NCBI GenBank assembly: GCA_024228495.1 | Contig: JAAETJ010000019.1 | Span: 1 to 37,103, forward strand | DNA length: 37,103 bases | From: a bacterium | GTDB lineage: Bacteria; Pseudomonadota; Alphaproteobacteria; Rhizobiales; JAKIUO01 | Direction of reading: 5' to 3' | Shown: positions 1 to 37,103 of the stretch, in pieces | Numbering within the stretch: position 1 is the first letter of the stretch | Layout of the letters: every line of letters begins with the position of its first letter | Translations under genes and position numbers: made by a program | The notes under the pieces: model-generated | The model's database searches: none | Told to the model about the DNA's origin: nothing | What the model saw: only the letters and a program-made list of their open reading frames with translations

Positions 1-1447
1 CATGATTGTCGGCGTAGATGCCATCAACAGCACCCGTTGTCACTGTACCGGCTGTCTGGTTGATGACCATTGAGGCGGTCACATCATAGGCGCTGTTGTA
101 GGCGTTGATGCCGTGGCCGGTCTCACCCGTCACATTGCCACCTACAGTGATCGTCAGACCTTCTGTACCGAAATTGCGTGCATGAATGCCATCATCATTA
201 CCCATCACCGCGCCTGTGCCGGTGGTGATCGTCAGGCTGGTACCGTACAAGTTGAAGGCATAAATACCATCTTTGGTTTGACCTGTCACATTGCCACTGG
301 TGGTAACTGTCAGATACTGTGTTCCAGTGTTATAGGCATAAATACCTCGTTCGTTACCCCACACGTCGCCAGCCGTGTTGATTGTCAAGTAGGTGCCGCG
401 GTAGGCGCCGTAGGCCGAGGCTTGGGCATAAATGCCATCATGTCCAAAACCGTTCACATCGCCGCTTGCCGTGATCGTTATGCCCTCAGTGCCATGACGG
501 CTATAGGCGTAGCTGCGGGCATAAATGCCGTAATTTCCACCGGTCACCGCAGCCGTGCTGATTATCAGGCTGGTGCCATCGACGTTGCGGGCAGCGATGC
601 CATCAGAGTTCGCGGTTACCGCACCTGTCGTGGTAACCATCAAAGAGCCCGTTCCATAATTACCGATGCGGATACCGTTAGAGTCCCCGATAATCACTGA
701 GGAATTATCATCGGTAAAGGCGATGTCCGTGGCGCCGCCATAATTGTTTATCGCTATCGCGTCGTTAAAAACGGTGTGGATGCCAAATCCGGCGATTGTA
801 GTCACATCAACGGTGCCGACGGCGGCCGAAATCGCGAAAGTGCTATCAGTGCCCGGGTTGGCCGCACCAGAACAGGTATAAACACCGGCGGCACCATTAC
901 AGCCTCCAGCCTCAGCCGTACCTGAAACGGTAATTGCCACAGGGGCAGCCGCCATCATGGCAACAGCAAGTGTCCCTGCCGAGGCAGAAGCTGCAAGCCT
1001 GGAAGCCGTGCGGCCAACAATGCAACCGACATCGCTTGCCACTTGTGCACCCAACCCGGCAAAGCCGGTGGAAACCACTCCTGCAAAGCTTGGTGCACAG
1101 GATGCTGCCTGGCCATTAACCTTGGTCATCCGACCGCCGCGCAGCAAAACATCCCTGACGTGTTCAACAAAGTGATTTACACCGTGGGTGATCCTGCGGG
1201 TGAAATCGTCGCCGCCAGTAGGGTTCGTGGTTTGAGGAGCTTCGATGGTCGATGATCTGCCAAAACTATCGGCGTGAATGCCGGAATCGTCACCTGTAAT
1301 GGCAGAGGTGGAATAAGTGTTGGCAGAAATCAGGCCGCCGGTGCCGGAAAGGTAAAAAGTCCCCCCGGATTCTACGGCTGCGAAATCGGTACTGGCCGCA
1401 AGCCTGGCCCTAACGAAATCAGATCGCACAGCCTCAAATGGTATCAT
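1..1447 (-). CDS. Repeat-rich beta-helix surface protein (autotransporter/adhesin-like), N-terminal part
   Basis: The frame stays open on the minus strand from an ATG at 1447 to the window edge (482 codons seen; the C-terminus lies outside). AAGGTGG sits a few bases upstream as a ribosome binding site. From about residue 200 the protein is built of imperfect units of roughly 24-36 residues rich in T, G, N and V, each carrying a G-I-(Y/H/N)-A signature, at about residues 283, 307, 338, 368, 394, 420, 446 and 476. This is typical of right-handed beta-helix passengers of autotransporters. A hydrophobic stretch at about 151-177 ending in A-E-A before G181 looks like a late signal peptide. Methionine 107 is therefore an alternative start that would give a 74-residue extended leader, but it lacks a clear ribosome binding site. 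Residues 30-62 already contain one passenger-like unit ahead of the signal region, which is odd. Role inferred: exported surface or adhesive protein. No beta-barrel is visible because the gene is cut. Confidence 0.75.
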   Translation of the reverse strand, partial: MIPFEAVRSDFVRARLAASTDFAAVESGGTFYLSGTGGLISANTYSTSAITGDDSGIHADSFGRSSTIEAPQTTNPTGGDDFTRRITHGVNHFVEHVRDVLLRGGRMTKVNGQAASCAPSFAGVVSTGFAGLGAQVASDVGCIVGRTASRLAASASAGTLAVAMMAAAPVAITVSGTAEAGGCNGAAGVYTCSGAANPGTDSTFAISAAVGTVDVTTIAGFGIHTVFNDAIAINNYGGATDIAFTDDNSSVIIGDSNGIRIGNYGTGSLMVTTTGAVTANSDGIAARNVDGTSLIISTAAVTGGNYGIYARSYAYSRHGTEGITITASGDVNGFGHDGIYAQASAYGAYRGTYLTINTAGDVWGNERGIYAYNTGTQYLTVTTSGNVTGQTKDGIYAFNLYGTSLTITTGTGAVMGNDDGIHARNFGTEGLTITVGGNVTGETGHGINAYNSAYDVTASMVINQTAGTVTTGAVDGIYADNH

Positions 1448-1611
1448 TTTGTAGCCACCTTAATTCAGTTCTCAAATCGAACCAATTGCTAATCACTCAA
1501 TGAACTACAAATAACTGATTAACCACAAGCTGAAACCTGGTACGAAATTACATGAGCAAAATACTATTATTTATATGCAAAATCAAGGGGGATTCTCTAA
1601 AACACTCCCAA

Positions 1612-1639
1612 AAATTACAAATTACAAATTACAAATTAC
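1612..1639. repeat. Tandem repeat (AAATTAC)x4
   Basis: Four perfect head-to-tail copies of the heptamer AAATTAC occupy 1612-1639 and are followed by a degenerate fifth copy (AAAATTAG). The array lies 39 bases ahead of the transposase-like ATG. It may be a slippage-prone microsatellite or the scar at the edge of a lost insertion. Nothing in the sequence assigns it a function. Confidence 0.9.
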
Positions 1640-1678
1640 AAAATTAGATGACAGGAACCACCAAAACAAGAGGTGTCC

Positions 1679-1828
1679 ATGACGACAGATATTACCATGA
1701 TCGGGCTTGATCTGGCAAAGACGGTTTTTCAGGTTCACTGTGCCGCGCAATACCATGTTGGGCACTCGGTTTGCGTACAATCGTCTCCAGCTCAACCCGC
1801 TGGTCACCATTTGGAAAATTACGGTTAA
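1679..1828 (+). pseudogene. IS110-family transposase, truncated N-terminus
   Basis: The 49-codon frame begins MTTDITMIGLDLAKTVFQVH. This is the characteristic start of IS110/IS1111 DEDD transposases; the D of G-L-D-L-A-K is the first catalytic acid of the RuvC-like domain. AGAGGTG precedes the ATG. After the V-H at about residue 20 the similarity ends, and the frame stops at 1826-1828. Intact members are roughly 300-450 residues, so only the extreme 5' end survives. No other transposase portion was recognised nearby in any frame. It is best read as the relic of an IS110 element lost by deletion. Confidence 0.7.
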
Positions 1829-1967
1829 CCATAGCCCCTTAAGAATCCATTTGTACTCAATCATTAACTTTTTTGGATATTTGGGGATTCGGAGTATAAT
1901 AACTGACTACCAAACATCTGTTTATTGCCGTCGATTATGACACATGCCAGAAACACCTCACTTAAAT

Positions 1968-4139
1968 CTACATAAAGCTATGAGGGTCGATGTCGATGGT
2001 CAGCTTGAGAGAGCTCTTGGGGTGAGGTAATGGTGCCAGCCACTGCTTGACATAGGCCTGCATGTCTACTTCACGCTCCGCCTTGATCAGCAGACGAAAA
2101 CGGGCTCGTCCGCGAATCATGAATATGGGGGCTTCAGCTGGCCCAAGCACCCGCAATTTACTCGAGCGTGGCGCGCGACCAGCCAGCATGCGGGCATAGT
2201 TGGCCGCCTCTGATGTCTGGTTCGACGAGACAATGATCGCGGCCAGCCTTCCGTAGGGGGGCAACGCGCCTTTTTCACGGGCCTCGCCCTCTTGTTGCAA
2301 AAACTGGTCGCGGTCTCCCGATACCATGGCCTGCATAACAGGATGCTCTGGCATATAGGTCTGGATCAATCCGCGCCCAGAAATCGAGGCACGGCCGGCG
2401 CGACCTGTAACCTGCTGCAACAGCTGGTAGGTCCGCTCACCTGCGCGCGGATCGCCGTGAGCAAGACCAAGATCACCATCCACCACACCAACCAGCGCAA
2501 GCCCGGGGAAATGATGCCCCTTGGCCACAAGTTGTGTACCGATGATGATGTCGATCTCACGCGCGGTAATCTTGTCCAGCAAAATGCGCATCTCTTCAAT
2601 ATCGGGAATGAGGTCACTCGACAGGATCGCCGTGCGGGCGTCTGGAAAACGCTCGCACACTTCTTCGGCGACCCGCTCAACGCCGGGACCACAGGCCACC
2701 AGGCTATCTTTCTCATCACACGAGGGACAAATGCGCGGCACGGAATTGCTGTGGCCGCAATGATGGCATGTCAGCTTGTTGTGAAAGCGATGCTCCACCA
2801 GCCAGGCGGAGCAATCTGGACATTCAAAGCGATGACCGCAGGTGCGGCACAAGGTGAGCGGCGCATAGCCCCGGCGATTGAGAAATAACAGGCTCTGCTG
2901 GCCGCGCTCAAATACATTATGCATCTCGGTAACAAGCTTTGAAGAAATCCATTTGCCGCGCTCTGGTGGATCGGCTCGCAGATCAATCGAGACGATATCA
3001 GGCAGTTTGGCTCCCGCATAGCGCTCCGTCAATTTGAGATGGCGATAGCGCCCATTGACTGCATTGACATGGCTCTCAATACTGGGGGTTGCCGAACTGA
3101 GCACCACCGGAATTTTTCCTAGCATAGCACGCACCACCGCCATGTCGCGGCCGTGATAAATCAGCTGGCTTTCTTGTTTGTAGGCTGGTTCGTGCTCCTC
3201 ATCGACAATGATCACGCCAAGATCCTTGAAGGGCAAAAACAGACTTGAACGCGCGCCGATAACGGCTCGAATATCGCCCGACGCCACGCCTCGCCAGATG
3301 CGCCCGCGCTGGACCGGAGAGATTTCCGAATGCCAACCCGCCGGTTGCACCCCAAAGCGCTCATGAAAGCGTTTTAAAAACTGATTGGTGAGCGCAATTT
3401 CAGGCAGCATGAACAGAGTTTGGTGCCCCTCGCGCAACGCCTGCGCGATGGCTTCAAACGCCACTTCCGTTTTGCCAGCCCCCGTGACCCCATCGAGCAA
3501 TAAGGTCTCAAACTTTTGGGCCTTGACCGCTTCATGCAAGCTGGATGCAGCGCTTGCCTGCTGGTCATTCAAGGTGGGGACAGCGAAATCTGGATCAGGT
3601 AAGGTTACTGCTTCACTTGTCATCAGTTCGGCCACCAGAGCGCCCGATTTCATCAAGCCATTGACAATCGCAGCGCTAACATCGGCCGCCCGCGCCAGTT
3701 CTTTTTTGTTCCAGACGCGGTCTCCAGCTACTTGCAACACTTTTTGACGCGCTGGCGTCACCTTGTTGGGAATCTGAGGCCCTAGCCGCACCCCCATTTT
3801 GGGCTTAACGGGAGTAAACGCCGCCCTGGCGCTCATAGCTGAGCGCAAAACCATGCCGCGCGGAGCCATTGTATAGTGAGCCACCCAGTCGATGAACTGG
3901 CGCGATACCAGCGGCATGGGTGGCACATCAAGGCGATCAATGATGGTTTTAAGGCGGGATGAATCAACGGGCTTGCCAGAGCCCCCCACCGCTTCATCAA
4001 GCACCACACCAAGGCGTTCTTTGCTCCCCAAGGGAACACGCACAATATCACCTGGCGCAACCTGCAAATCATCCGGCACCAGATAGTCATAAGACATATC
4101 AATAGCCAGCGGCAAAAGAACGGGAGCAGTACGGGACAT
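1968..4139 (-). CDS. priA: Primosomal replication-restart helicase PriA
   Basis: This 723-residue protein matches the usual PriA length. PriA is a 3'-5' superfamily 2 DNA helicase that recognises abandoned replication forks and D-loops and reloads the replisome. The N-terminal DNA-binding domain is followed by a Walker A motif (GVTGAGKTE), a DEEH Walker B box, and the helicase lobes split by an eight-cysteine zinc-binding insertion made of four C-x2-C pairs (CRTC, CPDC, CHHC, CPSC). The late motif Q-V-x-G-R-A-G-R (motif VI) is also present. It starts at 4139, 244 bp from and divergent to xerC, an arrangement common in alphaproteobacteria. No frame damage is seen. Confidence 0.97.
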   Translation of the reverse strand: MSRTAPVLLPLAIDMSYDYLVPDDLQVAPGDIVRVPLGSKERLGVVLDEAVGGSGKPVDSSRLKTIIDRLDVPPMPLVSRQFIDWVAHYTMAPRGMVLRSAMSARAAFTPVKPKMGVRLGPQIPNKVTPARQKVLQVAGDRVWNKKELARAADVSAAIVNGLMKSGALVAELMTSEAVTLPDPDFAVPTLNDQQASAASSLHEAVKAQKFETLLLDGVTGAGKTEVAFEAIAQALREGHQTLFMLPEIALTNQFLKRFHERFGVQPAGWHSEISPVQRGRIWRGVASGDIRAVIGARSSLFLPFKDLGVIIVDEEHEPAYKQESQLIYHGRDMAVVRAMLGKIPVVLSSATPSIESHVNAVNGRYRHLKLTERYAGAKLPDIVSIDLRADPPERGKWISSKLVTEMHNVFERGQQSLLFLNRRGYAPLTLCRTCGHRFECPDCSAWLVEHRFHNKLTCHHCGHSNSVPRICPSCDEKDSLVACGPGVERVAEEVCERFPDARTAILSSDLIPDIEEMRILLDKITAREIDIIIGTQLVAKGHHFPGLALVGVVDGDLGLAHGDPRAGERTYQLLQQVTGRAGRASISGRGLIQTYMPEHPVMQAMVSGDRDQFLQQEGEAREKGALPPYGRLAAIIVSSNQTSEAANYARMLAGRAPRSSKLRVLGPAEAPIFMIRGRARFRLLIKAEREVDMQAYVKQWLAPLPHPKSSLKLTIDIDPHSFM

Positions 4140-4233
4140 AACGGAATCGGTGGCCTGTTAGCAAAATTTGAAGAATCAAAGAGCAGACTAAAGGCAAAAG
4201 AGAATTTGTTTAACTGTTTTTATGACTCTCCCG

Positions 4234-4308
4234 GTCTTACCCCTTACCCCGCCCCTCTCACCCCAAGAATACGAAGAGGTGGAGAGGATCGGGGTGAGGG
4301 AGTAAGAC
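4234..4308. repeat. Long imperfect inverted repeat between priA and xerC
   Basis: Two arms of about 30 bases face each other across a short spacer. The outer seven bases match perfectly (GTCTTAC at 4234-4240 against GTAAGAC at 4302-4308). The inner parts (ACCCCG, CTCTC and CACC blocks) pair with scattered mismatches. One arm is pyrimidine-only over long runs. The element lies in the divergent priA/xerC gap, so it is not an operon terminator. The CTCACCCCGATCCTCTCC-like core resembles dispersed extragenic palindromes seen in alphaproteobacterial genomes, but copy number cannot be judged from one window. Confidence 0.75.
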
Positions 4309-4383
4309 ACAAATAGAAATCAAAGACATGACACAAATTGCAATGAGCTAAAACAGCCATAACGCAAGAGAAAGAGACCCAAA

Positions 4384-5337
4384 ATGAACCCGTACGTTCT
4401 TGCCATACCTGTATCCCCGCAGGTCACGGATCACATCCAGCGCTTTTTGCGTCATCTGGATACAGAGCGCGGACTGGCAGGCAAAACGCTGGAGGCCTAT
4501 GAGCGCGACCTGCGCCAATTCATGCTGTTTCTTTCCAGCTATCGAGGACAAAGCGTCAGCATTGATATGCTGGAAGCGCTTGATATACGTGGTTTTCGCA
4601 GCTTTCTGGCCCGCCGCCGTGCTGAGGGTGCTTCAAGCCGCTCGCTGGCCCGCACCTTGTCGGCGCTACGCAGTTTTTTTCGTTATCTCAATCATCAAAA
4701 AATTATCGAAAACCAGACTGTGCTAGCCGTTCAAATACCGAAAATTCCCCACAGCGTCCCCAAACCCTTGAGCGAGTTGAAAGCGAGAGATGTCATGAAC
4801 GGAGTCGATCTCGTGCAGTGTAACGGCGCTGACCCCTGGGTGCTGGCCCGTGACAGCGCAGTTTTATTATTGCTGTATGGCTCGGGACTGCGCATATCTG
4901 AAGCCCTCAACCTCAATGTCCAAGACGCTCCGACCCCTACCAAGGATGTCTTGCGTATCAAGGGCAAAGGCAGCAAGGAGCGCATCGTGCCGGTGCTGCC
5001 TGTGGCCAACAAGGCGATCGCCGATTACCTCGCACTTTGCCCCTATGGTAATGAAGGAGTTGATCCCTTGTTCCTTGGCGAAAAAGGCAAGCGTCTGTCG
5101 CCGCGCATCATTCAACTGGTCATGCAACGCCTGCGCGGTGCTCTGGGTCTGGCTGATACCGCCACGCCGCACGCCCTGCGTCACAGCTTCGCCACACACC
5201 TGCTCGGCAATGGTGGCGATCTGCGCGAAATTCAGGAGCTGCTCGGCCACGCCAATCTCTCCACCACCCAGATCTACACGGAAGTCGATCAAAAACATTT
5301 GCTCAAGACCTATCAAGGTGCACATCCAAGAGCTTAG
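4384..5337 (+). CDS. xerC: Tyrosine recombinase XerC
   Basis: XerC acts with XerD at dif to resolve chromosome dimers at division. The 317-residue protein has the N-terminal SAM-like core-binding domain (about 15-100) and the C-terminal catalytic domain. All signature residues are visible: the first R in GSGLRISE, K in GKGSKER, H-x2-R in HALRHSF, H in LLGHANL, and the nucleophilic Y in TTQIYTEVD. This domain order and length fit chromosomal XerC/D rather than phage integrases. The position opposite priA favours XerC over XerD, but the two paralogues are separated only by overall similarity. The start chosen is the ATG at 4384, after GAGAAAGAG. Confidence 0.93.
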   Translation: MNPYVLAIPVSPQVTDHIQRFLRHLDTERGLAGKTLEAYERDLRQFMLFLSSYRGQSVSIDMLEALDIRGFRSFLARRRAEGASSRSLARTLSALRSFFRYLNHQKIIENQTVLAVQIPKIPHSVPKPLSELKARDVMNGVDLVQCNGADPWVLARDSAVLLLLYGSGLRISEALNLNVQDAPTPTKDVLRIKGKGSKERIVPVLPVANKAIADYLALCPYGNEGVDPLFLGEKGKRLSPRIIQLVMQRLRGALGLADTATPHALRHSFATHLLGNGGDLREIQELLGHANLSTTQIYTEVDQKHLLKTYQGAHPRA

Positions 5338-5348
5338 ATGATGATCCC

Positions 5349-5402
5349 GGCTTGTCGAAGTTACCACCGCGCCTCGGAGGCCCCGCGTTAGCGCGACAAG
5401 CC
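5349..5402. terminator. Inverted repeat between convergent xerC and 5413-6393 gene
   Basis: A perfect 9-bp stem (GGCTTGTCG at 5349-5357, CGACAAGCC at 5394-5402) encloses a GC-rich loop with further pairing potential (CGCGCC and GGCCCCGCG parts). It fills the 75-bp gap between two converging genes, where a shared terminator is expected. There is no clear T-run on either side, so a factor-dependent end or an extragenic palindrome is equally possible. Confidence 0.5.
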
Positions 5403-5412
5403 GCGAGACAGG

Positions 5413-6393
5413 TTATTGCCTCACGCCAACGACTGTGCCGCTGAGCTTCTTGAGGGTTTTTGTATCACCCTTGATCGCAACACCCGACAATAGTGCATCC
5501 AGACGATTTAATATGTGCTGTTGCTTGCCTGGCCCCCTGCCCCGCACCGCACGTATCGACCGGACTTTGACCTTTTTCGTCAGTCCTGCGGTCTGAACAG
5601 TTTTCACCGCATCATTATATTTGGCGCACAGGTAAAATTTATTCTGCGGGATCGATGGCACGGGAATCGAAGAAACCGAGATCACCGGTACCCGTGTTTC
5701 CAGCTGGTTAGAAAAATAGTTTTTGCCCTTCAGACTCAACATGGATATGAGCCCGGAGCCACTTTGCTCGCGCAGCTGATAGGCTTTCTTGTAGATCATC
5801 GAAACACTCGCGGCGGTAATATAAAAAAGCTGATCACTATTGGCGCCAAAATCGCCAAACGGGGCGTTGCAAGCCACCATGTTAGATCCGCTATTGCCAA
5901 TAACAGTTGCGATGCTGCGGACAGTCAGCTCGGTCAAATCATCTTTTTTCATATTAAGCTCAAGAAAAGCAGGCACCTTGGCACCAGCGCCAAATTTACG
6001 GTCGACAATCGCTCTGAATATGATGACATCCTTGATACCAACCGTCTTGTTGGCTTCAACAAATGTTGGGCCGAGCAGTTGCAGCTGACCGCTTTTCTTG
6101 TCGATATAGAAATAATTCCCCACCAGACTTTCAATACTTTTTGAAAAATTTGTCACATCGCTGGGGCTCAAAAATGCGCCGCTCTCTATAAAGCTCTGCA
6201 GCGCCTTGATCGAAGCGCTTTTACCTTGCGTGACTGATTTTCCGTTTTTGACCTTGCTCGGCAAGGGCGTGACAAACGCATTACTGAGCCAGCTATCGCT
6301 GTCAAATTGAGCAAATGCTGGCCCGGACTGAAATAAAATCATCGAAAATAGCGAAAACCCAAAAAACCAAATATTTTTAATCTTGCGCAACAT
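5413..6393 (-). CDS. Secreted protein of unknown function
   Basis: I do not recognise this 326-residue protein. It opens with a clear signal peptide: K-rich start, hydrophobic core W-F-F-G-F-S-L-F-S-M-I-L-F, and a cleavage site after G-P-A-F-A at about residue 28. A good ribosome binding site (GAGGGAG) lies 8-9 bases upstream of the ATG at 6393. No further membrane segment is evident, so a periplasmic or secreted location is inferred. Two cysteines (in MVACNAPF and FYLCAKY) could form a disulfide. The middle is mixed and globular; the C-terminal 60 residues are strongly basic (R/K-rich around KVKVRSIRAVRGRGPGKQ). It converges on xerC and is divergent from the MmcQ gene, so it appears to be its own transcription unit. 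Confidence 0.8.
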   Translation of the reverse strand: MLRKIKNIWFFGFSLFSMILFQSGPAFAQFDSDSWLSNAFVTPLPSKVKNGKSVTQGKSASIKALQSFIESGAFLSPSDVTNFSKSIESLVGNYFYIDKKSGQLQLLGPTFVEANKTVGIKDVIIFRAIVDRKFGAGAKVPAFLELNMKKDDLTELTVRSIATVIGNSGSNMVACNAPFGDFGANSDQLFYITAASVSMIYKKAYQLREQSGSGLISMLSLKGKNYFSNQLETRVPVISVSSIPVPSIPQNKFYLCAKYNDAVKTVQTAGLTKKVKVRSIRAVRGRGPGKQQHILNRLDALLSGVAIKGDTKTLKKLSGTVVGVRQ

Positions 6394-6499
6394 AGTCCGC
6401 TCCCTCGCAAAAATTACAGAGTGTTATTTCTCTATAAATGATGGGGGAATTGCTTTAGAATATCAATAGAAAAGAAGTTCTTATAACGGCGAATCCAAG

Positions 6500-6859
6500 A
6501 TGACCTATGAGGAGTTCAATCAGTTTTGCGGCGGACTGATTTCCACCACCCATGTCATTCAGTGGGGCGGCTCGCATGTCTGGAAAGTTGGCGGCAAGGT
6601 TTTCGCGATTGGCGGCTGGGCTGATGATCAACCCGCCTATACGTTCAAAACGTCCGAGATATCTTTTGAGATCCTCAAGGAACAAGAGGGTCTGCGCCCT
6701 GCCCCCTATCTCGCCTCCCGAGGCTTAAAATGGATACAGAATTACGCGCAGCCGGGATTAAGTGACGAGGACCTCAAGGACTACCTCACCCGCTCCCACG
6801 AGCTTGTGGGACAGGGCCTAAGCAAAAAGAAGCAGCGGGAGTTGGGGCTTCCGAATTAG
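6500..6859 (+). CDS. MmcQ/YjbR family DNA-binding-fold protein
   Basis: The 119-residue protein has the layout of the MmcQ/YjbR (DUF419) family. It starts with M-T-Y-E-E-F-N-Q-F-C, has a central W-K-V-G-G-K-V-F-A beta strand, a conserved W-I-Q-N-Y (usually W-V/I-x-L) segment, and a C-terminal L-x-R-S-H-E-L-V helix (family form S-Y-x-L-V). The family adopts a double-wing, CyaY-like fold. Its biochemical role is not established, though DNA binding has been suggested. It is monocistronic here. Its TAG stop overlaps the TAA stop of the converging histidine kinase gene by a few bases. The full family length is present. Confidence 0.88.
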   Translation: MTYEEFNQFCGGLISTTHVIQWGGSHVWKVGGKVFAIGGWADDQPAYTFKTSEISFEILKEQEGLRPAPYLASRGLKWIQNYAQPGLSDEDLKDYLTRSHELVGQGLSKKKQRELGLPN

Positions 6860-9369
6860 CCCGCCATCTCCACCCGCTTGCGCAGACAGCTTTCGATGAT
6901 GTCGTGCAGTTCCTCACGCGCAAATGGTTTGGCGAGATAGGCGTTCATACCCACCGAATAGCATTCGGATTTGACTTCATCAAAGGCATTTGCGGTAAGC
7001 GCGATAATCGGCACCGGATTTTGGTACAGCCCGCAATAATCTTCATAGGCGCGGATTTCCTGGGTGGCACGGATACCATCCATATGCGGCATGTGAATAT
7101 CCATCAACACAACATCAAATTGACCATCGCTCTGCGCATTTTTGATCGCCGCCAAGGCGAGCTGACCATCAGTGACGTGGGTCACATCATATCCCATATG
7201 TTCGAGCAGACCACAACCCAGCAGCGCATTGATCTCATTGTCTTCAGCCAGCAAAATACGGGCCTTTTGCGAAGAGGAAGCAGCTTCGGGCTGGGGCTCT
7301 GGCACCAGGGAAACCGGCTCGCTGACGAACGGCTCCTCGACCTGACGATCGCTTGCCGCGTCAAGGGTCTTGGGCGCAAGGGTCTTGGCTATAAATTCGA
7401 TTTGATGCGGTTCTGGATGAGGCACTTTGGGGCTGGCCCGCAGCGTATCTAGTTGGCGCAACAAGGATATATGGCGCACCGGACGCGTGACATAGCCGTC
7501 ATAACCCTTATGGCGCAAAGCCTCAAAGTCATGACGATCCGTGGCTTCGATCAGCATCAGACCTTTGACCGGACGACCGGCATGCTGCTCGGCCATGCGG
7601 GCAAGTTTTTGCGCAAAATCTGACGCTTCAACGGCATCGCTGATCAGCACGTCAAAAGCTTCACCAACGCCATCTTCCAGCAGTTCATACGCCATGATGC
7701 GGTCCTGAACGACAACCTCGACGCCAAGACTTTTCAGCATTTTGCCGATGAGCTGACCTTCAAGTTCGTGATCACAGGCAATCAAGGCCCGCTTGATATG
7801 GCTGGGGGACACCAGTTGCTCACGCAAACAGACCGCCCCTTTGGCATTTTCAAGCGCCATATCGACCGTGAACACAGACCCTTTGGCCCGCACACTATTG
7901 ACGCTGATCTCTCCGCCCATTTTTTCCACCAGACGGCGGGTAATAGCCAATCCAAGTCCCGTGCCACCATTGCGCCGGGCATTGGAGCTGTCTACTTGTT
8001 CAAACTCTACAAAAATACGTTCCATATCCGTTTTTGACAGGCCGATGCCAGTATCAGAAACACAAAAGCGCAATAATTCGCCTTTTTTACCAGCAGAGGT
8101 GATCTCAAGAGTGACACCGCCGCGATCCGTGAATTTGATGGCATTGCCGATCAGGTTCAACAAAATCTGGCGCATGCGCATTTCATCGCCGATCACTAGG
8201 TCGCTGAGGTCTGGCGAGACATAGCAGCCAAGTGAGAGGTTTTTTTCGAACGCCCTTGGTGCCATCAGCTCGACAACGCTCTGGGCAAAGTCGGTGATAT
8301 TATAGGGTTTTTGAACCATCTCGAATTTACCAGCCTCGATCTTGGAGAAATCAAGAATTTCGTCGATCAGTGACAGCAAAGTCGTGGCGGATTTATTTAT
8401 GGCATGACAATAGGTGCGTTGTTCCGGGCTCAAATTGCTCTCGGTCATCAGATCCGTCATGCCCATAATACCGTTCATGGGAGTTCTTATTTCATGGCTT
8501 ATTGTGGCCAGGAAACGGGTCTTGGCATGATTGGCATGCTCTGCTATATCGCGTGCTTCCTGCAATTCGCTGGCCGTTTTTTTCTCGTCGGTAATATCGC
8601 GTCCAACCGTATGAACTTCACGCAACTCGCCATCATCATCGCTGATAGCCACATCTTCAAAACTGAACCAGCGCGGCCCGAGCTCGGTGCTCAACTGCTG
8701 CTCATATTGATAGCGCTCAGATTTGCCAAACTTGGCAAACGGTACGGATTTGCTTCCAACCAAATATTCTGGCTCGAACAAGGCACCGATGGTGGCATTT
8801 TGATCCACGCCAAAGGTCACGCAAAAGGCATCATTGATAAAGCTGATGCGACCCGCGCGATCGCGGCGCATGATAATATCCAACTGATTATCCAACAGAT
8901 CACGGTAGCGTAATTCGCTATCACGCATCTCCCATTGTACATCGCGTAAAGATTCGATGCCCTCATCAAGTTGTCTAGTCAAACTGTCGATTTTGCGCGA
9001 AGTCGTATCACCCAAATTCATTTGTTCACAAAGCTTACGGCGTTCGAAAACCCAAAAGGCTACCCCGAGTGCGACAAACACCATCCCGGCCAAGCCAAAA
9101 ACGGTAGTCACGGGAAGCTGCATTATATGGATAAGGCTGGACCCAGAAGCCATCAGCAGGCCAGCGGCGACCATCAAAGCACCGGGGCCTCCGATGAACA
9201 GGGTGCCGGGATCGAACGATCCAAATTTATTCGCTTGAGAACCCTGCTCAATCGGCACAGGCTTATCAGCCTCAAATTTGTTGTTTTTTGATTCTTTTTC
9301 GATCAATTGCGATCTTAATTTAAACCGCTCCCGTGAACCGCTAGAAGCGTTCACCCGCTCAAAAGTCAT
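6856..9369 (-). CDS. Hybrid sensor histidine kinase with PAS and two receiver domains
   Basis: This 837-residue membrane-linked kinase has two transmembrane helices (about 56-76 and 84-108), a coiled stretch, a PAS domain (about 152-260, ending in V-G-R-D-I-T-D-E-K-K), HisKA with phospho-accepting H292 in SHEIRTPMNG, a HATPase_c domain (N408 in LIGNAIKF, G boxes DTGIGLS and GGTGLGL) and two receivers. The last receiver (about 703-830) is canonical, with acidic E-D-N, D757 in LMDIHMP, T in LTANA and K in AKPF. The middle one (about 526-645) is degenerate: D578 remains but the switch T and the lysine are changed (V-T-R-P). There is no HPt domain and no response regulator next door, so the relay partner is elsewhere. 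The signal is unknown. It converges on the MmcQ gene with overlapping stops. Confidence 0.93.
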   Translation of the reverse strand: MTFERVNASSGSRERFKLRSQLIEKESKNNKFEADKPVPIEQGSQANKFGSFDPGTLFIGGPGALMVAAGLLMASGSSLIHIMQLPVTTVFGLAGMVFVALGVAFWVFERRKLCEQMNLGDTTSRKIDSLTRQLDEGIESLRDVQWEMRDSELRYRDLLDNQLDIIMRRDRAGRISFINDAFCVTFGVDQNATIGALFEPEYLVGSKSVPFAKFGKSERYQYEQQLSTELGPRWFSFEDVAISDDDGELREVHTVGRDITDEKKTASELQEARDIAEHANHAKTRFLATISHEIRTPMNGIMGMTDLMTESNLSPEQRTYCHAINKSATTLLSLIDEILDFSKIEAGKFEMVQKPYNITDFAQSVVELMAPRAFEKNLSLGCYVSPDLSDLVIGDEMRMRQILLNLIGNAIKFTDRGGVTLEITSAGKKGELLRFCVSDTGIGLSKTDMERIFVEFEQVDSSNARRNGGTGLGLAITRRLVEKMGGEISVNSVRAKGSVFTVDMALENAKGAVCLREQLVSPSHIKRALIACDHELEGQLIGKMLKSLGVEVVVQDRIMAYELLEDGVGEAFDVLISDAVEASDFAQKLARMAEQHAGRPVKGLMLIEATDRHDFEALRHKGYDGYVTRPVRHISLLRQLDTLRASPKVPHPEPHQIEFIAKTLAPKTLDAASDRQVEEPFVSEPVSLVPEPQPEAASSSQKARILLAEDNEINALLGCGLLEHMGYDVTHVTDGQLALAAIKNAQSDGQFDVVLMDIHMPHMDGIRATQEIRAYEDYCGLYQNPVPIIALTANAFDEVKSECYSVGMNAYLAKPFAREELHDIIESCLRKRVEMAG

Positions 9370-9596
9370 ATCATACCCAACTACTTACTACTCAACACAC
9401 GCACCTATGTGCCTTACAACTAAACTCCCCGTAGTTTACGCAAAAATATTTGAGAACAGATTACTAAGATGATGAAAAAGATGGTATTTTAAGAGTCTGG
9501 AGAGAAACGTGAATCCTTGGTTAGCAAATGGTAAACTCGTTTATTTTACGAACCCGCGTTTATGAGCAAGACTTGTTACATTAAGGAACCAGTGAT
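9370..9596. other. Intergenic region upstream of histidine kinase and EamA remnant
   Basis: This 227-base AT-rich gap must carry the histidine kinase promoter (minus strand). I looked for the missing 5' part of the EamA transporter gene here in all plus frames and saw no hydrophobic helices, so that part has been lost rather than frameshifted. No RNA gene or repeat was seen. Confidence 0.5.
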
Positions 9597-9908
9597 ATGA
9601 CGGGGGAAATTCGCGGTGAAAAGCCACCTGACATCTCAAAACTGCGATCGAGACAGCGCGTGCAGGTCTATGGGCTGACATTTATGATCGCGGTCATCTC
9701 AACGGTTCTTCCCTCCTTCATGATTGCTGCAGCGATCGAAAAAATCGGAGCGGGAACAACATCACTTTTATCAGGTGTCGGACCGTTATTCACAACCTTT
9801 CTCGGCATTGTTTTACTAAACGAAACCTTCACCCAATGGCATTTTGTCGGCATGATACTTGTGCTAACCGGAGCGCTAATCCTGTCGTATAAAAGACGCA
9901 GAATTTAA
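9597..9908 (+). pseudogene. EamA/DMT-family transporter, C-terminal remnant
   Basis: The 103-codon frame matches only the last third of an EamA drug/metabolite transporter. Three to four hydrophobic helices are present, and the motif A-x-I-E-K-I-G-A-G-x-x-S-L-L-S-G-V-G-P-L is followed by L-L-N-E-x-F-x-x-x-x-F-V-G-M-I-L-V-L-T-G, the hallmark of the second EamA repeat. Intact members have about 290 residues and ten helices. AAGGA lies upstream of the ATG at a workable distance, so the fragment could still be translated, but a four-helix half without its partner repeat is unlikely to transport alone. It is best called a 5'-deleted gene. A small homodimeric transporter is the less likely alternative. 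Confidence 0.7.
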
Positions 9909-10026
9909 CGTCTTGCAAACGCCTTTGCAGCACAGTAAAACCCAGCCACAATTCGGACGTAAATTCGCGATCTCGTCCCCTTGAATATTTGGCTGGGGAG
10001 CTCATTTTAGTGTTCTGACAATATGC

Positions 10027-10103
10027 AGGACCGTCCCGGAGTCCTCTTATCGCGGAAGCGGTAGGACAAACAAAGAGTCCTTGAATTGTAATGCGGTAGG
10101 ACA
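10027..10103. promoter_or_regulatory. Repeated dyads AGGAC-N9-GTCCT upstream of the TraB/GumN gene
   Basis: Two copies of AGGAC-N9-GTCCT, with identical 9-base spacers, occur at 10027-10045 and 10063-10081. A third half-site AGGAC follows at 10098-10102. The copies start 36 and 35 bases apart. The second and third share a longer block, GCGGTAGGACA (10058-10068 and 10093-10103). The array ends about 25 bases ahead of the gene start at 10128. Regular phasing near 3.5 helical turns and exact spacers suggest an operator array for a dimeric regulator, or small hairpins in the leader RNA. No known regulator is assigned. Confidence 0.5.
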
Positions 10104-10127
10104 TTTTTGAGAAACAAGGAAATTCTC

Positions 10128-11210
10128 ATGAAATTCGTTCGGACAATCGTCGTTCTCGTCGCCCTGGCCATTACCGTGTTGTTTGCATGGCAGGCCAATT
10201 CGCCAGCCTTTGCCAAAGGCCCGGTCTCTCCAACAGGCACCGTCCCTAGTTGCCAGGGTACCAATCTGCTTGAGCAGTTGAAAACACAAGATGCGGCTAC
10301 CTATCAAGCCTTGATCAATCGCGAAAACGCGGTCCCCAATGGCAAGGGCCTTTTGTGGAAAATAGAACGCAATGGCACCCCCGCTTCTTATATCTATGGC
10401 ACTATGCACGTCTCCGACGAGCGTCTCACTACGTTACCTGGCCCTGTCATGGAAACCCTCAAGGGAGCCCGCACCGTTGCGCTGGAACTGGATGAAATTG
10501 TTGACGACCAAAAGATGCAACAAGCAGTCGTCAAGAATATTGGTCTTATTGCTTTTACCGACGGGCGCACCCTTGAAACCGTGCTCTCCAAAAACCAGCT
10601 TGGCCGCCTGAAAAACACTCTCAAAAATTTTAATATGCCCTTTGCCACCTCACGCGGCATGAAACCCTGGTTCGTGATGCTTAGTCTGGCTCTACCCTTG
10701 TGCGAGATCAAACGCCAGAAAGCCGGCTTGAAAGCAGTCGATGGGATCATCGCCAAAACAGCTCAACAAAACGGGGCGAGGCTAGTTGGGCTTGAAACAG
10801 TGCGCGAGCAGTTCTCAGCCTTTGACCGCATGTCAATTGACGACCAGAAACACTTCTTGATGAATTCCCTTCGCATGATGGATATGCTCGATGATCAGAT
10901 CGAAACCATGGCGCAACTTTACTTGCAAAGACGCACCGCCGCTCTTTGGGAGTTCGCTACCTATCTCACCAAAAAGTCCATGATGGCACAAGGTCGTGGG
11001 GCCGCACAATTACAAAAGGAACTCGTCGCGCTCAATCATTTCCAAACTGAATTGATCATCAAGCGGAACAAGGTGATGGCCAGACGCGCACTTCCTTTGC
11101 TAAAAAAGGGCAAGGTGTTCATCGCTGTTGGCGCCCTGCACCTGCCCGGTAAAACTGGGCTAGTGACCTTGTTGCAGAACGCTGGATACAAAATGTCAGC
11201 CGTTTATTAG
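10128..11210 (+). CDS. TraB/GumN family protein, exported
   Basis: The 360-residue protein belongs to the TraB/GumN (COG3735) family. Visible motifs are Y-I-Y-G-T-M-H-V-S-D (the G-T-x-H box), V-A-L-E-L-D-E, a central K-x-x-D-G-I-I-A followed by G-L-E-T-V-R-E-Q, and the terminal F-I-A-V-G-A-L-H-L-P-G box. The family is distantly related to metal-dependent Tiki/EreA-type hydrolases, and its bacterial role is not settled. I chose the ATG at 10128 because AAGGA stands seven bases ahead. An upstream TTG at 10107 would place the ribosome binding site inside the gene. The first 30 residues form a signal peptide or anchor ending in S-P-A-F-A, so a periplasmic location is inferred. The gene is followed at 11 bases by a convergent hydrolase gene. 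Confidence 0.87.
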   Translation: MKFVRTIVVLVALAITVLFAWQANSPAFAKGPVSPTGTVPSCQGTNLLEQLKTQDAATYQALINRENAVPNGKGLLWKIERNGTPASYIYGTMHVSDERLTTLPGPVMETLKGARTVALELDEIVDDQKMQQAVVKNIGLIAFTDGRTLETVLSKNQLGRLKNTLKNFNMPFATSRGMKPWFVMLSLALPLCEIKRQKAGLKAVDGIIAKTAQQNGARLVGLETVREQFSAFDRMSIDDQKHFLMNSLRMMDMLDDQIETMAQLYLQRRTAALWEFATYLTKKSMMAQGRGAAQLQKELVALNHFQTELIIKRNKVMARRALPLLKKGKVFIAVGALHLPGKTGLVTLLQNAGYKMSAVY

Positions 11211-11221
11211 GGGCACGATAA

Positions 11222-12037
11222 TCACATTCCTTCACTCTGTAAATGCCGTTCAATGAAACGGGCAATGAGATCGAACGCGCCTTTTGAATATAGATCGCTG
11301 TGGCCAGCGTCCTGAAGCCAGACGGCTTCTTTAGGTTGACTGGCCACCGCAAACAGTTTTTTGGCATGGCGGATTGGGATGACCTGATCAAGTTCCCCAT
11401 GCACCATAAATACCGGCGCGCTCACCTGTCCAATCAGCTTGTCGCTTTCGAAGCGATCCTTCATAAACCAGCCCACCGGCATCCACCAGTATTTTGAAGC
11501 GGCCACATCAACAATCGCACTATAAGGTGCTTCCAAAATAACGGCTCCGGGCTGATGATTAAGAGCGGTGGCAATCGCAACCCCAGTGCCAAGGCTTTCG
11601 CCATAGAGGATGATGTCATGCTCAGCCACGCCCTTTGACTGCAACCAGTGGTAAAAGTAAATCGCATCCATCTTGATGGGAAACTCGGCGGGCGTGCCAG
11701 AACTCCCTGAATAGCCCCGATAGGTCGTGATCAAAACGCCATAACCTTGCTGGCGAAGGAAGTCGAGCCGACCGGTCCTAGTTGCCAGCGACCCTCCATT
11801 ACCGTGAAAATACAGGATCGTCGGGCGCCCCTTTGGCGCGGGAGCATACCAGGCCAACAGGCGTTTGGTATATTTGGTTTTGACCACCACTTCCTCGACC
11901 CCAGAGAGGCCAGCTTCATGAGGTGTCTGGTAATCGCTAGCCGGAAAATATAGCAGCCGTCGTTGCATCACATACAAATAGGCTGCCAACAACACATAGA
12001 AGCCGACGATAAATAGTAAGATTGGTCCCGCTCGCAT
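11222..12037 (-). CDS. Membrane-anchored alpha/beta hydrolase (BEM46/ABHD13-like), copy 1
   Basis: The 271-residue protein has one N-terminal helix (about 5-24), then an alpha/beta hydrolase fold. The oxyanion region is Y-F-H-G-N-G-G-S, the nucleophile elbow is G-E-S-L-G-T-G (Ser), the acid is in H-G-E-L-D-Q-V-I-P, and the histidine is in A-G-H-S-D-L-Y. This is the COG1073/BEM46-like group, whose substrates are mostly unknown; an esterase or thioesterase acting at the membrane is a fair guess. It is co-directional with its paralogue upstream, 124 bases away, and the two share the same architecture and an A-P-Y-(S/T) block, so they arose by tandem duplication. It converges on the TraB/GumN gene. 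Confidence 0.88.
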   Translation of the reverse strand: MRAGPILLFIVGFYVLLAAYLYVMQRRLLYFPASDYQTPHEAGLSGVEEVVVKTKYTKRLLAWYAPAPKGRPTILYFHGNGGSLATRTGRLDFLRQQGYGVLITTYRGYSGSSGTPAEFPIKMDAIYFYHWLQSKGVAEHDIILYGESLGTGVAIATALNHQPGAVILEAPYSAIVDVAASKYWWMPVGWFMKDRFESDKLIGQVSAPVFMVHGELDQVIPIRHAKKLFAVASQPKEAVWLQDAGHSDLYSKGAFDLIARFIERHLQSEGM

Positions 12038-12161
12038 GGTCGTTTATGGCCTTATCTGCTGAAAAATAAGCATCTCAATGGCAGAGTATGCTGGGACCTC
12101 ACCCAAACCAAAGCAAAAAAACGAAGGTTGATAGGTGATCCGGTCGGCTATTAAATGTACG

Positions 12162-13148
12162 CTATGATCGAGTGGCTGCCAAACGGCTATTCCTCGCCAT
12201 TTTTTCGACCTGCTGACTGTTAGAAGCCGCTGCTTCGCGCGCTTGCACGCCATATTTTCCTGCGCTGGCCACATGCTCTTCAACGAATTCGCGGATCTCT
12301 AACCAGGCACCAGCTCGAAACAGACCAGAATGTCCAGCGCCGCGCATCCGCAAAAATTCTTTGGTGCCGGTAGCTGCCTCAAATAACCAGCGTCCAAAGG
12401 CAATCGGGATGACATCATCACCAAGCGAATGAACGATCAGCAGGGGTGCTGTCACCTTTTTGATATGCTTGATTGAGTTGAACCGATCCTTCAAGAACGT
12501 ATAGGCTGGTATGACCCGGATCCGGTGGCGCACCAGATCGCGTAGGCTGGTATAGGGCGCTTCAAGCACAAGAGCGCCGATAGAGCGGCGCGCCGCCACT
12601 TGCACCGCAACGCCTGTTCCCAGACTTTCGCCATAGACAATGATATTAGCGCTTGGCACTCCGTTTTGTTGCAATTTTTCAAACGCAAGCAGCGCATCAT
12701 TGACATTATTTTGTTCAGAAGGGCGACCCGTTGAGACGCCATAGCCACGAAAGCTGGGCATCACCAATCCATAACCATCGCGCAAAAAGCGGCTGACACG
12801 CTCCAACCGGTTGGAGAGATTACAATTATTGCCATGCAAATATAAAATGGTCGGCATGCCGGGCCAGGGATCAATCTGCCAAGTCAAAATCTGTTCGCCG
12901 TCCGTTGTGTTTAGCCACACCTCGTGAACGCCGCTTAAATGCAAGTTGAAAGGAGACCGGTACGGGCGTTTGGCCGGACGATATAGGAAATTGCGCTGTA
13001 ACATATAGGATGCAACACCTAGCGCATAGATAATGACAAACAAATAAAAGGCCCATTGCCACAAGCAGGCCAGAATGCCGCCAAGCAGTACGACTGCTCT
13101 GGCAAACGTTAAAAATATCTCGTTGGAGCCCAATTCCGTATCCTGCAC
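12162..13148 (-). CDS. Membrane-anchored alpha/beta hydrolase, copy 2
   Basis: This 328-residue paralogue of the downstream hydrolase starts from GTG at 13148 behind GGAGGGG. It has a longer hydrophobic N-terminus (about 14-50, probably two helices), the oxyanion motif Y-L-H-G-N-N-C-N, the nucleophile elbow G-E-S-L-G-T-G, the acid in S-L-G-D-D-V-I-P, and the histidine in G-A-G-H-S-G-L-F. The last 35 residues are a charged, low-complexity tail that the other copy lacks. The catalytic triad looks intact in both copies. The 124 bases between the genes contain no obvious terminator, so they may be cotranscribed. The substrate cannot be read from the sequence. Confidence 0.87.
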   Translation of the reverse strand: MQDTELGSNEIFLTFARAVVLLGGILACLWQWAFYLFVIIYALGVASYMLQRNFLYRPAKRPYRSPFNLHLSGVHEVWLNTTDGEQILTWQIDPWPGMPTILYLHGNNCNLSNRLERVSRFLRDGYGLVMPSFRGYGVSTGRPSEQNNVNDALLAFEKLQQNGVPSANIIVYGESLGTGVAVQVAARRSIGALVLEAPYTSLRDLVRHRIRVIPAYTFLKDRFNSIKHIKKVTAPLLIVHSLGDDVIPIAFGRWLFEAATGTKEFLRMRGAGHSGLFRAGAWLEIREFVEEHVASAGKYGVQAREAAASNSQQVEKMARNSRLAATRS

Positions 13149-13362
13149 AACGCCCCTCCAGACCTACTCAACAAACTGAATTCGCTCTTCGTCCGGCAAT
13201 TACAAACCGTCAACAAGCAGTGTTTGAATTTGCAAACCATCAATTTCTTAAATTGAGATACGCAATAACAATGCCATTTCCCCTCACAAAGTGTATATTC
13301 AGCTCGATCAGATCATTCGTTCAAAACCATGGTCGAATGAATGAGTTGCTCCCCGTTTATAC

Positions 13363-13392
13363 CAATGGAACTTGAATAAAGTTCTACCATTG
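13363..13392. repeat. Imperfect inverted repeat
   Basis: CAATGG at 13363-13368 pairs with CCATTG at 13387-13392. AACTT just inside the left arm pairs with AAGTT inside the right arm, leaving a three-base CTA bulge on one side and a short AT-rich loop. It lies about 135 bases ahead of gloB. It could be an operator or a dispersed palindrome. Confidence 0.5.
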
Positions 13393-13445
13393 CGGGTCTA
13401 ATGCACGTTTTTAATAGTAGACAAGCAATTCAGACACAGCCAAAC

Positions 13446-13473
13446 TTGCACCAGCAGTGCTTACTTTTATATT
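13446..13473 (+). promoter_or_regulatory. Candidate sigma-70-type promoter for gloB
   Basis: TTGCAC at 13446-13451 and TATATT at 13468-13473 are separated by 16 bases, about 55 bases ahead of the gloB ATG. The match is reasonable but based on pattern alone, in an AT-rich region where chance matches are common. Confidence 0.35.
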
Positions 13474-13527
13474 ATATATCAGATAGATATACTAATTTCG
13501 GGGAGATTTTGAAAGGAATGGTTAATC

Positions 13528-14298
13528 ATGTGTGAACTATTGGTACATCAGTTTCGATGTCGCTCCGATAATTTTGGCCTGCTGCTTTATGATCCTCGTT
13601 CAAAGCTGTGCGCAAGTATCGATACCCCTGATGGCGATACGATCTGGCGCGAACTAGGGGCTAAAGGCTGGCAACTGACACACATCTTCAACACCCATCA
13701 CCACTATGATCATGTGCCTGGCAATGAAATGCTGAAAGAGCACTCTGGATGTACGATTATCGGCGCGAAAAACGATGCCAAACGCATTCCTGGTATCGAC
13801 GAGCTGATGGAAGATGGCGACAAATACGATTTCGGGGCAAACAAAATCTCCATGCTTGAAACCCCCGGCCATACCCTTGGATCCGTCTGCTACTTTATTG
13901 AGCCAGAAAAAATATTATTCACCGGTGACACGCTGTTTTCCATGGGCTGTGGACGCCTGTTTGAAGGGTCGGCGGAATTGATGTGGCAATCCATGCAAAA
14001 AATACTTGCTCTGCCCGATGATACGCAAATCTATTGCGGTCATGAATATACGCTATCAAACGCCGAGTTCGCTCTTGAGGTCGAGCCAGATAATCTGGCA
14101 CTACAGCAACGAACCAATGAAGTGAGAACATTACGGCACGCCCACAAAGCAACCCTGCCGGTCAGCCTTGCCACCGAGAAAGCAACAAACCCGTTCCTGC
14201 GATCAGACAGTGTAGAAATTAAAAAGAAACTTGGCCTGCAAGGACACCCCGCTTTGGAGGTTTTTACGGCAATTCGATCACTGAAAGATAATTTTTAA
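13528..14298 (+). CDS. gloB: Hydroxyacylglutathione hydrolase (glyoxalase II)
   Basis: The enzyme hydrolyses S-D-lactoylglutathione to D-lactate and glutathione, the second step of methylglyoxal detoxification, in the cytoplasm. The 256-residue length is normal. The metallo-beta-lactamase metal motif T-H-H-H-Y-D-H is present, with further ligands in T-P-G-H-T (H), F-T-G-D-T-L-F (D) and C-G-H-E-Y-T (H). The C-terminal HAGH domain begins near R-T-N-E-V-R-T-L and contains N-P-F-L-R. The ATG at 13528 follows AAAGGA at good spacing. It appears monocistronic; the next gene converges. Confidence 0.95.
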   Translation: MCELLVHQFRCRSDNFGLLLYDPRSKLCASIDTPDGDTIWRELGAKGWQLTHIFNTHHHYDHVPGNEMLKEHSGCTIIGAKNDAKRIPGIDELMEDGDKYDFGANKISMLETPGHTLGSVCYFIEPEKILFTGDTLFSMGCGRLFEGSAELMWQSMQKILALPDDTQIYCGHEYTLSNAEFALEVEPDNLALQQRTNEVRTLRHAHKATLPVSLATEKATNPFLRSDSVEIKKKLGLQGHPALEVFTAIRSLKDNF

Positions 14299-14318
14299 CC
14301 AGTTTATAAGCCCATGCC

Positions 14319-14513
14319 CTAAATGGCTGCTTTGACATTACTGGCAATAAAAGAGTACATGGTATTAATCGAGGTCGCCATTGAGTTCACGGCAACAAAA
14401 ATAGCCAGGAAAATGCCCGAAGCGATCAAACCATATTCTATCGCCGTAGCACCGCTCTCATCGCCCGCAAAAGCGACAAGAAATTTCCCAATTTTAGTAG
14501 GAAACTCGATCAT
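14319..14513 (-). CDS. Flp/Fap-type (type IVb) pilin
   Basis: The 64-residue protein has the complete Flp pilin layout: a short hydrophilic leader, the processing site G|A-T-A-I-E-Y-G (glycine at about 21, glutamate at +5 and tyrosine at +6), then one long hydrophobic helix (L-I-A-S-G-I-F-L-A-I-F-V-A-V). Flp pilins are cleaved by a TadV/CpaA-type peptidase and assembled by the Tad apparatus into adhesive pili. No tad/cpa genes are in the window, so this is an orphan copy. It starts 18 bases downstream of the mutT stop in the same direction with its own AAGGA site, so it may be read from the mutT transcript or from a promoter inside mutT. Confidence 0.92.
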   Translation of the reverse strand: MIEFPTKIGKFLVAFAGDESGATAIEYGLIASGIFLAIFVAVNSMATSINTMYSFIASNVKAAI

Positions 14514-14531
14514 TCATTTCCGTCCTTTAGA

Positions 14532-14948
14532 TCACAACAAATCAAACAACATCGCAACCAGCGGTTCATCGGCTGGCGGCATTTCATAGGAGCGCAATTC
14601 GTTGAGACGTACCCAGGCCAGTTTTTGGCCTTCCAGGGGTGTCACAACACCTTGCCATCGGCGCGCCACATACAGCGGCATCAACAGATGGAAATCCTCA
14701 TAGGCATGGCTGGCAAAGGTCAAAGGCGCAAGGCAGGCGGCCTTTGCCGTTATGCCCAACTCTTCTTTCAACTCACGAATGATGCAGACTTCGGGGGTTT
14801 CCCCCTGCTCCATCTTACCACCCGGAAATTCCCATAAACCAGCCATTGACCGCCCTTTCGGGCGCTGAGCCAGCAAAATTTTGCTGTCACGGTCAACAAG
14901 CACGCACGCCACCACCACAAGCAGCGGTACCTTTATATACTGATCCAC
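14532..14948 (-). CDS. mutT: MutT-type Nudix pyrophosphohydrolase (8-oxo-dGTPase)
   Basis: MutT removes oxidised 8-oxo-dGTP from the nucleotide pool and so prevents A:T to C:G mutations. The 138-residue protein carries the Nudix box G-G-K-M-E-Q-G-E-T-P-E-V-C-I-I-R-E-L-K-E-E-L-G-I (consensus G-x5-E-x7-R-E-U-x-E-E-x-G-U) at about residues 43-66, preceded by W-E-F-P, which is characteristic of the MutT subgroup. It starts from GTG at 14948 after GGGGG. It lies 69 bases downstream of argJ in the same direction, a pairing seen repeatedly in alphaproteobacteria. The stop is followed closely by the pilin gene. Confidence 0.92.
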   Translation of the reverse strand: MDQYIKVPLLVVVACVLVDRDSKILLAQRPKGRSMAGLWEFPGGKMEQGETPEVCIIRELKEELGITAKAACLAPLTFASHAYEDFHLLMPLYVARRWQGVVTPLEGQKLAWVRLNELRSYEMPPADEPLVAMLFDLL

Positions 14949-15017
14949 TGTGCCCCCAATCTTTTAAGATACCGATAATGTTTTGGATTAATCAAAATTA
15001 ACGCTCAAACAATGGCT

Positions 15018-16244
15018 TTAACTACGATAATCCGCATTGATGGTGATATATTCGTGGGTTAGATCGCAGGTCCAGATCACCGCCACACCTTCACCAATAC
15101 CCAGACCAACCTTGATCGTAATTTCAGCACCCTTCATATATTGCGCACCCAGTTCCTCATTATAGTCGGGGGAGACTTCCCCGTCTCTGGCGACCTCAAT
15201 ATCTCCAAACCAAATGCCCAGAGAATCGCGATCAGCACGTTCTCCTGCCTTGCCCACCGCCATGATGATGCGACCCCAATTAGGATCTTCTCCAGCCATT
15301 GCTGTTTTGACAAGAGGCGAATTGGCAATCGACAAAGCAACCACTTTTGCTGCCGCATCATGCTCCGCTCCTTCAACCTGCACGGCGATAAACTTGCTGA
15401 TGCCCTCTCCGTCCTTGACGATTTGGTGCGCGAGATCAAGCATCAATGCGCCAAGCGCCTTGCGAAAATCTTCAAGGCGAGGATCATCCGCGTTGCTAAT
15501 CGGCGCAATCCGTGCGGTTCCTGTCGCAAACAAGAGTAAGGTATCAGAGGTCGAGGTATCACTATCTACGGTGATCGAATTGAAGCTGTCCTTGACATAT
15601 TGGCTACAAAGCGCTTGTAAAACATTTTGCGCAATCGGCGCGTTGGTAAAGATAAAGGACAACATGGTCGCCATATCCGGGGCGATCATCCCTGCCCCCT
15701 TGGCAAATCCGTTAATGACGATATCGACACCATCAATCTGCACGGTGCGGGTCGATAATTTAGCAAATGTATCGGTGGTCATTATCGCGCTGGCCGCATC
15801 ATGCCAACCCTCAATATCCGCCTGCGCGGCCAAATCCACCAATAAATGCGTGAAGCGACCTGGATCAAGGGCCTCGCCAATCACGCCGGTAGAAGCAATC
15901 ATCACTTCATGCGCCTCACAGCCCACCGCAAGGGCGGCCTGCTCCGCCGTTCTTTCGACCGCACGGCACCCCTTGATGCCCGTGAAAGCGTTGGCATTAC
16001 CAGAATTTACGACCAACGCGCGGGCCTTACCATGGGCCAGCTGCTCACGGCACCAGTCAACAGCGCTGGAAGAAGTCTTGGATTTGGTCAAGGTACCCGC
16101 CACCACGGTTTGGGGCGCGAGTACAGCCAGCATCAGATCCTTGCGTCCCTGATAACGGATACCCGCTTCGCATGAGGCAAAGCTGACCCCGTCAATCACC
16201 GGCATTGTAGCGAGAATATCTGGTGCAAATGGTGAGGTTTTCAT
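15018..16244 (-). CDS. argJ: Bifunctional ornithine acetyltransferase / N-acetylglutamate synthase ArgJ
   Basis: ArgJ transfers the acetyl group from N-acetylornithine to glutamate, closing the cyclic arginine pathway; many members also use acetyl-CoA. The protein is about 408 residues, normal for the family. Visible landmarks are T-S-S-S-A-V-D-W-C near residue 55, S-G-N-A-N-A-F-T-G, and the autocleavage site [14 protein letters not shown], where the precursor splits before the threonine into alpha and beta chains. The beta chain has D-S-D-T-S-T-S-D and E-D-P-N-W-G-R-I. I chose the ATG at 16244 because AAGGGGGCGGGG precedes it. An ATG ten codons upstream is possible but has no visible ribosome site. 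It is followed by mutT. Confidence 0.95.
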
Positions 16245-16377
16245 CCCCGCCCCCTTTTCAAGATGTTTTTCCAATGTCGAGCACTATGCCGACCTTGCAA
16301 TAATGCGCAAGAAGTACCATTGTTTTTGCCAAAGATTAAGCGTGCAGAAATGCACTTGCAACAAAAGGCACGAGATT

Positions 16378-17292
16378 ATGCAGACAATAGACGGGACACA
16401 AGCGGGTCATGGGGCCGAAAATCAGAGTTATGTGACAGACAGCGACACTGAAAATTTTCTCACTGATGTCATAGAGGCATCCAAACAGGTGCCGGTGATC
16501 GTAGATTTCTGGGCACCTTGGTGCGGCCCGTGCAAACAATTAGGTCCCGCTCTTGAAAAAGTCGTCAATGGCTATGGTGGCGCGGTGCGCATGGTAAAGG
16601 TCAATGTCGATGAGAACCAGTCTTTAGCCGGACAAATGGGCGTGCAATCGATCCCTGCCGTGTTTGCGTTCAAGGACGGGCAGCCGGTTGATGGCTTCAT
16701 GGGGGCGCTTGGCGAAAGTGAAATTAAAGCCTTTGTCGACAAGCTTGGCGTCACGGAGGCCCCAGCCGATGACGGGATCGATATTGAAGCCTTGAACATG
16801 GCGCTGGCAGCTGGTGATCTGCAAACCGCTGGCGAAGGCTATGTCGAAGCTTTAAAGCTGGACAAGGAAAACCTGAAGGCCATTGCTGGACTGGCCACCG
16901 TTCATTTGGAGATGAATAATCCGCCTGAAGCTCAGAAAATACTCGATATGGCGCCCGCAGACAAAGCGGATGACCCCTTGCTCAAAACTGTCAAAGCCCG
17001 CCTTGAGCTACTCGCCAAAGCCGCTGATCTGGGCGATGCTGGTGAGCTTGCCGCCAAGCTTGAAGATGACCCCAACGATCATCAATCGCGCTACGACCTT
17101 GCTCTCGCTCTCAATGCATCTGGACAACAAGAAGCAGCGGTACAACATCTTATCGAGATAGTCACACGCAATAATCAATGGAACGAGAGCGCAGCTCGCG
17201 TGCAACTGCTGCAACTGTTCGAAGCCTGGGGTCCAACCGACCCCATGACCATTGAGGGGCGGCGTCTACTTTCCCTTTCCTTGTTCTCTTAA
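16378..17292 (+). CDS. cnoX: Thioredoxin-fold co-chaperone CnoX (YbbN-like) with TPR domain
   Basis: A thioredoxin domain (about 25-130) with an intact W-C-G-P-C-K redox motif (C49, C52) is joined to a TPR-like helical domain (about 140-300). This is the CnoX/YbbN architecture. In Escherichia coli CnoX is a holdase that protects unfolding proteins from oxidation and hands them to GroEL; E. coli YbbN has lost one cysteine of the motif, whereas both are present here, suggesting real redox activity. The ATG at 16378 was chosen because AAAGG precedes it by nine bases; an upstream start would add 25 residues unlike the family. It is divergent from argJ and 38 bases ahead of the Lon-domain gene, so the two probably share a transcript. 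Confidence 0.9.
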   Translation: MQTIDGTQAGHGAENQSYVTDSDTENFLTDVIEASKQVPVIVDFWAPWCGPCKQLGPALEKVVNGYGGAVRMVKVNVDENQSLAGQMGVQSIPAVFAFKDGQPVDGFMGALGESEIKAFVDKLGVTEAPADDGIDIEALNMALAAGDLQTAGEGYVEALKLDKENLKAIAGLATVHLEMNNPPEAQKILDMAPADKADDPLLKTVKARLELLAKAADLGDAGELAAKLEDDPNDHQSRYDLALALNASGQQEAAVQHLIEIVTRNNQWNESAARVQLLQLFEAWGPTDPMTIEGRRLLSLSLFS

Positions 17293-17330
17293 GACATTGT
17301 AAAGACACTAAAAATAGCAAAGGAGCGATT

Positions 17331-18050
17331 GTGATAACGGAGCGCTATAACAAGCTGAGTGATCTTCCTTCAAGCCTACCCGTTTTTCCGCTGCGCGGCA
17401 TCGTCTTGCTGCCTCGCACTGCTCTACCCTTCAACATTTTCGAACCACGCTATCTGGAGCTGATTGATGATGTGCTGGGAGGGCAACGCTTGATCGGCCT
17501 TATCCAGCCCGCTTCAAAAATCCCTCAATCCAGAGAGACCGCAAAAGACGAGCCATTCGAACACGAGAACAGCGAATCCCCGCAAGATCGCAACTGGCCC
17601 CTGCGCAAGGCGGGATGTATTGGCCGCATCACTGGTTTTGAAGAGCAGGAAAATGGCCACATGGCCATCACCCTTACCGGCATTTGCCGCTTCGAGGTGG
17701 AGGCCGAGACTAATCTCACCAAGCCTTACCGTATCTGCGATATTAATTGCGAGCCCTATACCAGCGACCTTGGCGGAAATGAGGAAGAAGACGAAGTTGA
17801 CCGGGAAAAACTTCTTTCCTTGCTTCGCCTATATCTTAACGTCAATGACATGACCGCTGACTGGCGCTCCATTCATCGCTCCTCAACGGATTATCTCGTC
17901 AACACTTTATGTATTCACAGCCCCTATGGCCCAGAAGAAAAACAAGCCCTGCTGGAAGCTAAAACCCTGAAAATTCGCGCTGAAATATTGATGGCGCTAG
18001 CCGAAATGGAAATCGCTTCCAAAAATGAAGGCGGCGGCACATTACAATAA
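17331..18050 (+). CDS. Lon N-terminal (substrate-binding) domain protein, protease-free
   Basis: The 239-residue protein consists of the LON substrate-binding domain (PUA-like plus helical bundle) found at the N-terminus of Lon protease: L-P-V-F-P-L-R-G-I-V-L-L-P, P-F-N-I-F-E-P-R-Y-L-E-L-I-D-D and G-C-I-G-R-I. No AAA+ or peptidase domain follows. This is COG2802, common in proteobacteria but without a settled function; a role in handling damaged proteins is inferred from the domain and from the CnoX gene just upstream. The GTG start at 17331 has AAGGAG seven bases ahead. The frame opens after the CnoX stop, and the small twin-membrane protein follows 54 bases after its stop. Confidence 0.9.
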   Translation: MITERYNKLSDLPSSLPVFPLRGIVLLPRTALPFNIFEPRYLELIDDVLGGQRLIGLIQPASKIPQSRETAKDEPFEHENSESPQDRNWPLRKAGCIGRITGFEEQENGHMAITLTGICRFEVEAETNLTKPYRICDINCEPYTSDLGGNEEEDEVDREKLLSLLRLYLNVNDMTADWRSIHRSSTDYLVNTLCIHSPYGPEEKQALLEAKTLKIRAEILMALAEMEIASKNEGGGTLQ

Positions 18051-18104
18051 TTCTAACTGCCCTTTCAAAAAATCTGTGTTACAATCGCGCAAGGGGAAGA
18101 AGGT

Positions 18105-18296
18105 ATGCTATCTTTAATCAGCATTCTGATCGTGCTTGCCGTCTTCAGTGTTGCTACGATTTTGCTATTCGACCTCGTTAACATGAGCCGCGATGGCTCC
18201 GTCAGCCTGTCGCAAAAACTCATGCGCTGGCGCGTTGGCATGCAATTCGTGGCGATCCTCCTGGTCATGCTCAGTTTTTATTTCAGCACGCCTTAA
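18105..18296 (+). CDS. Twin-transmembrane protein with HIG1-type QRRQ motif
   Basis: This is a 63-residue inner-membrane protein of two hydrophobic helices (about 3-24 and 45-61) joined by a basic loop. The loop contains Q-K-L-M-R-W-R-V-G-M-Q, which fits the Q-x3-R-x-R-x3-Q signature of HIG1 (hypoxia-induced) domain proteins. Mitochondrial relatives (Rcf1/HIGD) associate with cytochrome c oxidase; the bacterial twin-transmembrane proteins are less studied. A strong purine-rich ribosome site (GGGGAAGAAGG) directly precedes the ATG. It lies 24 bases before the rhomboid gene and upstream of etfBA, consistent with an inferred respiratory-chain association. Confidence 0.82.
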   Translation: MLSLISILIVLAVFSVATILLFDLVNMSRDGSVSLSQKLMRWRVGMQFVAILLVMLSFYFSTP

Positions 18297-18320
18297 CAAG
18301 TTCGAGGACCTTTTGCCAAA

Positions 18321-19010
18321 ATGTTTATTCCCCTGCATGACGATAACCCCCTGCGCTCCATTTCATTTCCCTTTGTGACTATGGGACTGATTGTCGTAAA
18401 CGCCTTTGTCTATATCGTCTACCAGAGCGGTCTTGTTTATAATATTGGGCACGCCGGGATCGCTGATATGGCGATCATCCCCTGCCAGTTACTTGGCCTT
18501 GACGTGTGCGCTTCCAGCTCTCAAATGATCGGTGCAACCCCCGAAGCCATCACCCCGATCAGCTATATGTTTTTGCATGGTGGCTGGATGCATCTCATCG
18601 GCAATATGCTGTTTTTATGGGTGTTTGGCGATAATGTCGAAGATGCCATGGGCCATTTCATGTTCCTGATCTTCTATCTGATCTGCGGCGTGCTGGCCGG
18701 GTATACCCACAGCCTTATGGTCCCCGCTTCAAATATTCCGCTGATCGGTGCCAGTGGCGCGGTCGCGGGTGTCATTGCCGCCTATTTAATGCTGCATCCC
18801 AATGTACTTGTCTGGGTGCTGGCCTTTGGCGTGATTTCCCTGAAACTGCGCGCCGTTTTTGTACTGGGTGCCTGGGTCGCCATACAATTTGTCAGCCTGA
18901 TGAACGCCGGACAATCCAGCACTGCATGGTGGGCTCATATTGGCGGCCTTGCAGCCGGTGCACTACTGGTCCTTATTATGCGCCGCCCCAGCGTCAAACT
19001 CTTCCAATAG
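18321..19010 (+). CDS. Rhomboid-family intramembrane serine protease
   Basis: Rhomboids cleave transmembrane substrates inside the lipid bilayer. The 229-residue protein has about six hydrophobic helices and the full active-site set: the loop motif G-W-M-H-L-I-G-N-M-L-F-L-W (H and N of the oxyanion hole), the nucleophile in G-A-S-G-A-V-A-G, and the catalytic histidine in A-H-I-G-G-L-A-A-G. It begins with F-I-P-L-H-D-D-N-P, a start common in alphaproteobacterial rhomboids. It sits 24 bases after the HIG1-like gene and 25 bases before etfB, all co-directional, so one transcript is likely. The substrate is unknown. Confidence 0.94.
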   Translation: MFIPLHDDNPLRSISFPFVTMGLIVVNAFVYIVYQSGLVYNIGHAGIADMAIIPCQLLGLDVCASSSQMIGATPEAITPISYMFLHGGWMHLIGNMLFLWVFGDNVEDAMGHFMFLIFYLICGVLAGYTHSLMVPASNIPLIGASGAVAGVIAAYLMLHPNVLVWVLAFGVISLKLRAVFVLGAWVAIQFVSLMNAGQSSTAWWAHIGGLAAGALLVLIMRRPSVKLFQ

Positions 19011-19035
19011 CAATTCTCGGATAGGCCCTTAGCCC

Positions 19036-19791
19036 ATGAAAATACTTGTGCCAGTCAAGCGGGTCATTGATCCAGATATCCCTGTTCGCATTGACCTTGA
19101 AGGCAAAAACATTGTCAGCGCCAACCAACCTCACGCCCTTAATTCATTCGACGAAGTCGCCCTTGCCAAAGCCGCAATGATGCGCGCTGATAATGTTGCC
19201 AGTGAGATGATTGCTGTCTCAATTGGCGGTGAAAAAACAACCGACACTCTGCGCACTGCTTTAGCGATGGGGGCGGATAGAGCCATTCATATCGTCACAA
19301 ACGAAAACCAAACCCTGCAACCCTTCGATATTGCTGGCATCCTCGCTCATATATTCCGTAAGGAACAGGTTGATCTCGTCTTGCTGGGCAAGCTATCTGT
19401 TGACAGTGATGCGGGTCAGACACCCTCTCTGCTGGCCGGGTTCCTCAACCTGCCTTTACTACCTGATAGTTTCAAAATAGACATAGAAGGCGAGCATGTG
19501 ATCGCCAGCTTTGATCACAGTAATGGGCAGACGCGCGCTCGCGCCGCCCTGCCCGCCATTGTCAGTTGCGAACTGCATCTCGTTGAGCCTCGCCCGGTCA
19601 GCCTGTCCGCCGTGATGAAAGCGCGGCAAAAACCCATTGTTGCCAAAACATTGGAGGAACTTCCCATTGTGCTGAAAAAAAACGTCTCCATTATCAAACT
19701 CAAAGAGCCAATCTCCCGACCAGCTTGCCAGTTTTTTGATAGCGCCCTTGAGCTGGCCGTGCAATTGCGAACGGAGGGCTTATTGAAATGA
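19036..19791 (+). CDS. etfB: Electron transfer flavoprotein beta subunit
   Basis: EtfB pairs with EtfA to take electrons from acyl-CoA and other dehydrogenases and pass them to ETF-quinone oxidoreductase. The 251-residue protein starts M-K-I-L-V-P-V-K-R-V-I-D and contains N-S-F-D-E-V-A-L, A-L-A-M-G-A-D-R-A (the AMP-binding region) and the late A-R-A-A-L-P-A-I-V-S-C, all family landmarks. The length is normal. The stop overlaps the start of etfA by four bases (ATGA), indicating translational coupling for the 1:1 complex. Confidence 0.96.
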   Translation: MKILVPVKRVIDPDIPVRIDLEGKNIVSANQPHALNSFDEVALAKAAMMRADNVASEMIAVSIGGEKTTDTLRTALAMGADRAIHIVTNENQTLQPFDIAGILAHIFRKEQVDLVLLGKLSVDSDAGQTPSLLAGFLNLPLLPDSFKIDIEGEHVIASFDHSNGQTRARAALPAIVSCELHLVEPRPVSLSAVMKARQKPIVAKTLEELPIVLKKNVSIIKLKEPISRPACQFFDSALELAVQLRTEGLLK

Positions 19792-20729
19792 CCACACTCG
19801 TCCTCGCCCCCGATCATAAAAATCAATCGATTGAACCGATCTCAAGGCTTGTAAATGCGGCCCTTAAACTGGGCGAAGAGGTACATGTCCTGACGCTTGG
19901 CGCCATTGACCAGGCTCTGCCACAAGCCATCTCTAAACTGGCCGGTATCACGCAATTGCATATCCTCCCCGCGCCCCCATCTGATGTGCTTGGATTTGAT
20001 GATATAGCCGGGGCCCTACTCCCCTTGATGGGTGAATATCAAGCCTTGATCACCGCCCATACGGGCGCTGGCAAACATATCGCGCTAATATTGGCGGCTC
20101 AATTATCCATCGCGCCGGTAACCGGGATCAGCGCTATCATCGATCGGCAGGTTTTTGAGCGCCCGATCTATGCCGGTTCACTGATTGAGCAAATCTGCAG
20201 CCAGGACGACAAACTCATTGCAACCATCAGAACCGCCAATTTCGAACCCGTCGAGGAACAACGCGCCTGCCCGATCGGCGAGCTGACCGCGCCACCCTCC
20301 AATAAGCAGATCGAAATTCTGGAACATATTGAAACCAATGAGGAGCGCCCGGATCTCTCGCAAGCAGCAATTGTCATTGCCGGGGGGCGCGGTGTAGGCT
20401 CAAAAGAAGATTTTTGCAAACTGGAAGGCTTTGCAGATCAATTGGGGGCGGCACTGGGTGCTTCCCGCATTGCCGTTGATATGGGGTGGGTGCCCCATCA
20501 TTTACAGATCGGCCAGACCGGCGTCCAGATCGCTCCTGATCTTTATATCGCGCTTGGTATCTCAGGAGCCGTCCAGCATCTTGCCGGTATCAAGAATGCG
20601 GGTAAAATCATTGCCATCAACAAGGATGTTGAGGCCCCCATATTCAAGGTCGCAAACTACGGCATGATTGGCGATCTTCATGCTCTATTGCCGCAATTGC
20701 AAAAAGCCCTTGCCGACGAGCAATCTTAG
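19788..20729 (+). CDS. etfA: Electron transfer flavoprotein alpha subunit
   Basis: This is a 313-residue EtfA. The N-terminal alpha/beta domain is followed by the C-terminal FAD domain with G-G-R-G-V-G-S-K-E-D-F, a Q-I-G-Q-T-G-V-Q-I-A-P-D-L-Y segment, I-A-L-G-I-S-G-A-V-Q-H-L-A-G, and the terminal N-K-D-V-E-A-P-I-F-K-V-A-N-Y-G-M-I-G-D. These residues contact the flavin and define the family. It is translationally coupled to etfB through a four-base overlap. A dehydrogenase gene of the same pathway follows after about 120 bases. Confidence 0.96.
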   Translation: MTTLVLAPDHKNQSIEPISRLVNAALKLGEEVHVLTLGAIDQALPQAISKLAGITQLHILPAPPSDVLGFDDIAGALLPLMGEYQALITAHTGAGKHIALILAAQLSIAPVTGISAIIDRQVFERPIYAGSLIEQICSQDDKLIATIRTANFEPVEEQRACPIGELTAPPSNKQIEILEHIETNEERPDLSQAAIVIAGGRGVGSKEDFCKLEGFADQLGAALGASRIAVDMGWVPHHLQIGQTGVQIAPDLYIALGISGAVQHLAGIKNAGKIIAINKDVEAPIFKVANYGMIGDLHALLPQLQKALADEQS

Positions 20730-20851
20730 GCCGATAAACCACTTTAAAAAACAATACTTCTCCCAGATTAAATATTGAGGTAATTCTTAAAGTCGAGAGT
20801 GTTCTAGAAATTTACGTGGGCAAAGCCATAAAATCGTTTGGAGAAAAGACG

Positions 20852-21727
20852 ATGGAAATCAAAAAAGTCGGAATCGTTGGAGCAGGCCAGATGGGCAAGG
20901 GCATTGCCCATGTCATCGCGCTGGCCGGATATGATGTCATGATCAATGATACATCATCGAACGCCTTAAAAGACGCTCTTGTATCCATCGAGCACAATAT
21001 GGCCTATCAGGTCAAAAAAGAAATCATCACACAGGATATGCAAAAATCAGCCCTCGCAAAAATAAGCATAACAACCAGTCTGGATGATTTCACCGACCAT
21101 GACCTGGTCATCGAAGCGATTGCTGAAAATGAGCAGGCCAAGAACGAACTGTTTAAAAAACTCGCAAAAGTGATGAAACCACAAGCCATCATGGCCACCA
21201 ACACGTCCAGCATTTCGATCACCCGTCTGGCCTCAATTTCTGGTCGCCCCGAGCAGTTTCTTGGCATGCATTTCATGAACCCGGTGCCACGTATGGAACT
21301 GGTAGAGCTTATACGCGGTATCGCCACCGAAGACCCCACCTTTAACGCCTCGCGCAAATTCATCAAAAGCCTTGGTAAAATCATTGCCGTTTCCGAAGAT
21401 TTCCCCGCCTTCATGGTCAATCGTATCTTGATGCCGATGATCAATGAAGCGATCTATGTGTTATATGAAGGGGTCGGCTCGGTTCACGAGATTGATCACG
21501 CGCTGGTCTATGGTGCTCATCATCCCATGGGTCCCCTGCAACTGGCGGACTTCATTGGTCTTGATACCTGCCTGTCGATCATGCAGGTGCTTTATGAAGG
21601 ACTGGCCGACAGCAAATACCGTCCCTGTCCGCTGCTGGTCAAATATGTCGAAGCTGGCTGGCTTGGTAAAAAGACCGGTCGAGGCTTTTATGACTATCGC
21701 GGCGACGACCCCGTTCCGACACGGTAG
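20852..21727 (+). CDS. hbd: 3-hydroxybutyryl-CoA (3-hydroxyacyl-CoA) dehydrogenase
   Basis: This 291-residue NAD(P)-dependent enzyme interconverts 3-hydroxyacyl-CoA and acetoacetyl-type CoA esters in fatty-acid or butyrate/PHB metabolism. The Rossmann motif is V-G-I-V-G-A-G-Q-M-G-K-G-I-A-H-V. The catalytic region has M-H-F-M-N-P-V-P (histidine), followed by S-E-D-F-P-A-F-M-V-N-R-I (asparagine), H-P-M-G-P-L-Q-L-A-D-F-I-G-L-D and the end G-R-G-F-Y-D-Y. The start at 20852 was preferred over GTG at 20816 because GGAGA stands just ahead and the extra residues do not fit the family. Its position after etfBA fits a shared acyl-CoA oxidation role. Confidence 0.94.
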   Translation: MEIKKVGIVGAGQMGKGIAHVIALAGYDVMINDTSSNALKDALVSIEHNMAYQVKKEIITQDMQKSALAKISITTSLDDFTDHDLVIEAIAENEQAKNELFKKLAKVMKPQAIMATNTSSISITRLASISGRPEQFLGMHFMNPVPRMELVELIRGIATEDPTFNASRKFIKSLGKIIAVSEDFPAFMVNRILMPMINEAIYVLYEGVGSVHEIDHALVYGAHHPMGPLQLADFIGLDTCLSIMQVLYEGLADSKYRPCPLLVKYVEAGWLGKKTGRGFYDYRGDDPVPTR

Positions 21728-21771
21728 TTTGATCAAGGCGCAAAAGGAAAGAACAATTCAGGGTCTGATCC

Positions 21772-22503
21772 ATGCATCTGTTTGTGACCGAACTTCGCGA
21801 TTTCTACGAAACGCCTCTTGGGGCGGTCGCACGGCGTCTAATCCGGCGTCAGATCCGCAACCTCTGGTCAGATGCAAAGGGCCAGCAAATCGTTGGCCTT
21901 GGCTACGCTCCTCCCTATTTGCGCACTTTTCTCCAACGCACCCCTGTTTGCGCTTTGATGCCCGCTCATCAGGGTGTCACCATGTGGCCAACTGAGGGCC
22001 CTTATAAAGCGGCGCTCATTGATGAAAGCAATCTACCCCTCCCCGACAGCTCCGTCGAGCGCGTGCTAATGGTGCATGCTTTGGAAATGAGTGAGCATGG
22101 CAATGACATGCTGCGTGAATCCTGGCGGATTTTGAAACCTGAAGGCGAGCTGTTACTGATCGTGCCAAACCGGCGCGGTCCGTGGGCAGGGCCAGAGAGC
22201 ACGCCATTTGGTCATGGTCGTCCCTATTCGCGTGCCCAGCTGGAAAAACTTCTTTCTGAAACCAATTTCAATCCACAAGCCTGGCATCCGGCCTTGTTCA
22301 TGCCGCCCTCCCATCGCTCCTTGCTGATCCGCTTCGCCATCGCCTTTGAGCGCACCGGTGCGCGCCTGTGGCCAGCCCTTGCCGGCGTGCATATTGTCTG
22401 TGCTAAAAAACAAGTCTATAGCGGCCTGCTGAAAGAAGAAAAATCCCGCGTTCCAGCCAGACTGGTGCCAGTGCCAAGCGCCATCAGTTTAAGGGAACGG
22501 TAG
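21772..22503 (+). CDS. Class I SAM-dependent methyltransferase-like protein
   Basis: The 243-residue protein has the pattern of a class I methyltransferase. The N-terminal strand is I-V-G-L-G-Y-A-P-P (a weakened glycine-rich SAM loop), then E-S-N-L-P-L-P-D-S-S-V-E-R-V-L-M-V-H-A-L-E, the post-II/III acidic region common in methyltransferase-11 domains, and a later L-R-E-S-W-R-I-L-K-P-E-G-E-L-L-L-I-V-P-N. Substrate and product are unknown. From memory, alphaproteobacterial relatives are often encoded near glyoxalase II; here gloB is in the same window but about 7.5 kb away. It follows hbd by 44 bases in the same direction and probably ends that transcript. The SAM loop departs from G-x-G-x-G, so binding should not be assumed. 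Confidence 0.82.
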   Translation: MHLFVTELRDFYETPLGAVARRLIRRQIRNLWSDAKGQQIVGLGYAPPYLRTFLQRTPVCALMPAHQGVTMWPTEGPYKAALIDESNLPLPDSSVERVLMVHALEMSEHGNDMLRESWRILKPEGELLLIVPNRRGPWAGPESTPFGHGRPYSRAQLEKLLSETNFNPQAWHPALFMPPSHRSLLIRFAIAFERTGARLWPALAGVHIVCAKKQVYSGLLKEEKSRVPARLVPVPSAISLRER

Positions 22504-22555
22504 AGACAAAGCCCTATTGACCCAACTTTATCATTCGCCCCGCTGCCCTTCACTC

Positions 22556-22591
22556 AAAAAATACCCGACACAGGTTTTGCCTGTACCGGGT
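22556..22591 (-). terminator. Intrinsic terminator of the chemoreceptor gene
   Basis: Read on the minus strand, a 12-base arm beginning ACCCGG pairs with a matching arm ending CGGGT across a five-base loop (22563-22591; two internal mismatched positions). It is followed by six T residues (22556-22561). It lies 60 bases beyond the chemoreceptor stop. On the plus strand the downstream sequence is less T-rich, but it may also help end the methyltransferase transcript. Confidence 0.8.
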
Positions 22592-22650
22592 GATATTTGT
22601 TTGTGAGCAATCATCGAACCGATGCTCATAAATCTCGATAAAGTTGTAAA

Positions 22651-24720
22651 CTAACCTGCTCTTACTTTTTTGATGAAGTTGCCGACTTCACTTTCCAGCA
22701 GGATCGCTTGTTGTGACAATTCACCAGCTGCTGACATGACTAGGCCTGACGCAGCGCCCGCTTCTTGTGATGCATCGCTCACCGAGGCAATATTATCGTT
22801 GACCTGCTGGGTAACAACGGCAGCTTGATTAACGCTGCTGGCAATTTTTTGCGTTGCGGTACTTTGTTCTTCCATGGCAGCCGCGATGGTGGTGGATATT
22901 TCCTCTACCCTGGTAATCGCTTCGGCGACGCTGTCCATTGAACCCGACGCCCGCTTGGTGGCGTTTTGAATACCACTGACCTGCTGGGAAATTTCATCCG
23001 TTGCTTTTGCTGTCTGGCTTGCCAATTGCTTGACTTCGCCCGCCACAACCGCAAAGCCTTTACCAGCATCCCCTGCGCGCGCTGACTCAATCGTCGCATT
23101 CAAAGCCAGCAGGTTTGTCTGCTCTGCGATGCCGGAAATCAATTCCACAACTTCGCCAATTTTATTGGCAGTCTGTGTCAAGGCATTCATCTGTTCACTG
23201 GTATTGGCAACTTCGGTAACAGCCTGTTTTGAAGCCCCGGTCGCTAGAGCCACCTGCTGAGAGATCTCGCTTATAGTGCTAGTCATTTCTTCGGTGGCCG
23301 TTACAACGGTTTGCACATTGCCCAATGCCTGTTCCGAACCTTGCGAGGCCTCAGAAGCCTGAGCACTGGTTTCTTCTGATGTGCCAGCCATGGACTGAGC
23401 GGTAGACTGGAGTTCATTAGATGCGGATGAAACCGTTTCCACTATACCGCCGACGCTGGCGTCAAAACCATCCGCCAACGAGACCATCATGTCGCGTTTT
23501 TCTTGTTTATTTCTCGTTTGTTGCTCTTTTTGTTCTAATTCCAGCTCTCTTGCACTAACCGCGTTCTCTTTAAATATCTGGACAGTCCGTGCCATCTCGC
23601 CAATTTCATCTTCGTTTTCAATCCCCGATATTTCAATTGACAGATCGTTTTTCGCTAGCTGCTGCATTTGACCAGCTAAAGACTTGATAGAGCGCGTAAT
23701 ACCGCGACCAACAAAATTAGCGGCGCCGAAAGTCAGTGTTAACGCCATTGATACAATGATCAATAGCGTGAAGAATGCCGAATTCGATGTTTTGGCTATT
23801 CCTCCAGCTTGTATGACCAGATCAGCAGAGATTTTGTCTTCGACTTTCTTTAGGAGATTAATTTTATTGGTGATCTGTTCAAGCCACCGCGAAACTCTGA
23901 CAGAGCCAACATCTACTTTCGAATAAGCACTGTCGATCGCGATTTTCCGCATTTTGAGAACGTCGAAAACATCGCTGGCTTTCATTTCCTGATTATAAAG
24001 TTCGCGCTGGGCCGGTGTTGCATATTGCTTGAAAATAGCTAAATATGCTTTTTGTTCAGCAATCAACGAAACAAAGCGCTCGTGAACTGCAGGAGTAAAT
24101 GCCCCGCTTCCAAAGCCGCCCGCACCTGTCGCCCGTTCTATTCCGGCGCGCTCTTTGGCCTGTAGGAAGCTGGTATATCCGGCGATTCGATTGGCAATCA
24201 CTGCGTCAGGACTAAGCAGCGCCATGTGGGAAACTGCTTTGAGCATGCTGGCGATCGTGCTGGAATAATATTTAGCCATTTCGCCAACCGTAATGCTCAG
24301 TGAGCTGACACTCAAACGGGTCGCATCAAGTTGACTGATGTCATCTACTGCTTTATCCAGCAATGCCTCGAAATCCTTTCCATATTCAACCTTGTTAAAT
24401 CCCGTTATGGCCTGCTTGAATGTTAGTCGAAAACTATTTGTAGTCGTTCGTTGAGCCGCTACTTTTTTTCCTAGTGCATTTTTCCCACCGCTAGAGATAA
24501 AACCGGCAGAAACCCCTCGTTCTTTTTGCAGCTCATGTACGAAATTGGTAATAGCTGGTGAAAATTTTGCCAGTCGCTCCAGCTTGGCCATACGATTTGA
24601 TATATCATATTGTTGAGACACTACAAAAAAACTGACCCCTAACAGGGATAAAACAGGAGCAGCAATCACAAGAATTTGCTTAGTACCAATTTTGATATCG
24701 GATAACCGAAATAATTTCAT
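22651..24720 (-). CDS. Methyl-accepting chemotaxis protein with NIT sensor domain
   Basis: This 689-residue transmembrane chemoreceptor has TM1 at about 12-32, a large periplasmic all-helical domain containing H-E-L-Q-K-E-R-G-x-S-A-G-F-I (the NIT, nitrate/nitrite-sensing-type, domain), TM2 at about 310-332, a HAMP domain, and a long coiled-coil signalling domain. The conserved hairpin tip reads [20 protein letters not shown] and interacts with CheA/CheW. The ligand cannot be fixed from sequence, and nitrate is only a family-based possibility. ATG 24720 was chosen because GAGGAAG is seven bases upstream; a TTG five codons earlier overlaps that site. No che genes are nearby. Confidence 0.93.
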
Positions 24721-25049
24721 CTGATACTTCCTCAATCTAGAGCTGGCGGGTTGTATTCATTTTTAGTTACAACTAGAATTAACGCCTATCCTTTACTCCT
24801 TAAGGTCTGGTTAACAATAAACCAAACATCAACACATACTGCTGAATCTCGATACCACGTGAATCAACAGCTTCGATATAATTTCGGAAATGCCAGGGGG
24901 TTTTTCTCATAAAAACAGTCGATGGCTCTACGCAATGAGAGCATAAAACATGGCACTTTATCTAGGGGGAGTAGATTGCAATTGACATATAGGCCAGCTC
25001 GGTCGGGTGTTAAGCGCAACCTATTACACCCGACAAATCAATCTATTTT
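24721..25049. other. Intergenic region between rhlE and the chemoreceptor gene
   Basis: About 330 AT-rich bases separate two co-directional minus-strand genes. It should carry the chemoreceptor promoter and the end of the rhlE transcript. The only structure seen is an inverted repeat at 25002-25034, listed separately. The short plus-strand frame that begins at 25007 runs into the repetitive glycine/arginine tail of rhlE and is not a gene. Confidence 0.5.
25002..25034. terminator. Inverted repeat just beyond the rhlE stop
   Basis: A perfect 9-bp stem (GTCGGGTGT at 25002-25010, ACACCCGAC at 25026-25034) with a 15-base loop lies 15 bases beyond the rhlE stop codon on the minus strand. The T-run expected for a minus-strand intrinsic terminator is missing. 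A run of six T is instead found about a dozen bases beyond it on the plus strand. It is a candidate RNA-stabilising stem or factor-assisted terminator. Confidence 0.5.
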
Positions 25050-26372
25050 TTAAGCAGCTCTTGAACGTGAGCGTTTTGCATTGTTGCGGCGTTTTCTTTG
25101 GCCATTACCACCGCCATTATTCTGGCCGCCGTTGCTACCCTGGCCCCGACGGCGATTACCGCCACCATTACCACTGTGGCCTCGACCGCCGCCGCCACGT
25201 TTGGGAGCAGGACCAGTATGATTGGAGATTTCTTCGCTGTGCCAGGGATGCTCTTTGTCCACCGGCACCTTGGCGCGAATGGTACGCTCGATGTCACGCA
25301 AATAGGCGCGCTCATCCATTTCACAAAGCGAGATAGCGATACCTTCCGTGCCGGCTCTTGCCGTACGGCCAATGCGATGCACATAGCTTTCTGGTTCGTT
25401 TGGCAGCTCGTAATTAATGACATGAGTAACGCCATCAACATCAATACCGCGTGAGGCGATATCGGTAGCAACCAGTACGCGGACCTCACCGGCCTTGAAT
25501 TTCTTCAAAGCTTTCTGGCGAGCATTTTGGGTCTTGTTACCATGAATGGCATCAGCATTGACCCCTTTTTGCACCAGCTGCTTGGCGACCCGATTGGCGC
25601 CATGTTTGGTGCGCGTAAAAATCAGCACGCGCTTAATGGCCTCGTCATCCATGAGCCGTTCAAGCAAAATGCGCTTCTTGTCTTTGGGCACAAACATCAC
25701 CCACTGTTCGATTTTTTCAGCCGTTGTGGCAGCTGGAGCGACCGAGACATGGACGGGATCATCAAGCAGGCCATCGGCCAGCTTTTTAACCTTGGGCGGC
25801 ATGGTGGCCGAGAACATGATGGTCTGGTGATCGCGTGGCAACGCCGCATTGACTTTACGCACATCGGGAATAAAGCCCATATCCAGCATGGTGTCAGCTT
25901 CATCGAGTACGAAAACCTCAACCTTGTCGAGGCGGCAATAGCCCTGGTTCATCAGATCAATCAGACGGCCAGGGGTCGCCACCAGAATATGGACACCGCG
26001 TTTAAGCGCCTGGATTTGCGGGCGGATATTGGTGCCGCCAAATACAACGGCAGAGCGTAGCGGTACATGCTTGCCGTAGATCCTGATGCTCTCCTGGATC
26101 TGTCCGGCCAACTCTCTGGTCGGAGCCAGAATAAGCGCTAGTGGTGCGCAGGGCTGTGCCTTGCGACCTTCATTATCCGACAACAGATGCAGCAATGGCA
26201 GGCTGAACGCCGCCGTTTTGCCTGTGCCCGTCTGGGCCACGCCCATCAAATCATGGCCATCAATGATCGCATCGATCGATTGTGCCTGAATGGGGGTCGG
26301 CGTTGTATAGCCTTCGTCTGTGACGGCGCGAAGAATGGGTGAGGCCAGTTTAAGGCCTGCAAATTCGGTCAT
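25050..26372 (-). CDS. rhlE: DEAD-box RNA helicase RhlE
   Basis: This 440-residue ATP-dependent RNA helicase unwinds structured RNA in ribosome assembly and mRNA decay, especially in the cold. All motifs are present in order: the Q motif (P-T-P-I-Q), A-Q-T-G-T-G-K-T, P-T-R-E-L-A, V-A-T-P-G-R, D-E-A-D, S-A-T, then the second lobe with T-D-I-A-S-R-G-I-D-V and H-R-I-G-R-T-A-R. The last 60 residues are a low-complexity tail of G, N and R, typical of RhlE and used for RNA binding. RhlE was preferred over CsdA/DeaD because of its length and lack of an RRM domain. The leader upstream is long. Confidence 0.92.
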   Translation of the reverse strand: MTEFAGLKLASPILRAVTDEGYTTPTPIQAQSIDAIIDGHDLMGVAQTGTGKTAAFSLPLLHLLSDNEGRKAQPCAPLALILAPTRELAGQIQESIRIYGKHVPLRSAVVFGGTNIRPQIQALKRGVHILVATPGRLIDLMNQGYCRLDKVEVFVLDEADTMLDMGFIPDVRKVNAALPRDHQTIMFSATMPPKVKKLADGLLDDPVHVSVAPAATTAEKIEQWVMFVPKDKKRILLERLMDDEAIKRVLIFTRTKHGANRVAKQLVQKGVNADAIHGNKTQNARQKALKKFKAGEVRVLVATDIASRGIDVDGVTHVINYELPNEPESYVHRIGRTARAGTEGIAISLCEMDERAYLRDIERTIRAKVPVDKEHPWHSEEISNHTGPAPKRGGGGRGHSGNGGGNRRRGQGSNGGQNNGGGNGQRKRRNNAKRSRSRAA

Positions 26373-26878
26373 ATTTTCTCAATTCAATTTCCGCACAATC
26401 ACTCGCCAAACGGGTGCATCGCGCGTACGCGAAGGCCGAATTTTGGGAATTGCGCTCACTTCAAGAACCACAGACCCGTTGTCCGCAGTTGGTTGTTGCC
26501 GATGTGATCGCGCCTGAAAAATCGGCGGATCCATCGTGCGAAACACCCTGAATGCAAGAAAGAAATGATGAGCCCCTTATTCGCGGAGCCACCAATCCAT
26601 CAAGATTCAGTCATCTTGGGAGTATCGCTAGGCGCATTAGAATCGAATAAAGTGAGCAAAGTCAAGGCGTGCATTGTCGCAGTGGTAAAACCGGCTTTCA
26701 AAATAGCGTTTGTCGATATCATCTCCGGCCTGGTCGACTATTGCCTGAAAACAAAAAACCGAAAATACAATTCACGACCAGGCAGAGATTGGAGGCTTAT
26801 CCAATAATTAGGGTTAAGCTAGTAAAATTACCTTATGTGGAGACAAAGTAAGTTCGTAAGGTTCATCCTGATATACTC
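26373..26878. other. Intergenic region between metW and rhlE
   Basis: About 506 bases have no convincing gene. The half next to rhlE (26373-26560) is its probable leader and promoter; long leaders are common in cold-regulated helicase genes, but no known RNA motif is recognised here. The half next to metW contains an inverted repeat at 26728-26783. A plus-strand frame at 26565-26807 has no family features and no good start signal. Confidence 0.5.
26728..26783. repeat. Inverted repeat with 38-base loop
   Basis: Perfect 9-bp arms, GCCTGGTCG at 26728-26736 and CGACCAGGC at 26775-26783, flank a 38-base A-rich loop. The element lies about 100 bases beyond the metW stop. It is too open for a typical intrinsic terminator and has no T-run at either side. 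An extragenic palindrome or a remnant of a small mobile element is possible. Confidence 0.5.
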
Positions 26879-27511
26879 CTACCGCTTGAGCAAAAATACT
26901 GCCTGTTCGCCGATGAGGTTTTGCAGGAAATATGGAACGACGTAGGGCAGCTTGTAACCATAAGAATTGAGCGTATAGGACTGCCCGATGGTGGCACCGA
27001 GTTCGTCGCACAGCTCGCGAAAATCCTTCAGGGTACAAAAATGGATATTCGGGGTGTCATACCATTTATAGGGCAGATGCGAGGTCTCTGGCATGCGCCC
27101 GGTCAGCAAGAGCTGGCTGCGCAATTTCCAATGGGCAAAATTGGGCAAGGAGACAATCACCCGGTGGCCAATACGCAATAAGTGCTTCAGCACGTCGCGC
27201 GGCTTGTGGGTAGCCTGCAGGGTCTGGCTCAAAATAGCATAGTCAAAGGCATCGTCTGGATAATCCACCAGATCCTTGTCGGCATCGCCTTGTATGACCG
27301 AGAGCCCCTTGGCGACGCTGCGATTGACCCCTTCCTGACGCAATTCAATACCGCGCCCATCGACGCGCTTGCGCTCTTCCAACAGAGCAAGCAGTGAACC
27401 TTCACCAGAGCCCACATCAAGCACACGGGTGCCAGGTGCGACCATGCTGGCGATCAGCAAATGATCGACGCGGATGATCGGTTCTGATCCGTTTGTCAAA
27501 TGCTCGCTCAT
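26879..27511 (-). CDS. metW: Methionine biosynthesis protein MetW
   Basis: The 210-residue protein is a methyltransferase-fold protein of the MetW family ([12 protein letters not shown] near residue 34, then I-E-L-R-Q-E-G-V and [11 protein letters not shown]). MetW acts together with MetX; in several proteobacteria the pair is required for homoserine O-acylation, and MetW is thought to activate or stabilise MetX rather than to methylate. It starts at 27511 with a four-base overlap (ATGA) with metX, so translation is coupled. Family hallmarks F-x-Y-A-I-L-S-Q-T and S-L-P-N-F-A-H-W are present. Confidence 0.94.
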
Positions 27512-28734
27512 GAGGCTTCTCCCGTGGTGCGCGCCGGTTCAAGCCCCGCCTGTTTTGCGGCAGAGCTTAAAAAGCCTTGGATGGCATCAAAAAAGTCCGG
27601 CTCATCAAGCAAAAAAGCATCATGCCCCTTGTCACTTGTTATATCGACAAAACTGACCTTGGCAGCCACAGCATTGAGGGCCTTGACGATGGTACGGGCC
27701 TCTGAGGAGGGATACAGCCAGTCAGAGGTAAAGGACACCACGCAAAAGCGCGTTTTGGTGCCCTTGAACACATCAGCCAGCGTGCCGCCAGCAGCGTGGT
27801 CGGCGGCGAGATCGAAATAGTCCACGGCGCGGGTAATATACAAATAGGCATTGGCATCGAAGCGTTCAACGAATTTGAAGCCTTGATAGCGCAAATAGCT
27901 CTCGATCTGGAAATCAGCGTCAAAGCCAAAGGTCACCTTGTCCCGGTCTTGCAGATTGCGGCCAAATTTTTCCTGCATGGCTTCTTCCGACAAATAGGTT
28001 ATGTGTGCCGCCATACGAGCGACCGCGAGGCCTTTGCTGGGGCTCTCGTCATGATCATAATAGCGCCCTTCGTGCCAATTGGGATCGGCCATGATGGCTT
28101 GGCGGCCCACCTCGTTAAAACCGATATTTTGCGATGAATGGCGCGCTGCCGTAGCAATAGGAATGGCGGTCTTTACGCGGTTCGGGTAGCTTGTCGCCCA
28201 TTCAAGCACCTGCATGCCGCCAATCGAGCCGCCCATCACACAAAACAAAGTGTCGATTTTCAGATAATCAATAAGACTGGCTTGAGCACGCACCATATCG
28301 GCGATGGTAATGACCGGGAAATCCAGGCCGTAAGGTTTGAAGGTGACGGGATTGGGAGAACTTGGTCCGGTAGAACCCAGACAGCCGCCAATGACATTGG
28401 AGCAAATGACGAAATAGCGATCCGTATCAACGGGCTTGCCCGGGCCGACCATGACATCCCACCAGCCCGACTTGCCGGTCAGCGGATGGTCATTGGCTAC
28501 ATGCTGATCACCGGTCAGCGCATGACAGATCAAAATGGCATTACTTTTGTCTTCATTGAGATCGCCATAGCTTTGATAGGCAATGGTATAAGGAGCAATG
28601 GTTTCACCGCTATCAAGATGAAGCGGTTGATCTTCGCGAAAGGTCACGGAAAGACTATCATAGGGAGCTGACACCGGCCTGCTCTTGCCGGATTGGGCGC
28701 CTCGCCCCTCATCGGGGGCATCGGAATGAGACAT
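27508..28734 (-). CDS. metX: Homoserine O-acetyltransferase (MetX)
   Basis: MetX acylates the hydroxyl of homoserine in the first committed step of methionine synthesis; some MetX enzymes use succinyl-CoA, and the acyl donor is not certain from sequence alone. The alpha/beta hydrolase fold shows the catalytic serine in G-G-S-I-G-G-M-Q, the aspartate in T-S-D-W-L-Y-P and the histidine in K-G-H-D-A-F-L. The first active-site block is [13 protein letters not shown] 28734 was chosen because AGGAGG lies just ahead; the longer frame to 28791 runs into the leader. A SAM-II riboswitch and terminator precede it. The product is about 408 residues. Confidence 0.95.
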
Positions 28735-28775
28735 CTGCCTTACCTCCTCGTGACCATGAATCAAATCAGGCACAC

Positions 28776-28808
28776 AAAAAACCGACTTCAACGCATCAAT
28801 AAAGCCGG
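28776..28808 (-). terminator. Riboswitch-controlled intrinsic terminator in the metX leader
   Basis: On the minus strand, CCGGCUUUA (28808-28800) pairs with UGAAGUCGG (28790-28782) over nine positions, counting G-U pairs, around a nine-base loop. Six U (28781-28776) follow directly. It lies about 40 bases ahead of the metX start and just after the SAM-II aptamer. The left arm overlaps a competing stem that pairs GCC and GGG near 28820-28826 with CCC-GGC (28804-28810), giving an antiterminator. Confidence 0.7.
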
Positions 28809-28823
28809 GTTCACAGATCCCTC

Positions 28824-28879
28824 GGCCTTTTTTAGCGACTTTTTTAACGTGGCTGCAAGCCGACCGGCCAAATCACCAC
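28824..28879 (-). promoter_or_regulatory. SAM-II riboswitch upstream of metX
   Basis: On the minus strand the leader contains GUGG-U-GAUUU, then a loop with GGCC, a second P1 strand GCCAC, an A-rich linker (GUUAAAAAAG), and the SAM-II signature GCUAAAAAAGGCC. P1 forms between GUGG (28879-28876) and CCAC. The downstream GGCC (28827-28824) can pair with GGCC in the first loop to close the pseudoknot. Size, order and the conserved GAUUU and GCUAAA blocks fit SAM-II, an alphaproteobacterial class that represses met genes when S-adenosylmethionine is high. The identification is by eye, without a covariance model. Confidence 0.82.
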
Positions 28880-29055
28880 ACACACCCTATTTTGCCCCAA
28901 CAAGGGCGACAAATCAAGTCATTCATCTGCTCCCATGGTTATACCAAACCAAGGGCAACACCCGGCATGACAAATAATTCAGCAGCGAACCTTTTGCAAT
29001 ATGAAGGACAAGACCCTAGATTATAAGCAGCCCCTCTTACTGGAGAGAAAAGATC

Positions 29056-29505
29056 ATGAGCTATAAAAAACCCTCGGATGATGAACTAAAAAAAATCCTC
29101 ACCCCCTTGCAATATGATGTCACGCAAAACGAGGGTACAGAGCGACCCTTTCAAAATGCCTATTGGGACGAAAAACGCAAAGGCCTCTACGTGGATATTG
29201 TTAGCGGCGAACCGTTGTTCTTGTCCAGCGACAAATATGATAGCGGCACGGGATGGCCAAGCTTTTCCAAACCGATAAAAGAGGAATTTGTCGTCAAAAA
29301 AACCGACCGAAAACTGTTCTCGACCCGCACAGAAGTACGCAGCTCACAAAGTGACAGTCATCTGGGTCATGTGTTTGATGATGGGCCGCCCTCGACCGGT
29401 CTGCGCTATTGCATGAATTCAGCGTCCATGCTCTTTATCCCGCGCAGCGAACTGGAAAACCAAGGCTATGAGGAATTTATATCTTTGTTCGCAGAATCTG
29501 AATAA
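29056..29505 (+). CDS. msrB: Peptide methionine-(R)-S-oxide reductase MsrB, zinc-free type
   Basis: MsrB reduces the R-sulfoxide of methionine in proteins. The 149-residue protein has [17 protein letters not shown] and the catalytic R-Y-C-M-N-S-A-S-M (Cys). The two C-x2-C pairs that bind zinc in many MsrB enzymes are replaced (V-D-I-V at about residue 40 and S-S-Q-S before D-S-H-L-G-H), so this is the zinc-less subtype. GGAGAG lies ahead of ATG 29056. It is divergent from the metX leader, so methionine synthesis and repair genes share one intergenic region. Confidence 0.94.
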
Positions 29506-29511
29506 CATTAC

Positions 29512-29747
29512 TCAAGCAGAAACACCGGCCTCTTGCGCATTGGCATAGCCACATTCTTCCAATATGCCCTTCAACTCTTCGTTTGAAACAGGATCACTCA
29601 AGGCGATCTCGCCTACCAAATCGACGAACCAAAATCATATTCCATCAGTAAGCAGATGTTGCGTTTGGGAATTGAAACGGGGGCGTATAAAATACGTTCA
29701 GACTGTACAAACAAACCGAGCCAATTCTGTGTGAAATATCCCGCCAT
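29512..29747 (-). pseudogene. Small frameshifted gene remnant, unknown family
   Basis: Two adjoining minus-strand frames look like one broken small protein. Frame A begins with ATG at 29747 behind GGAAAG, runs 44 codons (opening MAGYFTQNWLGLFVQ) and stops at 29613. Frame B, open to 29512, continues with DLVGEIALSDPVSNEELKGI and L-E-E-C-G-Y. The switch near 29625-29635 needs a single-base shift after M-E-Y-D-F. Together they would give about 78 residues with normal-looking composition. I do not recognise the family. Apart from this, the 310-base gap between msrB and hisC holds nothing else except hisC control sequence. Confidence 0.45.
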
Positions 29748-29824
29748 TTCTTTCCTTCCACTCGTTTGCCCGATGGGTTATCAATACACAAACTGACACG
29801 CAGACCTTAGAGGACTTGCAAAAA

Positions 29825-30943
29825 ATGACCAGCGATCGACCCACACCACAACCAGGGATCTTCAATATCGATCCTTATGTGCCAGGAAAAAGCAATTTGC
29901 CGGGCACTGGAGCCGTGATCAAGCTGTCTTCGAACGAGACACCGTTTGGTGCCAGCCCCAAGGCCATTGAAGCCTATAAACGCGCCTCCAGCAGTTTGCA
30001 GTTATACCCCGATGGCAGCAGCCAGGAATTACGCCAGGCTATATCAGATCACCACGGCATCGAGGCCGATCAGATCTTGTGTGGAGCGGGGTCCGATGAA
30101 TTGCTGAACCTGCTAGCCAACGCCTATCTTGGCCCTGGTGACGAGGCCATTTACACAAAGCATGGTTTTCTGGTCTACCCTATCGCTATCATGGCCAATG
30201 GAGCGACGCCGGTTGTGGCGAACGAAACGGATTTCATTACGAATGTCGATGCCATCCTTGAAAAGGTCGACCCAAAAACGAAAATGGTGTTTATAGCCAA
30301 CCCCAATAATCCAACGGGCACCTATATTCCGTTTGAAGAAGTACGCCGATTGCATCAAAGCTTACCGGCAAATGTGGTGTTGGTGTTGGATGGGGCATAT
30401 GCCGAATATGTACACGCCAATGATTATAAAGCTGGTATCGAACTGGTGGCATCGAGCAATAATGTTGTCATGACGCGCACATTTTCGAAAATATATGGTC
30501 TTGCATCATTGCGCGTTGGTTGGGCCTATTGTCCCCTTGAGATTGCAGATGTGCTCAATCGCATCAGGGGTCCCTTTAACCTCTCGGCGCCAGCCATTAT
30601 GGCGGGAGCTGCCGCGATCAAGGATAAGCAATTTATCGAAGAAGCGCGTGTCCAAACGCGAATCTGGCGCGAGTGGGTGACCAAACAATGTCAGGATTTG
30701 GGGTTGGAAGTTACACCAAGCGCAGGCAATTTTGTGCTGATCCATTTTCCAAATGCGAGCGAGTTTAGTGCCCATAAAGCAGATGATTTTTTAATCTCGA
30801 AGCGCATTGTTTTGCGCCGGCTGGATAATTACCATCTTGCCAACGCCCTGCGCATGACTATTGGCAGTGCTGACGATTGTCGCGCCACATTGGATGCACT
30901 CACCCAATTCATGGATCCAAATCACCAGCGCCCAGGCTTTTAA
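29825..30943 (+). CDS. hisC: Histidinol-phosphate aminotransferase (HisC-type)
   Basis: This 372-residue class I/II aminotransferase uses pyridoxal phosphate. Visible features are K-L-S-S-N-E-T-P-F-G near the start, G-A-G-S-D-E-L-L (PLP phosphate region), N-P-N-N-P-T-G-T (substrate and ring contact), D-G-A-Y-A-E-Y and the Schiff-base lysine in T-F-S-K-I-Y-G-L-A, followed by L-R-V-G-W. HisC family members in this position often also serve phenylalanine and tyrosine synthesis, and the adjacent tyrA supports that. ATG 29825 was chosen over TTG 29816 because AGAGGA precedes it. tyrA follows after 16 bases. Confidence 0.92.
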   Translation: MTSDRPTPQPGIFNIDPYVPGKSNLPGTGAVIKLSSNETPFGASPKAIEAYKRASSSLQLYPDGSSQELRQAISDHHGIEADQILCGAGSDELLNLLANAYLGPGDEAIYTKHGFLVYPIAIMANGATPVVANETDFITNVDAILEKVDPKTKMVFIANPNNPTGTYIPFEEVRRLHQSLPANVVLVLDGAYAEYVHANDYKAGIELVASSNNVVMTRTFSKIYGLASLRVGWAYCPLEIADVLNRIRGPFNLSAPAIMAGAAAIKDKQFIEEARVQTRIWREWVTKQCQDLGLEVTPSAGNFVLIHFPNASEFSAHKADDFLISKRIVLRRLDNYHLANALRMTIGSADDCRATLDALTQFMDPNHQRPGF

Positions 30944-30959
30944 CGGAGTGCCCCCCAAA

Positions 30960-31847
30960 ATGGCTGATGCCTTGTTTGAAAAGGTCGCCTTGATTGGCCT
31001 TGGTCTCATTGGATCATCGCTCGGCCATGCCATGAAGCGTGCCAACATCGCCCGGCATATTACAGGACATGCACGATCCAAGCAGACACGACAAACGGCG
31101 CTCGAGATTGGATTCGTTGACGCCGTTTTTGAGAATATGACAGATGCTGTCAGCGATGCCGATCTCGTCATTTTGTGCGTCCCCGTCGGCATTTGCGGGT
31201 CGATATGCGAGCAGATTTCACCCCATCTCAAACAAGGGGCGATCGTCACGGATGTTGGCTCTGTAAAAGTGGCCGTTGTCGCAGCCTGCGCACGCCACAT
31301 TCCATCGGGCGTGCATTTCGTGCCGGGACACCCCATGGCTGGTACCGAGTTTTCTGGACCAACATCGGGATTTGCTGAATTGTTTGACAATCGATGGTGC
31401 TTGTTGACGCCGCTTCTTGATGGCGATCCACAAGCGACCAAAAAAATGACTGAATATTGGCAAGCCTGCGGGGCCAATGTCGAGACCATGACTGCGCAGC
31501 ATCATGATGTGGTAGCAGCCATAACATCGCATTTACCCCATCTCATCGCCTTTAACATTGTTGGTACAGCTGATGATCTCGAAGATGTTGCGGAACGCGA
31601 AATCATCAAATATGCGGCAGGGGGATTTCGTGACTTCACGCGTATCGCCGCGTCTGATCCCACGATGTGGCGAGACGTGTTCATCCATAACAAGGAGGCT
31701 GTACTTGAAGTGCTAGGACGATTTAATGAAGATCTTGCTTCGCTGGCCAAAGCCATCAAAGAAGAAGATGGCTACAAGCTATATGAACAATTTGAGAGAA
31801 CCAGGCATATTCGCCAAAATATTCTCGATGACGAACGTAAAAAATAG
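30960..31847 (+). CDS. tyrA: Prephenate/arogenate dehydrogenase (TyrA/TyrC)
   Basis: The enzyme oxidatively decarboxylates prephenate or arogenate on the way to tyrosine. The 295-residue protein has the dinucleotide motif A-L-I-G-L-G-L-I-G-S-S-L-G, D-L-V-I-L-C-V-P-V, D-V-G-S-V-K and the catalytic-region G-H-P-M-A-G-T-E-F-S-G-P, followed by T-S-H-L-P-H-L-I-A. There is no fused chorismate mutase or ACT domain. The frame is open further upstream, but that part lies inside hisC, so ATG 30960, with GGAG ahead of it, is the start. Cyclohexadienyl substrate range cannot be settled from sequence. Confidence 0.93.
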   Translation: MADALFEKVALIGLGLIGSSLGHAMKRANIARHITGHARSKQTRQTALEIGFVDAVFENMTDAVSDADLVILCVPVGICGSICEQISPHLKQGAIVTDVGSVKVAVVAACARHIPSGVHFVPGHPMAGTEFSGPTSGFAELFDNRWCLLTPLLDGDPQATKKMTEYWQACGANVETMTAQHHDVVAAITSHLPHLIAFNIVGTADDLEDVAEREIIKYAAGGFRDFTRIAASDPTMWRDVFIHNKEAVLEVLGRFNEDLASLAKAIKEEDGYKLYEQFERTRHIRQNILDDERKK

Positions 31848-31869
31848 CATGCGATTATTGAAGCCAACC

Positions 31870-32526
31870 TTAAGGCATTAATCCGGCTTCAAATGATCCG
31901 TTAGCGGCTTGCGCGCGCAATTTGTTTTCGATGCGCTGGAATTGACCTTTTAGAAGATCACGTTCCACATCGGCCCGTTCTGTAGGAGTATCCGTCATCA
32001 CATGTATGTGAATTTCATTGGCACCAAGCCTTGCCGCTTTCTGGCGAATATGTGCCAAATTAAGACTTGTCGCATCGGCGATTGTTTGACCGATAAATAA
32101 GGGGATTGCCTCGCCATTTTCCAGTTTGCGCACCATAATATAATTGGCTTTGGGCAGTTCAGGGCAGTCTTGCAAACTGTAAACAGAGTGCAAGTAGCGC
32201 TCACCTGTCAGACCATCCCAATAATGGAAACCGTGACCAATATCATTGAGATTAAGGACCGAAGGAGCATTTCCAGCGCCATCAGTATTTACTGCTTCTC
32301 TACCAACAGGGATATTCTGCGATGTCGTAATAAGCCTCAAAGCTGTCTTTCCCATAATGTCCCTGCTATACTTTATATCTATGGTTACGTCATGACTATA
32401 ATAGCCCAATTGTGATAAAATATGGCTCGAACCTGTTCTTTTGGTGAACAATTCCCTAACCCCTTGAGCCCGATAAGCACTGCCATTGGGGTCAATGGAA
32501 AACTCTTTTTCTCTGTTTAACTGCAT
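31870..32526 (-). CDS. Conserved-looking protein of unknown function overlapping nrdJ
   Basis: I do not know this family with certainty. From ATG 32526 the protein has 218 residues, soluble, with no signal or membrane segment. The C-terminal half is the more ordered: H-Y-W-D-G-L-T-G-E-R-Y-L-H-S-V-Y-S-L-x-D-C-P-x-L-P, I-M-V-R-K, then S-L-N-L-A-H-I-R-x-K-A-A-R-L-G-A-N-E-I-H-I-H-V-M and D-V-E-R-D-L-L. It resembles a class of short alphaproteobacterial proteins of unknown function that I recall only in outline. The start lies inside the last codons of nrdJ (about ten bases of overlap), so it is probably translationally coupled to the ribonucleotide reductase. An accessory role for NrdJ is inference only. 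Confidence 0.75.
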   Translation of the reverse strand: MQLNREKEFSIDPNGSAYRAQGVRELFTKRTGSSHILSQLGYYSHDVTIDIKYSRDIMGKTALRLITTSQNIPVGREAVNTDGAGNAPSVLNLNDIGHGFHYWDGLTGERYLHSVYSLQDCPELPKANYIMVRKLENGEAIPLFIGQTIADATSLNLAHIRQKAARLGANEIHIHVMTDTPTERADVERDLLKGQFQRIENKLRAQAANGSFEAGLMP

Positions 32527-34892
32527 TTTGAATATCCACACGAACGACAATTATGACACCCTTCCTGGTAGACCAGAGCGGGCTGAGAACATTTGGGACA
32601 ATAGCGCGCTTTACTCGCTTTCATTTCCCTCTCTCCTTTTTCCTCCCCGCCGGATTGCAAGAGAAACCCGGTATCAATCAGATGCTTTTCAACTACTTCA
32701 CCGATCGCTGCCAACAGGCTTGGCACATAGTGACCGTTCATCCATTGCCCGCCGCGGGGATCAAACACCGCTTTCAATTCTTCAACGACAAAGGACACAT
32801 CTCCGCCGCGCCGGAACACCGCCGAGATCATCCGCGTAAGCGCCACAGTCCAAGCATAATGCTCAAGATTTTTTGAATTGATGAAAATTTCAAAGGGCCG
32901 ACGCCGCTTATTGAGGATGACGTCATTAATGGTGATATAGGTTGCGTGATCGCTATCCGGCCAACGCAATTTATAGGTATATCCAGCCAATGTTGCGCCG
33001 CGCTCCATCGGATCGCTTAAATAGTGCACATCATTACCCGATTGCGATAGATTATACGTCGCCTTTTGCAGGCCATGCAGCGCTGGCAACGGCAACGCAG
33101 ATTGGGTGGTAACGGCACCTGTATCCTGGGGCTGATCATCAATTGTAACATCAACCGGCTTCTTGCCGCTATCCGTATCAGACCCGCTTTTCAAAACAGA
33201 CCCGGTGATGGCATTTGGCCGGTAGGTCGTACAACCCTTGAGGCCCAGCACATACGCATCGGCGTAAATCGACTTGAAGCTGCTAAACGAAATATCCTGC
33301 GAGCAATTTATGGTTTTTGAAATGGCACTATCAACAAACGGTTGTAGCGCAGATTGCATGGCCAGATGATCGCCCGGCGTCAAATCCGCGACCGTTGTAA
33401 AACTGTCTGGCAAAGAGGCATCAGCGCCATGCAGCTGCTTGTACAGATTATAAGTGTAATCCTCGATCTGCTCATCATGGGATAATCCGTTGTGGTCACG
33501 AAAAGAGCGCTGATAGGACAGATCGAATATGGGCTCTATGCCGCCCGAGACATTGCCCGCTAGCAAGGAAATGGTGCCAGTCGGCGCAATCGAGGTCAAA
33601 AGCCCGTTGCGAAGCCCATGTTCTTCGACATGCTTGCGCGTCTCTTTTTGCAAAAACGTCCATTCAGGAGACCCGAGATGCTGCGTAGCGTCATAAAGAG
33701 GAAAACTGCCCTTTTCACGTGCCAGATCGGCGCTAGCCAAATAAGCAGTATTTTGAACAAGGCTCATCCAGCGCGCCGCCAACTCGCGTGCCGCCTTGTC
33801 TCCATAGCGCTCCCCGCACATGGCAAGCGCATCGGCCAGCCCTGTGATCCCAAGACCAATGCGCCTTTTTGCCCTGGCTTCTTTTTTCTGCGCTTTTAAA
33901 GGATAGCCGGAAATATCGATAATATTATCAAGGAACCGCACAGCAACACGGACCAACTCAACCAGCCTAGCTTCATCAAGACGAGCTTCTTTTTCAAATG
34001 GCTGCTTGATCAGGCGAGTCAGATTAATGGAACCCAGTATGCAAGCCCCATAGGGAGGCAAGGGCTGTTCGCCGCAAGGATTGGTCGCGTAAATTGTTTC
34101 ACAATAGGATAGCTTGTTGCGCTTGTTGAGCTGGTCCATGAACAGCACACCAGGTTCAGCGCGCTCATAAGTAGCACGCATGATCTTGTCAAAAAGCCTG
34201 GTGGCTTTCACTGTCCCATATGTCTTGCCATCAAAAAAAAGGCGCCAGTCAACCTCCTCATCCACCGCTTTCATAAAGGCATCACTGATCAATACTGACA
34301 GATTGAAATTATTCAATTGCCCCGACTGCGACTTGGCATCGACAAATTTTTCTATATCGGGATGATCGACACGCAAGGTCGCCATCATCGCGCCTCTACG
34401 AGCGCCCGAAGATTGTATGGTCCCACACATGGTATCAAACACGTGCAAAAAACTGACCGGTCCCGCCGCATCAGCCCCGACCCCGCGTACCAGTGCACCC
34501 GCCGGCCGCAGAGTCGAAAAATCAAGACCAATCCCTCCGCCCTGCTGCATGGTCAGGGCGCCTTCACGCAAAGTCTCAAATATGGAGGAGGTATCATCCT
34601 CTATCTGGTTCATGACAAAACAATTGAACAAGGTCAGTTGACGCCCAGCCCCTGCGCCCGCCAGAATACGTCCTCCGGGAAGAAAGGCGAAATCTTCCAT
34701 CGCCTCATAAAACCGCTTGCGCCATTTGGCTCGATCAACCTTTTTCTCAGCCTTCGCAACCGCTTTCGCGACACGCCGCCAGCTATCCTCAACGCGCAAA
34801 TCTATTAACGAACCATCATCACTTTTCAAGGCATATTTCTTTTCCCAGATCATTTTTGAAATGGTCGGCAGCACAGCATTACTAATAGTCAT
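32517..34892 (-). CDS. nrdJ: Adenosylcobalamin-dependent (class II) ribonucleotide reductase
   Basis: Class II reductases use adenosylcobalamin to make deoxyribonucleotides with or without oxygen. The 791-residue protein has the (alpha/beta)10 barrel with F-N-C-F-V at the first redox cysteine, G-G-I-G-L-D-F-S, G-A-R-R-G-A-M-M, N-P-C-G-E-Q-P-L (thiyl-radical cysteine), S-I-A-P-T-G-T-I-S and a late C-T-T-Y-R-P-N. A TSCPD-like domain (about 640-745) and a terminal cysteine-rich tail with C-x2-C pairs (Y-C-P-K-C, C-R-S-C-G-Y) follow, the latter probably re-reducing the active site. It is shorter than the roughly 1200-residue NrdJ of many alphaproteobacteria. AAGGAAGG precedes ATG 34892. Confidence 0.93.
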   Translation of the reverse strand: MTISNAVLPTISKMIWEKKYALKSDDGSLIDLRVEDSWRRVAKAVAKAEKKVDRAKWRKRFYEAMEDFAFLPGGRILAGAGAGRQLTLFNCFVMNQIEDDTSSIFETLREGALTMQQGGGIGLDFSTLRPAGALVRGVGADAAGPVSFLHVFDTMCGTIQSSGARRGAMMATLRVDHPDIEKFVDAKSQSGQLNNFNLSVLISDAFMKAVDEEVDWRLFFDGKTYGTVKATRLFDKIMRATYERAEPGVLFMDQLNKRNKLSYCETIYATNPCGEQPLPPYGACILGSINLTRLIKQPFEKEARLDEARLVELVRVAVRFLDNIIDISGYPLKAQKKEARAKRRIGLGITGLADALAMCGERYGDKAARELAARWMSLVQNTAYLASADLAREKGSFPLYDATQHLGSPEWTFLQKETRKHVEEHGLRNGLLTSIAPTGTISLLAGNVSGGIEPIFDLSYQRSFRDHNGLSHDEQIEDYTYNLYKQLHGADASLPDSFTTVADLTPGDHLAMQSALQPFVDSAISKTINCSQDISFSSFKSIYADAYVLGLKGCTTYRPNAITGSVLKSGSDTDSGKKPVDVTIDDQPQDTGAVTTQSALPLPALHGLQKATYNLSQSGNDVHYLSDPMERGATLAGYTYKLRWPDSDHATYITINDVILNKRRRPFEIFINSKNLEHYAWTVALTRMISAVFRRGGDVSFVVEELKAVFDPRGGQWMNGHYVPSLLAAIGEVVEKHLIDTGFLLQSGGEEKGEREMKASKARYCPKCSQPALVYQEGCHNCRSCGYSKCS

Positions 34893-34938
34893 TATATCTC
34901 TACCTTCCTTCTGATCGGGGTGATTTATCTCAAGTGTT

Positions 34939-34969
34939 CACTGTTTGTACCACATAAGAACAAACACTG
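34939..34969. promoter_or_regulatory. Inverted repeat (candidate operator) upstream of nrdJ
   Basis: CACTGTTTGT at 34939-34948 and ACAAACACTG at 34960-34969 form 10-base arms with one mismatch, separated by 11 bases, so half-sites sit 21 bases (two helical turns) apart. The element is 47-77 bases ahead of the nrdJ start. A partial match to the alphaproteobacterial LexA pattern GTTC-N7-GTTC (here GTTC-N7-GTAC at 34936-34950) overlaps it. It does not match the NrdR box closely. Confidence 0.5.
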
Positions 34970-35044
34970 TCCACTTAATTTCTAACTATGTTACAACATT
35001 TTGGTTTCATTGGGTAAATTAAAGAGCGGAGTTCCCACCCGTTG

Positions 35045-35074
35045 ATGCCTAGGATGAAGTCACATCCTCGGCAT
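35045..35074. repeat. Strong hairpin between 6S RNA and nrdJ
   Basis: A 12-base stem, ATGCC-AGGATG against CATCCT-GGCAT with one mismatch, closes a six-base loop. On the minus strand it is followed by CAACGGGTGGGAACTCC and then a short pyrimidine stretch. It lies about 100 bases beyond the 6S RNA on the same strand and 150 bases ahead of nrdJ. It may be part of a leader RNA or the end of the 6S transcript. No T-run follows directly, so it is not a classical terminator. Confidence 0.6.
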
Positions 35075-35174
35075 AAGCATTTCTAGCATATTTAAAACAG
35101 TCAAGCCGTGAGATAAATAAAAAGAAAACAGCAGGCCACGAGAGCCGTTGGAACGTTTTGAATTCCTCCAAGTC

Positions 35175-35318
35175 CCTTAATAATAAGGTGGGCGCCAAAT
35201 GATCAGGACCAAGGCCCTGGCAGCGTCAGCTCCCAATGGAAGATTATCGGCCCGGGGAATTGCATGGTTCCTGACGCACCCAGCAGCTCTGCCGCTTTCC
35301 ACCTTAAAGCAGACAGGT
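35175..35318 (-). ncRNA. ssrS: 6S RNA
   Basis: The region directly downstream of zapA folds on the minus strand like 6S RNA. A closing stem pairs UAAGGUGG (near 35306-35299) with CCACCUUA (35191-35184). Inside it GGCAG pairs with UGCC, next to the apical stem GCGUCAG/CUGACGC. An asymmetric central bubble lies between, with a small hairpin (AGGGC-CUUG-GUCCU) on the 3' side. 6S RNA mimics an open promoter and binds the sigma-70 RNA polymerase holoenzyme. The zapA-ssrS order is the conserved proteobacterial arrangement. The ends given are approximate. Confidence 0.78.
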
Positions 35319-35332
35319 AAATATCTGGTTCG

Positions 35333-35743
35333 TCAAGTCTGTTTTACGATCGGTTTGGAACCTGCTGCCGGACCAGGTGTCGCGGCAGGTCTTGCGACTG
35401 GCTTGCGGGCTGGAAATTTACCACCAGCCGCTCCTGGCTTGCGAGCTGGCGCGATTGGCCTGGCTTCTGGCGGCAAAATGTCGACTTGCGCAGGGGTGAT
35501 AACGCGCGCTTGCCATTTTTCTTCCAGCTTTAACAGCGCATCGCGGCTATCCCAGAGCTCATCACAGACCATCAACCCCGCCATCAGGAAAAGCTGTTCA
35601 TCGCCGGTTTTTCCAATCGTAACGCGCAGATTTTCGACATGCTTGTCCAAATGCTCTGCCAGCAGCAAAAGATGCGTCTCCTCGCCATCATCGCAACCAA
35701 GCTTAAACGATCGACCGCCAATCGTGATGTTCACTTCGCCCAT
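35333..35743 (-). CDS. zapA: Cell division protein ZapA
   Basis: ZapA binds FtsZ and bundles its protofilaments at the division site. The 136-residue protein has the N-terminal beta part (V-N-I-T-I-G-G-R-S-F-K-L-G-C), then E-E-x-H-L-L-L-L-A-E-H-L-D-K-H-V and the long dimerisation helix (L-F-L-M-A-G-L-M-V-C-D-E-L-W-D). The last 45 residues are a low-complexity tail rich in A, P, G and R that most homologues lack or vary. ATG 35743 was chosen with AGGGG eight bases ahead. The 6S RNA follows directly, supporting the call. Confidence 0.93.
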   Translation of the reverse strand: MGEVNITIGGRSFKLGCDDGEETHLLLLAEHLDKHVENLRVTIGKTGDEQLFLMAGLMVCDELWDSRDALLKLEEKWQARVITPAQVDILPPEARPIAPARKPGAAGGKFPARKPVARPAATPGPAAGSKPIVKQT

Positions 35744-35798
35744 CAACTCGCCCCTTCATCCCCTGCAAAGCAACCCAATCTCCATAATATCTCATCAA

Positions 35799-36023
35799 TT
35801 ACTCTGTCAAACGTAAAAATCGCGCCATTTCGTTCGTTCCAACCAGCCTAAGCCATTGACTCTTTGTAGCCAACAAAGCATTAAAGGCGAGATCGGCGTT
35901 GCCACGCGCTGCATCACATTTCAATTGAACCCCATAGACGCAGCGTTTAACTGGTTCTGACTTGGCTATAAAGGGCTGACAGCGAGGGTCTGTCGGGCAA
36001 TATAGACCAAAAACTCGAGGCAC
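35799..36023 (-). CDS. Possible small protein of unknown function
   Basis: A 74-codon frame starts with GTG at 36023 and ends 55 bases before zapA. The translation looks protein-like: Y-C-P-T-D-P-R-C-Q-P-F-I, then K-C-D-A-A-R-G-N-A-D-L-A-F-N-A-L-L-A-T-K and a W-L-R-L-V-G end. It has three or four cysteines and no membrane segment. I recognise no family. The ribosome site ahead of the GTG is poor, and the open frame extends a few codons further without an ATG, so it could be a truncated gene. It occupies the divergent zapA/gap gap, where control sequence for gap is also expected. Confidence 0.35.
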   Translation of the reverse strand: MPRVFGLYCPTDPRCQPFIAKSEPVKRCVYGVQLKCDAARGNADLAFNALLATKSQWLRLVGTNEMARFLRLTE

Positions 36024-36096
36024 GAGGCCGTTACAGGCACAGATAAATCAGCGTGTGCATCTAACAGTAAACGCAAAATACAGAGGAATTACAATC

Positions 36097-37103
36097 ATGG
36101 CTATTAATGTTGCTATATCAGGTTTTGGACGCATCGGACGCAATGTCCTGCGCGCCATTGGTGAATCAGGACGCACCGACGTTAATGTCGTCGCCATCAA
36201 TGATCTGGGCTCCCCCGAGCACAATGTGCACATGATGCAATATGACAGTGTACATGGCAAATACCCCAAAGACATCACCCTTAGTGGTGACATGATGGAT
36301 GCTGGCACCGGTAGTCCTATCAAGGTATTGGCCGAACGCGATCCTACCAAACTGCCTTGGGGCGAACTTGGTGTTGATCTGGTGATGGAATGTACTGGTA
36401 TATTCAACGACAAAGATAAAGCCATGGCTCACATCAATGCCGGTGCCAAGAAGGTTCTTTGTTCAGCTCCTGCAACAAATGCCGACAAAACCATCGTTTA
36501 TGGTGTCAACCATGACACGCTGGAAGCCAGCGACGTTGTTGTTTCAAACGCCTCGTGTACCACCAATTGCCTGTCACCAATGGCCAAGGTTCTTGATGAT
36601 CTTTGTGGCATCGACCATGGTTACATGACCACCATTCACGCTTACACCGGCGACCAGAACATCCATGATGGTCCTCATAGTGACCAGTATCGTGCCCGTG
36701 CAGCGGCTCTTTCCATGATCCCGACTTCTACTGGTGCTGCCAAAGCCGTTGGCCTCGTGCTGCCACAGCTGGCTGGCAAACTTGATGGTGCCGCGATCCG
36801 CGTACCAACACCAAACGTATCTGTTGTCGATTTGAAATTCGTGCCTGGCCGTGAAACCTCAATCGAAGAAATCCATGCTGCCATGAAACAGGCTGCCGAT
36901 GGTCCCATGAAAAACATCTTGCAATTTGTTGACAAGAAGCTCGTGTCCATCGACTTCAACCATGACAGCCACAGCTCAAGCTTCGACAGCAATCTCACCC
37001 AGATAGTAGCTGGCAAGCTGATCCGCGTTGTCTCATGGTATGATAACGAATGGGGCTTCTCCAACCGCATGAACGACACCGCCGTCGCCATGATGAATGC
37101 TTA
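36097..37103 (+). CDS. gap: Glyceraldehyde-3-phosphate dehydrogenase (type I), complete but for the last base
   Basis: The enzyme converts glyceraldehyde-3-phosphate, phosphate and NAD+ to 1,3-bisphosphoglycerate. The NAD motif is G-F-G-R-I-G-R-N, and the active-site cysteine lies in S-N-A-S-C-T-T-N-C-L-S-P, with the catalytic histidine in T-I-H-A-Y-T-G-D-Q and the end W-Y-D-N-E-W-G-F-S-N-R. There are 335 codons before the window edge, the usual length. The window ends with TA of codon 336, so the stop (TAA or TAG) lies one base outside. AGAGGA stands ahead of ATG 36097. Confidence 0.96.
   Translation, partial: MAINVAISGFGRIGRNVLRAIGESGRTDVNVVAINDLGSPEHNVHMMQYDSVHGKYPKDITLSGDMMDAGTGSPIKVLAERDPTKLPWGELGVDLVMECTGIFNDKDKAMAHINAGAKKVLCSAPATNADKTIVYGVNHDTLEASDVVVSNASCTTNCLSPMAKVLDDLCGIDHGYMTTIHAYTGDQNIHDGPHSDQYRARAAALSMIPTSTGAAKAVGLVLPQLAGKLDGAAIRVPTPNVSVVDLKFVPGRETSIEEIHAAMKQAADGPMKNILQFVDKKLVSIDFNHDSHSSSFDSNLTQIVAGKLIRVVSWYDNEWGFSNRMNDTAVAMMNA

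Follow-up and report, generated by a model that had tools for sequence, protein, structure and literature searches.

Does the SAM-II element ahead of metX in the window (the whole stretch of DNA that was analyzed, 37,103 nucleotides) control its operon at the level of transcription or of translation? The aptamer itself leaves little ambiguity. A cmscan search placed the Rfam family RF00521 at 28889-28810 on the minus strand with 72.2 bits (E 1.6e-14), twice the gathering score of 36, and the match covers the model end to end (positions 1-79 of 79). RF00521 is the family that also goes by the names SAM-II, SAM_alpha and metA motif. Stem P1 joins GUGG (28879-28876) to CCAC (28852-28849), a pairing that the sequence shows and the model consensus shares. 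The P2 pseudoknot is composed of a 5' strand GGCC (28866-28869, minus strand), which falls on conserved model positions, and a 3' strand GGCC (28824-28827, minus strand), which is seen in both sequence and Rfam alignment and is common to the antiterminator discussed below. The conserved GAUUU (28874-28870) was read in the sequence and the alignment, and the alignment also supplies the GCUAAA of the core (28831-28836, minus strand). The P1 stem, the pseudoknot and the core motifs that characterize SAM-II are thus all present, 5' of a methionine/SAM biosynthesis gene, metX, which is followed by metW. Judged from these features, the leader 5' of metX is a genuine SAM-II riboswitch. A preliminary description of the locus had listed the same elements, all of which lie where it put them, on the minus strand, and the covariance-model search that it proposed gave the above match. 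When the interval it delimited was folded as plus strand, the result was no better than that of shuffled sequences, which is of no consequence for a minus-strand element.

The preliminary description was also right in naming metX as the regulated gene: the frame at 27508-28734 (minus strand) belongs to the homoserine O-acetyltransferase family (NCBIfam PRK00175.1, 550.9 bits). It overlaps its operon partner metW (26879-27511, minus strand; TIGR02081, 246 bits, above cut-off). The start of metX is most likely the ATG at 28734, which the sequence provides with a Shine-Dalgarno GAGGAGG (28749-28743, minus strand) 26 nt past the U-tract of the terminator. This start was preferred to the TTG at 28791 given by the longest open reading frame call, which runs over the terminator. 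Two further candidates were rejected, a leader AUG at 28757 that is not present in congeners, and a small frame from a GUG (~28815, shortly past GAGGG), whose start codon is missing in congener G004 and whose length is not conserved. The gene msrB (peptide-methionine R-sulfoxide reductase; 29056-29505, plus strand) diverges from the metX leader, so that genes for methionine synthesis and methionine repair have a common intergenic region. Elsewhere on the minus strand, the window holds a 6S RNA (RF00013, 35130-35292; 55.9 bits, gathering score 46.4) and an open frame of 226 aa (31870-32550) without an NCBIfam match.

Directly 3' of the aptamer, three strands compete for pairing and can form two hairpins that have CCGGC in common, with six U after them (28776-28781, minus strand). 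In the antiterminator (28801-28829, minus strand), AAGGCCG(A)GG at 28829-28820 pairs with CCCGGCUUU at 28809-28801, a folding of 9 bp and one bulged A at -11.7 kcal/mol. In the terminator (28782-28808, minus strand), CCGGCUUUA pairs with UGAAGUCGG in a hairpin of 9 bp and a 9-nt loop, folding at about -10 kcal/mol. The middle strand contributes the same eight nucleotides to both, and the two hairpins are mutually exclusive and similar in predicted stability. The segment 28808-28782 with its U6 has the makings of an intrinsic terminator, a GC-rich hairpin and a U-tract before an open reading frame, and the exclusive antiterminator draws its strands from both aptamer and terminator. Folding and relatives therefore bear out the two exclusive stems of the preliminary description, CCGGC and six U included. 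The antiterminator it drew exists and uses the pseudoknot strand, but the pairing it gave (GCC-GA-GGG with CCC-GGC) is not the most stable one, which is that of AAGGCCG-A-GG with CCCGGCUUU. Note that a simple terminator scan did not list the 28808-28782 hairpin because its loop of 9 exceeds the scan maximum of 8.

Each of the five metX leaders of the genus retains both helices. Four segments (pseudoknot strand, CCGGC arm, GUCGG and U-tract) are identical among them, and the inner stem and loops are variable. The terminator is lengthened to 12 bp in two congeners, and that of the window is the weakest among the five. A fold of the full leader also paired GAGGGAUCUG over a long distance with the region of the metX start; this pairing, which does not vary among close relatives and is disrupted in G003, was set aside.

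When the growing, ligand-free transcript was folded, the antiterminator appeared from 28803 and stayed through the U-tract, as expected of a switch whose default state is ON. At equilibrium, the thermodynamic fold of the full-length leader favored the terminator even without SAM, with energy models that leave the pseudoknot unscored; the switch must therefore be kinetic and decided during transcription.

These results lead us to propose, with a probability of roughly 0.87, that metX-metW are under transcription attenuation by the SAM-II riboswitch, OFF with SAM. The observed foundation of this model is the membership in the aptamer family together with the two competing helices, which are conserved and covary. 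Its predicted steps are SAM binding, termination and the direction in which the switch works. At low SAM, CCCGGCUUU would be captured, once transcribed, by the pseudoknot's 3' strand (AAGGCCGAGG), and the antiterminator would keep the 5' arm of the terminator occupied, allowing RNA polymerase to read through to metX. Binding of SAM would lock the GGCC strand in the pseudoknot and release CCGGCUUUA; the freed strand would then form the terminator hairpin, and transcription would end in the U-tract, some 41 nt short of the metX start. The OFF logic foreseen in the preliminary description is the same, and is consistent with the covariance model and the relatives. Attenuation is the most likely mode of control because the Shine-Dalgarno of metX lies beyond the U-tract.

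The generality of the arrangement was surveyed in related alphaproteobacteria. RF00521 is present in 47 of the 61 genomes of the relatives set and, at the level of the order, in 146 of 199 genomes. Leaders were drawn from SAM-II loci, further regions and MetX-found loci (201 in total, 191 distinct), and the criteria were fixed: a terminator hairpin of -8 kcal/mol or lower, immediately followed by six positions of which five or more are T, together with a duplex between pseudoknot strand and terminator 5' arm of -6 kcal/mol or lower. The three-strand switch was found in 143 of the 191 distinct leaders (75%), against a mean of 19.8 leaders (range 14-27) when the downstream regions were shuffled. 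By gene, it occurs in 50/64 metX, 91/121 metZ-type and 1/5 metA leaders, and over the 143 leaders the two helices have on average 6.8 nucleotides in common. Covariation of the shared strand with each of its partners, which the preliminary description had asked of relatives, is present: at several sites in the switch, joint changes of the three strands replace C:G:C with U:A:U, and G:C:G with C:G:C, U:A:U or A:U:A, in triples taken from structures fitted to each sequence. When arms were exchanged between leaders, the native combination paired better than the exchanged one in 140/143 cases for the terminator and 103/143 for the antiterminator. Since the sequences are related, so that p-values overstate independence and are not exact, and since the triples come from fitted structures, it is the shuffle and swap controls that carry weight. 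The arrangement in the window leader is more than chance, as it recurs in all five congeneric metX leaders and in the 143 surveyed leaders.

The second SAM-II of the genome (L044, ~1900-2050, minus strand; G000:C240) precedes an O-succinylhomoserine sulfhydrylase (metZ) gene and has a three-strand switch that is built differently (GGCCGAGCU / CCCCCAGCUUGGCC / terminator with U6). In five SAM-II leaders of the survey (L195, L196, L197, L198 and L204), every terminator test was negative. The four that were inspected at the sequence level (L196, L197, L198 and L204) contain an additional base within the conserved GGUGAUUUG, e.g. GGUGGAUUUGGG, and the group of five may have another expression platform.

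Attenuation could be accompanied by a basal translational brake, in which the U-tract plus GUG would pair with CAC plus the Shine-Dalgarno in the read-through mRNA. The corresponding hairpin (28781-28743, minus strand) is predicted in 5/5 congeneric metX leaders with pairing probabilities of 0.59-0.88, compared to shuffle means of 0.03-0.20, and the real value was reached by 0-1 of 30 shuffles. However, poly-U readily pairs with any purine-rich site, and covariation of this pairing in the four alignable sequences was within that of shuffles (120/500). Pairing of the Shine-Dalgarno was moreover equal in the two folds compared, so that no SAM dependence was seen, and the hairpin is missing from the minimum-energy folds of metZ leaders in the genus. 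Across all leaders there was no general trend (Wilcoxon p 0.92), and we rejected the hairpin as a general SAM-II feature. Such dual control is consequently unlikely, and it appears doubtful from these models that in the metX leaders of the genus the U-tract has a second job in a dedicated Shine-Dalgarno hairpin. If it did, one SAM-II leader would combine transcriptional attenuation and a translational brake on the same strand.

A purely translational switch, in which SAM binding would hide the ribosome-binding site, is the picture of SAM-II given in a 2024 review (PMC10907184), and has its structural model in the crystallized Sargasso Sea metX SAM-II RNA (PDB 2QWY). That RNA has the same aptamer fold and the same position before metX, but its ribosome-binding site is part of the pseudoknot, which results in translational control (PMC10907184). 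A GAGG is present after the pseudoknot in the window leader, and in S. meliloti metA translation starts 74 nt beyond a similar GAGG sequence (PMC9373788). Here, however, metX has a strong Shine-Dalgarno of its own outside the aptamer, about 75 nt past the pseudoknot strand and 26 nt past the U-tract, which makes direct occlusion inapplicable, and the terminator and antiterminator are conserved. We therefore consider this switch very improbable. Least credible of all are chance hairpins behind an aptamer that acts via Rho or RNA stability, since, although Rho is usable by riboswitches and the S. meliloti SAM-II influences RNA stability too (PMC9373788), the counts (143/191 versus 19.8 in shuffles) and the covariation on both helices speak against them.

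The preliminary description regarded transcriptional control as under-documented for SAM-II, a premise that is explained by the drawing of the class as translational in the 2024 review (PMC10907184) but does not hold, given the terminators reported or predicted in four studies (PMC1273637, PMC2258182, PMC5756330, PMC9373788). The discovery paper of 2005 noted a putative terminator after many of the SAM-II aptamers and suggested that control is of the OFF type (PMC1273637), a genome-wide survey of 2007 found SAM-II to be the class most often accompanied by terminators in alpha- and beta-proteobacteria (PMC2258182), and a regulon reconstruction listed metX among SAM_alpha targets (PMC4239095). 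In Gluconobacter oxydans, where a terminator and antiterminator are likewise predicted but in another family and before an O-succinylhomoserine sulfhydrylase gene, RNA-seq coverage of the SAM-II leader was 20-fold that of its open reading frame (2018; PMC5756330). In Sinorhizobium meliloti, SAM binding is predicted to form a Rho-independent terminator in the leader of metZ rather than metX, and the short riboswitch sRNA RZ goes up under high SAM (2022; PMC9373788). The RNA data from both species are consistent with termination. Compared with the alphaproteobacterial SAM-II elements that have intrinsic terminators (PMC1273637, PMC2258182), our leader is alike in aptamer, gene class, position of the terminator between P2 and the open reading frame, and predicted OFF logic; only details differ, namely the host lineage, the 9-bp terminator with its 9-nt loop and the antiterminator with one bulged A.

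The metX leader is the usual SAM-II layout in these bacteria, described since 2005, and an ordinary but clean example that adds a fully readable case to a well-populated kind. The presence of the three-strand switch in 75% of 191 leaders, together with covariation on both helices, backs the view of 2007 that alphaproteobacteria use SAM-II mostly for transcriptional switching, and runs against the common review drawing of SAM-II as a device that occludes the ribosome-binding site.
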